A DNA stretch of 64,000 bases from an uncultured Blautia sp. (lineage in GTDB: Bacteria > Bacillota > Clostridia > Lachnospirales > Lachnospiraceae). This document shows positions 1 to 64,000 of the stretch, in pieces (the first letter of the stretch is position 1; every line of letters begins with the position of its first letter). Under the pieces are notes generated by a model. The model worked only from the letters and a program-made list of their open reading frames with translations, made no database searches and was not told where the DNA came from. Where the stretch lies: positions 1 through 64,000 of the forward strand of contig NZ_CAKRXI010000007.1 of the NCBI RefSeq assembly GCF_934424005.1. The letters run 5' to 3'. A program made the position numbers and the translations under genes.

Positions 1-956
1 AAGTCACCGTTTGGATAGAAGTCTGTCCACTGTCTCTGTCCCTGGAAACCAGCTGCCAGAGCGTTGTGTCCGATTGCTTCTTCGGAGAATGCAGGATCAA
101 GGTTATCGCAGCCGTTCATCAGCTCTTTGATGATAACTGCCATCTTAACTACGAATTCAAACTGCTCTTCTTTCTTTTCTGGAGAGAACTGCAGTTCTTC
201 AGGATTCTTGTCCCAACCAATCTTACATGTTTCTTTTGCCCATTTGAGAGCTTTTTCGAATTCTGCGTGATCGTAGATACCTTCTGTCATACGACGGATG
301 ATCTCAACCTCATCAACGGATTCAACACGCATTCCAAGATAGGATTCGATGAAATCGGAATCAATGATAGATCCACCGATACCCATTGTAACGGAACCGA
401 TCTGCAGATATGATTTTCCTCTCATGGAAGCGGCTGCAACTGCTGCACGTCCGAATCTGAGTAATTTTTCTTCAACGTCTGCCGGGATAGATGTGTCATC
501 AGCTTCCTGAACATCATGTCCATAGATACCGAATGCCGGAAGACCTTTCTGTGCATGTGTAGCAAGTACGGAAGCAAGGTAAACTGCTCCTGGTCTTTCT
601 GTTCCATTGAAGCCCCATACAGCTTTAATTGTCTGAGGATCCATATCCATTGTTTCTGCGCCATAGCACCAGCATGGTGTAACTGTAAGTGTAATGTCAA
701 CGCCTTCTTTACGGAATTTGTCAGCACATGCAGCACTTTCACCTACACGTCCGATTGTTGTATCAGCAATAACAACTTTAACTGGCTCGCCGTTGGAATA
801 TCTCAGATTTTCCTCGAAAAGTTTTGCAGCGGATTTAGCCATGTTCATTGTCTGTTCTTCCAGAGATCCTCTTACATCCAGGGCTCCTCTACGTCCGTCG
901 ATGGTTGGTCTGATACCGATAACCGGATAGCTGCCTACTAATCTGCTCTTTGCCAT
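1..956 (-). CDS. fucI: L-fucose isomerase, N-terminal 318 residues (cut by window edge)
   Basis: Interconverts L-fucose and L-fuculose in the cytosol, the first step of fucose breakdown. The frame starts at ATG 956 ([17 protein letters not shown]) behind AGGAGGT with good spacing and stays open to base 1, so about half of a roughly 590-residue family member is visible. The N-terminal segments [11 protein letters not shown] and the region around [12 protein letters not shown] are typical of FucI. It is divergent from the AraC gene at 1156 and lies just beyond pduO, so fucose supply, lactaldehyde formation and the propanediol compartment are physically linked. Arabinose isomerase of the same fold is less likely given the fuculose aldolase downstream. 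The C-terminal active-site half is not visible. Confidence 0.9.
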
Positions 957-996
957 GATTGATTACCTCCATTTAATTAAGTTCATTGTTATCCAA

Positions 997-1020
997 GAAG
1001 TTTTTACTAAAAAACTTCGT
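997..1020. promoter_or_regulatory. Inverted repeat in the fucI/araC intergenic region, possible operator
   Basis: The intergenic region between the two divergent genes holds a near-perfect inverted repeat (GAAGTTTTT, three bases, AAAAAACTTC). It sits in the fucI leader and could bind a regulator or form a small hairpin in the RNA. The role is inferred from position only. Confidence 0.35.
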
Positions 1021-1046
1021 TGTTTCCTATAGTTCATAGTATACAA

Positions 1047-1076
1047 TTGCCAAACGTTAATTACTTGTGTTATAAT
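1047..1076 (+). promoter_or_regulatory. Promoter for the AraC-family regulator
   Basis: TTGCCA at 1047-1052 and a perfect TATAAT at 1071-1076 are separated by 18 bases, about 80 bases upstream of the TTG start at 1156. Confidence 0.6.
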
Positions 1077-1155
1077 AGCAAAAAACAGTACAATATTCAC
1101 TTTTTTTAATTATTTTGTAAAAAATCTGTGAACTTATGATAAGGAGGCACTTATT

Positions 1156-2004
1156 TTGCACGATCTGGACCGCAACGAGGACCGTTTAAGAGGAACTTAT
1201 GATTTTCCATTTGAATTTCATCATATTGATCAGAGTCATCCCCGCTACGTGATGTCCTATCACTGGCATGTCGAATATGAGATCATCCGCATTCTGGAGG
1301 GCTCGCTCACTGTCACTTTAGACGAAAAAAGTTTCACCGCCACTGCCGGAGATATCATTTTTGTGCATAGTGGAATCCTCCACAGTGGAATCCCTGAGGA
1401 TTGTGTCTATCAGTGTATCGTCTTTGACGGAAACACTTTTCTCAAAAATAATTCCGTCTGCGTCGGATACATGCAGAAGATCATTCATCAGGAAATCCTG
1501 ATCTACCATCACTTCACACCGAAATATGTGGACATTTGTGCAACTGTGAACAGTCTTTTTGATGCTTTGTGGAAGAAGCCGGATGGTTACGAGCTGTCTG
1601 TTCTTGGACAATTTTACCACTTTTTTGGTCTGATTTTTGGTAATCATTACTATCTGGAGAGTGTCACACGCGCACGCCGCGATTACAAACGAATCCTGCA
1701 GCTGAAGCAGGTCCTGGATTTCATCGAGCACAATTATGCTTCTCCACTGACACTGCAGCAGCTTTCTGCCTCTGTATCCATGTCACCGAAATACTTCTGT
1801 CGTTTCTTTTCAGAGATGACACATCAGACTCCTATGGATTATCTGAATCACCAACGGATCGAACAGGCCTGTTATCAGCTTTCCACCACTGATGACTCGA
1901 TCACGGAGATCGCATATCGAAATGGTTTCAACGATCTGAGCTATTTTATCCGTACATTCAAGAAATATAAGGGGATCACTCCCGGGAAATATAAAAAAGC
2001 ATAG
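1156..2004 (+). CDS. AraC-family transcriptional regulator with N-terminal cupin domain
   Basis: A 282-residue sugar-type AraC regulator. Residues about 25-100 form a cupin ligand-binding fold with HWH and a typical GDIIFVHSGILHSG strand. Residues about 180-282 hold two helix-turn-helix motifs (LTLQQLSASVSMSPKYFCRFF, then ITEIAYRNGFNDLSYFIRTF) ending in the usual KKYKGITPGKYK. The start is a TTG eight bases after a strong AAGGAGG; no ATG in frame fits as well. It is divergent from fucI, so it probably activates fucose or propanediol genes when it binds a sugar or diol. RhaS-like control is an alternative. No gene-specific symbol is justified. Confidence 0.88.
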   Translation: MHDLDRNEDRLRGTYDFPFEFHHIDQSHPRYVMSYHWHVEYEIIRILEGSLTVTLDEKSFTATAGDIIFVHSGILHSGIPEDCVYQCIVFDGNTFLKNNSVCVGYMQKIIHQEILIYHHFTPKYVDICATVNSLFDALWKKPDGYELSVLGQFYHFFGLIFGNHYYLESVTRARRDYKRILQLKQVLDFIEHNYASPLTLQQLSASVSMSPKYFCRFFSEMTHQTPMDYLNHQRIEQACYQLSTTDDSITEIAYRNGFNDLSYFIRTFKKYKGITPGKYKKA

Positions 2005-2009
2005 CATAG

Positions 2010-2060
2010 AAAAAGAGCTCTGAAGACTCACACCGCGCGAATCTTCAAAGCTCTATTTTT
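2010..2060. terminator. Bidirectional terminator between araC and pduO
   Basis: A long stem (AGAGCTCTGAAGA pairing with TCTTCAAAGCTCT) is flanked by A-runs on the left and ATTTTTATT on the right, so it can end both the + strand araC transcript and the minus-strand pdu operon ending at 2085. Confidence 0.75.
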
Positions 2061-2084
2061 ATTATCACATTTAAAACAGTTGTA

Positions 2085-3149
2085 TTACAGTACCTCATTG
2101 AGTACAGATAATCCATATTCTGCAAGGCTGTGATCTTCTTCACCGGTACCACCGCTGATTCCCAGTCCGCCGATGATGGTATCACCCACTTTGAGTGGAA
2201 CTCCACCGCCAAAAATTACGATCTTGCCATTATCCATCTTGTCTACGCCATAGAAAGTTCCGCCCGGCTGAGCCAGAACGCTTAATTCTTTTGTGGACAT
2301 CTTGACCGCAACAGATGTATAGGCTTTCTTAGTTGCCACATCAAAGCTTACAAGAAACGCTCCATCCATTACATGGACAGCGATCGGATTTCCATCCGGT
2401 CCACAGACTGCAATAACAGCCTTCTTGCCGCGACGTTCTGCTTCCTGTTCGATCTTCTCGATCAGACGCTTGGCACTGGCAAGTGTAATCCTTCCCTGAA
2501 TGCCCATTCTCTTTAAAACTTCCTGGATCACAGCTTCATTGACTGCTCCTGTCTGATTCTGGTTCTCTGCCATGGTTCTGACCTCATCTTTTCCACCGTC
2601 CGATGTTTTTTCTGTCGGTTTATCCACCTCTTCGGCAGACATTTCCTCCATCTTTGCATCAGTATATCTGGCAAGTATATAAAGGTAATCTGCCAGCCGG
2701 TTCATATATTTCTTAGCTCCGTTGTCTGCTCCGAACTTCACACTGACTGTTGCAAGTGCTCTCTCAGCTCTTCTTGCTACCGTTCTGGCTACATCCATCT
2801 CAGCAGACAGACGACATTTGCCCGGAAGGATAAATTCCTTCGGTCTCTGAAAAAGGCCCTCCATTCGGTTGATCTCGTCTTCCAGATATTCTGTTTTAAC
2901 GTCGTCGATCCTGTAATCTCTCTTGTAAGGATCTGCCACCCCTGCCATGACCGTGATCAGTGTACGCTGGATCTTCTCCAGAAACTGTATCGTGTCTTCA
3001 TCTTTCAGCATGGTCTTAACCAGGCCCAGATGGCTGGTCAGTTCATCAATGGTTCCCACCAGCTGAATGCGGTCATCTGACTTGGAGACATTTTTTGTAT
3101 GGACAAGGCTTGTCGTTCCCTTGTCACCGCCTTTTGTATAAATGTTCAT
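2085..3149 (-). CDS. pduO: PduO-type ATP:cob(I)alamin adenosyltransferase fused to a GlcG/HbpS-like domain
   Basis: Makes adenosylcobalamin, the cofactor of the PduCDE diol dehydratase. Residues 1-170 are the PduO-type transferase, with the N-terminal ATP motif TKGGDKGTTSL and the RTVARRAERAL helix. After a charged linker, residues about 200-354 are the GlcG/HbpS-like (DUF336) domain with AVCGPDGNPIAVHVMDGA and FGGGVPL. This is the full two-domain PduO layout. ATG 3149 follows AGGAGA. It is the last gene of the long minus-strand locus, downstream of the reactivase, as expected for cofactor repair. The terminator at 2010-2060 closes the operon. Confidence 0.92.
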   Translation of the reverse strand: MNIYTKGGDKGTTSLVHTKNVSKSDDRIQLVGTIDELTSHLGLVKTMLKDEDTIQFLEKIQRTLITVMAGVADPYKRDYRIDDVKTEYLEDEINRMEGLFQRPKEFILPGKCRLSAEMDVARTVARRAERALATVSVKFGADNGAKKYMNRLADYLYILARYTDAKMEEMSAEEVDKPTEKTSDGGKDEVRTMAENQNQTGAVNEAVIQEVLKRMGIQGRITLASAKRLIEKIEQEAERRGKKAVIAVCGPDGNPIAVHVMDGAFLVSFDVATKKAYTSVAVKMSTKELSVLAQPGGTFYGVDKMDNGKIVIFGGGVPLKVGDTIIGGLGISGGTGEEDHSLAEYGLSVLNEVL

Positions 3150-3214
3150 CTTGGCATCTCCTGTATTGTTTACTGGTAACTATTTTACTCTCGAAAAATA
3201 AAATATGCAACAGG

Positions 3215-3559
3215 TTATTCTTCCCTGTAAATTGCTTTAAATGGCATCTTTTTAACTGCTCTTGCACTGTTTGCCCCCAGATTCCGGCACTGCCAGAAAC
3301 GTGGTGCATTCAGTTCAAATACGTTATGTCCTTTTGGAAGCCGTCTCATCTGCATGGCAATCCTCTGACCACTCATTCCGATCCCCGATCCAAGCATGGA
3401 ATCTTCTGCTGCCGCATGAGCCAGTTCATCCAGCTCCCCGGATTTTTCGTGCACTTCAAACAACAGCCCCTCTTCTTCAATTCCTGAACAGACCTCGTGA
3501 AGAAGATCTGAATCAGCTTCCTGTGTATAAATAATGATCGTCGGTTTATTTACAACCAC
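3215..3559 (-). CDS. pduH: Diol dehydratase reactivase small subunit
   Basis: The 114-residue small subunit of the chaperone that exchanges damaged cobalamin from diol dehydratase. The segment EEEGLLFEVHEK and the IGMSGQRIAMQMRRLP region match the PduH/DdrB family, which resembles the dehydratase medium-subunit fold. I place the start at GTG 3559 (VVVNKPTIIIYTQ) seven bases after AGGAGGG, because upstream methionines would run far into pduG without a ribosome site. It begins two bases after the pduG stop, so the two subunits are likely translated together. Confidence 0.88.
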   Translation of the reverse strand: MVVNKPTIIIYTQEADSDLLHEVCSGIEEEGLLFEVHEKSGELDELAHAAAEDSMLGSGIGMSGQRIAMQMRRLPKGHNVFELNAPRFWQCRNLGANSARAVKKMPFKAIYREE

Positions 3560-3561
3560 GT

Positions 3562-5382
3562 TTATCCCTCCTGGGTACTTCCGATATAAGACAGAAGCAG
3601 ACCAGTAGCAACTGCATTTCTCGGTCCCTCTGTTCCACGGATATTTCCACGGCCACATACGATACGATACTCGGCAAGTGCCTGCATCAGCATCTCCGGA
3701 ATCTCAAAATCCTCTGCGGAACCGCCGACCAGAACTACGTTTGGAATGTTTCGAAGTTCATGCTCCGGTGCTACCTGACGAAGTGCACGTACAGCATTTC
3801 GTACAAATACTTTGCGTTTTGCCTCTCTTCTGACTTCAAGAATCCGTTCCATCGGAATGTCTTCTTCAATCTTGAGCATCTCGCCCGGTGCAAGCAAAAC
3901 AACATGTCCGTAATATCTTGGATCAATAGATTCTGTAAAGAACTGCATAGCTCCATTTTCGAGGCGCAGATGGAAAAGGCTTTCCACCTTGCCCAATGGA
4001 TATTTCTTGATCTGTTCTGCTGTAGTACGGCTCTTAAGTCCAAGTTCCGTCTGGATCAGCATCGTTACCAGCTCACCGGCACCTGCCTGATGTGTGGTGC
4101 GAACTCTTCCGTCTGCTTCCAGAACTGCGGCATCTGTAGATCCGCCTCCCATATCAAGGATAGCAAGCGGAAGTCTGGTTCCCGGTGTTGTCATTGCTCC
4201 AAGTGAAGCCATAACAGCTTCCACTCCGGCAACAACAGCTTTGGTGTGAAGATCCTTCTCCAGCTGCTCTGCGATCTTCTGCATTGGAAGATGTGCTGTC
4301 TTGACCATTGCCGCGATCCCCACTGCTTTTTCCATACAGGTCTCGCCTGCAAGCGCACCTGAGATTTCAACCGGGGCAAGTGTATCCACTGCAAGAATAT
4401 CTGTAATACGCACTGCATGATTTTCGGCTTCCGCCACATCTGCCATGCTCGTCTTAATACGTGAAAACATATTTCCTACATTGGAATCCGGCTGTCCGTC
4501 AATATCAAAGATCTCACCTGCATCCTGCAGCGTATCCATGATCTCGTCAGCCCCATGATCTATATTTATTCGTAATTCCTGCTCTCCGTGAAAGAAAATC
4601 TCACCTGCAGGAAGAATGTTCTCTTTTATGTTTCCGTTCGGAGTACGGATCACAACCGCACTTCTTTTGCCGATCAGACTCTTCGCAATCGGAGTGACTG
4701 CTCTTGTCTCATCTGCGTCCAGTTTCAGAAGTGTAGCGATTCCATATGGATTGGAAAGCATCCGGATGCTTGTACCCGGAAGTGCAACCTCGATTGCTGC
4801 CATTTTGTATTCAGGCACTTTATCAATATGGCGTACTTCATCAACGATCGGAATTTTTTTGTTTAAGCGGTTTTCTACCAGGACTGCTTCATCTGCCTGA
4901 AGGATCAGTCCGCGGATATCCAGCTGCTCATACTGGTTCAGTTTGCGTGCCACCTCTTCATAGGAATACTCAGAGGATGCCACCAGAATATATGGTATAT
5001 TCGATCTGCCTTTGTCTATGTTCTGAATAAACAGAAGCCGTCCTACTGCTTCTCCTGCACCTGCCGGTGTTGCCGGATTGTGCCCGATCATAGAGGACTC
5101 AGTAATGATTGTCTCTGTAATTGTTTCCATTGCTGTATCACCGATAACCGGAGCTGCCTCGTTCAGTCGGACAAGATCCAGTTTTTCCAACGGCATACCG
5201 ATACGGTGCATCGCTTCCTCAAGGGCAGCTTTGACCCCGTGAACATTCGGAAGTGTCCCTTTGGTTCCGGTGGTAATACGGGAAGCACTGGAGAGGAACT
5301 GGAATCTTCCGTCCTCTCCTACACTTCCGATACATACTTCAGTTGTGGAATTTCCTATATCAACACCTGCGATCAGTTTCAA
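3562..5382 (-). CDS. pduG: Diol dehydratase reactivase large subunit (ATPase)
   Basis: A 606-residue ATPase of the actin/Hsp70-like fold that releases inactivated cobalamin from PduCDE. The N-terminal phosphate loop GVDIGNSTTEVCIG and the second nucleotide motif ILDMGGGSTDAAV are both present, and the length is normal for DdrA/PduG/DhaF. It starts with TTG 5382, which shares the four bases TTGA with the pduE stop codon; AAGGGG lies eight bases upstream. Such coupling fits fixed co-production with the dehydratase. It sits between pduE and pduH in the canonical order C-D-E-G-H. Confidence 0.93.
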   Translation of the reverse strand: MKLIAGVDIGNSTTEVCIGSVGEDGRFQFLSSASRITTGTKGTLPNVHGVKAALEEAMHRIGMPLEKLDLVRLNEAAPVIGDTAMETITETIITESSMIGHNPATPAGAGEAVGRLLFIQNIDKGRSNIPYILVASSEYSYEEVARKLNQYEQLDIRGLILQADEAVLVENRLNKKIPIVDEVRHIDKVPEYKMAAIEVALPGTSIRMLSNPYGIATLLKLDADETRAVTPIAKSLIGKRSAVVIRTPNGNIKENILPAGEIFFHGEQELRINIDHGADEIMDTLQDAGEIFDIDGQPDSNVGNMFSRIKTSMADVAEAENHAVRITDILAVDTLAPVEISGALAGETCMEKAVGIAAMVKTAHLPMQKIAEQLEKDLHTKAVVAGVEAVMASLGAMTTPGTRLPLAILDMGGGSTDAAVLEADGRVRTTHQAGAGELVTMLIQTELGLKSRTTAEQIKKYPLGKVESLFHLRLENGAMQFFTESIDPRYYGHVVLLAPGEMLKIEEDIPMERILEVRREAKRKVFVRNAVRALRQVAPEHELRNIPNVVLVGGSAEDFEIPEMLMQALAEYRIVCGRGNIRGTEGPRNAVATGLLLSYIGSTQEG

Positions 5383-5774
5383 AGAAGAATTCCCCTTTTT
5401 TCATAAATTTCTGCTGCCTCAAGTACCAGTTTGGCGCAATGAGGAGCGTTGTATTTCTGAAGAAGTTCCTGCGCCATCAGAATCAGTTCTTTCTTGGTTG
5501 AACGATTCGGACGCAGTTTGTTATACATATCAAGAATAATATCATCAGGTACATTGACAAGTTCAGCTGCACGCTGAAAATTCGCATCCATAGTTGGATT
5601 ATCTGCTTCTCTTGCAACCTGTCCCTGTTTTTTTAATGTTTCAGCGGAAATCTTGATGTCATCTGCTGTGACATTGCCTTTTTTTACCTCATCAAGGGTA
5701 ATCTGAGAAAGTTTCTTACCGGTTCTTGAAGTAATAGTATCCGCTTCACTCTGCCCTAAAGGATAGCTGCTCAT
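5379..5774 (-). CDS. pduE: B12-dependent propanediol dehydratase small subunit
   Basis: Gamma subunit (131 residues) of the heterohexameric adenosylcobalamin-dependent diol dehydratase. It has the family's N-terminal YPLGQ and a helical C-terminus with VPDDIILDMYNKLRPNRST. The start is ATG 5774, six bases after GGAGGG and sharing ATGA with the pduD stop; an in-frame ATG 15 bases upstream lacks a ribosome site. I see no encapsulation-type helix at its N-terminus, unlike PduD. Glycerol dehydratase subunits are homologous, but the fucose context favours 1,2-propanediol. Confidence 0.92.
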   Translation of the reverse strand: MSSYPLGQSEADTITSRTGKKLSQITLDEVKKGNVTADDIKISAETLKKQGQVAREADNPTMDANFQRAAELVNVPDDIILDMYNKLRPNRSTKKELILMAQELLQKYNAPHCAKLVLEAAEIYEKRGILL

Positions 5775-6460
5775 TTTGTACCCTCCCATTCAATCATGCC
5801 TTTTTCCGGATCCAGCTGCTCTGTCTCAATAATATGAAGAAGTGCTGCTTTTACCTGATATTTTGCACGTACCATTGGATCGTTGGTACATTCGATCGGT
5901 GTTACCTTTTCGCCTTTTACATATTTGGCAGCATTACGACCAATCTTACGATAGGTATCCAGATCCATCAGTGGTGCCTGTGGAAAAAGCTCCAGATTAG
6001 ACAGTGGATACAAATCTTTCTGATGGATGACTGTTGTTCCTTTTGACTGCAGACCGATGCCGATTCCGGATCCGGAAAGCTTCGCTGCTTCCAGTCCCAT
6101 AAAGCCAACATCTGAAGTGTCCAGCACTTTGACAATTCTTGATGTCATGCCTTCTTCCTCAATTCCTGCACGGATATTACGAAGAACTTCATCCAGCGGA
6201 ATGCCGCTCATCGTCTTGGTGATCTCCGTCTGGAATGCTGCTCCGACTCCGATCACAACTTCTTTCGGATCAGTGCCCTTTGCGGCTCTTACCGCACCTT
6301 CATAAGAATGTTTTGGGCGCATTCTTGTTTTTCCGGCAAAACTTCCCGTTCCTGCCGGTTCCGGTGTACTGCTCACATTCTGAGGCTGTGCATCGGATGC
6401 CATAAGCTGTGCAACGACTGCCTGTGTTACGGCACGTACCAGCTGCTCATTTACTTCCAT
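5771..6460 (-). CDS. pduD: B12-dependent propanediol dehydratase medium subunit with encapsulation peptide
   Basis: Beta subunit (229 residues), which together with PduC forms the cobalamin site. Residues about 4-18 (NEQLVRAVTQAVVAQL) are a short amphipathic helix followed by a Gln/Ser/Pro-rich linker to about residue 45. This is the layout of the PduD encapsulation peptide that loads the enzyme into the microcompartment. The conserved body includes PKEVVIGVGAAF and GIGIGLQSKGTTVIHQKDL. ATG 6460 follows AAGGAGGT. It overlaps pduE by four bases and lies 11 bases after pduC. Confidence 0.94.
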   Translation of the reverse strand: MEVNEQLVRAVTQAVVAQLMASDAQPQNVSSTPEPAGTGSFAGKTRMRPKHSYEGAVRAAKGTDPKEVVIGVGAAFQTEITKTMSGIPLDEVLRNIRAGIEEEGMTSRIVKVLDTSDVGFMGLEAAKLSGSGIGIGLQSKGTTVIHQKDLYPLSNLELFPQAPLMDLDTYRKIGRNAAKYVKGEKVTPIECTNDPMVRAKYQVKAALLHIIETEQLDPEKGMIEWEGTK

Positions 6461-6471
6461 GGTGCACCTCC

Positions 6472-8136
6472 TTAAATATCATTTGCGTTGATTCTGTGAG
6501 GAATCGCTTTGATCTCCTCCCAACGCTTACCTGAAACCCGATAACCGGTTCCCGGTCCCATGTAATCGTTTGGTGTATTTACTCCGGACATTACCTGGAA
6601 ATTTTTATCCAGGATTGCTGCCGTCTGCATATAATCACCGATCACTCTCTGTTTCAACATGTTAAGAATATTGTCTGCAAGAACAGTATAGCCACTCTCC
6701 GCAAGCGCTTTGACTACATCAATTCCCGTGATACCTCTCTTCATCATGTCATCTGCAGCCATAAGGTCGGATGCCACATCTCGTTTGAGTGTATCTTTGC
6801 TTCCATGCGCATAGGTAACTGCTTCAACCTGCTCATCTGTCACTTCTGTAAGGCCCAGATATTTAAAGACTGCCTGAACAGCTTTGCCTGCTTCATGACG
6901 GACACGGATGACATCTTCCTCTGTAACAGGACGAAGACCGCCATCCACCTGCATATCTCTCTGTAAAACATTATAATCATCAAAGTCCTCGGCATCAAAA
7001 TTGGATCCCGCGAACATATTGTCGTAGTTTGGTTCTGCTGCATATCCGGAGAAAATAAAGTCTGTTCCCGGCATAAACTGCAGCATGGTTCTTGCTGTTC
7101 TTCTCATATCGGAGTTTGAGAAACTCTGGTCATTGGAAGATGCACACTCGAGTCCGAGAAGTGCTGCAACCAGATTCTCTCCCATAACTTCACGGATACC
7201 CGCCGGAACACCGGCAGCAACACCGATACAGCTTACTGAACCATTCTGGATTCCCTGGCTTCCACAGCCCTTTGTAACATAAAGGCAGCGGCATTCCAGA
7301 TAAAGCATAGATTTCTTTTCACTGCTTCCCATCAGGACTTCAGATCCTGCTCCTGATGTAAAACGTACCTTCAGTCCACGTGATGCATAGGCAGAATTCA
7401 GAAATGCTTTGGAATATGGGGTGTCATCACCATCAATAAATACTTTCTCAGTACCATATACAGAAAGTGTTTCTGCATACGTTGTCAGGCCTCGGATACC
7501 AAGTTCAAGTTCCGTTGCCTCTTCCGCAGAACACTGCGTCAGAACACCCGGACGGCCTGTCTGAGATCCGATCAGAAGTGCCATGGCACTGAACGGTGCA
7601 TATCTGGCAACACCCATTGTTGTCTCTTCTTCACTGAAGCCTCGAAGAGCTCCTTCTGCTGCGTCTGCTGCGATCTGAACCGGATCATCTTTCAGGTTCG
7701 TGATATGAGCCTGGTTTCCAGGTACTTTTCTGGCACGCATTTTCTGCATGCCCATCATCAGCTCAACAACATTCAGATAATTAATTACTTCAACCATTTT
7801 GGCCGGTGTGATACCGGAAACAATTTCCAGTATTTCTTTTCGTGATACATGAATGTCCACGATCTTTCTGGCAATCTCCAGTGATGGAATTGCCATGGAT
7901 GCTTCCGCCCGGTCCGCACGGATCGCATAATCAGCAATGAACTGGTCCAGAAAATCAAACTCATCGCGTTTCTTTCCGTCCAGTTCTGTGATAATACCAT
8001 CTTCTATTTTTACAGAAGGTTTTGGATCGTATGGGCTGTGCATTGACACAAATCCCATTTCCGGCCATTCATCGATGAATCCATCTTTGTTGACCGGTCT
8101 CTGATCCAAAACCTCTATTCTTTTCGATCTTTTCAT
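6472..8136 (-). CDS. pduC: B12-dependent propanediol dehydratase large subunit
   Basis: Catalytic alpha subunit (554 residues, normal length). It forms the TIM barrel in which adenosylcobalamin starts the radical conversion of 1,2-propanediol to propionaldehyde. Diagnostic segments are KRIEVLDQRPVNKDGFIDEW at the start, FTSGAGSEVLMG, CLYVTKGCGSQGIQNG and SNSDMRRTARTM. ATG 8136 lies behind AGGAAGGT. It heads the CDEGHO block, 36 bases after the alcohol dehydrogenase gene. The unusual fact is the presence upstream of a glycyl-radical enzyme (18982-21501) predicted to catalyse the same reaction. Confidence 0.96.
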   Translation of the reverse strand: MKRSKRIEVLDQRPVNKDGFIDEWPEMGFVSMHSPYDPKPSVKIEDGIITELDGKKRDEFDFLDQFIADYAIRADRAEASMAIPSLEIARKIVDIHVSRKEILEIVSGITPAKMVEVINYLNVVELMMGMQKMRARKVPGNQAHITNLKDDPVQIAADAAEGALRGFSEEETTMGVARYAPFSAMALLIGSQTGRPGVLTQCSAEEATELELGIRGLTTYAETLSVYGTEKVFIDGDDTPYSKAFLNSAYASRGLKVRFTSGAGSEVLMGSSEKKSMLYLECRCLYVTKGCGSQGIQNGSVSCIGVAAGVPAGIREVMGENLVAALLGLECASSNDQSFSNSDMRRTARTMLQFMPGTDFIFSGYAAEPNYDNMFAGSNFDAEDFDDYNVLQRDMQVDGGLRPVTEEDVIRVRHEAGKAVQAVFKYLGLTEVTDEQVEAVTYAHGSKDTLKRDVASDLMAADDMMKRGITGIDVVKALAESGYTVLADNILNMLKQRVIGDYMQTAAILDKNFQVMSGVNTPNDYMGPGTGYRVSGKRWEEIKAIPHRINANDI

Positions 8137-8172
8137 AGGTCTACCTTCCTGGAAAAGTCATGTTTTATAAAA

Positions 8173-9324
8173 TTAGAAAGACCAGAGTTTCTTGTAAATC
8201 TTCATAATATCCTCTTTGGTCGGGGTTCTTGGATTGCTTGGCGTGCACGCATCCGCAAGCGCTGCATCTGCCATCTTATCAATTGCTCCGAAGTATTCGT
8301 CCGGGCTGATAGTTCCAATCTCCTGGATTGTCATAGGAATGTTCATTTCCTTCTGCATAAACTGAATCCAGTTTACAAGAGAACGAACACTCATTACCTG
8401 GTTGTAATTGCTCAGTCCCAGGATATGTGCTACAGATGCATATCTTTCTACTGCAGGAAGATATGTTTTCTGGCTTCTGCTTCTCTTGTTGATATTTGCA
8501 TTAAACTCAACGATATGAGGTAAAAGCATTGCATTAGCTCTTCCATGAGGAATATGGAACTGTGCACCAAGCTGATGAGCCATACTGTGTGTAATTCCAA
8601 GGCCCGCTGTATTGAAGGAAAGACCTGCCAGGCAGGATGCTACATGCATTTTCTGTCTTGCATGCATATCGCTTCCATCAAGATAAGCTCTCAGAAGGAA
8701 TACGCCGCAGATCTCCATCGCTTTTTCTGCAAGTGCTGCTGAAAACTCATTATGACCTGTGCTAACATAGGATTCCAGCGCATGGGTAAATACGTCCATA
8801 CCTGTATCTGCTGTAATAGCCGGCGGTACACTTTTAACTAATTCTGCATCCAGGATTGCTTCATCTGCTGTAAGGTCTGGTGAAACAAGTGGATATTTTA
8901 CTTTTGCTTCTGTATCGTTTACGACCGCAAAGGATGTAACCTCTGAACCAGTTCCGCTGGTAGTTGGAACGGCAATCAGTCCTACTTTACCGTAGTTATT
9001 GATCTTCAGTGCAAACTCACGGATTGCTTTAGAAGAGTCAATAGCAGAACCACCGCCAACAGCGATAACTGCTTCCGGCTGATAGCTTAAGAACTTCTTA
9101 ACTCCGTCTGCAATTTTATCTACTGGAGCATCTGGTACTACGTTGCTGAAAATATCGTATTCAATGCCGCCTTTTGCCAAAGGCTCTGTGATAAGATCAA
9201 TCATTTTGCTCTGTACTACAAAAGGATCTGTAATGATGAGTACTCGTTTGTATGGAATCTCTCTCAGACGATCCAGAGCATTATCTCCAAAATGAATGAC
9301 TGTTTTCATTCCAAAGGTCTTCAT
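8173..9324 (-). CDS. pduQ: Iron-dependent alcohol dehydrogenase, PduQ-like 1-propanol dehydrogenase
   Basis: Reduces propionaldehyde to 1-propanol and so regenerates NAD+ inside the compartment. It is 383 residues, a group III (iron) alcohol dehydrogenase: NAD motif VGGGSAIDSSKA, TTSGTGSEVTS, and iron ligands in TGMDVFTHALE, THSMAHQLG and IPHGRANA. The close match of the metal-site region to PduQ, and its position beside pduC, favour PduQ. Lactaldehyde reductase (FucO), which would form propanediol from lactaldehyde, is the main alternative and is otherwise missing from this locus. No targeting helix is visible. Confidence 0.85.
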   Translation of the reverse strand: MKTFGMKTVIHFGDNALDRLREIPYKRVLIITDPFVVQSKMIDLITEPLAKGGIEYDIFSNVVPDAPVDKIADGVKKFLSYQPEAVIAVGGGSAIDSSKAIREFALKINNYGKVGLIAVPTTSGTGSEVTSFAVVNDTEAKVKYPLVSPDLTADEAILDAELVKSVPPAITADTGMDVFTHALESYVSTGHNEFSAALAEKAMEICGVFLLRAYLDGSDMHARQKMHVASCLAGLSFNTAGLGITHSMAHQLGAQFHIPHGRANAMLLPHIVEFNANINKRSRSQKTYLPAVERYASVAHILGLSNYNQVMSVRSLVNWIQFMQKEMNIPMTIQEIGTISPDEYFGAIDKMADAALADACTPSNPRTPTKEDIMKIYKKLWSF

Positions 9325-9340
9325 ATCTGTTGCTTCCTTT

Positions 9341-10114
9341 CTATGGCCGCATACCAGGATAACGGCACTCTACGCCTTCTTCGGCAAAATGTGCCAGCCA
9401 CTTCTCAGACGGCTTCCTGTCTGTTACAACCACATCTATATCCCGCAGTTTTCCTGCAACGGAAAATGCGGTCTGATCAAATTTTGTACTGTCAACTACC
9501 AGAATCTTCTCACGGCCGGACGCAATCATTGCTTTTTTGGTCGTGCCAAAAGCTTCCTGCGATTCCATGATCCCCCATTCATGATCCAGTGCCTTGCAGG
9601 AGATGATTACTTTGTCCACATAATAGGAACGAATCGCATCTTCTGTCTTTGAACCAAGAAAAGCAAGATATCCCTCTTTCATAACGCCACCGGTGGAAAT
9701 GATATTCCATCCCGAAACATCAGATAATTCCAGAAGGATCTCCATGGAATTGGTGATCACGGTGAGTCTTTCTTTTTCTTTCAGTGCCTTTGCAATAAAT
9801 ACTGCAGTGGTACTTGCATCAAGAAAAATATGATCACCTTCCTGCACCAGAGAGGCTGCTATATCAGCCATCTGCTGTTTGCCGCTTACATTCTGGTTTT
9901 TTCGAATATTAAAGGGCAAGTCAATGCTTACATCCTCATTTATAACAGCACCACCATAACTTTTGGTGGCCAGTCCCTCTTTTTCAAGCTTGTCGAGGTC
10001 ACGGCGAATTGTTTCTTCAGAAACCTCATAAAGCTGACTGAGTTCGCTTACAACGACCCGTTTCTCAGCCTGTAATTTCTCAAGAATTAAATTTCGTCTT
10101 TCTAATGCCAGCAT
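9341..10114 (-). CDS. DeoR-family transcriptional regulator
   Basis: A 257-residue sugar-phosphate-responsive regulator. Residues about 1-55 are a winged helix (VVVSELSQLYEVSEETIRRDL then LEKEGLATKSYGGA), followed by the DeoRC effector domain with DASTTAVFIAKAL and VVDSTKFDQTAFS. It sits inside the BMC operon between pduT and pduQ, 16 bases before the latter, so it is probably made with the pathway and controls it, perhaps sensing fuculose-1-phosphate or a triose phosphate. Most family members repress. Confidence 0.88.
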   Translation of the reverse strand: MLALERRNLILEKLQAEKRVVVSELSQLYEVSEETIRRDLDKLEKEGLATKSYGGAVINEDVSIDLPFNIRKNQNVSGKQQMADIAASLVQEGDHIFLDASTTAVFIAKALKEKERLTVITNSMEILLELSDVSGWNIISTGGVMKEGYLAFLGSKTEDAIRSYYVDKVIISCKALDHEWGIMESQEAFGTTKKAMIASGREKILVVDSTKFDQTAFSVAGKLRDIDVVVTDRKPSEKWLAHFAEEGVECRYPGMRP

Positions 10115-10161
10115 TTACTTTGCCCCCTTTTGAGAACATTTATTTTATTTCTTTTAATTCA

Positions 10162-10710
10162 TTAAAGAATAGAATCGATCATTCTCTGATCCGGATGAGC
10201 AATTACTGAAGAATCCAGATACATTCCCTTGGATGCTACAAGCTGTTTTGCTTTTTCGATGGAAGCTTCTACTGCAGAAACTTCTCCGGTAAGAAGCATG
10301 TAGGATTTTCCACACATACCTTTTGCAATACGTAATTCGATAACATCTACGATTGCTGTTTTTGCTGCCTGGTCAGCTGCTTCGATGATAGAAGCTGCAT
10401 CATATGTTTCAAGGATTCCCAGAGCGCTGATCCCCTCGATCTGTGTTGTTCCATACATAGCCGGGAAGAGAGACTCATGAGGATTACCAAGTACAAAACT
10501 GTCGATGCATTTGTCCTCGTAAGTAGTTACTGCAGCGTCAACTGCTGCTTTTACTGCACTTAAATCGCCTGTGATAATTGCAATATATTTTCCCGGACAT
10601 ACGGTCTGTGCCTCGACGATCTCTACTTCAGATGTCTTAACCATGGCATCCGCTGCTGTGATACCTGTGGCAGTGGTTTTAAATTCAATCATTCCGATTG
10701 CTTTACTCAT
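10162..10710 (-). CDS. pduT: Tandem-domain BMC trimer shell protein with Fe-S cysteine
   Basis: A 182-residue protein with two BMC domains (about 2-90 and 95-180) that forms pseudohexameric trimers in the shell. AQTVCPGKY near residue 35 matches the position of the cysteine that holds a [4Fe-4S] cluster at the trimer centre in Salmonella PduT, so it may pass electrons through the shell with PduS. The start is ATG 10710 behind AAAGGAC; a longer in-frame start at 10740 would overlap pduS and lacks a good site. The second domain carries another cysteine (AKGMCGKSY), also near a pore loop. Confidence 0.9.
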   Translation of the reverse strand: MSKAIGMIEFKTTATGITAADAMVKTSEVEIVEAQTVCPGKYIAIITGDLSAVKAAVDAAVTTYEDKCIDSFVLGNPHESLFPAMYGTTQIEGISALGILETYDAASIIEAADQAAKTAIVDVIELRIAKGMCGKSYMLLTGEVSAVEASIEKAKQLVASKGMYLDSSVIAHPDQRMIDSIL

Positions 10711-10726
10711 TTTCTGCACGTCCTTT

Positions 10727-12055
10727 CTACTTTGCTGCAATTATGATGTGGCGGTCTGTTACTTCAGTTACTTTACCAGAGATACTTGCATGAATGCTTA
10801 CGCTTAATCCGTCAGCATGCTGTGCGATCATCTGTCCCTTGGTTACCATGTCGCCTGTTTTCACAATTGCCTGTGCCGGTGCGCCGATATGCTGGCTTAA
10901 AAGGATCTTAACCTTGGATACCGGAACTACGTTCTCATCCATCGGTGCATCCTTATCATACTTGGTCAGTCCAAGGCGAGCCATCAGACGTTCTTCCGGA
11001 ACCTTACGATATTCACGTGAAGGCTGTACCGGTACCGGCTGTACTCCCTGAGGAGGTCTGATACCTGCTTTGCGAAGTCCGCCCTTCATGTCTGCAAGAA
11101 GTGTTCTTGGTGCCAGACTCTGCGGGCAGGCATACATTTCACATACACCGCAGGAACTGCAGAATGCAGAATCGATGTATGGATTTACATCTCTGAAATC
11201 TCCGGCAGATGCTGCTCTCATAAAGCGGGCCGGATCGATCGGATGTCCAAGATTATGTCTCGGACAAAGGTCCGTACAGGTATTACACTGGCAGCAGATA
11301 GATGCTGCACGTTTTAAATCTATTGCTGATGTTCTCTGTTTTTTCATTACGATCTGATGATCTCTTGGAAGAACGAGAACAGCGTTTGTTGTTTTGGTCA
11401 CCGGATCTGCTCCGCTGCCGATACGTCCCATCATAGGTCCGCCAACAAAATAAACAGGATCTTTGGTAGTAATATTACCAGCCTGTGCTACTACTTCGTC
11501 TAAAGTACATCCAAGCGGTACTTTAACTGTAACCGGATGTTCAACTTCTGCTACGACTGATACGTATTTTTCTGTAACAGGTTTCTGGGATTCCATTGCC
11601 TGGTATACATTGTAGATCGTCTCTACGTTAAATACGATGACGCCCTGCTCAATCGGCAGTCCGCCAGGTCTGCAAACACGTCCGGTAGCTTCATAGATCA
11701 GCACAACTTCATCGCCCATCGGATATACTTCATCAAGAAGATGAAGTTTCAGACCAGGGAATTCTTCAATGTGCTGCTGCAGCGCTTTGATCGTCTGTAC
11801 ATAAGATCTTTTGATTCCGATGATAGCCTGAGAAGCTCCTACGGTCTCCATAACTGTATGGAATGTTTTCATGATCTCATATGCATGTTTTTCAAGCAGC
11901 TGTCTGTGAAGTTTCAGCAATGGTTCACACTCGGCACAGTTCATAAGAATTGTGTCCGCCTTGTCTGTAAGCTTGGCATATGACGGGAATCCGGCACCAC
12001 CTGCACCTACAACACCATTGTCCTGCATAATTTTCTGTAAATCTTTGATTTCCAT
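10727..12055 (-). CDS. pduS: PduS-type cobalamin reductase, RnfC-like flavin/Fe-S protein
   Basis: A 442-residue electron-transfer protein. The N-terminal RnfC-like NADH/FMN part has NGVVGAGGAGFPSYAKL and MNCAECEPLL. Two cysteine clusters follow near residues 250-310 (CCQCNTCTDLCP and CSSCGVCEMYACP), then a C-terminal barrel-sandwich domain with SVSIHASISGKVTEV. In Salmonella it reduces cob(III)alamin for PduO; in glycyl-radical compartments a homologue is thought to handle electrons for the activase or NADH recycling. ATG 12055 has GGAG seven bases upstream; the upstream methionines overlap the EutN gene. Confidence 0.9.
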   Translation of the reverse strand: MEIKDLQKIMQDNGVVGAGGAGFPSYAKLTDKADTILMNCAECEPLLKLHRQLLEKHAYEIMKTFHTVMETVGASQAIIGIKRSYVQTIKALQQHIEEFPGLKLHLLDEVYPMGDEVVLIYEATGRVCRPGGLPIEQGVIVFNVETIYNVYQAMESQKPVTEKYVSVVAEVEHPVTVKVPLGCTLDEVVAQAGNITTKDPVYFVGGPMMGRIGSGADPVTKTTNAVLVLPRDHQIVMKKQRTSAIDLKRAASICCQCNTCTDLCPRHNLGHPIDPARFMRAASAGDFRDVNPYIDSAFCSSCGVCEMYACPQSLAPRTLLADMKGGLRKAGIRPPQGVQPVPVQPSREYRKVPEERLMARLGLTKYDKDAPMDENVVPVSKVKILLSQHIGAPAQAIVKTGDMVTKGQMIAQHADGLSVSIHASISGKVTEVTDRHIIIAAK

Positions 12056-12059
12056 GGCG

Positions 12060-12326
12060 TTACTCCAATCCTGCACCATCATCGACGATTCCGACTATTG
12101 CCGCATCGATCGGTGCTGTTTCTTCGCCGCAGCCTATTCTTGCTGCGCTTCCTTGTGCCACCAACACATATTCCCCGATTCCTGCTCCGATAATATCGAT
12201 TGCAACGATCTGGGATAAGTCATTCTTCATATGATGCACCGGCTCCACGATCATGAATTTCTGTCCTATCAACTTGTCACTTTTTCGTGTGGAAACAATA
12301 CTTCCAACTACTTTACCTACTATCAT
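12060..12326 (-). CDS. pduN: EutN/CcmL-family BMC vertex protein
   Basis: An 88-residue pentameric protein that caps the vertices of the polyhedral shell. MIVGKVVGSIVSTRK and the downstream DIIGAGIGEYVLVAQGSAAR are typical of the EutN/CcmL family, as is the short length. ATG 12326 follows GGAGG. It is the only vertex protein in the locus. Its stop lies four bases before the pduS start, pointing to coupled translation. Confidence 0.92.
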   Translation of the reverse strand: MIVGKVVGSIVSTRKSDKLIGQKFMIVEPVHHMKNDLSQIVAIDIIGAGIGEYVLVAQGSAARIGCGEETAPIDAAIVGIVDDGAGLE

Positions 12327-12366
12327 GTGTGTGCCTCCGCATTGATTATATCTGTAATCCCTCTAT

Positions 12367-12390
12367 GCCGGTGGCGTATCTGCCACCGGC
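12367..12390 (-). other. Strong intercistronic hairpin between pduL and pduN
   Basis: GCCGGTGGC and GCCACCGGC form a perfect nine-pair GC-rich stem with a six-base loop in the 81-base gap. No U-run follows on the minus strand, so it is not a standard terminator; an RNA-processing or stabilising element, or partial attenuation of distal genes, is possible. Confidence 0.5.
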
Positions 12391-12407
12391 TGATCCTGAG
12401 GAATTAT

Positions 12408-13052
12408 TTACTTTATGATGGTAACTGTATTGCCTGTGGCAATCTTTGCTGCATTTGCTTCATCTGTATCAATGTGCATTTCCAGTGTAAAGCTGTCGTC
12501 TACACGGATAGCTACCTGATTAAAGATTGTTCCGCGCTCGTTATCTGCTTTAACAGATACGATATCACCGTTTTTCACTCCGGCTGCCTGTGCATCCTTC
12601 GGAGACATGTGGATGTGACGCATAGCCACAATGCATCCCTCTTTCAGATAAATAGCACCCTTCGGTCCAACGATTGCGATCGGTGCACTTCCTGCAATGT
12701 CACCGGACATACGTACCGGAACATTCATTCCAAGTTTGATAGCATCTGTAGCAGATACTTCAACCTGCGTTGCGCTTCTGACAGGTCCGAGAACACGCAC
12801 GTTCTCGATTGCACGAAGCTTCAGACCAATGATCGTAACAGTTTCGTTTGATGCAAACTGTCCGCCCATCAGATCTTTTTTCTTAGTAAGCTGATATCCT
12901 GGTCCGAATAAAGCTTCAACGTGCTCCTGTGTCAGGTGAACGTGTCTTGCAGAAACACCGATTGGAACCATAAAGCCGTTGCCTTTATCTTCTGATTTAT
13001 TGATGGCATCGATAACCATCTTTGTGATCAGTTCGATGTTTTTTGATTCCAA
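12408..13052 (-). CDS. pduL: Phosphate propanoyltransferase
   Basis: Converts propionyl-CoA and phosphate to propionyl-phosphate and CoA, recycling CoA inside the compartment and allowing ATP formation by a kinase coded elsewhere. It is 214 residues with the PduL zinc motifs: VSARHVHLT near residue 33 and MRHIHMSP near 140, within two repeated beta-barrel domains (each with GPVRSATQ or related). The start is TTG 13052 behind AGGTG; the next ATG would remove part of the N-terminal helix (ELITKMVIDAINKS), which resembles an encapsulation peptide. Confidence 0.92.
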   Translation of the reverse strand: MESKNIELITKMVIDAINKSEDKGNGFMVPIGVSARHVHLTQEHVEALFGPGYQLTKKKDLMGGQFASNETVTIIGLKLRAIENVRVLGPVRSATQVEVSATDAIKLGMNVPVRMSGDIAGSAPIAIVGPKGAIYLKEGCIVAMRHIHMSPKDAQAAGVKNGDIVSVKADNERGTIFNQVAIRVDDSFTLEMHIDTDEANAAKIATGNTVTIIK

Positions 13053-13089
13053 GATTACACCTGCTTTCTTCCGTTATCGGGAAATTTGA

Positions 13090-13368
13090 TTATTTCAGTA
13101 CCGGAAGGATTTTTTCTACGTCTGTGTGTGGTCTCGGGATTACGTGTGTAGCAACGAGTTCTCCAAGTCTGGATGCTGCTGCGCTTCCGCTTTCTACTGC
13201 AGATTTAACAGCTCCAACATCTCCACGAACCATAACTGTTACCAGTCCGGATCCGATTTTTTCTGTTCCAACAAGTGCTACGTTAGCTGCTTTGCACATC
13301 TGGTCAGCTGCCTCGATTGCTGCTGTAAGTCCTCTTGTTTCTACCATTCCTAAAGCTTCCTGTGTCAT
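13090..13368 (-). CDS. BMC-H hexameric shell protein (PduA/PduJ type), copy 1
   Basis: A 92-residue single BMC domain protein forming hexagonal facet tiles. [19 protein letters not shown] and [18 protein letters not shown] are the canonical PduA/EutM/CcmK strands, with the pore loop at KIGSG. It is almost identical to the protein at 13750-14025; the differences cluster in residues 22-30 and the last few residues, and this copy has Cys25 where the other has Thr. ATG 13368 follows AAGGAGGA. Confidence 0.94.
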
Positions 13369-13403
13369 GATTGTTTCCTCCTTATGGATTAATGAAAATT
13401 GAA

Positions 13404-13715
13404 TTATTTATTTTCTGTTTCGTCAGTTTTTTTCTTCCAACGGCTTGCACTTAACTCTACGAGTTTAACGATTTCCTCGTGTGGTCGTGCGATCACTGCA
13501 TAACTCGCCGGTTTCTTAATTGCGCCTGCTACAGCGGCTTCGACTGCTTCATTCACCGCTGATACATCGCCCTGTATAATAAGAGTTACCAGTCGTCCGC
13601 CCAGCTTACGTTCCCATGACGCCAGCTCAACGTCTGCAGTTTTACACATGATATCGAGTGCATTGATTGCAGCTACGACACCTGTGATTTCGATAAAACC
13701 ATATGCTTTACTCAT
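13404..13715 (-). CDS. BMC-H hexameric shell protein, divergent
   Basis: A 103-residue BMC domain protein ([19 protein letters not shown], then [20 protein letters not shown]) with a lysine-rich C-terminal tail. The pore loop KLGGR is positively charged, unlike its neighbours, which suggests a different metabolite selectivity. It lies between the two near-identical shell genes. ATG 13715 follows AAGGAG. A PduK-like role cannot be supported, since no C-terminal cysteine domain is present. Confidence 0.9.
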
Positions 13716-13749
13716 GAGCGAACTCCTTCAGATAAGATTATGTAGCTTA

Positions 13750-14025
13750 TCAGATTTTTGGAAGAATTTTTTCTACGTCGTTGTGTGGTCTCGGAATTAC
13801 ATGTGTAGCAACCAGTTCTCCAAGTCTGGATGCTGCTGCGCTTCCGCTTTCTACTGCTGCTTTAACTGCTCCGACATCACCGCGTACCATAACTGTTACC
13901 AGTCCGGATCCGATTTTCTCTGTTCCTACCAGTGCTACTTCTGCTGCTTTTGTCATTGCATCTGCTGCTTCGATCGCTGCTGTCAGTCCTCTGGTTTCTA
14001 CCATTCCTAAAGCTTCCTGTGCCAT
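13750..14025 (-). CDS. BMC-H hexameric shell protein (PduA/PduJ type), copy 2
   Basis: A 91-residue major facet protein, nearly identical in sequence to the gene at 13090-13368, including the KIGSG pore and the THVIPRPH C-terminal strand. The start is ATG 14025 (MAQEALG) behind AGGAGGA; an in-frame ATG seven codons upstream overlaps that ribosome site. The DNA identity with copy 1 also extends through most of the reading frame, which points to recent duplication or gene conversion. Confidence 0.94.
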
Positions 14026-14086
14026 TGTTTCTTCCTCCTGAATCATTGTTTGTTAATTGATTTGTCTATGCCAGGGATATCAGCTG

Positions 14087-14401
14087 TCAGCTTTTATCCA
14101 GGGCACTGATTTTCAGCATCTTTACCGTATCCTCTGTCGGATTCGGGATTACGTAGTGCTGCACTACACCAGTTCTCCGGTTTGCTTCTGCCATTCCTGC
14201 TTCCACAGCGGCGGTCACGTCCTCGACGCTTCCGCGGAATTTGATGCATACCAGAAGCGGTACTGGCAGGCTGTCAGCGTTTGCAGGTTTGTTCTTGTCG
14301 AACACCTCCAGGCGGACATTAGCTGCCTTGCATCCTGCATCTGCCGCTACAAAGGCTGTTGCCAGCCCAAACACTTCCAAAATTCCTACAGCTTCTGCCA
14401 T
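14087..14401 (-). CDS. BMC-H shell protein with enlarged loop
   Basis: A 104-residue single BMC domain protein: VGILEVFGLATAFVAADAG, an extended loop around NKPANADSLPVPLLV, then the usual FRGSVEDVTAAVEAGMAEA helix. The insert between the first helix and the pore strand makes it longer than copies 1 and 2 and should change the concave face or pore. It is the first shell gene after the enzyme block, 31 bases from the Zn dehydrogenase gene. Confidence 0.9.
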   Translation of the reverse strand: MAEAVGILEVFGLATAFVAADAGCKAANVRLEVFDKNKPANADSLPVPLLVCIKFRGSVEDVTAAVEAGMAEANRRTGVVQHYVIPNPTEDTVKMLKISALDKS

Positions 14402-14432
14402 TTTGCTTCTCCTTTATTTCCGGATTCCGGAA

Positions 14433-15665
14433 TTATTTATTGATGATCGCGATCTTAAGACCTGTCATTGCAAGGTTTGTCTGATGTGCCTCATTGATCT
14501 GCTCAAGCGGGAATCTGTCTGTGATAAGATCAGACATCGGAAGTCCGATTGCTTTTGCTCTCTTAAGGAAATCAAATGTTGTTGCATAATCTCTCAGTGT
14601 GTATACCCAGGAACCAACCAGGTTGATTTCTTTGGAACACAGATCGAAGTGTGGGTTGATTGTTGCATCTCCACCATTGATGAAGAAACCAAGCTCGCAA
14701 AGTCCACCACCATTGCGGATGAATTTGTAGATGTTTGCATGAGCGTGCGGGTTTCCTGTACACTGGAATGCAAAGTCTGCAAGATGTCCGCCCTGAGCTT
14801 CTTTAACAGCTTCTGTAAGAGCTTCAATTCCTTTGTACTGTGTGAAATCAACAGATACATCAGCGCCCATCTTCTTAGCAAAGGCAAGACGTTTTGCGTT
14901 TCCGTCTACTGCACAGATGTTTTCGATACCCATAGTACGAAGGATAGCGATGCAGATAAGACCGATCGGTCCGCATCCCTGAACAACAACTCTGCTGTTG
15001 AATCTCAGGATTCCTGTTGTTTTTGCTCTTTCTACTGCATGGATCAGTACTGCACATGGCTCGATCAGGATACGGGAATCCAGATCCAGATCACTTACGT
15101 TGAAGAATGTAGATCCGAAGGATCCTCCTCTGATCAGGATGTAATCAGAGAACCATCCGTTAAGATGTACATCATCATCCGGAAGAAGTCCGTATACGTC
15201 TGCTCCACCAACGTTTTTCTTGTTGAGGTCGAACATTGTGATTTCCGGATCATCTTTGAAGATCATACATGTAACAACTTTGTCACCAACTTTAACTGGT
15301 TTACCAGCTGTATCGACTTTAACGTTTTTACCCATTTTTACGATTTCACCAGTTCCCTCGTGGCCAAGTGCTACAGGGATCAGTCCGAATGGGTCTCTCT
15401 TGAATTCGTGTGCGTCAGTTCCGCAGATACCACAGCCTTCTACTTTAACAAGGATGTCGTCATCTCCAACTTCCGGCATCGGGAATTCTTTGATTTCATA
15501 ATGTTCCAGTGCTGTAAGCATTGCAACATGTGCTGTTTTCGGGATTACCGGATCAGCTGTAGGAGCTGCCGGTGCTGCTGCAGGAGCTGCAGCCGGTGCA
15601 TTTCCGGTCATTCCGGAAAGTACCTGTTTAACGATTTCTTCGATATTTACATTGTTCATATCCAT
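14433..15665 (-). CDS. Zinc-dependent alcohol dehydrogenase with N-terminal encapsulation peptide
   Basis: A 410-residue medium-chain dehydrogenase, probably reducing propionaldehyde or lactaldehyde inside the compartment. Residues about 5-20 (NVNIEEIVKQVLSGMTG) are a predicted amphipathic encapsulation helix, joined by an Ala/Pro-rich linker (residues 22-38) to the catalytic domain. Zinc and nucleotide motifs are present: GCGICGTDAHEF, GHEGTGEIV and VVQGCGPIGLIC. The locus therefore has two alcohol dehydrogenases of unrelated families: this one beside the glycyl-radical genes, and PduQ beside the B12-dependent genes. ATG 15665 lies nine bases after AGGAGGA. Confidence 0.9.
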   Translation of the reverse strand: MDMNNVNIEEIVKQVLSGMTGNAPAAAPAAAPAAPTADPVIPKTAHVAMLTALEHYEIKEFPMPEVGDDDILVKVEGCGICGTDAHEFKRDPFGLIPVALGHEGTGEIVKMGKNVKVDTAGKPVKVGDKVVTCMIFKDDPEITMFDLNKKNVGGADVYGLLPDDDVHLNGWFSDYILIRGGSFGSTFFNVSDLDLDSRILIEPCAVLIHAVERAKTTGILRFNSRVVVQGCGPIGLICIAILRTMGIENICAVDGNAKRLAFAKKMGADVSVDFTQYKGIEALTEAVKEAQGGHLADFAFQCTGNPHAHANIYKFIRNGGGLCELGFFINGGDATINPHFDLCSKEINLVGSWVYTLRDYATTFDFLKRAKAIGLPMSDLITDRFPLEQINEAHQTNLAMTGLKIAIINK

Positions 15666-15683
15666 TTTAATATTTCCTCCTGT

Positions 15684-17072
15684 TTAGCGAATGCAAAGGC
15701 TGTCAGACATTACGCAGCGACGTCTCTTGGTGAATGTGCTTGCACTTGTAAGACCTTCTCCTGTACGGCTTGCAATTGTGAATGTACAGTAACCTTCTCC
15801 ACCAAATCCAAGTGCTGAATAGGATGGGCCATTCTTAACAAGGATTGCAGTATCGATTGCTTTCGCATATTTGGTAATGTTATCAACATTCTTTGAATGG
15901 ATGTGTGCTGAATGACGGTTGCCATGTTCAAGCCATACAGCCTGTTCTACAGCATCATCAAAATCTTTTGCTCTTACGATTCCAAGGATTGGCATCATAA
16001 GTTCTGTTGTGATCAGCGGATGTTCCTTCGGTCCTTCGAAGATGATGCAGCGGATATTTGCCGGTGCGTTTACTCCGATCATGGAAAGAAGTGTTCTTGC
16101 ATCACGACCTACACATTTACGGTTCAGTTTACCGCCTGCCAGAACAACTTCTGTTAATTTGTCCTGTTCTTCTTTGGAAGCCAGATAACAGTCGTTTTCT
16201 GTCAGCATGTAGTGCATCAGTTCATCAACTACAGAAGATACAGCAACAACTTCCTTCTCTGCGATACATGGAAGGTTGTTATCGAATGTACATCCGTTTA
16301 CGATGTCCTGAGCTGCTTTACGGATATCAGCTGTTTCATCAACAACTGCCGGTGGGTTACCAGCACCAGCTCCGATTCCTCTTTTTCCGGAGGAAAGAAC
16401 TGCTGTAACAACGCCAGGGCCGCCTGTTGCTGCGATAAGCGGGATATCTTTATGTTTCATCATGATATTGCTTGTTTCAAGGGTAGGTTTTTCTACTGTT
16501 ACTGCAATGTTGTCAGGTCCGCCAGCTTCGAGGGAAGCTTCGTTAACCAGATTGATTGCGAAGATAGAAGTCTTGATTGCTGCCGGATGCGGGTTGAATA
16601 CTACTGTATTTCCGCCTGCCAGCATACCCATTGTATTGCAGAGGATTGTTTCACTCGGGTTGGTACAAGGTGTGATCGCACCGATTACACCAAAAGGTCC
16701 CATCTCGATCAGAGTAAGTCCTCTGTCTCCAGACCATGCAGTTGTTGTGATGTCTTCTGTACCAGGTGTTTTGTCTGCTACGAGATGATGTTTCAGGATT
16801 TTGTCTCCAACGTTACCCATTCCTGTTTCATCAACACCCATACGAGCCATGATCTCTGCATTTTCTTTGATTTTTTTACGGATGCAGGTGATGATTTTTT
16901 CTCTCTGATCCATGGACATCTTCTTAACGATCAGTTCAGACTTCTTAGCAGCCTCAATTGCATCGTTCATATCTTTGAAGATACCATGTTTTCCGGTCGG
17001 AGCATCTGCAATCTGCATTTTTGCCATTACTTCCTGTACAATATCCTGTACCATGCTCTCACTGATTGGCAT
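15684..17072 (-). CDS. pduP: CoA-acylating propionaldehyde dehydrogenase with encapsulation peptide
   Basis: Oxidises propionaldehyde with NAD+ and CoA to propionyl-CoA. It is a 462-residue PduP/EutE-type enzyme. The N-terminal helix ESMVQDIVQEVMAKM is a clear encapsulation peptide, followed by a short linker. Nucleotide and catalytic segments include GPFGVIGAITPCTNPSE, GAGNPPAVVDE and the nucleophile in NNLPCIAEKE. ATG 17072 follows AAAGGAGGA. It lies between the aldolase and the Zn dehydrogenase, the usual order in glycyl-radical propanediol loci. Function as an acetaldehyde enzyme is possible but does not fit the context. Confidence 0.92.
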   Translation of the reverse strand: MPISESMVQDIVQEVMAKMQIADAPTGKHGIFKDMNDAIEAAKKSELIVKKMSMDQREKIITCIRKKIKENAEIMARMGVDETGMGNVGDKILKHHLVADKTPGTEDITTTAWSGDRGLTLIEMGPFGVIGAITPCTNPSETILCNTMGMLAGGNTVVFNPHPAAIKTSIFAINLVNEASLEAGGPDNIAVTVEKPTLETSNIMMKHKDIPLIAATGGPGVVTAVLSSGKRGIGAGAGNPPAVVDETADIRKAAQDIVNGCTFDNNLPCIAEKEVVAVSSVVDELMHYMLTENDCYLASKEEQDKLTEVVLAGGKLNRKCVGRDARTLLSMIGVNAPANIRCIIFEGPKEHPLITTELMMPILGIVRAKDFDDAVEQAVWLEHGNRHSAHIHSKNVDNITKYAKAIDTAILVKNGPSYSALGFGGEGYCTFTIASRTGEGLTSASTFTKRRRCVMSDSLCIR

Positions 17073-17120
17073 GAGATTGTCCTCCTTTAATGTCTACCGA
17101 TTATCTGAAGTTCAGATATC

Positions 17121-17987
17121 TTATTTCATTCCAAGCTGTGCCATAACCTGTTTTGTGATGTTTGCTACAAGTTCAGCGTCTGCGTTTGCTGCCGGAGCTG
17201 CTTCTTTTGAACAGTCACCGCCAACGAAATCATACTGATATCCCGGGAACTGTTTGTAATCTTCGTTATGGCAAGCGCCGCCACAGTTATGACAGTTTAC
17301 GCCATCTTTGTTCTGGCAAAGGCTTGCAGGATGTTTTCCTGGCATACCGAATTTACGACGGATCTCATACAGTTTTTTGATGTTTTCTTTATCGAATTCC
17401 TTCGGGCCACCGAGCAGTTTGCTCTGATACAGCAGCTGTGCATAGAATTCTACAGATTCCATCTTCATGTATGCAGCGTTCAGGTCTGTGCTCCATGTAA
17501 GAGCTCCGTGGTTCTCAAGAAGAACTGCATCGAAGTATGGAAGATATTTTTCAAGATTATCCGGAATTTCCATTGTGGAAGGTGTACCGTACTCAGCGAT
17601 CGGAACGCATCCAAGAGCGATAACTGCTTCTGGCATGATCGGCTGTGTAAGCGGGATACCAGCGATTGCAAAGGATGTAGCATAAATCGGATGAGCATGT
17701 ACTACAGATCCTACGTCTGGTCTCTTCTGATATACTCTCATATGCATTTTGATCTCAGAAGATGGTTTGAATCCCGGGTTAGCCTGGATTACGTTACCCT
17801 GAGCATCTACTTTACAGATGAACTCCGGAGTCATAAATCCTTTGGATACGCCTGTTGGTGTGCAAAGGAATTCGTTGTCATTCAGTTTTACGGAAATGTT
17901 TCCGTCATTAGCTGCAACCATGTTACGGTTGTAGATACGTCTTCCAATGTCACAGATCTGTTTTTTGATTTCAAATTCGTTTACCAT
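17121..17987 (-). CDS. fucA: L-fuculose-phosphate aldolase with cysteine-rich and encapsulation C-terminal extension
   Basis: A class II aldolase that splits fuculose-1-phosphate (or rhamnulose-1-phosphate) into DHAP and L-lactaldehyde. Residues 1-215 are the catalytic domain with NMVAANDGNISVKL, the zinc histidines in VHAHPIYATSFA, and the ENHGALTWS segment. The remaining 70 residues are extra. They include a cysteine cluster near 245 (CHNCGGACHN), an Ala-rich linker, and a terminal helix ELVANITKQVMAQLGMK that looks like an encapsulation peptide. Lactaldehyde would thus be made at or in the compartment. ATG 17987 follows TAGGAGGA; the longer frame upstream runs through the leader. Confidence 0.93.
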   Translation of the reverse strand: MVNEFEIKKQICDIGRRIYNRNMVAANDGNISVKLNDNEFLCTPTGVSKGFMTPEFICKVDAQGNVIQANPGFKPSSEIKMHMRVYQKRPDVGSVVHAHPIYATSFAIAGIPLTQPIMPEAVIALGCVPIAEYGTPSTMEIPDNLEKYLPYFDAVLLENHGALTWSTDLNAAYMKMESVEFYAQLLYQSKLLGGPKEFDKENIKKLYEIRRKFGMPGKHPASLCQNKDGVNCHNCGGACHNEDYKQFPGYQYDFVGGDCSKEAAPAANADAELVANITKQVMAQLGMK

Positions 17988-18086
17988 GCTTATTTTCCTC
18001 CTAAAGCAATTTGGTTTTTTGCAGCTGCCCGCCAGCTGAAATCCAGCCCTGGACAACCACTTTGGTTTTATTGTATTTCTAAGGAG

Positions 18087-18115
18087 ATTTTACTCCTTAT
18101 AAACAAGATTGTCAA
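18087..18115 (-). promoter_or_regulatory. Promoter for the aldolase-to-pduO operon
   Basis: On the minus strand TTGACA (18110-18115) and TAAAAT (18087-18092) are 17 bases apart, about 100 bases upstream of fucA. No other equally good promoter is evident before pduO, so this may drive about 15 kb. Confidence 0.7.
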
Positions 18116-18124
18116 GAATTTATC

Positions 18125-18174
18125 GTTGTTTTATGTTGTTTTTATCCCGATAAAAATGTTGTTTTTGTTGTTTT
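18125..18174. promoter_or_regulatory. Repeated GTTGTTTT motifs and palindrome upstream of the aldolase promoter
   Basis: Four copies of GTTGTTTT start at 18125, 18135, 18158 and 18167, arranged in two pairs about one helical turn apart. Between the pairs lies the palindrome TTTTTATC-CC-GATAAAAA. The block ends ten bases upstream of the -35 box, a position typical for an activator site. A T/G-rich block occurs at the same relative position upstream of the glycyl-radical enzyme. Confidence 0.55.
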
Positions 18175-18179
18175 CTTTA

Positions 18180-18971
18180 TCAACCACCAATCTGAACATG
18201 CAGTGAGCTTACGGATTCTGCCGCTTTTTTCAGTGTCTGCATATGTTCATTGGTAGGTGGGAGGATTCCTTCCATTAAATATGGTCTTCCAAGTCCAACA
18301 TATTTATCCTGACCAAGTCTGTGGTACGGAAGCAGATGAAGCTGTTCTACTCCCGGAAGAGTATTGGCAAATTCAGTAATTCCCTGAATCTCTTCTACTG
18401 TATCATTAAATGTCGGGATGACGGGAACACGAATGATCAGTTTACATTTGCCAGAAAGTGCAACCTTACGTGCATTCTCCATCATAAGCTCATTCGGTCT
18501 GCCGGTAAATTCTTTATGTTTTGCCGGATTGGTGTGCTTGATATCCATCAGATACAGATCCAGATACGGTAAAATCGTCTCGATTGTCTCAAATGGTGCA
18601 CATGCCATGCTTTCAAGCGCCGTATTGATCCCTCGTTCTTTCGCGGCACGAAGAAGGTCTCTGGCAAATTCCGGCTGGCAGAGGCTCTCACCTCCCGAAA
18701 GAGTAAGTCCTCCTCCGGAGCGCCAGTAGTATGGACGATCTTTTTCTACTTCTTCGATCATCTCCTCTACTGTCACATCTCTGCCGATCACCTTATCTTC
18801 GCCGAGAACTTTCATCGTCTGGATTTTGTATTCCTGCGACTCCGGGTTACAGCACCATTTGCACCTCAGCACGCATCCTTTCAGAAAAACGATCGTACGG
18901 ATTCCCGGTCCGTCATGGATAGAATACCGCTGGATGTCAAAAATACGGCCTTTTGTCTGTAAATAGTTCAT
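18180..18971 (-). CDS. Radical SAM glycyl-radical enzyme activase
   Basis: A 263-residue activating enzyme that uses S-adenosylmethionine and a [4Fe-4S] cluster to place the glycyl radical on the dehydratase encoded next to it. The cluster motif FLKGCVLRCKWC is at residues about 29-37, followed by the TLSGGES SAM-binding segment. It is short, like pyruvate formate-lyase activase. The cysteine-rich ferredoxin-like insert found in many glycerol or choline lyase activases is absent. ATG 18971 follows AGAGGT and lies ten bases after the stop of the enzyme gene, so the pair is co-transcribed. Confidence 0.92.
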   Translation of the reverse strand: MNYLQTKGRIFDIQRYSIHDGPGIRTIVFLKGCVLRCKWCCNPESQEYKIQTMKVLGEDKVIGRDVTVEEMIEEVEKDRPYYWRSGGGLTLSGGESLCQPEFARDLLRAAKERGINTALESMACAPFETIETILPYLDLYLMDIKHTNPAKHKEFTGRPNELMMENARKVALSGKCKLIIRVPVIPTFNDTVEEIQGITEFANTLPGVEQLHLLPYHRLGQDKYVGLGRPYLMEGILPPTNEHMQTLKKAAESVSSLHVQIGG

Positions 18972-18981
18972 ACTTTACCTC

Positions 18982-21501
18982 TTAGAAGCCCTGCTCCGTT
19001 CTTCTGATAATATCATCCTGAAGAGATTTGGACAGTGTTGTAAACAATGCACTGTAACCGGCAACACGAACAACCAGATGTGCATATTTCTCCGGATGTT
19101 TCTGTGCATCAAGCAGTGTTTCTCTGTCAACAACATTGAACTGCATATGCATTCCCTTCTGATCAAAGAACGTACGGATCAGTGCAACGAATTTTTCCAG
19201 TCCTTCCCTTCCTGCAAGTGCAGATGGATGGAATTTCTGGTTAAACAGTGTTCCATTGGATACAATGAAATGGTCCAGTCTGGAAACAGATGTCGCAGCT
19301 GCGGTCGGTCCGTTGACATCTTTACCTGCTGATGGTGATACACCATCTGCAACCGGTGTATGTGCATAACGTCCGTCCGGTGTTGCACCGGTCTGTCCGC
19401 CAAGCGGGACATTCGCTGATACCGGATAAAGTCCTGCATGGAACTGTCCGCCTCGTGGATTATGGTATTTCTGTAACGGGCGGGTATATGTATAGGCAAC
19501 ATCTCTCGCAAAATAATCCACATCATCAATTGCATTTCCGAATTTCGGAACTTCATCGATCATATGATGGATTTCTGCGAATCTGCGAACCTGTTCTTCG
19601 GATGGTTTCAGTCTCATAACTGTTTCAAGAACAGCTTTTGCTGTATCAGTATTGACCTGCATACCGCCATCCTGCATTCCTTTCAATATCATTTCAGTCA
19701 TATCTGCCGCGGACTGTTCATCAAGGCCTTTGTCATAGTTCCATGCCAGAGCCTCTTTGTATTCTTTCATGGAAACTTTCTTATCCTCGTATACAAGCTT
19801 GCGGATCGCATACAGAGAATCTGCCATATTGGCAATACCAAATCCCTGCGGGCCGGTGAAGTTATAAACAGCACCGCCCTGTTCTGCAGTAAGTCCACGC
19901 TGTATACAGTCATCTAGCATAGAAGCCAGGAACGGAAGCGGGCATCTTTCTGCATGTGCCACATCGATTGCATTATCTGCATTGACCATAAGTGAAATAA
20001 AGTATTCCATCTGTGTCTTATAGGCATCATAAAATTCTTCAAAGCTTGTCATCTGTGTGACATCGCCGGTCTGAACGCCGATCTGTTCACCTTTGTCCAT
20101 TCCATTTGCAAAAACAACTTCCAGTGGACGACACATATTAAAGAATGCTGCATCATGCCAGCCATTTGTCTTACCGGACTTCTGAGGTTCTACACATCCG
20201 ATGATGTTATATTCTCTGGCATCTTCCAGTGTCAGTCCTCTGTTCTGCAGTGCCGGAATGATCACTTCATCATTATAATAAGCCGGTAATCCGATACCTG
20301 TTCTTGTAAGGTCTGCTGCCTTGATCAGAAGTTCATGCGGTGAACCGTTCCATACACGAATGGAAAGTGACGGCTGCGGCAGAAATACCTGTTTGGATGC
20401 TTCAATACACATGAAAGAAAGGTCATTTGTCACATCCTCACCGTATTTGTTCTGTCCACCGACGATCAGGTTCTGGAAAAGGCTGTATCCTGCAAATCCC
20501 TTTGCCGACTCTTCATCACGGCACTTGTTCAGATCATTCAGCTTAACCCAGATACAGTCGATGAGTTCCTGTGCCGTTTCTCTTGTGATCAGGCCTTTGT
20601 CAAGATCTGCTTTATAATAAGGATACATATACTGATCAAAACGTCCAGGTGAAATGGAATGTCCGCTGGACTCCATCTGGAGCAGCTGCTGTACAAACCA
20701 GAAGGACTGGCATGCTTCGTAAAAGCTGGTTGCTCCGTTTGCAGGCACGCGGCTGCAGTTCTGCGAAATCTGAAGCAGTTCCTGCTTACGTACAGGATCC
20801 GTGCACTCTGCTGCCATCTGGGAAGCCAGTTCGGCATAACGCTCCGCATATTCAATAACAGCCTGGCAGGAAAGGATCACCGCATTCAGGAAATGACTCT
20901 TTGTAACATAATTTGCATCTCCAACCTGGCATTTTTCCAGTTCTGCCTGTGCTTTATCTATGATTCCTTTGTAACCGATGGCAAGTACTTCGCCATATTT
21001 GACGGTCACATGTCCTACACCATTATAGAAATAGTTACCTGGTGTAAAAATGTTATGTTCGATAGCTTTGATTGCTTCCGGAGTCATATAGGATGTAGCA
21101 AGTTCACTGGATGTCTTACCTTTCCAGTATTTATGTACTTCTCTCAACTCCTGCTTGGTTTCTTCTGCAATATAAAACGGGTCCGCGCTCCTCGTTTCAA
21201 CGGTATCCAGTTCATCTTCCAGCCACTGGAAGGAAAATTCCGGGAAAGTCTGACATCCTCTCGGTGCAATCGTACTGCTTCCAACGATCAGTTCATTATC
21301 ACGAATAATGATCGGGATATTACGGAGAATATGGGCAAAAGCTTCCGCACGCCTTGTGATCATCGGCTGACCTTCTGTAGCCTTATATGATTCAGTAAGC
21401 AGCTTTGCTCTGGCAGATTCAATAACCGGCATATTGGCATAAAGTGCCTCGACCAACTTCGGAATCCTGGATGACTTTGGAACATCTGTGGTATTAAACA
21501 T
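18982..21501 (-). CDS. B12-independent (glycyl-radical) 1,2-propanediol dehydratase
   Basis: An 839-residue glycyl-radical enzyme that would dehydrate 1,2-propanediol to propionaldehyde without cobalamin. The thiyl cysteine is in NIIGCVEPQKSG (about residue 435), and the radical glycine is in VVRVAGYSALF, 25 residues from the end. The pocket and aldolase neighbourhood favour the propanediol type over choline, glycerol or pyruvate formate-lyase. The N-terminus goes straight into the fold, with no encapsulation peptide. I chose ATG 21501, ten bases after AAAGGAG; GTG 21507 is possible but only four bases from it. It has its own strong promoter. Confidence 0.9.
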   Translation of the reverse strand: MFNTTDVPKSSRIPKLVEALYANMPVIESARAKLLTESYKATEGQPMITRRAEAFAHILRNIPIIIRDNELIVGSSTIAPRGCQTFPEFSFQWLEDELDTVETRSADPFYIAEETKQELREVHKYWKGKTSSELATSYMTPEAIKAIEHNIFTPGNYFYNGVGHVTVKYGEVLAIGYKGIIDKAQAELEKCQVGDANYVTKSHFLNAVILSCQAVIEYAERYAELASQMAAECTDPVRKQELLQISQNCSRVPANGATSFYEACQSFWFVQQLLQMESSGHSISPGRFDQYMYPYYKADLDKGLITRETAQELIDCIWVKLNDLNKCRDEESAKGFAGYSLFQNLIVGGQNKYGEDVTNDLSFMCIEASKQVFLPQPSLSIRVWNGSPHELLIKAADLTRTGIGLPAYYNDEVIIPALQNRGLTLEDAREYNIIGCVEPQKSGKTNGWHDAAFFNMCRPLEVVFANGMDKGEQIGVQTGDVTQMTSFEEFYDAYKTQMEYFISLMVNADNAIDVAHAERCPLPFLASMLDDCIQRGLTAEQGGAVYNFTGPQGFGIANMADSLYAIRKLVYEDKKVSMKEYKEALAWNYDKGLDEQSAADMTEMILKGMQDGGMQVNTDTAKAVLETVMRLKPSEEQVRRFAEIHHMIDEVPKFGNAIDDVDYFARDVAYTYTRPLQKYHNPRGGQFHAGLYPVSANVPLGGQTGATPDGRYAHTPVADGVSPSAGKDVNGPTAAATSVSRLDHFIVSNGTLFNQKFHPSALAGREGLEKFVALIRTFFDQKGMHMQFNVVDRETLLDAQKHPEKYAHLVVRVAGYSALFTTLSKSLQDDIIRRTEQGF

Positions 21502-21590
21502 CTCCACGCTTCTCCTTTCTTATGGTGTCTCTGGCACCATAGCTCATATGCAATCAAAAGGCGCTTTGGCCCCACGATTCATATAAAATC

Positions 21591-21619
21591 ATTATACCTT
21601 ACAGGCTTTTATATGTCAA
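21591..21619 (-). promoter_or_regulatory. Strong promoter for the glycyl-radical enzyme and activase
   Basis: Perfect consensus TTGACA (21614-21619) and TATAAT (21591-21596) with a 17-base spacer, about 90 bases upstream of the gene. The leader between carries a hairpin (ATGGTGCCAGAGACACCAT). Confidence 0.85.
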
Positions 21620-21652
21620 CGAAATCCAACATTATTCGTCTGTTTTTTATGC

Positions 21653-21692
21653 GGTTTTTGTTGTGGTTTTTGTTTGTTTTGTGTTGGTTTTT
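21653..21692. promoter_or_regulatory. T/G-rich direct repeats upstream of the glycyl-radical enzyme promoter
   Basis: GGTTTTT occurs at 21653, 21665 and 21686 with interspersed GTTGT/GTTTGTTTT segments, starting 34 bases upstream of the -35 box. The composition matches the block at 18125-18174 upstream of the aldolase promoter, suggesting one shared regulator. The rest of the 315-base gap up to 21816 holds the leader and the PHP gene promoter region, with no further gene. Confidence 0.45.
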
Positions 21693-21816
21693 ATTTGGAA
21701 GATGATTTTTCAGTTGACTTTTGCAAAACAGACTGCCATACTGGACATACAGAACGATCTGCTGCCACAATCATTGCTGACAGACGCTGATTTTTTGAGT
21801 TTAAGGAGGGATCATC

Positions 21817-22530
21817 ATGTACCTTTCTGACATACATACGCATTCCATTGCAAGTGGCCACGGCACCATCTGCACAATTTCTGATATGGCAAAAGCTGCC
21901 TCAAAAAAAGGATTAAAACTGCTTGGCATTACAGATCATGGTCCTGGCACACTTGCCGCAGGTACTTCTTCTTATTTCCGAAGCCTGACTTATGCCCCAA
22001 AGAAGCGTTTCGGAATCGAATTACTTTTTGGAGTGGAACTGAACATTCTGGATATTGACGGACATCTGGATCTGAATGATGAACTGCTCGGAGAACTGGA
22101 CTATGCGATTGCAAGTATGCATGCGCAGAATTACCGAAGTGGATCCGTCAAAGAAAACACCAGTGCTTATCTCAATGCCATGACTCATCCGTGTGTCAAG
22201 GTCCTTGGTCATTGTGACAATCCGGCTTTTCCTGTCGATTACGAGACTCTGGCAGTCGGTGCAAAAGAAAATGGGGTTATTTTTGAGATCAATGAGGCAT
22301 CGCTTGCACCTTATGGATATCGTGGGGATACGAAAGATAATAACAGAGAGATTCTGAAGTATTGTATGAAGTATGAGATTCCGATCGTGCTGTCAAGTGA
22401 TAGTCATGGTGCGGAGCATATCGGAGATTTTACTTATGCAGCGGAGTTTGTGCATGAGATGATGTTTCCTGAGAGGATGATACTGAATAATGATATTCCT
22501 CGGTTGAAGATGATACTGAGTGAGAGGTAG
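21817..22530 (+). CDS. PHP-domain phosphatase (YcdX-like)
   Basis: A 237-residue metal-dependent phosphoesterase. The N-terminal DIHTHSIASGHGT, ITDHGPG, GVELNI, and the C-terminal LSSDSHGAEHIGD carry the histidines and aspartates of a trinuclear metal site, as in YcdX and the histidinol-phosphatase family. The substrate cannot be read from sequence; a sugar or small organic phosphate is likely. It is preceded by TAAGGAGGG and is the first + strand gene after the BMC locus, with no obvious pathway link. Confidence 0.85.
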   Translation: MYLSDIHTHSIASGHGTICTISDMAKAASKKGLKLLGITDHGPGTLAAGTSSYFRSLTYAPKKRFGIELLFGVELNILDIDGHLDLNDELLGELDYAIASMHAQNYRSGSVKENTSAYLNAMTHPCVKVLGHCDNPAFPVDYETLAVGAKENGVIFEINEASLAPYGYRGDTKDNNREILKYCMKYEIPIVLSSDSHGAEHIGDFTYAAEFVHEMMFPERMILNNDIPRLKMILSER

Positions 22531-22565
22531 GAAACTTAAATCCTATAATTAAATAACGAAAAAGT

Positions 22566-22738
22566 GAACAGTCTCCTGACTCGTTGACACGCTGCATTTC
22601 CGGATTCTTCCCGCACATCTATCGATGACTGCTTTTGCAAACTCGCACCTTACGGTGCTCAGACAGTGCAACGCAGCCATCATTAGCGCAGTCAGAATCT
22701 ACGGAAATTTGCTGAGTCAAAATGTCAGGAGACTGTTC
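22566..22738. repeat. Long palindromic element A (about 173 bases)
   Basis: Perfect 15-base outer arms GAACAGTCTCCTGAC (22566-22580) and its complement (22724-22738). Inner arms ATTTCCG-ATTCT (22596-22608) pair with AGAAT-CGGAAAT (22694-22708), and a small central hairpin GCACC-TTAC-GGTGC lies at 22645-22658. It has the shape of a miniature inverted-repeat or dispersed RNA-hairpin element. No target-site duplication is obvious. Confidence 0.75.
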
Positions 22739-23022
22739 CTTTTTCTGTGTATAGAAATATGAAAATAAAATATGATATTTTCTATTAACCTTTTTGCCTA
22801 TAGAATATATACTATTAATTTCTCTAATTCCTCTTCTCTCATTTTCCGTATCATCTTTGTGGTGCCACCACGCCCCGGGGAATTTTCACGGCCTGCGACC
22901 GCTGTCGGGCGAGGCCTTCCCGGTTGTGGGAAAGCGGAACTGATGTTATTTTTGCGGAGAAGTAAAATCTTAAGGTATTCGGACACAATGACGAGTTTGT
23001 ATTCGTTCTGTCTGGAGGGAAA

Positions 23023-23183
23023 ATACGCTCCGTTTACAGAACTCAGCGAGGCTTCCGTATATTTCATACATGCTAGCTGCGGTTGTGGAGCATTGTCTGA
23101 GCGAAGCGAGTTATGCGGAGCAATCGCAAATAAGCGCATGTATGAAATTAGGAAACGAAGCGTGTTCAGTAAACGGAGCGTAT
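23023..23183. repeat. Long palindromic element B (about 161 bases)
   Basis: Perfect 15-base outer arms ATACGCTCCGTTTAC (23023-23037) and complement (23169-23183), perfect 12-base inner arms TTTCATACATGC (23062-23073) and complement (23136-23147), and an inner segment rich in GAGCGAAGCGAG-like pieces. The sequence differs from element A but the architecture is the same. Confidence 0.75.
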
Positions 23184-23218
23184 ATCTACTTCAAGCCATA
23201 ACTTTCAAAAGCTTCTTT

Positions 23219-23512
23219 TCACTTTTTTCCTTCCCGAATCTCCCTCATCAGTTCCGCCAGCTCGCTATATTTCCCGGTTACATAGCCGTAGTTCTGTGCC
23301 TTATGGGGCAGCTGGCAGTTCGTGCAGTCTTTGATTCCCTTATCTGTCATTCTGAAATTCCCGCCGCATTTATCCCCCAGCGCATACAGTGGACAATAGC
23401 AGAACAGACAGTTAAAATTCTCGGGATCTGCTCCCGCATGACACGGAAAATATTCACATTCTTTGTTGCTGAAAAATGCATAATGTTTTCCTTCCCAATA
23501 TGGTTTCTCCAT
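23219..23512 (-). CDS. Cysteine-rich small domain protein (cobalamin-associated family)
   Basis: A 97-residue soluble protein with eight cysteines arranged as CEYFPCH, FNCLFCYCPLY, DKCGG and DCTNC, so it surely binds metal (zinc or Fe-S). It resembles the 'cysteine-rich small domain' family (Pfam PF04071 as I recall), whose members often accompany or fuse with cobalamin biosynthesis genes. A cobalamin riboswitch transcript lies 0.8 kb upstream on the same strand, which agrees, though a separate gene and a terminator lie between. ATG 23512 follows GGGAGGT. Confidence 0.75.
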   Translation of the reverse strand: MEKPYWEGKHYAFFSNKECEYFPCHAGADPENFNCLFCYCPLYALGDKCGGNFRMTDKGIKDCTNCQLPHKAQNYGYVTGKYSELAELMREIREGKK

Positions 23513-23569
23513 TTATTTTTACCTCCCTTGTTGACTTCTTCCATTTCCTTATGATATTATTTTTACATA

Positions 23570-23632
23570 AGAAGCGGTTTTGTACCACTTGACTATTCAG
23601 CATTAGTCTTGAGTGGGTTACTCGCTTCTTTT
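23570..23632 (+). terminator. Stem-loop with U-run on the + strand, overlapping a gene end
   Basis: AAGAAGCG pairs with CGCTTC over a long loop and is followed by TTTTTTTAT on the + strand. It overlaps the 3' end of the minus-strand gene at 23593. No + strand gene lies immediately upstream, so what it terminates is unclear. Confidence 0.4.
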
Positions 23633-24123
23633 TTTATATTCACTATATCATAAAGATACATTCTATTAGCAGATGTCCGATTTACTACAAGGCTCGCAGA
23701 ATATACATTATATTCCCCTGTATTTTTTTCATTGTCATAAATCGGTATCGCAAATCTTGTTATATAATAATACCATCCATTCTGAGCATCACCACAATGT
23801 TTTTCTTTATAATTGGGACGAAATGTTTTTTGTGTTGCTATCTCTACCATTTCTCTGATTCCTTGTGCAGCATTTGCCTTAGCTTTCGCCCGGGCTCCCC
23901 TCATTTTCCTGGTATATTTTGAGCTACTGTACTCATCCGGGAATTTATTTCCAATATAAATTTTATCCTTTGTTTCAATTACCTCTATCAGTTCTCCAAC
24001 ATATCTTTGAAGATAACATTCAACCTCATTCCAATCAATGTTCTGTTTATTGCTGAATATGATATCCGGTAAAATTGCTACTTTATTCCCATAATTATCT
24101 GCAACAATTTTTAGTTTTTTCAT
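23593..24123 (-). CDS. Conserved protein of unknown function, resembling phage MuF-type C-terminal nuclease-like domains
   Basis: A 176-residue soluble protein. The C-terminal half (NGWYYYITRFAIPIYDN, then YNVYSASLVVNR and LYDIVNIKKE) resembles the small RNase/toxin-like domain found at the end of phage MuF and polyvalent proteins; here it stands alone. The N-terminal half (NYGNKVAILPDIIF, YIGNKFPDEYSSS) is seen, from memory, in related stand-alone Lachnospiraceae proteins. I cannot name catalytic residues with confidence, and no antitoxin-like partner adjoins it. It has lower GC than its neighbours, which hints at mobility. ATG 24123 follows AGAGG at only four bases. Confidence 0.6.
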   Translation of the reverse strand: MKKLKIVADNYGNKVAILPDIIFSNKQNIDWNEVECYLQRYVGELIEVIETKDKIYIGNKFPDEYSSSKYTRKMRGARAKAKANAAQGIREMVEIATQKTFRPNYKEKHCGDAQNGWYYYITRFAIPIYDNEKNTGEYNVYSASLVVNRTSANRMYLYDIVNIKKEASNPLKTNAE

Positions 24124-24283
24124 TATACCTCTTTCATATTGTATAATTTGCTTTCTGTATTATTTTTCACTTTTCCACACACAATGCATTCTGTTAATTG
24201 CAAATTATCATCTTTTCCATTATAAGGCAATAAAAAAACATCGTAAAATTCTTTCAAAATTCGACACAAACAGCTTTATATAT

Positions 24284-24315
24284 AAAAAAATCCAGTCACG
24301 GCACTGCCGAACTGG
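24284..24315 (-). terminator. Terminator closing the cobalamin-riboswitch micro-transcript
   Basis: On the minus strand CCAGT-CGGCA / TGCCG-ACTGG forms a compact stem followed by ATTTTTTTAT. It lies 20 bases after the stop of the 30-codon ORF and ends the short transcription unit. Confidence 0.85.
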
Positions 24316-24335
24316 TCATCATTAACACGCAATTA

Positions 24336-24428
24336 TTAGAGGATTTGCGATACTGCTCCGGGGTAGACAATGAATCCGTTCAAATATGCGGAGGGAACGA
24401 ATGCATCCGGAGTAGTACCGCCTGCCAT
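24336..24428 (-). CDS. Predicted 30-residue small protein, second in the cobalamin-riboswitch transcript
   Basis: ATG 24428 to TAA 24338-24336. The peptide starts MAGGTTPDAFVPSAYLNG and ends AVSQIL; it is neither a membrane helix nor a signal peptide. AAAGGG lies nine bases upstream, an adequate ribosome site, and the start directly follows the stop of the 27-codon ORF (TAAATG), which suggests coupling. It is the last ORF before the terminator at 24284-24315. No homologue is known to me. It may instead be the remnant of a lost cobalamin gene. Confidence 0.45.
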   Translation of the reverse strand: MAGGTTPDAFVPSAYLNGFIVYPGAVSQIL

Positions 24429-24512
24429 TTAATCATACCCTTTGAGGGTTATATGTCTGTGGCGGCCACCACAAACATAATGGTATAATTCATACGAACA
24501 GGCGAATTCCAT
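24429..24512 (-). CDS. Predicted 27-residue Cys/His peptide, first in the cobalamin-riboswitch transcript
   Basis: ATG 24512 directly follows the U-run of the riboswitch terminator, and TAA ends at 24429. The peptide begins MEFACSYELYHYVCGGRHRH and so carries two Cys and three His within 16 residues, a pattern that could bind a metal such as cobalt. Its only ribosome-site candidate (GCAGG) lies inside the terminator stem, so it would be accessible only in the antiterminated form. A 14-codon frame (MNYTIMFVVAATDI) overlaps it. Translation is unproven. Confidence 0.35.
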   Translation of the reverse strand: MEFACSYELYHYVCGGRHRHITLKGYD

Positions 24513-24546
24513 AAAAAAATGCCTGCTTCCAACAAGCAGACAACAC
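24509..24546 (-). terminator. Riboswitch expression-platform terminator
   Basis: TGTCTGCTT pairs with AAGCAGGCA across a five-base loop and is followed by TTTTTTT, directly after the cobalamin aptamer. It implies transcription stops when cobalamin is bound. Confidence 0.85.
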
Positions 24547-24599
24547 TTTGGGTTGCGGATACCCTAAGTTGGTTGTTACACTTTACACGGAAGTTTAAC

Positions 24600-24795
24600 C
24601 TCGCCATACAAAGCAGGTTTCCTGACTTCAGGATCATCACTCCTTTTCCCCTTCTCATACAATTGTACAATGGGATATCGAAAAGTCGCTCCTCTGTTAC
24701 AGTGACCGGATCGCTCAGGACTCTCACCTGATTCCCTCTTCTGACTGCTACGCGGATTACAGTCAGCACTTCATATGTTCTATATGGAATTATAC
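24600..24795 (-). promoter_or_regulatory. Cobalamin riboswitch 1 (controls a micro-transcript)
   Basis: The minus strand shows the conserved aptamer parts in order: CAGGTGAGAGTCCTG, GATCCGGTCACTGTAA, a variable region, and the B12 box GAAGTCAGGAAACCTGC near 24612-24632. A terminator follows at 24509-24546, so the element should switch off with adenosyl- or other cobalamin. Downstream there are only two tiny ORFs and a second terminator; the next real gene starts at 24123. The ORF that spans the aptamer (24449-24817) is a shadow. Confidence 0.92.
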
Positions 24796-24802
24796 TGACA
24801 TT

Positions 24803-24831
24803 ATAATAGCACAGCACCTATGCCCTGTCAA
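24803..24831 (-). promoter_or_regulatory. Promoter of cobalamin riboswitch 1
   Basis: Consensus TTGACA (24826-24831) and TATTAT (24803-24808, overlapping TATAAT) with a 17-base spacer on the minus strand. The strength argues that the short transcript is made and is not decayed DNA. Confidence 0.8.
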
Positions 24832-24956
24832 TGCCAAACAGTATTTTTGACATAAATTTATCAATCATTATTGTTCACGGCAACACTGATTTCTCTTATG
24901 TATTTATAGCTGTACATTTCTTGCTTTTTCCTATTAACTTAACTATACTGAATAAC

Positions 24957-25110
24957 CAGAAGGTTACTGTTCACTCCGTTCACAGCAACTTGGTCAAAAT
25001 CCATTCCAAATCACCTTCGGTGATAGGATTTTGCCTCGTATGTCTCGGGATTTTGCCATATTTATGGCAAAACACCTCGCGGAATATTACCTATGAATAG
25101 TTACACCAGA
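24957..25110. repeat. Palindrome-rich element upstream of nudC
   Basis: The segment begins GGTTACTGTTCACTCCGTTCAC and ends TGAATAGTTACACC, imperfectly complementary. It contains the hairpin TCACCTTCGGTGA, the pairs CAAAATCC/GGATTTTG, and GCCATATTTATGGC. A related GTTCACGGCAAC piece lies at 24872, and CTGTGAACAATAACC follows nudC at 25995, an inverted match of the left end. It looks like a dispersed hairpin element. Confidence 0.45.
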
Positions 25111-25138
25111 AAACATTTTTATCACGAGGAGGTTTTTT

Positions 25139-25987
25139 ATGATTCAGGACATCTATCCACATATATATCACAATGAATATAAACCGGTTGCACCGGATGA
25201 AAACAGTATCATTCTGGCCTACGATAATGGAAAGTGTTTTTTTCATTTAGATCAAAATGATAGTACTATTACTCTTCCACGTTTTAAAGAACTGGAAGGT
25301 CAGCTGTCTGATCTGTACGAAAACTACATTTATCTATTTTCTATCGACGAGGAACGTTTTTATCTGATTCCGGGGCTTGATACATCTCTGCTGCCTGGGT
25401 ATGAATTTTACGAAACTCGCTCGCTCCGTTATGCCCATCCACAGCATCTCTCTTTTGCTGTAATCACCGGACATCAGCTTTACCAGTGGTATAAAAGTCG
25501 TCGGTATTGCGGCTGCTGCGGGCATGCTATGAAACACGACACAAAAGAACGTATGATGTACTGTCCTGACTGCGGCCATCAGGAATATCCGGTACTTATG
25601 CCGGCAGTCATCGTCGGTATCACGAATGGAGACAAGATTATTTGCTCCAAATACGAAGGCAGAAGCTTTAAACAATATGCCCTGATCGCCGGTTTCGCAG
25701 AAATTGGCGAAACAATTGAAGAAACTGTCCACCGCGAGGTCATGGAAGAGGTTGGTCTGAAAGTAAAAAATCTCCGCTATTATAAAAGTCAGCCATGGTC
25801 CTTCTCAGGCACATTACTTTTTGGATTTTTCTGCGATGTAGACGGAGATGATACACTCACAGTAGATCATGAAGAGCTTTCCGTAGCTCAGTGGTTTGAT
25901 CGTGACAAGATTATTGGTCAGGACACCGACAGCAGTCTTACCAATGAAATGATGATGGTTTTTGCTGCCGGAAAAGAACCCAAATAG
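25139..25987 (+). CDS. nudC: NAD(+)/NADH diphosphatase (NudC-type Nudix hydrolase)
   Basis: A 282-residue enzyme that cleaves NADH or decaps NAD-RNA. It has a central zinc ribbon (YCGCCGHAM … YCPDCGHQEYP, residues about 123-150), the Nudix box GFAEIGE … REVMEEVGL (about 185-207), and the NudC specificity motif SQPWSFSGTL in place of the usual SQPWPFP. The N-terminal domain is degenerate, as is normal. ATG 25139 follows GAGGAGG. It is a single gene, flanked by related inverted repeats. Confidence 0.9.
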   Translation: MIQDIYPHIYHNEYKPVAPDENSIILAYDNGKCFFHLDQNDSTITLPRFKELEGQLSDLYENYIYLFSIDEERFYLIPGLDTSLLPGYEFYETRSLRYAHPQHLSFAVITGHQLYQWYKSRRYCGCCGHAMKHDTKERMMYCPDCGHQEYPVLMPAVIVGITNGDKIICSKYEGRSFKQYALIAGFAEIGETIEETVHREVMEEVGLKVKNLRYYKSQPWSFSGTLLFGFFCDVDGDDTLTVDHEELSVAQWFDRDKIIGQDTDSSLTNEMMMVFAAGKEPK

Positions 25988-26096
25988 TATTCCCTGTGAA
26001 CAATAACCAATTAATCGCAGTTTTTTACGATAACTCTGGTAATTTCAGACAAAAACCGTTATAATAGACATATTATTGTTCTGTGGGAGTCTTATC

Positions 26097-27998
26097 ATGA
26101 AAAAAGTTGCGCTGATCACAAACGGGCAGGCTCGTTATGTGACTCATGGATGGATTGAGGGCTATCGACGCTATATTGCCGAACATCATTCTGATATAAA
26201 TTTATATGCTTTTCACTGTTTTGGGGATTTCAGTCAGGATCCTAATTATAATATCGGTGAATATAATATAACAAAACTTCCACAACTATCTGATTTTGAC
26301 GGAATTCTTCTGGATCTTGCTCTAATTCCCGACCGAGAACTTAAGGAAGAAATTGCTGATCGAGCGCGGATGGCATCTGTACCTGTTGTTTCTCTTCTGG
26401 ATCAGGTTCCTGATTTCTATTTTTCAGGAATCGATGACTACCAGGCAATCTGTACCATCACGGAACACCTTATTGTTGACCGCCATTGCAAATACATTAA
26501 TTATGTAGGCGGTATTCCTGGAAATTATGAGAATCTGCAGCGTTTTCATGGTTACAAAGACACTCTCAGTAAGTATGGCATCAAGTTTGATCCAAAGCGT
26601 GTTTATGAATATAATTACGAAGTAAAAACCGGACTCAGGGCTTTCACCGAATTTCAGAATAACGGTGTTCTTCCTGAGGCTTTTGTGTGCGCAAATGACA
26701 ATATTGCTGCTGGTATCTGTCTGGCAGCACAGGAGGCAGGATACAGCATTCCTAAAGATTTTCTGGTTACTGGATTTGATAACACTGAAAAAGCCATATA
26801 TTTTGATCCACCTATCACAACAATTGATTTTTCCAAGGCAGACATTATGTATAATGCACTGTGTCTTCTTTATGACATCTGGAACGGCACTAATAAAAGC
26901 AGCGAACGATTTGCTCCCACTCGGCGGATATATCGTGAAAGCACTGGCTGCGAATCGATACGGCCGACCGATCCCGGAAACTTCGTGACTGAACAGATTC
27001 TGTCTGAGGTACGCCAGAGCAATATGTTAAGCTGGATGATGGATCTCGACCGTTTTCTTCTGGACTGCACAAGTTTCTCTGAACTCGCAGATCATATGGA
27101 TACCTGGCTGGCTGAACATAACTGTGGAAATTTGTATCTGCTGTTAAACACGGATATTTCTATCCTTGAAAAACATGAAGAACTCCCGGAGGTACCTGAT
27201 GATCTGTATCAGAGTATCGGATACCCTGATCGTATGACTATTGTACACCCTCATCAGTCCAACAATCCTTCTGGTCAGATTGATCTTTCAAAAGGCGAGC
27301 TCATTCCATTTGCCGGCACTCCAGCGCCTTCGCAGTTTTACCTTTTTGCGCCGGTTCATTTCCGTGAACGCGAAATCGGATATCTTGTCCTTGAAAACTG
27401 TGATTTTCTTACAAAACATCAGTTTCTGTTTGAGACTTTAAAAACTTTTGGAACAGCCATAGAATCGCTCTACGGAAAACTTATCCTGGAGAAAAAGACC
27501 CGGCAGCTTTCAAACCTTTATATCCATGATTCTCTGACTGGGCTATACAATCGTATGGCATATGAAAAGCTGGCACTTCCAATGTTCCAGGAAAACATGT
27601 CTGAACTCCGACCAACGGGAATCATGTTTGTAGATGCCGATCATCTGAAGTATATTAATGATAATTTCGGACATGACAAGGGGAATATGGCGATCAGCAG
27701 CATTGCATCTGTCTTGCGGCAGCAATGTCCTGTAAATTCTGTCCTCATGCGTTATGGAGGGGATGAATTTGTCTGCATCATTCCTGATCATGATCAGTCT
27801 ATGATGCTTAAGCTACAGCAAAAGATCACCGATTCACTTGCTGTACTTTCGTTAAGCACTGGTATTGGATTTCCAATTGAGGCCAGTATCGGATTTGTTG
27901 TGGCAGAGGATCCCCGTATTTCACTGAATGACTATATCAATCAGGCTGACGAAAAAATGTATCTTGCAAAAAAAGCACGTAACGCAACGCGTAAATAG
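26097..27998 (+). CDS. Diguanylate cyclase with LacI-type sensor domain, copy 1
   Basis: A 633-residue cytosolic protein. Residues 1-270 are a LacI-type periplasmic-binding fold (KKVALITNGQ; PEAFVCANDNIAAGICLAAQEAG; FDPPITTIDF) without a helix-turn-helix. Residues about 300-460 are a linker and GAF-like segment (FREREIGYLVLENCDF). Residues about 475-633 are a GGDEF domain with DSLTGLYNRMAYEKL, FVDADHLKYINDNFGHDKGN and an intact RYGGDEF, so it should make cyclic di-GMP in response to a small ligand, probably a sugar. No RxxD inhibitory site precedes GGDEF. There is no signal peptide or membrane segment. ATG 26097 is seven bases after GGGAG. Confidence 0.88.
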   Translation: MKKVALITNGQARYVTHGWIEGYRRYIAEHHSDINLYAFHCFGDFSQDPNYNIGEYNITKLPQLSDFDGILLDLALIPDRELKEEIADRARMASVPVVSLLDQVPDFYFSGIDDYQAICTITEHLIVDRHCKYINYVGGIPGNYENLQRFHGYKDTLSKYGIKFDPKRVYEYNYEVKTGLRAFTEFQNNGVLPEAFVCANDNIAAGICLAAQEAGYSIPKDFLVTGFDNTEKAIYFDPPITTIDFSKADIMYNALCLLYDIWNGTNKSSERFAPTRRIYRESTGCESIRPTDPGNFVTEQILSEVRQSNMLSWMMDLDRFLLDCTSFSELADHMDTWLAEHNCGNLYLLLNTDISILEKHEELPEVPDDLYQSIGYPDRMTIVHPHQSNNPSGQIDLSKGELIPFAGTPAPSQFYLFAPVHFREREIGYLVLENCDFLTKHQFLFETLKTFGTAIESLYGKLILEKKTRQLSNLYIHDSLTGLYNRMAYEKLALPMFQENMSELRPTGIMFVDADHLKYINDNFGHDKGNMAISSIASVLRQQCPVNSVLMRYGGDEFVCIIPDHDQSMMLKLQQKITDSLAVLSLSTGIGFPIEASIGFVVAEDPRISLNDYINQADEKMYLAKKARNATRK

Positions 27999-28031
27999 CT
28001 ATAGACTATTTTTTTAAGATTGGATAACCGA

Positions 28032-29930
28032 ATGAAAAAGGTAGCACTTATTACTGATGGATGGCAGCGATATTTCACCTATGCCTGGATAACCGGGTAT
28101 CGTCAATATATGGCAGAACATCCGACCGATATCAACCTATATGTTTTTCACTGCTTCGGCAACTTCAGTAAAGACCAGAATTTTAACACAGGTGAATACA
28201 ATATTGTCCAGCTTCCGGAGCTTTCAAACTTTGACGGTATCCTTCTGGATCTTTCCAACATTCTGGATATACATGTCAAAAACCAAATCATAGATTTTGC
28301 CAGAAGAGCAGCTGTACCAGTCATATCTCTTCTTGAAGAAATTCCCGGAATGTATTTTTCCGGTATTGATAACTATGCTGCCACAAGTGCACTGATGGAA
28401 CATCTGATCACTGTTCATGACTGCCGGACCATCAATTACGTTCACGGACCAGAAACAAGTTATGAAAATCAGCAGCGTTTTCTTGCTTATAAAGAATCCC
28501 TGCTCAGACACGGAATCGCATATGAACCAGAGCGTGCAGCGGGACAGAATTATGAAATTGAAACCGGTATCCAGGCTTTTCATAATTTCAAAGAAAAGGA
28601 TCTGCTGCCTGATGCTTTTGTCTGCGCAAACGATAACATTGCGGTTGGTCTTTGCCTCGCAGCACGCGACTCCGGATACAGGATTCCTGAAGATTTTATC
28701 GTCACAGGTTATGATAATGAAAACAAAGCCTCTTACTTTAACCCACGCATCACAACTGTTGGATTTTACAAAACCCAGATCATGTACAACGCCATGGAGC
28801 TTTTTTGTGACATATGGGATAATTCAGTGACGTCAACGCATGTTTACGCGCCTGTCACTCATGTTTTTCAGGAAAGCTGCGGCTGTATCCCTGCAAACCC
28901 TGCAAAACGAGGAAAATATGTTGCTGACAGCATCATGTCAGAAGTCCACCAAAGTGATATGCAGAACTGGATGATGGAACTCGACCGCTATCTTCTCGAC
29001 TGTACCAGTTTTACTGAGCTTGCCGAGCATCTGCATATCTGGCTTTCCACTCATGAATGCGGCAATCTCTCTATGCTTATGAATCCAGACATCTTTCTGC
29101 TCGAAAATATAGATGTTCTTCCTGATATCCCAGATGATCTTTATCAGACTCAAGGCTATCCTGAACAAATGGCTGTTGTTTACCCACGCACAGGCACTGA
29201 AACAACAACTCTGGAACGTTATACCGGTGCACTGCTCCCAAATACATCGGATTTTGAAAAGCAGAATGTATATCTGTTTTCTCCCATACATTTTCGTGAA
29301 CGCGAGATTGGATATCTGATCCTTGAGAACTGCGATTTTCTCTTATGTCATCAGTTTCTATTTGGGACACTTAATACTTTTTGTACTGCGATCGAGGCAC
29401 TTTACAACAAGCTGATCCTCCGCAAGAAAAACAATCAGCTCTCACAACTTTATCTTCAGGATTCACTCACCGGACTTTATAACCGCATGGCATATGAAAG
29501 ACTGGCAATTCCTACATATCAGCACTATGTCCAGCACGGTAAACCCGTAGGGATCATGTTTATAGATGCTGACCACCTGAAATATATCAATGACCATTTT
29601 GGTCATGGCATGGGCAACCTTGCGATCAGCAACATTGCCTCCGTGATCCAGCAGCAATGTCCATCCAATTCCATTTGCATGCGTTATGGCGGAGATGAGT
29701 TTGTCTGTGTGATTCCGGATCATGACCATGCACAAATGCATGAACTGGAGCAGAACATTACTCATTCCCTTCAGATTCTGTCTTCCAACAATCGTATGGA
29801 TTTTTCAATCGAAGCCAGCATCGGTTTTGTGGTCGCAGATGATCCGCAGCGTTCCCTTAATGATTGCATCAATCTTGCAGATGAAAAAATGTATGAAGTA
29901 AAAAAGAACCGTAAAATAGTTCATAAATAA
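28032..29930 (+). CDS. Diguanylate cyclase with LacI-type sensor domain, copy 2
   Basis: A 632-residue paralogue of the preceding gene, aligned over its full length (KKVALITDGWQ; DAFVCANDNIAVGLCLAARDSG; RYGGDEFVCVIPDH). The sensor half differs more than the GGDEF half, so the two probably sense different ligands and share the output. The catalytic motif is intact; no RxxD site is visible. The start is ATG 28032 by alignment with copy 1; the ribosome site is poor (GGAT), and with only 33 bases between the genes it may depend on translation of copy 1. It converges on the binding-protein gene at 29977. Confidence 0.87.
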   Translation: MKKVALITDGWQRYFTYAWITGYRQYMAEHPTDINLYVFHCFGNFSKDQNFNTGEYNIVQLPELSNFDGILLDLSNILDIHVKNQIIDFARRAAVPVISLLEEIPGMYFSGIDNYAATSALMEHLITVHDCRTINYVHGPETSYENQQRFLAYKESLLRHGIAYEPERAAGQNYEIETGIQAFHNFKEKDLLPDAFVCANDNIAVGLCLAARDSGYRIPEDFIVTGYDNENKASYFNPRITTVGFYKTQIMYNAMELFCDIWDNSVTSTHVYAPVTHVFQESCGCIPANPAKRGKYVADSIMSEVHQSDMQNWMMELDRYLLDCTSFTELAEHLHIWLSTHECGNLSMLMNPDIFLLENIDVLPDIPDDLYQTQGYPEQMAVVYPRTGTETTTLERYTGALLPNTSDFEKQNVYLFSPIHFREREIGYLILENCDFLLCHQFLFGTLNTFCTAIEALYNKLILRKKNNQLSQLYLQDSLTGLYNRMAYERLAIPTYQHYVQHGKPVGIMFIDADHLKYINDHFGHGMGNLAISNIASVIQQQCPSNSICMRYGGDEFVCVIPDHDHAQMHELEQNITHSLQILSSNNRMDFSIEASIGFVVADDPQRSLNDCINLADEKMYEVKKNRKIVHK

Positions 29931-29978
29931 AACTTCCTGCTGCATGGTATACTGCCATTTACAACAGGAAGTTTTTTT
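29931..29978. terminator. Bidirectional terminator between convergent genes
   Basis: AACTTCCTG(CT)G and CAACAGGAAGTT pair, with TTTTTTT on the + side and A-rich sequence on the left giving U-residues on the minus side. It ends both the GGDEF pair and the ABC operon. Confidence 0.85.
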
Positions 29979-31215
29979 AATTAAAAATTCTCTCTTTTGC
30001 ACTTTCCAGATCAGAAGCCTCTGTAAGTTCTTTAAAGCTCTGCGGATCTGCATCTTCATTAAACTGTCGGATCACCTGTATCAGGTCATCACAGCTGTAT
30101 GCATTTTCATAAATTCCAGTCGCATAACCATACAGCTCAATATACTCTTCTTCTGATTTTGCAGTCCAGAGGTTCTGATACAGACGTACTGCCGCTCCAT
30201 TCTCTTTGACTGCATCCGAAGCCCCGGTTATCGCATTGTAGATCATCGCAAATGCCGGACCAGCCATTGAAGCATATTTTCCTCTGACAAAATCAATCGG
30301 GGCATTTCCAAAAGCATCTTTTTCTTTAAAGATCTCAAAGTTCTGTTCTGAAAAACTGTCGATCGCACCCACCATGATGTTGCTGTTCTGCTCTTTTTCT
30401 TTGGCAGAAATCTTATCCAGATATGATGATACATGAAATGCACTCATAAGAGTGTCACAGTTTCCTGATGACAATGCCGCTTCAAGGTTTTTGAGTCCGT
30501 CTCCGCCTTCCGTATACCCAGGGCAGATTGTGACACGTATAGTTCCATCTTCATCCGAAAGCTCGGTCAGCTCATTCGTTTTAGAAAGTTCTTCTGCTGA
30601 TTCTGAAAGAACAAGTCCGGCTTTTTCTTCGAGTGTATTCAGCATGCCCCAGGTTCGCACCTGATGAAGACGATTTCCAGAAGCAGCGCCTCCTGACATG
30701 ATCACAATGTTTCCGGCACCTTTATCCAGAAAGAAATTCGTCATATCGCATCCGGCCTCATAGACAGCCTCAAGTTCTGGTCCAACGCTACCCATATACC
30801 ACGGATTATCCTTGATAGCCTCATAGTTTTCATCACTCACACTGTTAGAGCCCAGTGCATAGTAGATTTCTTCTTGTTCACAGGTTTTTATGATATCCTG
30901 AAGTCCATCTGCAAATCCGGCGAATGAAATGATTCCCTCTGCTCCGTTTTCCTTTGCCTCTTCAATAAAATCACATTCTGACTGGGTATCTGTAATCTTT
31001 CCGGAAAAAATGAATTTTACCGGAAATCCTTTTTCGATATAATCCCGATAATAATCTCCAAACATTTCCATTTCGGCAGAATCCGGATCATACATTGCAA
31101 CACCGATCGTATGGACTTCTCCATCGCCATAGTCTTCTGCTGCAGCACACACCGAAGTGCACATTCCACTTAAGAGTGCTGCACATAATGTCAGACCGAG
31201 TATTTTTTTCTTCAT
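29977..31215 (-). CDS. Type 1 periplasmic-binding protein, last gene of the cobalamin-controlled ABC operon
   Basis: A 412-residue exported binding protein. The signal peptide (about 1-26: KKKILGLTLCAALLSGM…) ends in CAAAED and has no clear lipobox, so it should be cut by signal peptidase I. The body has the alpha/beta type 1 fold (VHTIGVAMYD; NGAEGIISFAGFADGL; ILVGAID-like VGAIDSF). That fold belongs to ribose/LacI-type proteins, not to the Dpp/Nik binding protein encoded three genes upstream, and no ribose-type permease is nearby. Its ligand is unknown. ATG 31215 lies ten bases after AGGAGGA and one base past the dppF-like gene. Confidence 0.75.
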   Translation of the reverse strand: MKKKILGLTLCAALLSGMCTSVCAAAEDYGDGEVHTIGVAMYDPDSAEMEMFGDYYRDYIEKGFPVKFIFSGKITDTQSECDFIEEAKENGAEGIISFAGFADGLQDIIKTCEQEEIYYALGSNSVSDENYEAIKDNPWYMGSVGPELEAVYEAGCDMTNFFLDKGAGNIVIMSGGAASGNRLHQVRTWGMLNTLEEKAGLVLSESAEELSKTNELTELSDEDGTIRVTICPGYTEGGDGLKNLEAALSSGNCDTLMSAFHVSSYLDKISAKEKEQNSNIMVGAIDSFSEQNFEIFKEKDAFGNAPIDFVRGKYASMAGPAFAMIYNAITGASDAVKENGAAVRLYQNLWTAKSEEEYIELYGYATGIYENAYSCDDLIQVIRQFNEDADPQSFKELTEASDLESAKERIFN

Positions 31216-31216
31216 A

Positions 31217-32206
31217 TTACTTATTTCCTCCTGTCTGATCATTCATTTTTTCCACATAAAAGCAGGCTACTTCATGCCCCTCTGAAATTTCTTTCAGTTC
31301 CGGCATTTCTCTTTTGCACTGTTCCATACAATGTTCACAGCGATTCTGGAACGGGCAGCCCACCGGTACGTCTAATGGGCTGGGTGCTTCGCTTTCAATA
31401 CTCTCAATCTTTTGGGACGGATCCATATGGACTGAAAACTGTGCCCCAACCAGTGCCCTGGTGTACGGGTGTACTGCATGATCCGAAACATCCTCACCTG
31501 GAATTGTTTCCACGATATGTCCCAGATACATAACTGCAATCTGATGAGCAAAGGATCGAATCAGTGCAAGATCATGACAGATAAAGATCATGCAGATATT
31601 CTTCTCTTTCTGCAGACGCACCAGAAGTTCAATGACAGACTCCTGTACAGAAACATCCAACGCAGAAGTCGCCTCATCACAGACCAGGATTTCCGGTTCC
31701 AGAGAAAGTGCTCTTGCAATACTTATTCTCTGTCTCTGGCCACCACTCATATTGTGCGGATAACGGTCTACAAATTCTTCCGGAAGCTCTACCATACGAA
31801 GAAGCTCTTTTGCCTTAGCCTCTCTCTCACTTCGCTTGATCCTTTTGTAATTCATCAATGGCTCTGTGAGAATATCTCCTATCTTCATCTTCGGATTAAA
31901 GGACGCCAGCGGGTCCTGAAAAACCATCTGAAGGTTCTGGCGGTTTTCCCAGGTTTCTTTCTTTGAAAGTGCAGTAATGTTTTTGCCATGATAAAGAATC
32001 TCACCGCTCGTCGGCTTGTCAAGTGAGATCACCATGCGCACAAAAGTTGATTTTCCACAGCCACTCTCGCCGACAATTCCAAGCGTACGCCCTTTATACA
32101 TTGTAAGATTAATATCATTGCAGGCAGTCAATATTCTTCCATGGGAAGCAGGGAACTGTTTTACTATATGATTTGCCTGCATTACGATCTCATGATTTTC
32201 AGACAT
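31217..32206 (-). CDS. Dpp/Opp/Nik-family ABC transporter ATPase (DppF-like)
   Basis: A 329-residue cytosolic ATPase for the membrane permease pair encoded upstream. Walker A GIVGESGCGKST, signature MSGGQRQRISIA, Walker B ILVCDEATSALD, and the C-terminal oligopeptide-transporter extension with the cysteine motif CPFQNRCEHCMEQC, which in DppD/DppF-type ATPases holds an Fe-S cluster. ATG 32206 follows GGAGGG and overlaps the dppD-like gene by eight bases. Its position under a cobalamin riboswitch suggests cobalt, a cobalt chelate or a corrinoid precursor as substrate. Confidence 0.9.
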   Translation of the reverse strand: MSENHEIVMQANHIVKQFPASHGRILTACNDINLTMYKGRTLGIVGESGCGKSTFVRMVISLDKPTSGEILYHGKNITALSKKETWENRQNLQMVFQDPLASFNPKMKIGDILTEPLMNYKRIKRSEREAKAKELLRMVELPEEFVDRYPHNMSGGQRQRISIARALSLEPEILVCDEATSALDVSVQESVIELLVRLQKEKNICMIFICHDLALIRSFAHQIAVMYLGHIVETIPGEDVSDHAVHPYTRALVGAQFSVHMDPSQKIESIESEAPSPLDVPVGCPFQNRCEHCMEQCKREMPELKEISEGHEVACFYVEKMNDQTGGNK

Positions 32207-32984
32207 ATCGTTTTCCCTCCATTTCCGGCACTGCCTCCAATAATTCTCTTGTATAATCACTGGTCGGATTATTCAGGACTTCTTCTCTCGTTCCATGATC
32301 CACCACTTTGCCATGGTGCATAACGATCAGCTGATCTGCCATATAGGCCGCCACACCGATATTATGTGTGACAATAATGATTCCTGTTCCATAATCATCC
32401 CGAAGTTCCATCATCTGACGGACAATCTGCGCCTGGGTAGTGACATCCAGTGCACTGGTAGGTTCATCTGCCAGGAGAAGTTCCGGATTAAAAGTCATTG
32501 CCATTGCAATGCCGACACGCTGACGCATACCGCCGGACAGCTGATATGCATAACTATTCATAATATTCTCTACATCAGGGAGTCTCATTTTAGAAAGCAT
32601 AGAAACTGCTTTATTCCAGGCTTCCTGTTTTGATACAGACTCATGAGTACGAATATATTCCACATACTGACTGCCAATCTTACGGATTGGATTTAAAGTT
32701 CCTCCGCAATCCTGAAAGATCATGGACATTTTACTTCCACGGATCTTTCTCCATTCATTTCCGGTATTTTTCAGGAGAGACTCTCCATGAAAAAGAATGT
32801 CTCCCGAGCTTACCCGGCCTGCTCCGGGGAGAGCCCCCAGAACAGCACGGATCACGGTGGTCTTACCGCTTCCACTTTCTCCTACAATACTGATGATCTC
32901 TCCTTTTTTCATAGAAAGATTAAAATGTTCGATCGTAGGATCCTGTTTTCCATATTGCACAGCCAGATCTTTAATTTCCAGCAT
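32199..32984 (-). CDS. Dpp/Opp/Nik-family ABC transporter ATPase (DppD-like)
   Basis: A 261-residue partner ATPase with Walker A VGESGSGKTTVI, signature LSGGMRQRVGIAMA and Walker B LLADEPTSALD. It is about 60 residues shorter than typical DppD and lacks the C-terminal cysteine-containing extension that its DppF-like partner keeps; NikD-type ATPases are similarly short, so this favours a metal-type transporter over a peptide one. The start is ATG 32984, seven bases after AAGGAG; the ATG six bases upstream is too close to it. Confidence 0.88.
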   Translation of the reverse strand: MLEIKDLAVQYGKQDPTIEHFNLSMKKGEIISIVGESGSGKTTVIRAVLGALPGAGRVSSGDILFHGESLLKNTGNEWRKIRGSKMSMIFQDCGGTLNPIRKIGSQYVEYIRTHESVSKQEAWNKAVSMLSKMRLPDVENIMNSYAYQLSGGMRQRVGIAMAMTFNPELLLADEPTSALDVTTQAQIVRQMMELRDDYGTGIIIVTHNIGVAAYMADQLIVMHHGKVVDHGTREEVLNNPTSDYTRELLEAVPEMEGKRYV

Positions 32985-33019
32985 ACACATGCTCCTTCTA
33001 TCGTTACTGTTTAAACTAA

Positions 33020-34576
33020 TTACTCGGTCATTTTCATATCAGCGGTTACCCAGTAGTAATCCATCGGATACATTACAAGGCCTTCTACTGTTGATTTGGA
33101 AATAAGGAAGGTATTTTCATATCCAAAGAATACAGTTGCAGCGTCATCCATGATTGCCTGCTGAATCTTAACGATCAGCTCTTTTCTTGCATCTTCATCA
33201 ATTGTCTCAGACAGTTCATCCAGCCATGCATCTACATCTTTATTTGCATATCCTGATGTATTGTTTGCAGATGTGCTGTACCAGTTTTCACGAAGATAGT
33301 TTTCCGGATCACCGGTGTTCGCTACAAGCACGTTCCAGATCAGAAGGTCGTACTGAGAAGAGTCACGACGGTCAAGAAGTGTTTCGTAGGATACACAGTC
33401 AAGTTTGATATTGATTCCGATTTCTTTCAGGCTGGACTGGGCTGCCTGTGCATATACGCCAAGTTCCGCACGGCTGTCATAATATACAAATGTCAGTTCG
33501 AGTGGTTTTCCGTCTGGTGTCTCTACATATCCGTCACCATCTGTATCTTTGTAGCCGGCATCTTCCAGAATTTTCTTTGCGCCATCCGGATCATAGGAAT
33601 TTTCATCATTCAGATCATCATATCCATAATCAAGTGTCGGAGGAACCGGTGCTTTTCCAGGTGTTGCTCCGCCTTCAAGGAGAACACTTGTGTAAGTTTC
33701 TTTATCAAGTCCGCGAAGAAGTGCCTGACGAAGTGCAAGGTCACTCAGAGCTCCATTTTCGTTCATAAATGCATATGTGGAACGAAGGGATTCAAGGGAC
33801 TGTACATTAAAGTTGTCGTTTCCATCAAATTCAAAAACATTTTCTGTCTTTAAGTTATATGCTACATCAATCTCGCCTGACTGCAGAGCCATGGATCTTG
33901 TAGTCTGATCGCCGATCACCCGAAGAGTTACGCTGTCATTCGAAACATCTCCATCCCAGTAATATTCGTTGCGGACAACCACTGTATCTCCAGATGGATC
34001 AAAAGACTGGAATGCATACGGTCCTGTACAGACCGGTCCTTCCATTGCAATATTGGAATTGTCAATGCTTGTATCCATGATCAGGAAAAGCGGGTCTGCA
34101 AGACATCCTGCCATATTTGCATTTGCTCTGTTCAGATTAAAGATGACATTCTGTCCATCTACATCAATGCTTGCAATATCAAAGAACTCCGGCACACGGT
34201 TGGACATTTCAATTGTACGTTCAAGAGATGCTTTTACCAGTTCAGGAGTCATATCATTTCCATTTGAAAATTTAACACCTTCACGAATCGTAAAAGTCCA
34301 GGTCTTACCATCTTCACTGTTTGTCCACTCTGTTGCAAGACATGGAACCATATTTCCTTCTTCATCAAATTTGGTAAGTCCCTGTCCAACGCCATAACGG
34401 GAAATTACCCAGCTGAAATACTGTTCTGTAGGCTCCAGTGTATCTGCAAAGCTTGTTACACCAATCGTCATAGTCTTGGCATCTGCTGCCCATACCGGTG
34501 CTGCTGACGCAAGTGAAATTGTCATAAGTCCTGCCAGTGCTGCTGCACAGATTTTTTTTGCGATTCTGTTTTTCAT
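33020..34576 (-). CDS. Dpp/Nik-family extracellular solute-binding protein
   Basis: A 518-residue type 2 binding protein (SBP family 5). The signal peptide (residues 1-30) ends in PVWAAD and has no lipobox cysteine, which is odd for a Gram-positive binding protein. The family 5 body has GQGLTKFDEEGNMVPCLATEW, FTIREGVKFSNG and CTGPYAF. The ligand cannot be read; family members carry peptides, nickel, cobalt-metallophores or sugars. The gene sits between permeases and ATPases in an operon headed by cobalamin riboswitch 2. ATG 34576 follows AAAGGAG. Confidence 0.88.
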   Translation of the reverse strand: MKNRIAKKICAAALAGLMTISLASAAPVWAADAKTMTIGVTSFADTLEPTEQYFSWVISRYGVGQGLTKFDEEGNMVPCLATEWTNSEDGKTWTFTIREGVKFSNGNDMTPELVKASLERTIEMSNRVPEFFDIASIDVDGQNVIFNLNRANANMAGCLADPLFLIMDTSIDNSNIAMEGPVCTGPYAFQSFDPSGDTVVVRNEYYWDGDVSNDSVTLRVIGDQTTRSMALQSGEIDVAYNLKTENVFEFDGNDNFNVQSLESLRSTYAFMNENGALSDLALRQALLRGLDKETYTSVLLEGGATPGKAPVPPTLDYGYDDLNDENSYDPDGAKKILEDAGYKDTDGDGYVETPDGKPLELTFVYYDSRAELGVYAQAAQSSLKEIGINIKLDCVSYETLLDRRDSSQYDLLIWNVLVANTGDPENYLRENWYSTSANNTSGYANKDVDAWLDELSETIDEDARKELIVKIQQAIMDDAATVFFGYENTFLISKSTVEGLVMYPMDYYWVTADMKMTE

Positions 34577-34593
34577 ATGTTATCTCCTTTTCG

Positions 34594-35418
34594 TTAGTCC
34601 TGTCTTGGATCGAGAATATCACGGATACTGTCGCCAAGCATATTAAATACGATTACTACGATTACTATGGCAATACCTGGTGCGATCATCAGCCATGGTG
34701 CCTTTGCCATATAGGTTCTTCCTTCATTCAGCATCAGTCCCCATTCCGGCGTCGGTGCCACCGCACCAAATCCCAGGAAGGAAAGAGATGCAAGCTCCAG
34801 CATCATGGTTCCCATGTCTGCTGCTGCCGTTACTGTCATAGTTGTCAGCATATTCGGCAGAATGTGTTTCCAGAGGATTTTGAAAGTACTGGTACCATTT
34901 ACAATGGCAGCCTCCACATAAAGATTTCTTTTTACTTTCAAAACCATACTTCTTGCCAGTCTGGCATATTTTGTCCAGCTTACTGCTGTGATCGCTATAA
35001 CGCCGTTTCGAAGACTTGGTCCAAGCATACCTGCGATCGCGATGGCCAGGATCATTCCAGGAAAAGAGATCATCATATCCGCAATTCTCATAATTACCTG
35101 ATCGATCCATCCACCAAAATATCCTGCAACGACTCCCAGCAGCGTACCAACAACAAAGATTGTAGCTACAAGGATCAGTGTGGATACCAGTGAAGTTCTT
35201 GTTCCATAAATCACTCGGGACAAAAGATCTCGTCCAAGCTTATCTGCACCCAGCGGATAGTCTGCACATGGAGCTTTCAGAGAATCCACCATAACTGCTT
35301 CCAACGGATCCTTCGGTGCGATCCACGGTGCAAATACTGCAACTCCTACTATCACAAGGGCCAGAATAAAGAAAAGTGTAAACTGCTTATGAGCCAGGAA
35401 AAAATTCTGTTTTTTCAC
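34594..35418 (-). CDS. Dpp/Nik-family ABC permease (DppC-like)
   Basis: A 274-residue membrane protein with six predicted helices. N-terminal LFFILALVIVGVAVFAPW, then the PLGADKLGRDLLSR and GTRTSL segments, and the EAA loop for ATPase contact (YVEAAIVNGTS), all typical of DppC/NikC. The start is GTG 35418, which directly follows the TAA stop of the dppB-like gene and has AAGGAGGT upstream, so the two permeases are coupled. Confidence 0.9.
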   Translation of the reverse strand: MKKQNFFLAHKQFTLFFILALVIVGVAVFAPWIAPKDPLEAVMVDSLKAPCADYPLGADKLGRDLLSRVIYGTRTSLVSTLILVATIFVVGTLLGVVAGYFGGWIDQVIMRIADMMISFPGMILAIAIAGMLGPSLRNGVIAITAVSWTKYARLARSMVLKVKRNLYVEAAIVNGTSTFKILWKHILPNMLTTMTVTAAADMGTMMLELASLSFLGFGAVAPTPEWGLMLNEGRTYMAKAPWLMIAPGIAIVIVVIVFNMLGDSIRDILDPRQD

Positions 35419-36357
35419 TTATTTAACCTCCTTTATTCTTGGGTCCAGATAGGTATAAGAAAGATCAACAATGATATTGATCACCATATACAGGATTGCG
35501 ATCACAAGTACATATGCCTGTACCATCGGATAATCTCTGCATGAGATTGCTTTGATCGCCATGCTTCCCATACCCGGCCAGTTGTAGATGATCTCAACTA
35601 CAGCGGTTCCGCCAAGCAGCGACCCTAGAGAAAGTCCAAGAAGAGTAACGATTGGAAGCATAGCGTTTGGAAGTACATGTCTCCATAGAATCACACTCTC
35701 TTTTATACCTCTCATTCTGGCTCCGATGACATAATCCTGCCGAAGCTCCTCGAGAACAGCATTTCGCACCTGTCTGGTATACTTTGCAGACATAGAAAGC
35801 GCCAGCGTCACTGCAGGCATGATCATCGCCTTGAAATCAGTAGTACCTCCTGCAACATTGATCCATCTGAGCTGAACTCCAAAAATGCTGAGCAGGATCA
35901 GGCCAATCCAGAAGCTTGGGATTGATACTCCAAAAAAGGTAATCCCTCGGATCAGGTAGTCCGGCCATTTGTTCTGATGCACTGCCGAGATGATCCCACA
36001 TGGAATTGAGAAAATAATCATCAGGAGAAGTGCAAACAGCGACATCTGAAGCGTCGGCCAGAAGCATTTCATCAGCTTTTCAGTTACAGGGATCTTAAAT
36101 GCATAAGATGTTCCCATGTCTCCGGTCAGCACTCCTTTAACCCAGGAGGCGTACTGTACCAGAAACGGTTGGTCAAGGCCCAGATCATGCCGCGTCTGTT
36201 CGAGTAATTCGGGAGTCGGCAGATTACCGCACTCAGTCAGCATGATCTCCGCCGGATCGCCTGGCGAAAGATAGGTGAGTGCAAAAGTAAAAAAGCTGAC
36301 ACCGATCAGGACGATCAGAATCTGCAAAAGCCTTTTTCCAATTTGTTTTTTTGACAT
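35419..36357 (-). CDS. Dpp/Nik-family ABC permease (DppB-like), first gene of the operon
   Basis: A 312-residue membrane protein with about six helices. The family opening (LLQILIVLIGVSFFTFALTY), LSPGDPAE, the QYASWVKGVLTGDMGTS loop and the EAA-like QDYVIGARMRGIKES motif identify DppB/NikB. ATG 36357 follows AAGGAG. It is the first gene after cobalamin riboswitch 2, so the whole six-gene operon down to 29977 should be made when cobalamin is scarce. Confidence 0.92.
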   Translation of the reverse strand: MSKKQIGKRLLQILIVLIGVSFFTFALTYLSPGDPAEIMLTECGNLPTPELLEQTRHDLGLDQPFLVQYASWVKGVLTGDMGTSYAFKIPVTEKLMKCFWPTLQMSLFALLLMIIFSIPCGIISAVHQNKWPDYLIRGITFFGVSIPSFWIGLILLSIFGVQLRWINVAGGTTDFKAMIMPAVTLALSMSAKYTRQVRNAVLEELRQDYVIGARMRGIKESVILWRHVLPNAMLPIVTLLGLSLGSLLGGTAVVEIIYNWPGMGSMAIKAISCRDYPMVQAYVLVIAILYMVINIIVDLSYTYLDPRIKEVK

Positions 36358-36445
36358 TGTTTCTCCTTCCTACATTGGTAGCGGTTTTTCGCCGGATGCG
36401 ATTCAAAAAGGGCAGGGGGAAATACGCTTTTGAATAAAAGCGCAG

Positions 36446-36473
36446 AAAAAAACATCCGCATAGACTACGGATG
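36446..36473 (-). terminator. Expression-platform terminator of cobalamin riboswitch 2
   Basis: ACATCCG and CGGATGT form a stem followed by TTTTTTT on the minus strand, between the aptamer and the dppB-like start. It indicates switching off of the operon by cobalamin. Confidence 0.85.
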
Positions 36474-36529
36474 TTTACACACGAAAAAACAATGCTTCCT
36501 ATCTACCGTAAGAATCATATCTGATCATT

Positions 36530-36720
36530 TGCAAGCAGGTCTCCTGACTTAAGATCTTTGCTCCAAAGCCCCTTCCCAAATCTGTACACACAGATTCAGT
36601 GGTATTTATGCTTCGCAGCTCCCTATTACAGTGACGGGATCGTACCGGATTCACACCGGTTTCCCTTTTAATCCTGACAGAACTCAAAAATCTGACAGGA
36701 ACTTACAAAGGCTGGTTCAA
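36530..36720 (-). promoter_or_regulatory. Cobalamin riboswitch 2 (controls the Dpp/Nik-type ABC operon)
   Basis: On the minus strand the aptamer core reads GGGAAACCGGTGTGAATCCGG, GATCCCGTCACTGTAA and the B12 box TTAAGTCAGGAGACCTGC (36536-36553). A terminator follows at 36446-36473, then the dppB-like gene. The order aptamer, terminator, gene supports transcriptional repression by cobalamin. Confidence 0.93.
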
Positions 36721-36750
36721 AACCAACAAATGTTATTTATTTACAACTTT

Positions 36751-36779
36751 ATAATATATTACATTTTTTCCCATGTCCA
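36751..36779 (-). promoter_or_regulatory. Promoter of cobalamin riboswitch 2
   Basis: TGGACA (36774-36779) and TATTAT (36751-36756) with a 17-base spacer on the minus strand, directly upstream of the aptamer. Confidence 0.65.
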
Positions 36780-36829
36780 GAAATGTTTTTTTTCAGATTG
36801 TATTTTTTTATATACAAAACTTCATGACA

Positions 36830-36882
36830 CAAAAATAACAGGATTCTTCTCTTTCGCGCAGAGAAGATGTCCTGTTATTCTA
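36830..36882 (-). terminator. Terminator downstream of the amino-acid ABC operon
   Basis: AATAACAGGA-CTTCTCT pairs with AGAGAAG-TCCTGTTATT, and the minus strand continues TTTTTGTG. It lies about 155 bases beyond the ATPase gene at 37038. Confidence 0.75.
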
Positions 36883-36939
36883 GAATCTGAAATACCATTT
36901 TACAAACCAACCACTTGCTTTGCGTGGCCTGGTGGGGTG

Positions 36940-36986
36940 TGCGAGGGGAGAGCGGCCTTCGCAACTGTGAGCGCCCTCCCCTCGCA
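36940..36986. repeat. GC-rich hairpin element
   Basis: Perfect 11-base arms TGCGAGGGGAG and CTCCCCTCGCA around a 25-base loop, in a locally GC-rich patch (36925-37030) unlike the A/T-rich flanks. No U-run follows. The remainder of the 680-base gap holds the riboswitch, its promoter and a terminator, but no gene. Confidence 0.5.
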
Positions 36987-37037
36987 TAAGATTTTCAAAT
37001 TGTCAAATCACTGACGGGCCGCCGGGCAGTTCCCGGC

Positions 37038-37778
37038 TCAGGCATTTCGGAATCGACTCAAAAATTCCTTCGTCATCTCATTTTGCGGATCTTCAAAGAT
37101 CTGCTGTGAAGTGCCTTCTTCTACGATAACTCCACCGCCCATAAAGATCACATGTTTTGCCACATCTCTGGCAAATGCCATCTCATGTGTGACAATGATC
37201 ATTGTCAGTCCGTCTTTGGCCAGCGTACACATAACTTCCAGTACTTCTCCGACCATCTGCGGATCCAATGCTGAAGTAGGCTCATCAAATAGCAGGATCT
37301 CCGGCTCCATGGCAAGTGCTCTGGCAATCGCAACCCTTTGCTTCTGTCCACCGGAAAGCTGTTTCGGTTTTGCATTGATATATGGCGCCATCCCAACCTT
37401 CTCTAGGTACATCATGGCATTTTTATGAGCTTCTTCTTTGCTCTTTTTCAGGACTTTTTCCTGTCCCACCGTACAGTTTTTAAGAACTGTCATATTGTTA
37501 AACAGGTTAAAGTTCTGAAACACCATACCAACCTTTGAACGATATTCCGGTACATTCACATGCTTATCCATGATATTCGTTCCATGGTATCTAATTTCTC
37601 CCGAGGAAGGTGTTTCCAGAAGATTCATGCAGCGCAGCAGTGTGGATTTTCCAGAACCGGAGGGACCAATGATACAGGTAACATCTTTCGGCTTCACTGA
37701 GAAATCAATATCCTTCAGAATCTCATTATTTCCAAAAGATTTTCCCAGATGCTGTACTTTCAGAATTGACTCACTCAT
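37038..37778 (-). CDS. Polar amino-acid ABC transporter ATPase (GlnQ-like)
   Basis: A 246-residue ATPase with Walker A IIGPSGSGKSTLLRC, signature LSGGQKQRVAIARA and Walker B ILLFDEPTSALDP, in the short form typical of GlnQ/HisP/ArtP transporters. It overlaps the permease gene by four bases (ATGA), with AAGGACGG upstream. The three-gene order binding protein, permease, ATPase is a complete importer. The amino acid carried is not evident from sequence; glutamine, cystine or another polar amino acid is possible. Confidence 0.92.
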   Translation of the reverse strand: MSESILKVQHLGKSFGNNEILKDIDFSVKPKDVTCIIGPSGSGKSTLLRCMNLLETPSSGEIRYHGTNIMDKHVNVPEYRSKVGMVFQNFNLFNNMTVLKNCTVGQEKVLKKSKEEAHKNAMMYLEKVGMAPYINAKPKQLSGGQKQRVAIARALAMEPEILLFDEPTSALDPQMVGEVLEVMCTLAKDGLTMIIVTHEMAFARDVAKHVIFMGGGVIVEEGTSQQIFEDPQNEMTKEFLSRFRNA

Positions 37779-38569
37779 TCTCTGCCGTCCTTCCTTTCTT
37801 TATAAGAATACATTCCGCTGGTATGTGTCAGTGTGTCAGCGGTTGCAAGATCATAATTATCCGGTCCATCCATCTTGTGTTCGATCACTCGAAGAATTCT
37901 GGAACAGGTAAATGTCATGATAAAATAAATGATCATTGCAATTGTGAAGGACTCAAAATATGTGTACAGTGCTCCTGCAACACCTTTGGTCGTGTAAAAA
38001 AGCTCTACCGTGCCAATAATAGAAAGTACACAGGTATCTTTGATGTTGATGATCAGGTTATTGCCGATCTGCGGCATGATATTTCGAAGTGCCTGCGGAA
38101 GTATTACATTTATCATCGTCTGAACATGTGTCATGCCGATTGCCTTTGCACCTTCTGTCTGCCCAGGATCGATCGAGAGGATACCACCCCGGACTGTTTC
38201 TGCCATATATGCTCCTGTGTTGATCGATACAATAAAGATCGCCGCAAACCACATTGACATATTGATGTTAAAAAGATATGCACTTCCGAAATAAATAAAC
38301 ATCGCCTGTGCCATCATTGGCGTTCCACGAAAGAACTCCACATAGCAGGCCATAATAAATTTAACAATTTTGATAATTACTTTTTTGGCTGTAGAGTCAT
38401 TTTTGTCCACCGGGATCGTCTGTACGATACCAACCAGGAAACCAATGATACATCCAAAAAGTGTTCCAACCAGTGCCAGCCACATGCTGACGCCGGCTCC
38501 CTTCAGGAAAGAAGAACCATATTGCTGAAGAAGATATATGATTCTTCCTCCAAAACTCTCAGGCAGCAT
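37775..38569 (-). CDS. Polar amino-acid ABC transporter permease
   Basis: A 264-residue HisM/GlnP-family membrane protein with about five helices. It shows the typical VEFFRGTPMMAQ segment and the ATPase-contact loop TEGAKAIGMTHVQTMINVI. After the core there is a basic tail of about 40 residues (EHKMDGPDNYDL…) that is longer than in minimal members. ATG 38569 follows AAGGAGGA, 12 bases after the binding-protein gene. Confidence 0.9.
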   Translation of the reverse strand: MLPESFGGRIIYLLQQYGSSFLKGAGVSMWLALVGTLFGCIIGFLVGIVQTIPVDKNDSTAKKVIIKIVKFIMACYVEFFRGTPMMAQAMFIYFGSAYLFNINMSMWFAAIFIVSINTGAYMAETVRGGILSIDPGQTEGAKAIGMTHVQTMINVILPQALRNIMPQIGNNLIINIKDTCVLSIIGTVELFYTTKGVAGALYTYFESFTIAMIIYFIMTFTCSRILRVIEHKMDGPDNYDLATADTLTHTSGMYSYKERKDGRE

Positions 38570-38581
38570 TTCGCTCCTCCT

Positions 38582-39433
38582 TTATGACTCTGAAAGCGGC
38601 TGTACGGAAATAGCCTCATCCATCATTTTATTATAATCATCTTCTGTCATGTCTTTGAGCACACCATTGATCGCATCCTTAAGTTCATCGTTGCCCTTCT
38701 GTACAGAAATACCAATATTAATATCTTCATCGGATACTTCAAATGCTCCGTCTGTTTCACTGAAGTCAAGCAGTTTGAAATCCGGATATGCTACGCATGC
38801 AGCCTTTCCTGTAGGCATATCTGTAACAACTGCATCACATTTTCCGGATTCAAGAGCTACCAGCATTGCCGGTGCACTTTCCTGTGCCGGAAGGATATCG
38901 GCATCCGGAATCTGCGGCAAGCAGGAATCATACCAGATCGTATTCTGCTGGGATGTCACTGTAGCTCCTTTGAGGTCTTCTACGCTTGCTGCATCCTTAT
39001 AGTCTCCATCTTCTTTTACAAGAGTAATGATTGATGCATAATAATATGGATCTGTGAAATCAACCATCTGCTGACGTTCTTTTGTAATAGACTGTCCGGC
39101 AATAACGCAGTCAACCTGTCCGGACTGTACAGCAGGTACAAGAGAATCCCAGTCAAGCTTTACGATTTCAAGATCGTAGCCAAGTTCATCTGCAATTTTC
39201 TTTGCCATCATAACATCATATCCATACGCATAATCAGAACTTCCGGAAATCTGTACTGCTCCATTGGAGTCATCCGGCTGTGTCCAGTTGTAAGGAGCAT
39301 ATCCGCATTCCATTGCAACTTTCAGAGTTTTCTTATCATCCGCACTTACACTCTGTACCCCTATAATCCCACATGTCATTGATGCAGCTACTGCAGCTAC
39401 CGTTAACATTCTCCACATTTTACTCTTTCTCAT
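38582..39433 (-). CDS. Amino-acid ABC transporter substrate-binding protein
   Basis: A 283-residue family 3 binding protein. A signal peptide (residues 1-32, basic then hydrophobic, ending in QSVSAD) lacks a lipobox. The body has LKVAMECGYAPYNW, QSGQVDCVIAGQSITKERQ and VDFTDPYYYASI, the last being the conserved motif of polar amino-acid binders. The start is ATG 39433 behind AGGAGGA; a longer frame upstream runs into the leader hairpin. Its leader carries a terminator-like hairpin (39458-39500). Confidence 0.9.
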   Translation of the reverse strand: MRKSKMWRMLTVAAVAASMTCGIIGVQSVSADDKKTLKVAMECGYAPYNWTQPDDSNGAVQISGSSDYAYGYDVMMAKKIADELGYDLEIVKLDWDSLVPAVQSGQVDCVIAGQSITKERQQMVDFTDPYYYASIITLVKEDGDYKDAASVEDLKGATVTSQQNTIWYDSCLPQIPDADILPAQESAPAMLVALESGKCDAVVTDMPTGKAACVAYPDFKLLDFSETDGAFEVSDEDINIGISVQKGNDELKDAINGVLKDMTEDDYNKMMDEAISVQPLSES

Positions 39434-39457
39434 TTTCGTTTCCTCCTGACGTTTAAA

Positions 39458-39500
39458 TAAAAAAGAGCGCACGAAACCATGAAGTGCTCCGTTGCGCTTT
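39458..39500 (-). promoter_or_regulatory. Attenuator-like hairpin in the leader of the amino-acid ABC operon
   Basis: Transcription from the promoter at 39506-39534 should start near 39499, where AAAGCGCA pairs with TGCGCTCTTT, followed by TTTTTTAT. This is a terminator placed between promoter and gene. An alternative pairing (GGAGCAC with GTGCGCTC) exists. No known riboswitch class is recognised. Confidence 0.6.
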
Positions 39501-39505
39501 ATGCC

Positions 39506-39534
39506 ATTTTAATACTTTATCTCCGGAAAGTCAA
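39506..39534 (-). promoter_or_regulatory. Promoter of the amino-acid ABC operon
   Basis: TTGACT (39529-39534) and TAAAAT (39506-39511) with a 17-base spacer on the minus strand, between the NlpC/P60 gene terminator and the leader hairpin. Confidence 0.75.
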
Positions 39535-39557
39535 TATATATTATCCACTAATCTGCT

Positions 39558-39598
39558 CATAAAAAAGAGCAAAACCCCGAAGAGTTCTGCTCTTATGA
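39558..39598 (-). terminator. Terminator of the NlpC/P60 gene
   Basis: AAGAGCAGAACTCTTCGGGG … TTTTGCTCTTTTTTATG: AGAGCA pairs with TGCTCT, with U-run on the minus strand, nine bases past the stop codon at 39607. Confidence 0.8.
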
Positions 39599-39606
39599 TT
39601 CTTTCT

Positions 39607-41028
39607 TTATGAAGGACGTCTTACAGACAGGATTGTTCTGTAAGCAGCGTTGTTGCTGATCTTAATACCATCTCTGGAATTGGATGCATGTACGATCTGT
39701 CCGTTACCCATGTAGATTGCAACATGTCCACCATAGCAGATCAGGTCACCTGGCTGAGCATCTGCATAGGAAACTTCTGTTCCCCAGTTCTGCTGCTCAT
39801 AAGATGTTCTTGGGAGGCTGTATCCAAACTGTGCATATACACTCTGTGTAAATCCAGAGCAGTCAGCTCCGCCTGTAAGACTTGTGCCACCCCATACATA
39901 TGGGTTTCCAACAAACTGTGTAGCATAATCTACGATTGAAGATCCTGAACCACTGGATGAAGAACTGCTGGAACTTGAAGAACTGGATGAAGTATCTACT
40001 GTATCCGGATCAACTGTGTTGTCACTGTCAATCACATTTCCGTATTCATCATATTCTACATCACTGCTTCCACTGTCTTCTGTAGTTGTTTCTGTTGTAG
40101 TCTGGCTCGGGTCAACCTCGTTGCCATCTTCGTCATATACAGTATCTCCGTTTTCTGCTGCTTCTGAAGCATCGACTTCGTTACCGTCTTCATCATATAC
40201 TGTCTGGTCTTCCTGTTCCTGCTGTGCAGCTTCTTCCTCGGCTGCTGCAGCAGCTGCTGCTTCAGCTTCTGCCTGACGTCTTGCCTCTTCTTCAGCTGCA
40301 ATACGCTCTGCTTCAAGCTGTTCGATCTCAGCCTGCTGTTCCTGGATCAGGTTTGCATATTCATTTGCCATTTCCTGTGCATATGCAATCTCGTTATCGC
40401 AGTCTGCGGAATTTGCTTTCTTTGTATCGATCTGATTCTGAAGATCTACAGACTGTGCTTCATATTCCTGTTTCATACCTTCCAGTTCAGCTTTTTCCTG
40501 CTGATACTGATTTCCAAGGTTTGTTACCTGTGTAATTGTATTTGCATATTTTTCAAGGCTCTGTCTGTCGTAATCATACATCTTCTGAGTATACTCAGCT
40601 TTTGTAAGAAGATCAGAAAGGTTATCTGCACTCATCATCATCTGGAACCATGCTTCGTTTCCACCTTTTTCGTACAGATACTGGATACGCTGTTTCATTG
40701 CTGCGTACTGTTTGTCTTTCGCGTTCTGTGCTTTCTGCAGGTCAGCCTGTGTCTGCTGAATGTCTGCTTCTTTATTACTGATATCCCCTTCCAGGGTCTG
40801 AATGGAAACCATGACATTCACAAGATTTGCGTCCAGGGAGTTAATCTCATCCTGTAACTGCTGCTTAGCGGAGTAGAGCTGATCGATCTGAGCATATGTA
40901 GCATCAAGCTGTGCACTTGTAGCCGCCTGTTCCTCTCTCAGTTCATCTTCTCTTGACGCGCTTACACTGACAACCTGTGTTGCAGTCATCATTAATGCCA
41001 ACGTCAGGCAAACAATTCTTTTTTTCAT
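39607..41028 (-). CDS. Secreted peptidoglycan hydrolase, coiled-coil plus NlpC/P60 domain (PcsB-like)
   Basis: A 473-residue exported protein. Signal peptide about 1-25; residues about 28-250 are a PcsB-type coiled coil (YAQIDQLYSAKQQLQDEIN; REEQ/ALEE heptads), with an Ala/Glu-rich end; a low-complexity linker (about 250-355) has three copies of a VYDEDGNEVD-like unit and a run of 13 serines; residues about 360-473 are NlpC/P60 with catalytic GGADCSGFTQ, GGHVAIYMG and IVHAS. It would cut stem peptides during division or growth. ATG 41028 follows GAGGTGA. A WalR-like box lies in its leader. Confidence 0.9.
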   Translation of the reverse strand: MKKRIVCLTLALMMTATQVVSVSASREDELREEQAATSAQLDATYAQIDQLYSAKQQLQDEINSLDANLVNVMVSIQTLEGDISNKEADIQQTQADLQKAQNAKDKQYAAMKQRIQYLYEKGGNEAWFQMMMSADNLSDLLTKAEYTQKMYDYDRQSLEKYANTITQVTNLGNQYQQEKAELEGMKQEYEAQSVDLQNQIDTKKANSADCDNEIAYAQEMANEYANLIQEQQAEIEQLEAERIAAEEEARRQAEAEAAAAAAAEEEAAQQEQEDQTVYDEDGNEVDASEAAENGDTVYDEDGNEVDPSQTTTETTTEDSGSSDVEYDEYGNVIDSDNTVDPDTVDTSSSSSSSSSSSSSGSGSSIVDYATQFVGNPYVWGGTSLTGGADCSGFTQSVYAQFGYSLPRTSYEQQNWGTEVSYADAQPGDLICYGGHVAIYMGNGQIVHASNSRDGIKISNNAAYRTILSVRRPS

Positions 41029-41061
41029 GTTTCTCACCTCATAATCATTTTAACTCTATTT

Positions 41062-41078
41062 TGTAACATTTGTGAAAT
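41062..41078 (+). promoter_or_regulatory. WalR-like box in the NlpC/P60 gene leader
   Basis: TGTAAC, five bases, TGAAAT, one base off the WalR/YycF consensus of two TGTAA hexamers spaced by five. It reads on the + strand and lies about 20-35 bases downstream of the predicted transcription start of the minus-strand gene. Confidence 0.4.
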
Positions 41079-41099
41079 ATCTTTCTTAAGTTCTTATAC

Positions 41100-41128
41100 A
41101 TATTAACACAAGGTTCTTTCGAATGCAA
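41100..41128 (-). promoter_or_regulatory. Promoter of the NlpC/P60 gene
   Basis: TTGCAT (41123-41128) and TAATAT (41100-41105) with a 17-base spacer on the minus strand. Confidence 0.65.
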
Positions 41129-41177
41129 GAGTAAATCGATAAAAAGTTTAATATTTTGTAACATTTATTAAAAGTTC

Positions 41178-41222
41178 TGCAAAACAAAGGAGAAGTTCCT
41201 GTGTTTAGAAACTTCTCCGTAA
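41178..41222 (-). terminator. Terminator of the wall-binding repeat protein gene
   Basis: GGAGAAGTT and AACTTCTCC form a nine-pair stem followed by TTTGTTTT on the minus strand, 15 bases beyond the stop at 41237. Confidence 0.8.
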
Positions 41223-41236
41223 CATTTCATTCTTAT

Positions 41237-42877
41237 TTAAAATCCAAATAATTCCTGCAAAATGACATCTGCTGTTTTGTTCTTGAAGTTATCCGGATCA
41301 GAAAGAGTGGAACCGTACCATCTCATATAATTTCCTCTTCGGATATAGTTACCGCAGGATGGACGATAGGTGTACTTCTTATATCCTGCATATCTGGACA
41401 TGTACTTCGTTGCAAGAGCAACTGCCTGACTGTCATAATCTCCATCCGGTGTACTGGTTCCTGCGATCTGACATCCCGCATTCGGTGTGGAATGAACGAT
41501 CACTGCACTCTTATCAGAACACTGTCCGAGGACAATCCATGTATGACCATCATCATATCCGATATCACCAGGATATACTTTCCATCCTGTTTTGGACAGA
41601 TAATTCTGGTTCACATAAGTTCCCCATTTTAATGTATTCTTATAATAACTGCCGATTTCTCCTGATACAACCGTATAACTATTTCCATTTCTCATAACCT
41701 GCTGTGCTGCCCATCCTACAAATCCGGAACAGTCAAGTCCTTTTGCTCTGTTTGCAGTACTCAGGTCACGGTAATTATTGTAGTTATAACTGCTTGTCTG
41801 GCTGAGATAAAAGCTCTGCCATGTCGGGCTGACACCGATCCTTGTGGAATCATACCAACCGCCGCCCCAGATATATAATGCCTGTCCAACCGGTTTCAAT
41901 GCCCCGGCAAGATAATTCTTGAGCGTTTTGATCCCGGTCTGCTCAACCGGTTTCGGATCATTTGCAAAGTATGCATTGTTTGAGCTATTGCTGCTGTCCC
42001 CTGAAGAATATGTCATAACGCCTGTGGAACTGAATGTATAGGACACCCCATCAATCGACTTGGTACCCGTAACCATCTTGAAACTGCTCTTGTCAAAGTA
42101 GTATTTATTTCCACTGATCGTTACCCAGCCGCCCGCTGCGATTCCCGTACTTGGATCAAAATAATATGTAGCGCTACCAACCTTTGTAAGTCCCTTGGCC
42201 ATAACACCGTTGCTGCCAAAATATCTTAACTCTCCCTTGGCAGATTTTGTCCAGCCGGTAACCATTCTTTTGTATTTGGCATTGAAATATCTTGTCTCAT
42301 TTCCGGTATTCACATAACCGCTGGCTGCAATTCCTGTACTTGGATTGAAGTAATAATAATATTTGCCGATTTTTTTCAATCCCATGTACATCTTACCATC
42401 GCTGGCAAAATACCACCTCTGCCCCTTTGCATTTTTCAGCCAGCCTTTTGCCATCGTATAATTCGATGGCTGGAAATAACGGACAACTGCGCCATTGGCA
42501 GATCTTATAAATCCACTCTTCGTGTAGCCGGTCTTGATATCGAAGTAATAATATTTACCGCCGACCTTTTTCATTCCGGTATACATAACACCATTTTTTT
42601 TATTAAAATAGCGTTTTGGTCCTCTGGAACTTCTCTGCCAGCCTTTCAGCAAGACACCTGTCTTTGTATTAAGGAAGTATTTCTTTCCGTTTAAAGTAAG
42701 CCATCCCTTAACTTTCTTTCCGTTTTTATAATAGTATGTTTTTCCTTTTACGGTTCGAAAACCAGTTGTAGCAGCCTGCGCATCTACCGTGGATGCCTGA
42801 AACGCAAAGCCTGCAGCAAAAAGCATCACTCCTAAAAATATGGCTGCGATCCATGACTTTTTGCATACCTTTCCCAT
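41237..42877 (-). CDS. Secreted cell-wall-binding repeat protein with C-terminal NlpC/P60-like hydrolase domain
   Basis: A 546-residue exported protein. A signal peptide (1-35) is followed by about ten choline/glucan-binding-type repeats (residues about 40-285, units such as GKKYFLNTKTGVLLKGW and YYYFNPSTGIAASGY). A Ser/Asn linker leads to a C-terminal domain (about 310-546) with GLDCSGFVGWA, PGDIGYDDGHTWIVLG and IVHSTPNAG, the Cys-His arrangement of NlpC/P60 amidases. It probably remodels its own wall. It stands alone, with its own promoter and terminator. ATG 42877 follows AAAGAGGT. Confidence 0.88.
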   Translation of the reverse strand: MGKVCKKSWIAAIFLGVMLFAAGFAFQASTVDAQAATTGFRTVKGKTYYYKNGKKVKGWLTLNGKKYFLNTKTGVLLKGWQRSSRGPKRYFNKKNGVMYTGMKKVGGKYYYFDIKTGYTKSGFIRSANGAVVRYFQPSNYTMAKGWLKNAKGQRWYFASDGKMYMGLKKIGKYYYYFNPSTGIAASGYVNTGNETRYFNAKYKRMVTGWTKSAKGELRYFGSNGVMAKGLTKVGSATYYFDPSTGIAAGGWVTISGNKYYFDKSSFKMVTGTKSIDGVSYTFSSTGVMTYSSGDSSNSSNNAYFANDPKPVEQTGIKTLKNYLAGALKPVGQALYIWGGGWYDSTRIGVSPTWQSFYLSQTSSYNYNNYRDLSTANRAKGLDCSGFVGWAAQQVMRNGNSYTVVSGEIGSYYKNTLKWGTYVNQNYLSKTGWKVYPGDIGYDDGHTWIVLGQCSDKSAVIVHSTPNAGCQIAGTSTPDGDYDSQAVALATKYMSRYAGYKKYTYRPSCGNYIRRGNYMRWYGSTLSDPDNFKNKTADVILQELFGF

Positions 42878-42916
42878 ACGGTCAACCTCTTTCCACGAGT
42901 ATAAATATTCGTATTT

Positions 42917-42933
42917 TTTACAATCTTGTTACA
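42917..42933 (-). promoter_or_regulatory. WalR-type box in the leader of the wall-binding hydrolase gene
   Basis: On the minus strand TGTAAC-AAGAT-TGTAAA, an exact match to the TGTAAH-N5-TGTAAH pattern recognised by WalR/YycF. It sits just downstream of the predicted transcription start, as in genes repressed by WalR in Bacillus. Confidence 0.6.
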
Positions 42934-42946
42934 ATATTATGTAGGT

Positions 42947-42975
42947 ATTATATATCATGTTTGTAACAACGTCAA
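42947..42975 (-). promoter_or_regulatory. Promoter of the wall-binding hydrolase gene
   Basis: TTGACG (42970-42975) and TATAAT (42947-42952), 17-base spacer, minus strand. A second TGTTACA motif lies within the spacer. Confidence 0.75.
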
Positions 42976-43019
42976 TAAAAAAGTAAAAACCTGCCAATAT
43001 ATTCCCCTCCTGGAGTGCA

Positions 43020-43058
43020 AAAAGGACCGGGTCAAAAACCCGATCCTGATTTTTTTAC
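43020..43058 (-). terminator. Terminator of ddh
   Basis: GGATCGGGT and ACCCGGTCC pair around a TTTTG loop and are followed by TTTTTGC on the minus strand. Confidence 0.85.
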
Positions 43059-43074
43059 AATTTCATTTCATATA

Positions 43075-44061
43075 TTACAGAAGATGTTTTCTCAGTTCAG
43101 CGCCATCCAGTACACTTAAATATGCCGGTGCAACATCAAATACTGTTTTGCATCCTTTCTGTCCTTCCTGGCTCATGCGATATGCAGCTCTCGCATATGC
43201 AACGATTACGGAAGATGTAAATTCCGGATTGGAATCCAGCTTCAGGCTGTATTCGATCACATGACTGTTCTCATCGTTCCAGCCGGTTTTGCCTGTACGG
43301 ATCACAAATCCACCATGCGGAATTCCACTGTGATCACGTTTCAGTTCTTCTTCAGAAATGAAATGTACTGTTGTATCATATTCATCAAAGTAGTTCGGCA
43401 TTGTCTTGATCTCATTTTCAATACGTGCAAGATCAGCGCCTTCCTCAGCTACTACAAAGCATTCTCTTGTATGCTTCTGTCTTGTAGTCAGTTCCGGATT
43501 TTCTCCGTTTCTGACTGCTTCCAGTGCAGCTTCTACAGGAATTGTGTACTGTTTTCCATCTTTTACTCCATCAATTCTACGAATTGCATCGGAATGTCCC
43601 TGGCTTACACCCTTGCCCCAGAATGTATAATCTTTTCCATTTGTAAGGATTGCGTTTGCATACATTCTGTTCAGGGAGAACATTCCCGGATCCCAGCCAA
43701 CAGAAATGATTCCTACATGATTGCTTTCTGATGCTGTTTTGTCAACATTTGCGAAATGTTCCGGCACTCTGGCATGTGTATCAAAACTGTCTACCACATT
43801 GAACCACTGTGCATATTTCGGTGTCTGAACCGGCAGATCTGTTGCACTTCCACCGCAGAGAATCATAACATCGATCTTATCTTTCATCTTTTCTGCTTCA
43901 TCTACATGGTAAACAGATGCTGAATCTGTAAGAATTTTTACAGTTGCAGGATCACGACGTGTAAATACTGCAACCAGTTCCATGTCCGGATTATGTTTGA
44001 TTGCGCATTCTACGCCTCTTCCAAGGTTACCATATCCTAAAATACCAATACGAATACTCAT
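43075..44061 (-). CDS. ddh: meso-Diaminopimelate dehydrogenase
   Basis: A 328-residue NADPH enzyme that forms meso-diaminopimelate from tetrahydrodipicolinate in one step, for lysine and peptidoglycan. The Rossmann start RIGILGYGNLGRGVE, the central GWDPGMFSLNR and the QGHSDAIRRIDGV motif are diagnostic. Normal length. ATG 44061 follows AGGAGGA. A single gene between terminators. The enzyme is common in Lachnospiraceae and Bacteroidetes and supports the taxonomic guess. Confidence 0.95.
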   Translation of the reverse strand: MSIRIGILGYGNLGRGVECAIKHNPDMELVAVFTRRDPATVKILTDSASVYHVDEAEKMKDKIDVMILCGGSATDLPVQTPKYAQWFNVVDSFDTHARVPEHFANVDKTASESNHVGIISVGWDPGMFSLNRMYANAILTNGKDYTFWGKGVSQGHSDAIRRIDGVKDGKQYTIPVEAALEAVRNGENPELTTRQKHTRECFVVAEEGADLARIENEIKTMPNYFDEYDTTVHFISEEELKRDHSGIPHGGFVIRTGKTGWNDENSHVIEYSLKLDSNPEFTSSVIVAYARAAYRMSQEGQKGCKTVFDVAPAYLSVLDGAELRKHLL

Positions 44062-44211
44062 TGCGATTTCCTCCTGTTATTTCACTCCGATAGCTGCTGT
44101 TTCCTCTGTTCACAACAGCTCCTCACATGCTGTTCTTTGCTGCTACATCGCTTTAGCATGACAGCACACCCATTATGATAATATCACAATCGGCAATTGT
44201 CAATTTTTTTA

Positions 44212-44258
44212 TAAAAAACCTTCTGAAATATTTTATTGATATTCCAGAAGGTCTGTTA
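44212..44258 (-). terminator. Terminator of the rlmI-to-J-protein operon
   Basis: ACCTTCTG-AATAT pairs with ATATT-CAGAAGGT, followed by TTTTTTAT on the minus strand. Confidence 0.85.
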
Positions 44259-44284
44259 TTTGTTTTCATTATTAACGATTCTTC

Positions 44285-44920
44285 TCAGCAGCAGAACACC
44301 CCACCCGGACAGCAAAGATTACATGCCAGATTGGCCAGGCAAAGCTTCATACAATAATCACTTCCGTCACTCGGCATTCCTCCAAATGGATTCTGCTGTT
44401 CCTGATACCAGGTTCCTCCGCCTTCCAGTCTCTGCAGCAACATTCGGTACTGCATATTATCCGGTTCCATATTTACTGCACTTCGTGCATCATTTAATGC
44501 ATTTACATTATTTCCCAGTCCCATGTTCGCCATTGCGGACAGATAATACCACTGGCCGTTTCTCTGCTGAAGCGATGAAAGCACATTCATTGCCTCTTTG
44601 TAATGTCGGCTGTTGATATAATTTGCCGCAGCCTGTCGGCGCACTGCCTCTTCATCCTGATACGTATTCTGGCCCTGTGTACCAAAGCCTCCAAAACCGC
44701 CATATGAATTATAGTTTCCTGAAGAACCATATTCCCGTTCTTTCATGATCTGTTCATATGCCTGCTGGACTTCTTTAAATTTTTCTTCTGCCTGTGCTTT
44801 GTTTGGATTGTTGATATTGGCATCCGGATGGTATTTACGGCTCAGTTTACGATATGCCTTCTTTATTTCATCATCAGATGCATCCCTCGAAACACCCAGC
44901 ACACTGTATGGATCAAACAT
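44285..44920 (-). CDS. J-domain protein with cysteine-rich C-terminal tail
   Basis: A 211-residue protein. Residues 1-65 are a J domain ([21 protein letters not shown] with the HPD motif in [10 protein letters not shown]) that should stimulate a DnaK-type chaperone. A Gly/Asn-rich linker and a TPR-like helical part (about 110-185) follow. The last 23 residues carry seven cysteines ([15 protein letters not shown] then CC at the end), possibly a metal site or membrane-facing patch. It is not canonical DnaJ: the zinc and substrate domains are missing. ATG 44920 follows GGGAG and overlaps the upstream gene by eight bases; the longer upstream frame lacks a ribosome site. Confidence 0.85.
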
Positions 44921-45758
44921 CTTCTTTCTCCCGTTCTTCCCTGCGCTTTTTGGATATAAGCTCAAATCTGCACCATACTCCGGAGTATAAAATATTCCGC
45001 AGGATGTCTGCATATTTTATAATAGGAAGTTTTTCAAATTCCCGACAGGTTTCTGCCATCATTAGCAGCAACATATTTTTTATCCTGTCATCAAACCCTT
45101 TTATTATATAATCTTTTGCAAAAGGATTGTAATTTCCTTTTTTTACATCATCTTCCACATCATCGTAGGCATCCATCAGGTAAATAAATTTCCCCAAATA
45201 AAATCCCATGCGACGAAGTGTAGGTTCCCAGACATCTTCTCTGTATGCAAAGATTTCTGCCATGATTCTTCCAAAACAGCCCGAAACACGATCGATATCT
45301 GTCTCTCCCTCCTGTTCCATCTCTGAAAGTTCATTCAGACAGGAAATGATCACATCGATTTTTTTCTTCCATTGCTGTTCGCTTTTTTTCTCTTTACTCT
45401 CCAGAAGCTTCCCATATGCAAGACTTAAGATTTTTTTCTCGTCATTCCAGTCATCCTTACACTTATAGTAAGTCAGAAAGATATTCATATCGGCTCCGTA
45501 TTCTGTTATGGCATTTTTCCGTACCGTCTGTTTACGTACCGGATGTACAATACATCTGGTCGTACCTTTTCTGGTCGGCGGCTCATACAACGCACTGAGC
45601 AGAAGGATCACAAATGTCATATCATAACTCAGTGTGATCTGCCCGCTTATCCCGTAACGCTCTCTCAGCTCCCTGCACAGTCCGCAGTAAAAAGAACGGT
45701 ACATATCAAAATCTTTAAATTTAATTTCCGGCTTATTCAGCACCACATATCCAAACAT
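44913..45758 (-). CDS. DUF5685 family protein of unknown function
   Basis: A 281-residue, mostly helical soluble protein, recognised as the DUF5685 type from its N-terminal [13 protein letters not shown] and [17 protein letters not shown]. It has a CxxC near residue 25 and more cysteines (TRCIV, YYKCKDD, SGCFGR). Near residue 195, [20 protein letters not shown] resembles the aspartate-rich motif of squalene/phytoene-synthase-type enzymes, but the first aspartate motif is not evident. It lies between a zinc-ribbon protein and the J-domain protein, all closely spaced, so it may be a chaperone client or a metal-dependent enzyme. Function unknown. Confidence 0.8.
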
Positions 45759-45781
45759 ACAGATACCTCTCTGTCAGTTTA

Positions 45782-46192
45782 TCAGCTTCTTTTGACAAAT
45801 TTCGTATGACATTTCGGACATTCAATTTCAATCTTGCCCTTTCCTTTTGGGATACGGATCTTCTGACCGCATCCCGGGCATGAATAAATATGATGGGTCT
45901 TTCTCTGGTTCATCATATTTTTTTCCCGGTTAAATCTCTGTCTGAATTTTGTTGTTGCTGCAAGGTATTTTTCATTCTCTGCATATCGCTTCTGAATGTC
46001 TCTGGACAGCATTCGATAATATGTATATAGAAGCACCAGAAGCCCTATTGTATCAAATAATGCACCAATTCTGTTTCCACCCGGGAAAAAGATAGAAATA
46101 ATGATTGCTACAAGTGCAACTCCCATTGTGAAACGTGCAAATGCGTCCACTCCATAACGTCCCTGCATAAATTTATTAAATTTATCTCTCAT
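45782..46192 (-). CDS. Small membrane protein with C-terminal zinc ribbon
   Basis: A 136-residue protein with two predicted transmembrane helices (about 21-36 and 43-60), a basic cytosolic segment, and a C-terminal zinc ribbon (YSCPGCGQKIRIPKGKG … ECPKCHTKF, two CxxC pairs). The ribbon resembles those of zinc_ribbon_2 and MJ0042-type proteins. It lies 30 bases after the rlmI-like gene and 23 bases before DUF5685, so it belongs to the operon. Function unknown. Confidence 0.8.
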   Translation of the reverse strand: MRDKFNKFMQGRYGVDAFARFTMGVALVAIIISIFFPGGNRIGALFDTIGLLVLLYTYYRMLSRDIQKRYAENEKYLAATTKFRQRFNREKNMMNQRKTHHIYSCPGCGQKIRIPKGKGKIEIECPKCHTKFVKRS

Positions 46193-46222
46193 TTAAGTCC
46201 TTCTTTCTGTCTGCTCATCCGA

Positions 46223-47425
46223 CTATTTCTCATCACATACCTGGAAGATGTAGAATTTCAGATAATAAGATTCATCAGATGCCCAGAGAATCGGGTGATC
46301 CGGTGCCTGTGTTCTGTATTCCACCTGGCGCAGTCTCTTATGTGCACTTCTGGCAGCCTGACCGATTGTTTTGGTAAACAATTCATATTCCATAAAATGG
46401 GAACAGGAACAGGTCGCAAGGAATCCTCCGTCCTTTACCAGTTTCAGTCCGCGAAGATTGATTTCCCGGTATCCCTTGACTGCATTTTTGACAGAACTGC
46501 GTGATTTGGTAAATGCCGGTGGATCCAGAATCACTACGTCATATTTTTCTCCCTCTTCTTCCAGTTTCGGGAGCAGTTCAAATACGTCTTCGCAAATAAA
46601 TTTTACTTTGTCATCCAGCCCGTTTAATTTTGCATTTTCTGTTGCCTGATTCACGGCAAGCTGCGATGCATCCACACCTGTAACTTCTTTCGCTCCGGCG
46701 ATTCCCGCATTCAGGGCAAAAGAACCTGTATGTGTGAAACAGTCCAGTACTCTTGCATCTTTGCAGAGTTTCTGGATTGCAAGACGATTGTATTTCTGAT
46801 CAAGGAAAAATCCTGTTTTCTGTCCGTCTTTGACATCTACCTGATATTTTACACCATTTTCCACAATTTCAACCAGTGTAGGAAATTCTGGTCCGATAAA
46901 GCCTTTATACAGTTCCATTCCTTCCTGTTTGCGGACCTTTGCATCACTTCTTTCATAAATACCACGAATCTGGATTCCGTCTTCTGCCAGAACTTTTTTG
47001 AGCAGTTCCAGAATCGTATTTTTCAGACGGTCAATTCCCAGTGCCAGTGACTGTACGACCAGAACATCTTCAAATTTGTCTACAACAAGTCCCGGCAAAA
47101 AATCTGCCTCTCCGAAGATCAGGCGGCAGCTGGATGTATCTGTTACTTTTTTTCTGTACTCCCATGCATCGTGCACTCGTTTCTCAAGAAATTCTTCATC
47201 AATTTTCTGATTTTCATCTCTTGTCAGCAATCTGACTGTAATCTTAGAATTCGTATTGATAAATCCTCTTCCCAGCGGATATCCGTCAAAGTCATGAATC
47301 AATACAATATCTCCATTTACAAAACTGCCCATGATCGTTGCAATTTCATTATCAAATATCCACATTCCGCCTGATTTCAGAAGACGGCCCTCTCCCTTTT
47401 TCAGTGTAACCACTGCAAGACTCAT
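46223..47425 (-). CDS. rlmI: RlmI-like class I rRNA large-subunit cytosine methyltransferase
   Basis: A 400-residue SAM-dependent RNA methyltransferase. An N-terminal PUA domain (SLAVVTLKKGEGRLLKSGG) leads to an EEHEE-like central part and the Rossmann domain, with GQKTGFFLDQKYNR, VLDCFTHTGSFAL, VVILDPPAF and the catalytic CSCSH. This is the RlmI/RlmK pattern for 23S rRNA 5-methylcytosine. The start is ATG 47425 behind AAAGGAG. First gene of the rlmI, zinc-ribbon, DUF5685, J-protein operon. Confidence 0.88.
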   Translation of the reverse strand: MSLAVVTLKKGEGRLLKSGGMWIFDNEIATIMGSFVNGDIVLIHDFDGYPLGRGFINTNSKITVRLLTRDENQKIDEEFLEKRVHDAWEYRKKVTDTSSCRLIFGEADFLPGLVVDKFEDVLVVQSLALGIDRLKNTILELLKKVLAEDGIQIRGIYERSDAKVRKQEGMELYKGFIGPEFPTLVEIVENGVKYQVDVKDGQKTGFFLDQKYNRLAIQKLCKDARVLDCFTHTGSFALNAGIAGAKEVTGVDASQLAVNQATENAKLNGLDDKVKFICEDVFELLPKLEEEGEKYDVVILDPPAFTKSRSSVKNAVKGYREINLRGLKLVKDGGFLATCSCSHFMEYELFTKTIGQAARSAHKRLRQVEYRTQAPDHPILWASDESYYLKFYIFQVCDEK

Positions 47426-47573
47426 AGTTTTTCTCCTTTCGGATCCTTCTCTTTTGGTTTTCAAAGTTATATCTGAGATAAAAAACTCTTTTTATTTTAG
47501 CACAGAAAGATATGGATTTCCAGCTTTTCACAATCTCTTCACAGCACAGTTTCCTATAAAGGACTATAAAGGA

Positions 47574-47606
47574 ATAAAAAGGATGCCTCCCCAAAGGAGA
47601 CATCCT
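47574..47606 (-). terminator. Terminator of the DUF1002 gene
   Basis: GGATGTCTCC and GGGAGGCATCC pair and are followed by TTTTTATT on the minus strand. Confidence 0.85.
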
Positions 47607-47629
47607 CATCTTGTATCGCTGTTTTTTCT

Positions 47630-49366
47630 TTAGTAAGCTTCTTCTGTAGTTCCATCTTCAGAATATGCTTCTGTATTTTCGTCAGTTCCGGCTTCTGCGG
47701 TATCTGTGGAAGTATCTTCAGATGTAGTTTCTCCATAAAGGTTTGCAAAGAACTTCATTGTATCATCATACAGTTTCTGTCTTACTTCAGCTTCTACATT
47801 TACAAGCAGATCATCATCTGCAATTTCTGTATCAATACTGAAGACTGTCTTCATTTCTTTATCCAGCACATTCAGCTCAGCCGAGAAGTATTTGTCTGTG
47901 TCTGCCGGTACATAAGAAGCCCCTGCATCATTTAATACTTTGATATAGGTTTCCAGAACTTTTTTGCTGAGTTTGGAAGCCACATCAGAATCAAGTGTTA
48001 CCGGAAGTTCTGTAACATTCGGTACAACACTCTGAAGTACAGCAAGATCTCCTTCATATTCTCCCTTACAGAACTGCTGTGCCTGCTCAAATTTTGCTTT
48101 GCCTTCTTCTGTCAGTGTTTCTGTATTCAGGGTATCTTCTGTAGAAGCATCTGTGTTTTCGTCTGTCCCTTCTGTGGAACTATCTGCATTTTCTGTTGTT
48201 CCATCTGCAGAAGTATCTGTATTTTCAGTGCTTCCATCCTCTGTTGCTGCCGGGATTTCTTCACTGCTGCTGTTATCTGTACTGCTGTCTGTGCTTTCCT
48301 GAGGTGTGTCTTCTGTAGTTCCATCTGAACTTCCATCTGTATTTACGGTTCCGTCTTCTGTCGCATCCGGAATTCCTGTGGAACTGTCGGAACTGTCACT
48401 GCTCTCACCTGCATTGTTTGTATCTGCACCTGTCTGCTCTGCAAGTCCCGGATCCTCTGTAGATGTCTCTTTGACATTTCCGCCAAGCGCGCCACTGTCT
48501 ACATTCGTTGTAATATCTTCACCGGTACCTTCATCAGCAACGTTGCTCTCGATCGGAGTCGGTGTAGGCTGCCCTTCTGCTTCTGCTTTGCTCTGTTCCA
48601 GATTCTGCTGAATATTTGCAAGAGTCTGTTTCATTTCCTGAATATCATAATTCTGCTGTGCGATCTGCTGAAGCAGTGATACGATCGTATCGATCTCATC
48701 CTGACTTAAGCTTACACCATTCTGCTCAGCGATATTATATACAATATTGTAGATTTCATCTGCATTCTGAATATTGTCACCAATGATCTGCATCTTTGCC
48801 TGGTTGATGATATTGGTTGCATTATCCTGTCCCACCTGCTGAGCCACATCACCTGTAACTACAACTTCTTTGGCTGCAAGGTCTTTCTTGGTAGAATCCA
48901 GTTCCTGTCCACTTGCAGACTCGTATGCTTTCATGACACCGGTAAGTGCACCGGTACCGGATACTTCATACGGGCATGCGGCAACAACTTCACAGTTCGT
49001 TACTCCTGCTGTAGAAAGTGCTGTTGCGATCATATTACATGTTACATAATTCAGATTGGCTGTACGCACCTTGATGCCGCCGGACTGTGTAGGTTTTACA
49101 TAGGCACAGCTCAGTGTTCTCGTTCCAATCTGTTCACTTGGGATATATTTGCCAAGCAGATCATGTTCATCCTGGTTGGTAACACTGATAACCTGAACCT
49201 GGCTTGCATCTGCCTTGAAATAATTCATCATTGTATTTTTCTGTTCGTCGGTAAGATCCGCTCCAAGTGTAACTACTTTTGATGCATCTGCCATTGCAGG
49301 AATCGGTGTGCTGACTGCCAGACACATACTGCAGAGCATTGCAACGATAACACTTCTTTTCTTCAT
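47630..49366 (-). CDS. Secreted DUF1002 protein with long Ser/Thr/Asp-rich region
   Basis: A 578-residue exported protein. Signal peptide about 1-28 (ending PIPAMAD). Residues about 30-270 are the DUF1002 domain (VVTLGADLTDEQKNTMMNYF; CAYVKPTQSGGIKVRT; VVAACPYEVSGTGALTG). Residues about 275-430 are a low-complexity stretch of repeated TEDG/STD/SSDG units, likely an extended surface stalk, followed by a further folded helical part. There is no sorting signal or membrane anchor, so it is probably secreted or wall-held by charge. ATG 49366 is eight bases after TGGAGG. Function unknown. Confidence 0.82.
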   Translation of the reverse strand: MKKRSVIVAMLCSMCLAVSTPIPAMADASKVVTLGADLTDEQKNTMMNYFKADASQVQVISVTNQDEHDLLGKYIPSEQIGTRTLSCAYVKPTQSGGIKVRTANLNYVTCNMIATALSTAGVTNCEVVAACPYEVSGTGALTGVMKAYESASGQELDSTKKDLAAKEVVVTGDVAQQVGQDNATNIINQAKMQIIGDNIQNADEIYNIVYNIAEQNGVSLSQDEIDTIVSLLQQIAQQNYDIQEMKQTLANIQQNLEQSKAEAEGQPTPTPIESNVADEGTGEDITTNVDSGALGGNVKETSTEDPGLAEQTGADTNNAGESSDSSDSSTGIPDATEDGTVNTDGSSDGTTEDTPQESTDSSTDNSSSEEIPAATEDGSTENTDTSADGTTENADSSTEGTDENTDASTEDTLNTETLTEEGKAKFEQAQQFCKGEYEGDLAVLQSVVPNVTELPVTLDSDVASKLSKKVLETYIKVLNDAGASYVPADTDKYFSAELNVLDKEMKTVFSIDTEIADDDLLVNVEAEVRQKLYDDTMKFFANLYGETTSEDTSTDTAEAGTDENTEAYSEDGTTEEAY

Positions 49367-49539
49367 ATCTTCATCCTCCATTGTTCACGCCGGCAGAAAA
49401 CCCGAGTATCTTCCAACCGGCAATTACATCTTCTTTTTAATATTCAGTATTATAACACACATTCTGTCGTAATTGTATTTTTTATTTTCTGATACCAGAC
49501 AGAATCATGGGCATGCACAGCACGAAACAATTCGCGATA

Positions 49540-50574
49540 TCATATTACTTCCATAAATACCTGAATCGTACCGCCACATACGAGCCCTTCCTCTTCCGCC
49601 TGTGAAGCAGTCATATCCACTGTGAATATCTGCCCCTGTGCCCTCTCTTCATGGATCATTCGCAAACAGAGATGCTGTACTTCACTTTCCATGCATCCGC
49701 CTCCGATCGTTCCTATGATTCTTCCATCTTCGAGGACCAGCATCTTTGTTCCGATACCTCTGGGTGCTGAACCTCTTCTTGCAACGATCGTCGCAAGTGC
49801 TTTCTTTGTGTCCGGCTCCCTCTCACCAGTCAGATAGTCCAAAAGTTCTGCGTCATAACCGCTCGTCTTACGCACACTGTTTTTCTCTTTGATCAGTTCT
49901 GAAACAATGGAGACCGCAATTTCCTCCGGTGTCTCGGCATGGATATCAAGTCCTACCGGTGTATGCATCTCATTCAAAGCCTTTCTGTCAAAACCATCTT
50001 CCTCCATCTGTTTTTTCAGAAGGGCCGATCTTCCTCTGCTTGCCATCATTCCGACATAAGCATTGGGTTTCTTCAAAATTGCCTCCATACATACCCGATC
50101 ATAACGATGCCCTCTGGTCACTACCAGAAAATACGTATCTTCACTTCCCGGAATCTGCTTCAGTGCATTTTCAAAACTGTCACAGATCACCTGATCCGCT
50201 CCTGCGCGTAGTGCTTCTCCTGCAAAACTCACACGGTCCTCCAGAACAGTCACCGTAAATCCGACTTTTCCTGCCAGAAGGATCACCTGCTGCGCCACAT
50301 GTCCTGCTCCGCAGATTACCAGATGTGCCGGCTGTTTCAGTGATTCCACAAAAAAGCTTCTCCCATCTGCTTCTGCAATACCACTCTCTCCCGGCTGCAC
50401 CAGTTCCCACAGCTGTTCTGCCTCTATGTCTCCGCTGCCACATTGTGCTTTCACTTCTCCGTCCGCCAGGAAATATCTGCTTCCGGTCTCTTTTCCCTGT
50501 ATAACGGTCACCAGAAAATTATTTCTTCCCTTCTGCCCGTCTTTCAGTACATTATATAATTCAAAAAGATTCAT
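49540..50574 (-). CDS. XdhC/CoxI-family molybdoenzyme maturation factor with permuted domains
   Basis: A 344-residue protein related to XdhC, which helps sulfurate and insert the molybdenum cofactor of xanthine-dehydrogenase-like enzymes. Here the Rossmann-type XdhC_C domain (HLVICGAGHVAQQVILLAG; TRGHRYD; YVGMMASRGR) comes before the CoxI-type domain (RRGSAPRGIGTKMLV; GTIGGGCMESEV; VCGGTIQVFMEV), the reverse of the common order. A CoxI-like fragment (NFLVTVIQGKETGSRYFLADG) precedes both. No molybdoenzyme genes are nearby. ATG 50574 follows AGGAGGG. Confidence 0.82.
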   Translation of the reverse strand: MNLFELYNVLKDGQKGRNNFLVTVIQGKETGSRYFLADGEVKAQCGSGDIEAEQLWELVQPGESGIAEADGRSFFVESLKQPAHLVICGAGHVAQQVILLAGKVGFTVTVLEDRVSFAGEALRAGADQVICDSFENALKQIPGSEDTYFLVVTRGHRYDRVCMEAILKKPNAYVGMMASRGRSALLKKQMEEDGFDRKALNEMHTPVGLDIHAETPEEIAVSIVSELIKEKNSVRKTSGYDAELLDYLTGEREPDTKKALATIVARRGSAPRGIGTKMLVLEDGRIIGTIGGGCMESEVQHLCLRMIHEERAQGQIFTVDMTASQAEEEGLVCGGTIQVFMEVI

Positions 50575-50664
50575 CTTATCCCTCCTGCGGATCTTCGGCT
50601 GTTTTATCTGCTTCAAAGTATAGCATGTCACAGGAAAGTTGTATAGCAATTCACTGTAAATAAA

Positions 50665-50725
50665 AGAAGACATACCGATGTTTCCGCATATGGACTACAT
50701 CTGCACGTCTTACTTTTACAAAACG
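50665..50725 (-). terminator. Terminator between the Fe alcohol dehydrogenase and XdhC-like genes
   Basis: AAGAC-GATG pairs imperfectly with CATC-GTCTT, followed by CTTTTATTT on the minus strand, suggesting the XdhC-like gene is separate from the upstream operon. Confidence 0.5.
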
Positions 50726-50748
50726 TTTCTCTTCGGCATATTTATCTT

Positions 50749-51933
50749 CTATAATGCCTTGTGATACAGCGCAACAATATCCTGTTTTCGCGAAGAACGT
50801 GGATTTACAGCAATATTTCCGCTCTTCATGGCATCATCTGCCATCGCATCGATCTTACTTTCAATCTCATCCTCTGATACTTCTTTTCCTTTGGCTGCCT
50901 GGCAGATAGCTGTTGTCAGATCTGTCGGAATTCCGATATCTTCATTCAGTTCACGTATTGCATCAACCAGCATCAATGGCTCGAACTCATCTTCAAATGC
51001 CGGGATCGGACTGATGTAATTATAGATCGTCAGATATCTTCCATGGTCTGCCAGTGCATTATACTCAGCGATCACCGGGAGTAGCACTGCATTTGCTACT
51101 CCATGTGGTACATCAAAAAATGCACTCACCGGATGACTCATCGCATGCACATTTCCAAGTCTTGCAAAAGAAAAGGCAATTCCTGCAAAAAGTGACCCTG
51201 TCAGCATGGCCTCTGCCGCTTCCAGATCTGTACGTCTTGCAACAAATCTGCGAATATTTTTTCCAATCAGTTCCATGGCTTTTTCTGCCATGGCATCGGA
51301 GAAAGGTGATGCAGCGGTAGAAACATATGCCTCTTCCGCATGGATAAATGCATCAATTCCACATGCCGCTGCCACAGAAGCCGGTGCAGATGTCAGAAGT
51401 TCCGGATCAAGGATTGCATATGATGGAAGAAGTTCATAACTGAATACTGTCAGTTTATAATCCCTGCTGTGATCCGTAATAACAGAAAATGCAGTCACCT
51501 CTGATCCGGTACCAGCGGTAGTCGGAATCGCGATCAGCGGAATGATCTTGCCCGGTACTTTATGTGCCCCTTCATACTCTGTGATACTGCCGCCAAATTT
51601 TGCTGTCACACCAACTGCTTTGGCAACATCCATCGGAGAGCCTCCACCAAGTGCCACGATAAAATCTGCTCCGGCTTCTTTAAATGCCTCTGTAGCCTTT
51701 TCAACAGTCGTCACGGACGGGTTGGCCTCTACATCCGTAAAGATATCCACTTTCATGCCGGCTTCTTTCAGATAATCAGCCGCTTTGTCCACAATTCCCA
51801 TTTTTCGCAGTGTAGGACCGGAAATCAGCATGGCATGGGAACCACCCAGTTTTTTTGCACATTCCGGAAGTTTTGCCATCGTTCCTGCACCTACCATAAT
51901 ATTCTGTGGAATAAAAAATTCAAATGCCTCCAT
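50749..51933 (-). CDS. Iron-containing alcohol dehydrogenase, possible 4-hydroxybutyrate-type dehydrogenase
   Basis: A 394-residue group III dehydrogenase: ALGGGSPMDVAKAVG, TTAGTGSEVTA, iron ligands in GIDAFIHAEEAY, HAMSHPVSA and VPHGVANA. It follows an APC permease, a cytidylate-kinase-like gene and a class III aminotransferase on the same strand. A reasonable job is reduction of the semialdehyde left after deamination of an omega-amino acid, for example succinate semialdehyde to 4-hydroxybutyrate. A general butanol/ethanol dehydrogenase is the alternative. ATG 51933, with GAGG ten bases upstream. Confidence 0.85.
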   Translation of the reverse strand: MEAFEFFIPQNIMVGAGTMAKLPECAKKLGGSHAMLISGPTLRKMGIVDKAADYLKEAGMKVDIFTDVEANPSVTTVEKATEAFKEAGADFIVALGGGSPMDVAKAVGVTAKFGGSITEYEGAHKVPGKIIPLIAIPTTAGTGSEVTAFSVITDHSRDYKLTVFSYELLPSYAILDPELLTSAPASVAAACGIDAFIHAEEAYVSTAASPFSDAMAEKAMELIGKNIRRFVARRTDLEAAEAMLTGSLFAGIAFSFARLGNVHAMSHPVSAFFDVPHGVANAVLLPVIAEYNALADHGRYLTIYNYISPIPAFEDEFEPLMLVDAIRELNEDIGIPTDLTTAICQAAKGKEVSEDEIESKIDAMADDAMKSGNIAVNPRSSRKQDIVALYHKAL

Positions 51934-51998
51934 AATTGATCAGCCTCTTTTCTTCTATATAATTATATCATATCATTCAAAGCTCCATATTTCCGGCC

Positions 51999-53522
51999 TT
52001 ATGCCGTCATCCTGGAAAGTACACGGTCAATTGCCGCATCAATAACCAGATCCAGTTCTTTATCATCAGCCTCCGGCATAAGAGATGCTGCATCTTCATC
52101 CGAAATAATCTCAATAAGGCTGCCGAATTTTTCTTTGTATTTCACTTTGCAGACTGCATAAAATACAACACCAAGGAGACTCCATGCGCCTACCATCATC
52201 CATTCCTGCATGATCAGTGTTCCGCCGGAACCCGGGATACAATACACCAGAACCATACAGCCGGAAAGGATCACTGCCATCGTACCTACAAATTTGTAAG
52301 CCGGTACACGATAAGGTCTTGGCATATCCGGTTCTTTTTTACGAAGGATCAGGAAAGAGAGTGAAACCATACAATATGCAAGACAGCAGCCAAAGTTACC
52401 TGCATCGCAGATCCATACCATCATGACACGTCCTGCAAAAGGAGCGATCATCGTAAGGATACCGATCAGGATCAGTGCATTGACCGGCGTTTTGTGCTTT
52501 GGATGAAGTTTCGCAAATACTTTCGGAACCATGTAAGATTCTGCCATAGAATACAATGCACGGGAACCTCCGATCATAAAGGAGTTCCAGGAAGTGACAA
52601 TACCGCACATACCACCTACGATGATAACTTTCGCCATTACCGAGGTTCCAAAAGCCTTCGCCATCGCATCTGCTGTTACCAGTCCTGTTGTGCTCTGCGA
52701 AAGTGCAATCTCTTCCGGATTCAGAACATAACCAACTGCAAGGATTACAAAAGAATAAAATACAACTGCAAGTACTACAGAAAGGATCATCATTTTGCCA
52801 ATCTTTTTGAGTGGCACATTGATTTCTTCTGCTGCCTGTGGAATAACGTCAAAACCAATAAAGAAAAACGGAGTGATAACTGCAACTTTCAGGACATTTT
52901 TTGCCATGCTGCCAGTTGTCTCACCCATAAACATCTGTCCCTGCAGATTATCCACATTGCCATTGATCACAGATGCCACGATCAGAAGGATGCCAGCTCC
53001 GCCAATGATACAGGTCAGAACGGTCTGGAGTACAGCTGCTGTTTTTGCTCCCATAATGTTGATCATCATGATGAAGAAGGCAACAATAATTGCAACGATC
53101 AGCCAGGAAGCATAGATATCAAATCCGGCAACCGTATAAAGATAGCCTTTCAGGAATCCCGGCCACAGATAGGTGATGATCGTTGGAAACGCACATGCCT
53201 CAAAACAGGTAACACCTACATATCCAAGAATGATCGCCCAGGTACAGATAAAGGATCCTGTAGGACCCATTGCCTTATAGCTGAATACGTGCTCACCGCC
53301 ACACTGAGGCATAGCCGCTGTCAACTCAGCATATGTAAGACCGACGAAGAAGATCATGACACCACCGATTGCGAAGGCAAGTGCTGCACCGACAACACCA
53401 CCGGCATCGATCCATGTTCCGGAAGATACGACCCAGCCCCAGCCGATCATAGCGCCAAAAGCGATCACAAGAATGTCCCATGCACTGAATACTTTATCAA
53501 ATTCTGATTTTTTCTGTCCCAT
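51999..53522 (-). CDS. APC-family amino acid permease
   Basis: A 507-residue membrane protein with about 12 helices and the APC opening AWDILVIAFGAMIGWGWVVSSG. The helix-1 unwound region, the YAELTAAMPQCGGEHVFSY segment and the FIGFDVIPQAAEEI helix are typical of amino-acid/polyamine/GABA carriers. The C-terminal 40 residues are acidic (ISDEDAASLMPEADDKELD). ATG 53522 follows AGGAGGA and begins four bases after the kinase-like gene. The adjacent aminotransferase suggests an amine or omega-amino acid substrate. Confidence 0.88.
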   Translation of the reverse strand: MGQKKSEFDKVFSAWDILVIAFGAMIGWGWVVSSGTWIDAGGVVGAALAFAIGGVMIFFVGLTYAELTAAMPQCGGEHVFSYKAMGPTGSFICTWAIILGYVGVTCFEACAFPTIITYLWPGFLKGYLYTVAGFDIYASWLIVAIIVAFFIMMINIMGAKTAAVLQTVLTCIIGGAGILLIVASVINGNVDNLQGQMFMGETTGSMAKNVLKVAVITPFFFIGFDVIPQAAEEINVPLKKIGKMMILSVVLAVVFYSFVILAVGYVLNPEEIALSQSTTGLVTADAMAKAFGTSVMAKVIIVGGMCGIVTSWNSFMIGGSRALYSMAESYMVPKVFAKLHPKHKTPVNALILIGILTMIAPFAGRVMMVWICDAGNFGCCLAYCMVSLSFLILRKKEPDMPRPYRVPAYKFVGTMAVILSGCMVLVYCIPGSGGTLIMQEWMMVGAWSLLGVVFYAVCKVKYKEKFGSLIEIISDEDAASLMPEADDKELDLVIDAAIDRVLSRMTA

Positions 53523-53526
53523 AGTC

Positions 53527-54147
53527 TTATTCCTCCTCGCTTCCAAATTTTCTTCTGATCAGTTCTTCCAGGTAGTCTGCAGTTCCTTCTATTCCAAGAT
53601 ACGAGCTGTTCATCAGAATATCCCGGTTATGACGGTCGCCTCGGTTGCTGCCTGTCAGTGCCAGATGACGTTTATGGTATCTTTTATCTTTTTCCAGTAA
53701 TAAGATCTTTGCATCTTTTTCAGAAAGGTTGTGACTCTCCATAATATTATGGATACGTACCTCATCCGGAGCATAAATAAATGCTCTCAGCAAATTGATA
53801 TCACTGGTATCTTTCAAAATATAATCTGCAGAACGTCCAATGATCACGCAGGATTCTTTCTCTGCAAGTTTTCGTATGATCTGCTTCTGCACATGGATCG
53901 CACGGTCAGTCAGATCCGCATACTTGGAGAACGAGCCACGCACATCACCTTCTGCACCTTTACCGGCAATCGTTCCGCCCTCTTCTACTTTTTCCATGAT
54001 TTCTTTCGGAATTCCGACCTCTTCAATAATCTCATCGACAAGATCACGATTGTAAAATTTGATATTGAGGTCTTCCGCTATTTTTCTGCCAATGGCATTT
54101 CCCTTGGCTCCATATTCACAGCCAATCGTTATAACCAGATGTCTCAT
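53527..54147 (-). CDS. Cytidylate kinase-like family protein
   Basis: A 206-residue P-loop protein of the cytidylate-kinase-like family (Pfam PF13189 type). The N-terminal loop VITIGCEYGAKGNAIGRKIA is a variant of the SREYGSGG phosphate loop, then FYNRDLVDEI, VIIGRSADYIL and LLEKDKRYHKRH. Its substrate is unknown; it is not the housekeeping Cmk. Members are often found near transporters in Clostridia, and here it sits between the aminotransferase and the permease. ATG 54147 follows GAGAGGA. Confidence 0.82.
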   Translation of the reverse strand: MRHLVITIGCEYGAKGNAIGRKIAEDLNIKFYNRDLVDEIIEEVGIPKEIMEKVEEGGTIAGKGAEGDVRGSFSKYADLTDRAIHVQKQIIRKLAEKESCVIIGRSADYILKDTSDINLLRAFIYAPDEVRIHNIMESHNLSEKDAKILLLEKDKRYHKRHLALTGSNRGDRHNRDILMNSSYLGIEGTADYLEELIRRKFGSEEE

Positions 54148-54211
54148 ATCGATTTCCTCTCACACGAATTTTTGTTACCGTTTTTTCTTAATCACACTTT
54201 TGTTCTGTAAC

Positions 54212-54256
54212 AAAAAAGGCGCGCGAACCATATCCTGATGATCCGCGACGCCCTTG
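54212..54256 (-). terminator. Terminator after the class III aminotransferase gene
   Basis: GGGCG-CGCG pairs with CGCGCGCC, followed by TTTTTTG on the minus strand. Its loop side (ATGGTT-CG-GCGC) resembles the leader hairpin at 39458-39500. Some read-through to the kinase-like gene is likely, as no clear promoter follows. Confidence 0.75.
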
Positions 54257-54272
54257 TCACTTTTGTCTGTAT

Positions 54273-55490
54273 TTATTTTTCCAAAGATTTGATCGTATCT
54301 TCAATGATAGCAACTGCTTTATCACATTCTTCTTCTGTTACGATAAGCGGTGGGATCATACGGATAATGTGTGCTCCGATCGCAGTGATCAGAAGCTTTC
54401 GATCCAGACAGCCATGTTTCACATCTACCCCGCCAATGGTATCATCAAATTCCACACCTACCAGAAGACCCTGATGTCTTACTTCTTTTACATGCGGAAG
54501 TTTTTCCAGTTTGGATGCGAAGTAATCACCGACTTTCTTTGCATTTCCTGCAAGATCTCTGTCAAGAAGTTCATTCACTTCTGCAAGTGCTGCTGCGCAG
54601 CTTACCGGATGTCCACCGAATGTAGTTCCGTGGGAACCTGCTGAAAATGCCTTTGCAACTTCAGCTGTCGCACAGATTGCACCGATCGGCATTCCTCCGC
54701 CAAGTGCTTTGGCCATGGAAACAATATCCGGTTTGATGCCATAATTCATATAAGACATTACAGCACCTGTTCTGCACCATCCTGTCTGTACTTCATCGAT
54801 CAGAAGGAGCATATCGTTTTCATCACAGAATTTACGAAGTCCCTGCATGAATTCCATTGTTGCCGGATGTACACCACCTTCGCCCTGTACCGGCTCGACC
54901 ATGATCGCGATCGTATTTTCGGTACATGCATCTTTGAATGCCTGCAGATCGTTGTACGGTGCATAGGAGAATCCATAAGTCATTGGTCCGAATCCAACCT
55001 GGCATCCGTTAGCCGGCTGACCTGTTGCTGACATGGCACCGAAGGTTCTTCCATGGAATCCCATCTTTGCAGTTACGATATGATAACGGTTCGGTCCGTA
55101 TTTCTCAATACCATATTTACGTGCCATTTTGATCATTGCTTCGTTTGCTTCTGTACCGGAGTTCTGATAGAAGATCTTGTCCATTCCGATCGTTTCACAG
55201 ACTTTTTCAGCAAGCAGTGCCTGTGGAATGGTATATGGATAGTTAAAGGTATGCATGATGTCTTCTACCTGATCTTTGACAGCAGCTACAACTTTCGGGT
55301 TACAGTTTCCTGCACTGTTTACTGCAATACCTGCGTAAAAATCAAGATATGGTGTTCCGTTTTCATCGTACATATACATGCCGTCTGCTGTTTCAGCAAG
55401 AAAATCAAAACGCTCATAAGTCTCGATCATGTACTTGCTTACTTTGTCTTTGATGTCCTGAAAAGTTAATCCTGTGTCTTTTAATTTCAT
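54273..55490 (-). CDS. Class III aminotransferase (acetylornithine/GABA type)
   Basis: A 405-residue PLP enzyme. The cofactor signature LLLIDEVQTGWCRTGAVMSY and the catalytic lysine in VSMAKALGGGMPIGAI are clear; FYQNSGTEANEAMIKMAR binds phosphate. It could be acetylornithine transaminase (ArgD), but no arginine genes adjoin it; the permease, Fe dehydrogenase and XRE-cupin regulator favour transamination of GABA, 5-aminovalerate or a similar amine. ATG 55490 follows GGGAGGA. The 100-base leader contains a terminator-like hairpin. Confidence 0.86.
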   Translation of the reverse strand: MKLKDTGLTFQDIKDKVSKYMIETYERFDFLAETADGMYMYDENGTPYLDFYAGIAVNSAGNCNPKVVAAVKDQVEDIMHTFNYPYTIPQALLAEKVCETIGMDKIFYQNSGTEANEAMIKMARKYGIEKYGPNRYHIVTAKMGFHGRTFGAMSATGQPANGCQVGFGPMTYGFSYAPYNDLQAFKDACTENTIAIMVEPVQGEGGVHPATMEFMQGLRKFCDENDMLLLIDEVQTGWCRTGAVMSYMNYGIKPDIVSMAKALGGGMPIGAICATAEVAKAFSAGSHGTTFGGHPVSCAAALAEVNELLDRDLAGNAKKVGDYFASKLEKLPHVKEVRHQGLLVGVEFDDTIGGVDVKHGCLDRKLLITAIGAHIIRMIPPLIVTEEECDKAVAIIEDTIKSLEK

Positions 55491-55520
55491 TGCTGTTTCC
55501 TCCCATATCTTTAAGATAAT

Positions 55521-55567
55521 AAAAAAAGCAAAGGCAGATTTCCGTTACCGGTAAGCGCCTTTGCTTT
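55521..55567 (-). promoter_or_regulatory. Attenuator-like hairpin in the aminotransferase leader
   Basis: GCAAAGGC and GCCTTTGC pair around a loop (ACCGGTAACGG inside), followed by TTTTTTTAT on the minus strand, between the promoter at 55598-55626 and the gene at 55490. A terminator in this position implies control by read-through; no known riboswitch class is recognised. Confidence 0.6.
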
Positions 55568-55597
55568 GATTTACTGTGTATTATTTTGTACAACATT

Positions 55598-55626
55598 ACA
55601 ATATCACTGACACAATTATTTGTCAA
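55598..55626 (-). promoter_or_regulatory. Promoter of the aminotransferase operon
   Basis: TTGACA (55621-55626) and TATTGT (55598-55603) with a 17-base spacer on the minus strand; a TTGTACAA palindrome overlaps the likely start and could bind the XRE-cupin regulator encoded upstream. Confidence 0.7.
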
Positions 55627-55775
55627 TATATTTTTTATCAAAAAGATTTTTGTTGATTTTAAAAGACTTTTTGTATTTTAGAGATATATTATACAATTTT
55701 CTTTTGTACATTATATTGCACATTTTGTTTCTGTATGTTATTACATTTTGTTTGTTCTGTCATTCCGCTTCCTTA

Positions 55776-56339
55776 TCACTGTTTTCCGTGATAATCCAGG
55801 AAGAAGCAGGTACAACAGGCTTTCTCACTGCCCTCATTCCGATATATATGATCCTGGTCTGTCTCAAACTTGAAGACCTGATCTTTTCGAATCTGATAGT
55901 TCTGTCCATGACATTCTACAGTCAGCACACCTTCCGTCACGACCAGATACTCGCGCGTCTTCTCACCATGACTTCCACTCACATAAATACCGCCAGGCTC
56001 AACTTCGATCCGATACACTTCTACAAGATGTGTATCTTCATACGGCAGACAAGTCCAGACACGGTACTGTCCTTCCAGTTCCTTGGTCGGAAGCAGTTCT
56101 TCCGGCGTCACAAGACAGCAGTCTACTCTCGGTGGCTGGATCAGTTCCTGGAATTCGACTCGAAGACCGCTGGTAATCTTTCCAAGCACTCCAAGCGATG
56201 GATTAGCTGTTCCTCTTTCAATCTGTGCCAGCATGCTTTTGCTGACACCAGTCTGTTCTGCTGCCTGATCCAGGCTCATAGATTTTGATTTTCGAATTCT
56301 TTTCAGATTTGCCGCAACATTTTTTGATAAATAATCCAT
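55776..56339 (-). CDS. XRE-family regulator with C-terminal cupin domain
   Basis: A 187-residue regulator. Residues about 8-65 are an XRE helix-turn-helix (LDQAAEQTGVSKSMLAQIERG), and residues about 110-185 are a cupin (VEPGGIYVSGSHGEKTREYLVVTEG, YRNEGSEKACCTCFF). PuuR-like proteins of this plan control polyamine and amino-acid catabolism, which matches the aminotransferase operon just downstream. ATG 56339; the ribosome site is weak (AAGA), so expression may be low. Confidence 0.88.
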   Translation of the reverse strand: MDYLSKNVAANLKRIRKSKSMSLDQAAEQTGVSKSMLAQIERGTANPSLGVLGKITSGLRVEFQELIQPPRVDCCLVTPEELLPTKELEGQYRVWTCLPYEDTHLVEVYRIEVEPGGIYVSGSHGEKTREYLVVTEGVLTVECHGQNYQIRKDQVFKFETDQDHIYRNEGSEKACCTCFFLDYHGKQ

Positions 56340-56404
56340 AATTTATATCTTTTCTTTCTCTGTGAGCATTGATGCTTTCCACTCGGTTACGCTTAAGTGC
56401 CATT

Positions 56405-57100
56405 TTATTTCAGAAATTCATCGACATCTATTCCTCTGAATGACCGGATTGTCGGGAAATATCTGTGTTCCGGCGGTTCTTTTTCCTGGGTATACCAGAT
56501 GCCTTTCAGTCCGCATTCCCATGCACCTTCGATATCTTTTTTCACATTATCACCGATAAATGCACATTCTTCCGGGCGAACTCCCGCCTTTTCCACACAG
56601 ATATCAAAAAAATGATAATGTGGTTTCTCTACCCCCGCTTCTTCGCTGGTAACAATAAAATCAATATATGATGTCACACCAATTGCTTCCAGTTTTCTGT
56701 ACTGAACATATGCAGTCATGTCTGTCCCGATTCCGATACGGATTTTTCTTTTTTTCAGCTCTTTCATAAATTCCAGGATTCCCGGATTTGACTGTATATG
56801 CTGAATAAATGTGTCCCAGTAAGCATGATACATATTTCGCGCATGCGGAAACAATGGCTTTTCGAGAAGCTCCAGCATGCACTGCATCCGCAGCATACGG
56901 CTATGGATTGCAGCAGTATCTGTTCCGATCCGGTCTGTCATGATCCGTCCGGCCTTTCTGTAGCAGGCCTGCATCTCTTCTGTTGTAATCCCAAACGAAT
57001 CTCTGCAGTATACAGCCAAAGCTTCCATTCCATAAATATGATTTTCATCATAACTGTATAAGGTATTGTCTATGTCAAAAATGACCGCTTTTATCATCAT
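56405..57100 (-). CDS. HAD-family hydrolase (noncanonical nucleotidase-like)
   Basis: A 231-residue HAD phosphatase of subfamily IA with nucleophile motif VIFDIDNTLYSYDEN, motif II GIGTDM, motif III lysine in EKPHYHFFD and motif IV FIGDNVKKDIEGA. A helical cap lies between about residues 18 and 95. The substrate is unknown; YjjG/YfnB-like nucleotide or phosphosugar phosphatases are the closest pattern. ATG 57100 follows GGAG. A separate gene between the regulator and the metal operon. Confidence 0.88.
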   Translation of the reverse strand: MMIKAVIFDIDNTLYSYDENHIYGMEALAVYCRDSFGITTEEMQACYRKAGRIMTDRIGTDTAAIHSRMLRMQCMLELLEKPLFPHARNMYHAYWDTFIQHIQSNPGILEFMKELKKRKIRIGIGTDMTAYVQYRKLEAIGVTSYIDFIVTSEEAGVEKPHYHFFDICVEKAGVRPEECAFIGDNVKKDIEGAWECGLKGIWYTQEKEPPEHRYFPTIRSFRGIDVDEFLK

Positions 57101-57159
57101 GTTTCTCCTTGTCTGTTTTCCTGATTTCTATCTTACCCTATTCTTTTCCTTTTGACCAT

Positions 57160-57206
57160 ATAAAAATGCCGGTGCACATCTGTTTCTTTCAGATATACAC
57201 CGACTT
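57160..57206 (-). terminator. Terminator of the metal-efflux operon
   Basis: CGGTGTATATCTG pairs with CAGATGTGCACCG, followed by GCATTTTTAT on the minus strand, directly after the ArsR-family gene stop. Confidence 0.85.
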
Positions 57207-57210
57207 CTTC

Positions 57211-57573
57211 TTACTCTAAAATATGCTCTCTTCCCATTGAAATGATAGTTCTTACGTGATCATCTGCCAGGGAATAAAAAATAGATTTTCCTTCTCTTCG
57301 ATTCTTCACCAGTTTATTTTGCTTGAGGATCCGAAGCTGATGGGACACTGCGGACTGGGTCATGTTCAGGACCTTTGCCAGATCACAGACACACACTTCA
57401 GATTCAAACAACACAAACAGGATTCTGATTCGGGTGGAATCTGCAAATACCTTAAACAGATCTGCCAGATCATACAGTTCCTCTTCATCCGGCATGGTCT
57501 CATTCACGATTTTTAAAAGATCTTCATGAATCTCCTGGCATTCACAGCTGATCTCTTCTCTCTCTTCTTCCAT
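57211..57573 (-). CDS. ArsR/SmtB-family metal-sensing repressor
   Basis: A 120-residue winged-helix repressor. Recognition helices lie in VLNMTQSAVSHQLRILKQNKLVKNRREG. Two sets of metal ligands are visible: a CVC in the alpha-3 region (SEVCVCDLA, with further cysteines near the N-terminus, as in CadC) and an alpha-5 set (DDHVRTIISMGREHILE, as in SmtB/CzrA), so it may sense cadmium/lead and zinc. It is the last gene of the efflux operon, whose operator is at 59931-59952. Confidence 0.9.
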   Translation of the reverse strand: MEEEREEISCECQEIHEDLLKIVNETMPDEEELYDLADLFKVFADSTRIRILFVLFESEVCVCDLAKVLNMTQSAVSHQLRILKQNKLVKNRREGKSIFYSLADDHVRTIISMGREHILE

Positions 57574-57615
57574 AACTGTCTCTCTTTCTCTCTAAATTAT
57601 TCAGTTCAGGTAACT

Positions 57616-57656
57616 ACGGATTGCTTCGTGTTACACACTCTCGCAATCCTGTAGTT
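57616..57656. repeat. Long hairpin between the P1B ATPase and repressor genes
   Basis: GTAACTAC-GGATTGC and GCAATCCGTAGTTAC pair almost perfectly around a short loop, overlapping the ATPase stop codon. No U-run follows, so an RNA-stability or processing role is more likely than termination. Confidence 0.55.
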
Positions 57657-59541
57657 ACAGTTTCTTTACAAACAAAGTTCTGATCGCATTCAGCACTGCA
57701 ATGATCATAACTCCGACATCTGCAAAAATCGCAACCCACATATTGGCAATACCCACTGCACCAAGAATCAGACAGATTACCTTGATTCCAATTGCAAAAT
57801 AAATATTTTCATATACAATACGCATACATTTCTTTGCGATGCGGATAGCTTTCACGATCTTCATCGGATCATCATCCATAAGAACAACATCTGCTGCCTC
57901 AATAGCTGCATCCGATCCAAGTGCTCCCATGGCAATACCAATATCTGCTCTGGAAAGTACCGGAGCATCATTGATACCGTCACCAACAAAGGCAAGTTTC
58001 TCTTTCTCTGTCTTTTTTGCAAGAAGTTCTTCTACTTTACTTACTTTGTCTGCCGGAAGAAGTTCACTGTATACACGGTCTACCCCAAGCTCTCCGGCTA
58101 CCTGCTGTGCAACCTTATCAATATCACCTGTCAGCATGACGGTCTCTTTGATGCCGTTTTTCTTAAGATTTATAATCGCATCTTTTGAAGTTGGTTTCGG
58201 AACATCAGAGATCAGGATATGTCCTGCATAAACACCGTCAATTGCAACATGAATGACAGTTCCTACCTGGTGGCATTCCACAGCTTCTACACCAATCCGT
58301 TTCATCAGCTTCACATTACCGACTGCAACCGGAATACCGTCTACTTTCGCCGTAACACCGTTTCCACTAATCTCTTCTACATCTGTCACACGATTCTGAT
58401 TGATTTCTTTCCCATAGGCAGCTTTGAGACTGAGGCTGATCGGATGTGAGGAAAAACTCTCTGCAAGTGCTGCATATTCAAGGATTTTTTCCTGCTCCAT
58501 GGTATTATGGTGGACACCAACTACCTCAAATACACCCTTTGTCAGAGTACCTGTCTTATCAAATACGACATATTTTGTCTGAGCCAACGTTTCCAGATAG
58601 TTGGAGCCTTTGACTAGGACGCCTGCATTGCTGGCTCCACCGATTCCGGCAAAGAAACTCAGCGGAATACTGATAACAAGTGCACACGGGCAGCTGATTA
58701 CAAGAAATGTCAGGGCTCTGTAGATCCACTGACCCCACTGTGCAGGATTATGAAGAAGCACAAGGTTTACAAGCGGTGGCAGGATGGCCAGGGCAAGTGC
58801 TCCGTAGCAGACTGCCGGAGTATAATAATGAGCAAATTTCGAAATAAAGTTCTCGGATCTGGATTTACGGGAACTGGATTCCTCGATCAGTTCCAGAATC
58901 TTGGACACCGTTGATTCGTCAAATTCTTTTGTTGTCTTAATTTTCAGTACACCCGTCATATTGATGCATCCGCTGATTATCTCATCTCCCGGTTTTGCAT
59001 TGCGTGGAAGGCTCTCACCGGTCAGTGCACTGGTGTTGAGGCTACTGTTTCCTTCTACAATCACGCCATCGATCGGGACTTTTTCACCCGGCTGTACGAC
59101 AATAATGGAACCAACCTCAACTTCATCCGGATCTACTTTTTCTAACTTACCATCGTTTTCAATGTTAGCATAATCCGGGCGGATATCCATCAGTTCCGTG
59201 ATATTACGGCGGCTCTTTCCGACTGCATAGCTCTGGAAAAGTTCACCGATCTGGTAGAACAGCATAACGGCAATAGCCTCATTATAATCTCCGCTTCTTT
59301 CATAAACAGCCAGCGCAAATGCACCGATCGTTGCAATTGCCATCAAAAAGTTTTCATCGAAAACCTGACCATTTTTGATTCCTTTAAATGCTTTCTTTAC
59401 AATATCATATCCGATAACCAGATAAACCGCCAGATAACAGATAAATCTCGGAACTCCCGTAATCGGAACGAAATGCAGAACGATCAATAACACAGCTGCT
59501 ATAATAATACGCGTCAGCATTTTTTTCTGCTTTTTATTCAT
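57655..59541 (-). CDS. P1B-type heavy-metal exporting ATPase (CadA/ZntA-like)
   Basis: A 628-residue membrane pump for Zn/Cd/Pb-type ions. It has TGES in the actuator domain, the transmembrane CPC motif (LVISCPCALVIS), the phosphorylation site DKTGTLTKG, the SHPIS nucleotide motif, and GDGINDAPVLSRAD. About eight helices. There is no N-terminal HMA domain; a stand-alone HMA protein is encoded just upstream (59672-59890), a split arrangement. ATG 59541 follows GGGAGGA. A repressor of the ArsR type follows. Confidence 0.93.
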   Translation of the reverse strand: MNKKQKKMLTRIIIAAVLLIVLHFVPITGVPRFICYLAVYLVIGYDIVKKAFKGIKNGQVFDENFLMAIATIGAFALAVYERSGDYNEAIAVMLFYQIGELFQSYAVGKSRRNITELMDIRPDYANIENDGKLEKVDPDEVEVGSIIVVQPGEKVPIDGVIVEGNSSLNTSALTGESLPRNAKPGDEIISGCINMTGVLKIKTTKEFDESTVSKILELIEESSSRKSRSENFISKFAHYYTPAVCYGALALAILPPLVNLVLLHNPAQWGQWIYRALTFLVISCPCALVISIPLSFFAGIGGASNAGVLVKGSNYLETLAQTKYVVFDKTGTLTKGVFEVVGVHHNTMEQEKILEYAALAESFSSHPISLSLKAAYGKEINQNRVTDVEEISGNGVTAKVDGIPVAVGNVKLMKRIGVEAVECHQVGTVIHVAIDGVYAGHILISDVPKPTSKDAIINLKKNGIKETVMLTGDIDKVAQQVAGELGVDRVYSELLPADKVSKVEELLAKKTEKEKLAFVGDGINDAPVLSRADIGIAMGALGSDAAIEAADVVLMDDDPMKIVKAIRIAKKCMRIVYENIYFAIGIKVICLILGAVGIANMWVAIFADVGVMIIAVLNAIRTLFVKKL

Positions 59542-59671
59542 AACCTCTTTCCTCCCATCGCAGGCAGATCAACCTGCTCCGTTCTGCTGCATCTTCACAG
59601 ATTAGCCGCAGCATTCCATCTATTTATTTAAATGCCCTGCCACATCCGCAGCAGAGCATTTTCCGTACATC

Positions 59672-59890
59672 TTATAAATAAATCTCGCAATCGTCTTCTA
59701 CTTTTTTGCAGTTCTTCAGAACTTCTTTCATTACACTGTCCGGATCCTGTCCTTCTTCAAATTCTACTTTCATCTTGAGCATCATGAAATTCACGCTTGC
59801 ATCTTTAACACCTGCTGTGTTCTTAGCTGCTTCTTCCATTTTATTTGCACAGTTTGCACAGTCAACTTCAATTTTGTAAGATTTCTTCAT
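59672..59890 (-). CDS. Stand-alone HMA-domain metal chaperone
   Basis: A 72-residue heavy-metal-associated domain with the metal motif DCANCANKMEE (CxxC) and the usual VKDASVNFMMLKMKVEF strands. The C-terminus adds two cysteines (KNCKKVEDDCE). It is likely to deliver metal to the following P1B ATPase, which lacks its own HMA domain. First gene of the operon. ATG 59890 follows AGAAGGAG. Confidence 0.92.
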   Translation of the reverse strand: MKKSYKIEVDCANCANKMEEAAKNTAGVKDASVNFMMLKMKVEFEEGQDPDSVMKEVLKNCKKVEDDCEIYL

Positions 59891-59930
59891 AGTAGTGATC
59901 TCCTTCTCATATATGTTTTATTCACGTTTT

Positions 59931-59952
59931 CATATGAACATTCATTCATATG
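59931..59952. promoter_or_regulatory. ArsR/SmtB-type operator of the metal-efflux operon
   Basis: CATATGAA-6-TTCATATG, an inverted repeat matching the ATATGAACA-type operators of CadC/CzrA/SmtB, sits just downstream of the -10 box, where bound repressor would block transcription. Confidence 0.8.
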
Positions 59953-59961
59953 TTTGATTGT

Positions 59962-59989
59962 ATTATAACACTATCCTCATATATGTCAA
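59962..59989 (-). promoter_or_regulatory. Promoter of the metal-efflux operon
   Basis: TTGACA (59984-59989) and TATAAT (59962-59967) with a 16-base spacer on the minus strand. Confidence 0.8.
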
Positions 59990-60021
59990 TATATTTTGAA
60001 GAACTTTCCATATGATTTATA

Positions 60022-60072
60022 CACAAAAAAATCCTTTCAGTATTGTGAAAATATACTGAAAGGATTTACTCT
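60022..60072 (-). terminator. Terminator of the rlmD-like gene
   Basis: AAATCCTTTCAGTAT and ATACTGAAAGGATTT form a long stem followed by TTTTTGTG on the minus strand. Confidence 0.88.
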
Positions 60073-60075
60073 CTT

Positions 60076-61464
60076 TTATTCTTTCACCAGCAATGCCACT
60101 GCTTCTGTCCACACGGTCTCGCAGAACTGATCCACGCAACAGGCTTTTTCAAGTCGATATCCAGCCTGAAGAAATGCCTCCAGATCACGTGCAAGACTGG
60201 TTGCTTTACAGGAGACATACACAATACGATTTACCCCATAAGATAGGATCTTCGGCAGTGCTTTTGGATGGATTCCATCGCGCGGTGGGTCCAGGACGAT
60301 CACATCCGGCTTTTCAGTCAGATCGTCCAGTACTTTGAGGACATCACCGGCAATGAATTTACAGTTATCCAGTCCGTTCAGCTTCGCATTCTCTCTTGCT
60401 GCTGCAACTGCATCTTCCACGATTTCCACACCAATCACTTCTTTTGCCACCGGAGCAAGCAGCTGCGCGATCGTTCCGGTTCCACTGTAAAGGTCAAATA
60501 CTTCCATCCCACTGGTGTTCTGAATATAGTCACGCACAATATTGTACAGCACTTCCGCAGCCAGTGAATTCGGCTGGAAGAAAGAAAATGTGCTGATACG
60601 GAATTTCAATCCGAGCAGTGTCTCATAGAAATAGTCCTGTCCATAAAGTATCCTTGTCTCATCGCTCTGAACTACATCTGAAAGTGAATCATTGAGAATA
60701 TGCATGATTCCAACAATCTTGCCCTCCAGCGGAAGAGCCAGAAGCTGATCTTTCAGCGGTTCCAGATCATACTCTTCCTGCGTGGTCGTTACCAGATGAA
60801 CCAGAATTTCACCGGAAGTCACGCCTCGTCTCAGCATCAGATGGCGCAGATAACCGGTATGCTGCAGTTTTCTGTAATAAGCAGCACCTTTTTCTCTGAA
60901 AAATTCTCTTACACAGGTCAGGATATCAGTCATATCCTTATGCACCAGCTTACAGTCATCTGTATTCAGGATATCATAAGTACTTCCCTTCTTATGAAGG
61001 CCAAGGGAAAGCGGTCCGTCTTTGACTTCATCTCCAAAAGAAAATTCCATCTTATTGCGGTATCCGAATTCAATCGGACTTCCGTGGATTCCTTCCCATT
61101 CAAAATCAGCTTTTCCATTCTCGTCAACCTGGCCGCCCTGGATCAGTGCAGCTTCCAGAAGCTCCCGAATCTGTGTTTCCTTCATATGAAGCTGATTTTC
61201 ATAAGACATTGTCTGATACATGCAGCCGCCACATGCCGGGAAATTGCTGCATATCGGTTCTCTTGTCTCCAGTGGTGATTTTTCCAGCACCTCCAGGATA
61301 CGTCCCTGTGCCCTTCCGGAACGTTTCTTCTGAATCATAAAACGAACCTTCTGTCCCGGGATTCCATTCTTGATCAGGACTTTCTGATCCTCCACAAAAA
61401 CATATCCCTTGTTCGGAAAGTCTACCTTCTCTATTACACCTTCGTAAATTTCACCTTTTTTCAT
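60076..61464 (-). CDS. rlmD: 23S rRNA uracil-5 methyltransferase (RlmD/RlmCD-like)
   Basis: A 462-residue SAM-dependent RNA m5U methyltransferase. N-terminal TRAM domain (GEIYEGVIEKVDFPNKGYVF), an Fe-S motif CSNFPACGGCMYQ, then the catalytic domain with FFQPNSLAAEVLY, DLYSGTGTIAQLL, DPPRDGIHPK and the nucleophile in RIVYVSCKATSLARDL. Gram-positive RlmCD modifies two 23S positions. ATG 61464 follows GAGGA. It has its own terminator. Confidence 0.9.
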   Translation of the reverse strand: MKKGEIYEGVIEKVDFPNKGYVFVEDQKVLIKNGIPGQKVRFMIQKKRSGRAQGRILEVLEKSPLETREPICSNFPACGGCMYQTMSYENQLHMKETQIRELLEAALIQGGQVDENGKADFEWEGIHGSPIEFGYRNKMEFSFGDEVKDGPLSLGLHKKGSTYDILNTDDCKLVHKDMTDILTCVREFFREKGAAYYRKLQHTGYLRHLMLRRGVTSGEILVHLVTTTQEEYDLEPLKDQLLALPLEGKIVGIMHILNDSLSDVVQSDETRILYGQDYFYETLLGLKFRISTFSFFQPNSLAAEVLYNIVRDYIQNTSGMEVFDLYSGTGTIAQLLAPVAKEVIGVEIVEDAVAAARENAKLNGLDNCKFIAGDVLKVLDDLTEKPDVIVLDPPRDGIHPKALPKILSYGVNRIVYVSCKATSLARDLEAFLQAGYRLEKACCVDQFCETVWTEAVALLVKE

Positions 61465-61551
61465 GCTTTCTATTCCTCATTTATCTGATATTTAAAACTC
61501 TTGCATCCAGCTGTCTCTTCGTAACCCTCACTCTTTTGTCTTTGACAGAGC

Positions 61552-61592
61552 AGTAAAACAGCCCCGGTTATCTGCCGGAGCTGTTTGAACTT
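61552..61592 (-). terminator. Probable terminator of the small membrane protein gene
   Basis: AACAGCTCCGG and CCGGGGCTGTT pair on the minus strand with a short TTTTA end. Confidence 0.55.
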
Positions 61593-61637
61593 CATGCTAC
61601 GCTTACTCTGTTGCCATTCTCTCTGCAAGCAGTCATC

Positions 61638-61880
61638 TTACTCTTCTTCATCCTCGAAGTAATCATCAAAATCATCATCGAAATCTTCTTCAAAATCTTC
61701 CAGATAATCCGGAGCAAAGAAACGATATACTGCAAATGCGATTCCTGCAACTGCTGCAACTGCGCCGATGATAGCCAGTACCCAGAGGACTGTATTTTTT
61801 TCTTTTTCGTCTTCTTTTTTCTTTAAAGCAGCAAGTAAATCCTCAATTTTCTCGTTCAGGTTTAAATTATTCAGATTCAT
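61638..61880 (-). CDS. Small membrane protein with acidic C-terminal tail
   Basis: An 80-residue protein: a short charged helix (KIEDLLAALKKKEDEKEK), one transmembrane segment (residues about 30-52, VLWVLAIIGAVAAVAGIAFAV), and an intensely acidic tail (DYLEDFEEDFDDDFDDYFED). The tail should face the outside if the basic side stays in. No function known; it is reminiscent of small DUF4366-like proteins. The start is ATG 61880, behind GGAAGGT; the ATG at 61904 has no ribosome site. Confidence 0.75.
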   Translation of the reverse strand: MNLNNLNLNEKIEDLLAALKKKEDEKEKNTVLWVLAIIGAVAAVAGIAFAVYRFFAPDYLEDFEEDFDDDFDDYFEDEEE

Positions 61881-61980
61881 GACGGGCACCTTCCTCTCAC
61901 TCATTTATAGGTCATAGTATACCACTAATCCATCCGTTTTACCATATTTTCTCGCAAATTTTCGATTATGTTTCTGCACC

Positions 61981-62862
61981 TTATCCATCCAGGACTTCTG
62001 ATACACCAATCCGCTCCCCAAGTTTTACTCTTGTCTCAATTCCCTTTTCGGAATTCATAAAGATGTCCGGATCAGGCAGTACCCGTTCCTTCTGTGTCAT
62101 CAGTATAACCGTCGAACCACCAAATGCGAAATTTCCCTTTTCTTTGCCACGTTTCACACGGCCACGAAGTGGTACATTCTCAATCCTGCCGACCATCAAC
62201 GCTCCGACTTCCATCATCAGAACTGTTCCAAAATTCACAGTCTTCAACAACGCATATTCTCTTGTATTTTCTTTGTAGATTGGATACACATCATTGGCGA
62301 CCGGATTGACTGTATGCAGTTCACCCGGAATATGCACCCTCCTGGATTCAAATCCATCATCTATATAGATATATCTGTGATAATCGTCCACGCATAAACG
62401 GAACACCCAAAGCAGTCCGCCTTCGTATCGTTTCGCCAGAACCGGATTCTTCAGAAGTTCCGCAACTGTATAGGATGTATGTTTGATTTTTACATGACAG
62501 TTCTCACTGATCGGATAAACACTCACCCTGCTGTCACAAGGACTGACAAAAGCTTCCGGTACCATATCGATTTCTCTGGCACCCTCTCGAATCTGTCTGG
62601 TAAAAAAATCATTGTACGACCAATACTTTTTCGGTTCATAATCTCTCATATCAATTCCTGCATGTCTGATAAATGCCGGAACCGCCAGTGCAGATACTCT
62701 GGAGTCCAGAATTCTGCCCCCAATCTCTGAAAGTACAGGATTTACAAGCGGTTTAATTAAAGCCCTGCCAATTGCAGAGCCATACATTTTTTCCAGGAAT
62801 CTGTCCTGAAACGAATCATTTTCAGTTACATGACCTTTTCGGTCTGCCGTATATGTTGTCAT
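61981..62862 (-). CDS. psd: Phosphatidylserine decarboxylase proenzyme
   Basis: A 293-residue membrane-associated enzyme that makes phosphatidylethanolamine from phosphatidylserine. Autocleavage should occur in NFAFGGSTVILM, giving the pyruvoyl-bearing alpha chain; other conserved parts are YWSYNDFFTRQI, SPCDSRV and the DDYHRYIYIDDG histidine segment. The start is ATG 62862, which overlaps the pss stop (ATGA) and follows AAAGGAG; the longer frame would overlap pss further. Confidence 0.92.
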   Translation of the reverse strand: MTTYTADRKGHVTENDSFQDRFLEKMYGSAIGRALIKPLVNPVLSEIGGRILDSRVSALAVPAFIRHAGIDMRDYEPKKYWSYNDFFTRQIREGAREIDMVPEAFVSPCDSRVSVYPISENCHVKIKHTSYTVAELLKNPVLAKRYEGGLLWVFRLCVDDYHRYIYIDDGFESRRVHIPGELHTVNPVANDVYPIYKENTREYALLKTVNFGTVLMMEVGALMVGRIENVPLRGRVKRGKEKGNFAFGGSTVILMTQKERVLPDPDIFMNSEKGIETRVKLGERIGVSEVLDG

Positions 62863-63536
62863 GCTGCCGCTCCTTTCAACTTCCTGATCGTATGATAATG
62901 AGCCCACCATCCTTCTTTGTAAAAAAGAATAAACAGTACTGCCACTGCCACAACTGCAACCAATACCACCAGTTCCTGATTGGTCGGCTTGCGGAAACGG
63001 AAATTAAAAATAAACAAGAATCCTACGATCAGCATCGCTGCATGAAGCACTCCCACAAAATAACGAAATCCCGGAAAAAATACCGATGCCACAAACAGAA
63101 GTGGCATGATCACAGCCATAGATGTGATTGGAAGTCCCTGATAGTACTTGCGGTTCTCAGATGTCTCGCTCTGGCGTTTTGCCTCCATCACATTAAAATA
63201 TGCAAGACGGATCACTCCTGCCAGCCCGTAAAATGCAAGGATCGCAATGCTGTATGCTTTACACATTCCAAGTTTGTAGCCCAGAATGATCGGAAAAATC
63301 CCAAAACAGACAATGTCACAGAGAGAATCGATCTGAATACCAAAGGATTTCTCATCATCGGTTCTGTTCTTCTTTGTCCGGGCTATCTTTCCATCAAACA
63401 TATCACACAGTCCGGAAAAAGCCAGACAGGATACTGCCAGCGTAAGCCTCCCGTCAATCGCACAAAACATGCCCAGGATGGATGAAACAAGACTGATATA
63501 TGTAACAACTACTGTATAATCATAAAATCCTATCAT
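62859..63536 (-). CDS. pssA: CDP-diacylglycerol-serine O-phosphatidyltransferase
   Basis: A 225-residue integral membrane enzyme with about seven helices that forms phosphatidylserine. The CDP-alcohol phosphotransferase signature (DGKIAR … GIQIDSLCD) lies at residues about 49-75. It overlaps psd by four bases and the upstream flippase-like gene by four bases, so the three are translationally coupled. Phosphatidylserine is passed directly to Psd. Confidence 0.92.
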   Translation of the reverse strand: MIGFYDYTVVVTYISLVSSILGMFCAIDGRLTLAVSCLAFSGLCDMFDGKIARTKKNRTDDEKSFGIQIDSLCDIVCFGIFPIILGYKLGMCKAYSIAILAFYGLAGVIRLAYFNVMEAKRQSETSENRKYYQGLPITSMAVIMPLLFVASVFFPGFRYFVGVLHAAMLIVGFLFIFNFRFRKPTNQELVVLVAVVAVAVLFILFYKEGWWAHYHTIRKLKGAAA

Positions 63537-64000
63537 TCGTAACTCTCCTTATTTTCTTTGCCATGCTCCTGTCCGATCGTAAGCTGTGCCACAATCGTAA
63601 AAAGTGCACTGATCAAAAGCTCCCCATAATAACCAAGGCCTCTGCTGAGAACCATCCCCGGCAGAAGTAATGTGCCAAATACCGGAGTAAATATTGTCAG
63701 GAACAGTGTCTCACTGATTCCCATACCTCCCGGAAGCGGAAGCATATCTACAGAAACCGAGATCACTGCCTGAAGAAACAGCACCGTCCAGAATCCTGTT
63801 CCTGACAGTGAAAACGCTTTATATACAAACCATGTTACTGCAAACATTGCCATTCTCTGTACAAATGTGATCGCAATGATATTCACGATCACTCTCGGAT
63901 GTGTCTTCAGATAAGCAGCTGTATCTCTGTAAGTATCCATGGAATCTTCCAGTTTTTTCAGCCTTCCTTCTTTGTGACGCAGAATATGGAATTTCTCAAG
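63533..64000 (-). CDS. Flippase-like integral membrane protein (lysylphosphatidylglycerol synthase transmembrane family), 3' part
   Basis: The last 155 codons of a gene that begins beyond base 64000; the frame is open to the edge. The LPLPGGMGISE motif and surrounding helices match the YbhN/AglD2/MprF-transmembrane superfamily, which moves or modifies lipids. It overlaps pssA by four bases (ATGA), so it is tied to phospholipid synthesis. Whether an enzymatic domain is present cannot be seen. Confidence 0.8.
   Translation of the reverse strand, partial: LEKFHILRHKEGRLKKLEDSMDTYRDTAAYLKTHPRVIVNIIAITFVQRMAMFAVTWFVYKAFSLSGTGFWTVLFLQAVISVSVDMLPLPGGMGISETLFLTIFTPVFGTLLLPGMVLSRGLGYYGELLISALFTIVAQLTIGQEHGKENKESYE

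Follow-up and report, generated by a model that had tools for sequence, protein, structure and literature searches.

A conserved structured RNA behind the cobalamin riboswitches of Blautia and relatives, and its possible role as a second cis-acting gate

A conserved structured RNA element of about 80–180 nt lies behind the cobalamin riboswitch of an uncultured Blautia sp., of many other Blautia and of a few related gut bacteria. Its junction and loop sequences are invariant and its helices covary; it occupies a fixed place behind the cobalamin aptamer, contains a strand shared by two helices, and is followed by a recurrent set of genes. On the basis of these comparisons, we give a probability of about 0.57 to the reading that the element is a second gate, acting in cis and placed after the B12 riboswitch in the leader RNA of a corrinoid-related gene. 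The trigger of such a gate could be the same B12 aptamer, for which the element would then be a second expression platform, or it could be another ligand or a protein.

The unit was studied in a window of 64 000 nucleotides (the whole stretch analysed; contig NZ_CAKRXI010000007.1), and its features are listed in table 1. An earlier sequence-only reading of this region was partly confirmed: the promoter, the aptamer, the platform terminator, the two tiny ORFs joined by TAAATG and the second terminator are all present on the minus strand, and it is the meaning assigned to them that differs. The AAAGGG that it placed ahead of ORF2 is there as well, where it forms the 3′ strand of a hairpin arm that varies. 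Its statement that no ordinary gene is in the unit does not hold, given that in relatives the unit includes a B12-type gene, which the window has in intact form. The stretch 24280–24610 folds better than its shuffled versions (z −4.6; 0 of 100 shuffles). Terminator 2 was missing from a first simple terminator scan and was found by a later terminator script. On the plus strand of the window, positions 26076–29930 code for two tandem paralogous proteins, both combining a periplasmic-binding-protein-like domain with a GGDEF domain.

Table 1. Features of the riboswitch unit and of its downstream flank in the window.
Feature	Position	Strand	Evidence or remark
Promoter TTGACA-17-TATTAT, TG before −10	24831–24803	−	11/12 consensus match
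Cobalamin riboswitch aptamer RF00174, L5 = UCCGG	24788–24595	−	covariance model, 100.2 bits
First expression platform: L13-type hairpin ACUUCCGUGUAAAGU, AACAAC...GUUGU hairpin (loop AUCCGCA), terminator 1 and U-tract	24594–24513	−	
Terminator 1 hairpin, then TTTTTTT	24542–24520	−	
Conserved structured element: ATGGAAT, P1, P2, variable P3 arm, joining AAATGG, P4, P5 loop CCTCCGC	24512–24347	−	conservation, covariation, model R1
P1 5′ strand CGCCTG	24504–24499	−	
Shared middle strand CAGGCG, P1 3′ side	24424–24419	−	GCG at 24421–24419 is also the lower P4 5′ foot
P5 loop CCTCCGC	24394–24388	−	
P4 3′ strand CCGGAGCAGTATCGC	24361–24347	−	
ORF1, 27 codons	24512–24429	−	chance ORF within RNA element
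ORF2, 30 codons	24428–24336	−	chance ORF within RNA element; joined to ORF1 by TAAATG
Terminator 2	hairpin 24315–24292, U-tract 24290–24284	−	−13.5 kcal/mol
176-aa ORF inserted between element and PF04071 gene	24123–23593	−	also in G001
97-aa PF04071 Cys-rich protein gene, the element's usual neighbour	23512–23219	−	E 3.3e-31

The conserved parts of the element follow a set order. ATGGAAT stands just after the U-tract of terminator 1 and is followed by CGCCTG-TTCnnnnGAA-TTATAC, then by a P3 arm ranging from nothing to about 50 nt, then by GATTAAATGG-CAGGCG and finally by the long P4/P5 hairpin with its loop CCTCCGC. Within this loop CTCCGC is kept in 62 of the 65 sequences long enough (window included). 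Alignment A1 combines the window with 33 of the 48 loci of the genus; the other 15 are near-identical, cut or divergent (L052, L059, L061, L064, L071, L073, L074, L076, L079, L080, L084, L088, L094, L095 and L096). In A1, 98.0 per cent of the cells are paired. Nine pairs are changed on both sides, compared with a mean of 3.1 in shuffled alignments (0 of 500), and 40 cells are changed on both sides compared with 8.7 in the shuffles; when the partners are slid by one to three columns, pairing falls to 20–45 per cent. The conserved entity behind the aptamer is a structured RNA, not a peptide.

A search of Rfam 15 with window positions 23500–25200, at E up to 5, returned only RF00174 and a GA-cis RNA, neither of them on the element; at gathering threshold, the relatives returned only RF00174 and, off the element, Clostridiales-1. 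The GA-cis RNA (RF02987, 24955–25039, minus strand; 38.5 bits against a gathering score of 34.7) lies between the B12 unit and a NUDIX gene; it appears with permissive filters on the stretch and is absent from the whole-window search. Clostridiales-1 RNA (RF01699) lies near the unit or the PF04071 gene in three genomes (L084:2240–2445, L098:2012–2151 and L115:1081–1235). No published description of the element was found in the literature searched, which leaves out most subscription journals, and it is not named in the available parts of PMC12452182 and PMC3766115.

The two tiny ORFs had been put forward as a possible B12-controlled metal peptide. Neither is interrupted in the window, and the two closest relatives, and no others, share the 30-codon length of ORF2. 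Starts of ORF1 and ORF2 were found at 60 and 57 of the 65 related loci, but the lengths run from 2 to 164 codons for ORF1 and from 7 to 151 for ORF2 (a few are cut by contig ends); ORF1 has 15 codons in L052 and, with another C-terminus, 26 in L053. Differences in the length of the P3 arm shift the reading frame. The start of ORF1 lies at the U-tract of terminator 1, and no ribosome-binding site was seen before it. The earlier reading had asked whether the ORFs or only the RNA structure are conserved, and the answer is that frame and stops of both ORFs vary freely while the RNA is kept. It had also considered that the ORFs might be remnants of a full-length gene behind the same aptamer: the aptamer does precede full-length genes in relatives, and the ORFs are not remnants of them. 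A coding function was rejected, as frame and length are not kept, and a small metal-binding peptide or a coupled pair of tiny ORFs is very hard to credit. The ORFs are best seen as a by-product of the sequence of the RNA element.

The distribution of the element is narrow. A pattern scan of genome contigs gave 51 loci, among which only L007 (in genome G001) and L031 (in G002), both from Blautia, are true relatives. A BLAST search of the genus found the element in 47 of 64 genomes, at 48 loci (G030 has two). An identity of 92 per cent over the element, together with neighbouring genes shared with G001, points to a Blautia-like origin of the window. When a covariance model (R1) made from the window plus 33 of the 48 genus loci was run on a family sample of 397 genomes, under strict filters that may lose weak copies, it detected the element in six genomes, of which two belong to the genus and four do not; a gapped core pattern found it in five genomes of the same sample. 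In the genera of the four outside genomes, the element is present in 10 of 20 genomes (the genus shared by G092 and G410), four of five and three of three. The distinct loci besides the window thus number 65, of which 48 are in the genus and 17 outside, where the occurrence is sporadic. No similar DNA was found in plasmids and phages; viral contigs gave no match to the first pattern and six to the gapped core pattern.

The association with the cobalamin riboswitch is complete among these loci. RF00174 lies upstream of the element on the same strand at all 65 (by batch 20/20, 20/20, 12/12 new and 13/13 new), at a distance of mostly about 70–100 nt and never more than about 250 nt, and the aptamer of the window scores well above the gathering score of 31.5 bits. 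No element lacking a cobalamin aptamer was found, either among the 65 loci or in the 397-genome family sample searched by model and pattern under strict filters. Within the 120 nt preceding the aptamer core, the best promoter site matches at least nine of 12 consensus positions at all 66 places compared, which are related sequences, and at least 11 of 12 at 36 of them; the random-window control gave 149 and 29 of 1320, respectively.

The loop L5 reads TCCGG at all 66 places, and CTTCCG stands behind the aptamer in 63 of them, replaced by CTTCCTGG in the other three (L102, L164 and L165). The riboswitch studied has, by sequence, the matching three-base complement of an L5–L13 kissing loop, and CTTCCG directly after the aptamer is likely to be L13. 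A set of 41 riboswitches without the element (40 of the 41 above the cut-off, and the second riboswitch of the window) serves for comparison; 26 could not be parsed, and among the others UCCCG goes with TT[AG]CGG in all 11 cases, UCCGG with CTTCCG in both and TCCTG with neither in both. The second cobalamin riboswitch of the window (36517–36721, minus strand, 113.7 bits) has L5 = UCCCG, compared with UCCGG in the one studied here, and stands upstream of an ABC transporter operon (BPD_transp_1 permease, SBP_bac_5 binding protein and oligo_HPY-type ATPase). In the repressing corrinoid riboswitch of P. megaterium metE, three base pairs of L5–L13 kissing are combined with P13/antiterminator/terminator logic (PMC10653944). 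The three-base L5–L13 match is common to both systems, here as UCCGG with CTTCCG and, in the same genomes, as UCCCG with TT[AG]CGG; the available part of that paper describes no second element.

Terminator 1 would be the OFF platform, making gate 1 an OFF switch here. It is absent in L164 and L165, both of which keep the element. The loop motif UCCGC recurs in the platform-1 hairpin of many loci, in the P3 arm of L055, L065, L081 and L087, and in the element itself (62 of 65). These loops could be extra kissing partners for L5, which is invariant, so that covariation is uninformative. Two other pairings were considered. The loops of the element might have been the sole L13, as their CCG complements the CGG of L5 and L164 and L165 lack platform 1; this is weakened by the CTTCCG found at 63 of 66 places. 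A pairing of the P5 loop TTCCCTC with GAGGGAA of the aptamer was rejected, as the aptamers carry both AAAGGGAA and AGAGGGAA while the loop is unchanged.

Two mutually exclusive helices sharing one strand are the usual architecture of a switch, and the element has such a pair. P1 is formed by CGCCTG and CAGGCG, and the lower part of P4 by the same GCG with a 3′ CGC; the middle strand CAGGYGAT can therefore pair upstream, as P1, or downstream, as lower P4. In A1, P1 is nearly invariant and hence offers no covariation test. In five of the 17 sequences outside the genus (L102, L157, L160, L164 and L165), the middle C is changed to T and G is changed to A on both partner strands; these matched changes indicate that evolution has followed both alternative helices there. 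In L103 and L161–L163 the middle base mismatches both partners (L162 by eye), and in L104, L105, L155, L156, L158 and L159 one P1 pair is broken by a C–A. When all six P1 pairs are considered, 12 of the 17 sequences outside the genus and two of the 48 inside have one or more of them broken. An ungapped script missed the 3′ strand of P4 in about 13 sequences (including L056, L058, L059, L061, L062, L064, L085, L093, L104, L154–L156 and L162), for which P4 was taken from the alignment or by eye. A second conserved RNA structure and an alternative pairing in one leader, by which tandem riboswitches are recognized, are thus both found, with the exceptions in P1. We infer that the choice between P1 and P4 would be the switching step.

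A gene for a Cys-rich PF04071 protein is found downstream at 51 of the 65 loci, a MATE-family gene at six and neither at eight, two of which end at contig ends; six loci (L063, L086, L153, L154, L157 and L160) have neither gene within the available flank. MATE genes were identified by similarity to the translation from L105, which is MatE by Pfam (PF01554, E 4.5e-48); at L140, a PF01554 gene stands behind the PF04071 gene. At 32 loci no more than 170 nt separate the GATTAAA anchor of the element from the start of the PF04071 gene, which in the genus lies about 80 nt or less past P4. There is thus little space for a separate promoter, and control in cis is the simpler reading. The description of the unit as a self-contained micro-transcript therefore does not apply generally.

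A search for PF04071 gave matches in 89 of 299 genomes and returned 30 loci. Among 28 PF04071 loci outside the genus, the element is present only at L110 and L117, both already known, and besides these only L129 has a cobalamin riboswitch within flanks of up to 1.5 kb. The element therefore accompanies the riboswitch, not the gene. In relatives, PF04071 is fused to CbiG (L112:1504–2871), to CbiK and CbiD (L118:253–2595) and to CbiC and DBI_PRT (L125:376–2433), and also to non-corrinoid enzymes (L113 and L127). It is a corrinoid-linked family and a candidate cobalt- or corrin-handling domain. No literature was found on PF04071, or on its domain name together with cobalamin, in a search that leaves out most subscription journals.

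A terminator was found after the element at 36 of the 65 loci by a simple script, which missed, for example, that of L153, where a strong stem is accompanied by just four T. In L070, L071, L073 and L074, the terminator found uses the 3′ strand of P4 and so excludes P4. At many loci of the genus, terminator 2 is a separate hairpin of drifting sequence with no visible coupling to P1 or P4. At L065, L081, L097, L098, L103 and L161–L163, a Shine–Dalgarno sequence and an ATG follow the element, and no terminator was found.

In the proposed mechanism, binding of B12 at gate 1 would lead to L5–L13 kissing, formation of terminator 1 and the end of transcription. When B12 is scarce, the polymerase would read on and the second element would be made. 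Its middle strand would then pair either as P1, which closes a small three-way junction whose joining bases are invariant, or as lower P4, and the outcome would set the expression of the next gene, coding for the PF04071 protein or sometimes a MATE transporter. The point of output may be the terminator just behind the element or the Shine–Dalgarno sequence of the next gene, which at the eight loci just listed lies close behind P4. In L164 and L165, with no terminator 1, the element would act alone. The presence of the element in 47 of the 64 genus genomes and the constant upstream RF00174 favour this mechanism, as do the covariation in A1, the matched changes around the shared strand, the terminators that use the P4 3′ strand, the recurrent downstream genes and the corrinoid link of PF04071. 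Against it stand the broken P1 pairs outside the genus, the drifting terminator 2 of many genus loci, the six loci with neither gene in the flank and the fusions of PF04071 to non-corrinoid enzymes. A further point against it comes from a unit whose gene has been displaced.

This is the case in the window and in G001, where an insertion of about 0.75 kb separates terminator 2 from the PF04071 gene, now about 0.77 kb behind. The inserted 176-aa ORF matches no Pfam family, is preceded by the promoter-like TTTACG-17-TATAAT and is absent from that place in L031 of G002, where about 20 nt lie between the U-tract of terminator 2 and the start of the gene. The insertion might have separated the leader from its gene, leaving a non-functional remnant in the window strain. 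Yet the aptamer is 95.9 per cent identical between the window and G001, platform 1 95.1 per cent, P4/P5 98.9 per cent (one of 89 positions differs) and terminator 2 100 per cent (33 of 33 bases, 24316–24284), compared with 82.5 per cent for the spacer (28 of 160 differ), 88.5 per cent for the inserted ORF and 86.1 per cent for the gene. Other parts of the unit are less alike, namely the P3 arm (85.7 per cent), the tail after P4 (75.0 per cent) and the 29 promoter bases (65.5 per cent, with the hexamers kept). We regard the remnant as improbable. P4/P5 and terminator 2 have thus remained under strong constraint though the gene has moved away. Control of the next gene in cis does not require this, and the retention of the two parts is the best argument for action beyond that gene or for continued read-through.

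Such action could be that of a B12-gated small RNA, as the sequence-only reading had suggested. The read-through transcript made at low B12 would end at terminator 2 and act in trans on other mRNAs, either through the C-rich loop UUCCCUCCGC, which resembles an anti-Shine–Dalgarno sequence, or by binding a protein. The noncoding part of this idea is borne out, since a conserved structured RNA does lie behind the B12 riboswitch, with a terminator behind it in the window as at 36 of the 65 loci; its near-invariant loop, the 88 of 89 P4/P5 bases kept despite a gene-sized insertion, and L153, L154, L157 and L160, with no PF04071 or MATE gene in the flank, would all suit a trans-acting RNA. Against it, one of these two genes follows the element at 57 of the 65 loci. 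In a target search covering 37 start regions of the window, some of them guessed, the loop paired no better than shuffled loops did: the best duplex has −14.7 kcal/mol, and 38 per cent of the shuffled loops did as well. The ABC ATPase gene at 32220 (minus strand) has an 8-base match GGAGGGAA in its start region, which is unremarkable for a Shine–Dalgarno sequence. We consider a trans-acting RNA rather unlikely. As for the proposed link to a choice between two propanediol dehydratases, a B12-type diol dehydratase (Dehydratase_LU and _MU, 5771–8136) and a glycyl-radical enzyme (PFL-like, Gly_radical, 18982–21507), both on the minus strand, do occur in the window, and no tie to the element was found. 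The glycyl-radical gene adjoins in the window and in L007, and none was recognized by eye among the ORFs of L031.

EutX and Rli55 of Enterococcus and Listeria, the closest parallel to such a transcript, carry a dual ANTAR-type hairpin with six-base loops. The element differs from them in that no such hairpin was seen by eye, the conserved loops being of 4–5 bases in P2 and about 15 in P5 (also by eye), and in that a corrinoid-related gene follows in most relatives. The earlier comparison with these RNAs stands only for the order of modules in the sequence, aptamer, terminator and further RNA; in EutX/Rli55, according to the available part of the source, the terminator of an AdoCbl riboswitch decides whether the downstream RNA module is made (PMC5821096).

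Tandem arrangements offer a second parallel. The available parts of two papers report SAM-I/AdoCbl, AdoCbl/SAM-I and AdoCbl/c-di-GMP-I tandems (PMC9481103, PMC12452182), which likewise have a second structured control element stacked with an AdoCbl riboswitch; the second element here differs in matching no Rfam 15 family in the window search described above. In the c-di-GMP riboswitch Bc1 of Bacillus, one aptamer with a long expression platform is followed by two intrinsic terminators in series, affecting transcription and translation (PMC11218506, available part). Two terminators behind one aptamer are also seen here; the ligand of Bc1 is another one, and the same part of that paper mentions no conserved element between its terminators.

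Within the reading as a cis-acting gate, and overlapping with it as a sub-case, the element might be an independent aptamer for another ligand, that is, a new riboswitch class forming a two-input gate with B12. The invariant unpaired bases of the three-way junction and the shared P1 strand resemble an aptamer with its platform, AdoCbl tandems with other riboswitches are known, and orphan candidates adjoin many validated riboswitches, an arrangement observed and not discussed in the available part of PMC9481103. The constant company of the cobalamin aptamer and the narrow distribution speak against an independent aptamer, which we judge a possible and rather doubtful sub-case.

More broadly, and tentatively, with odds below even, the element may be the founding member of a class of gut-bacterial control RNAs working only with a cobalamin aptamer. 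It would be either a second decision point of that aptamer, with CCG loops replacing L13 at L5, or a new aptamer adding a second signal; a B12-gated trans-acting transcript would be a further use where the gene has moved away. The analysis also highlights PF04071 as an uncharacterized, putative corrinoid-handling protein. With 65 sequences, clear helices and a testable candidate strand exchange, the element is a defined orphan RNA with which a ligand or partner can be sought. Should it prove to be a second gate, this common gut genus would have two inputs or two checkpoints in its B12 control rather than one.
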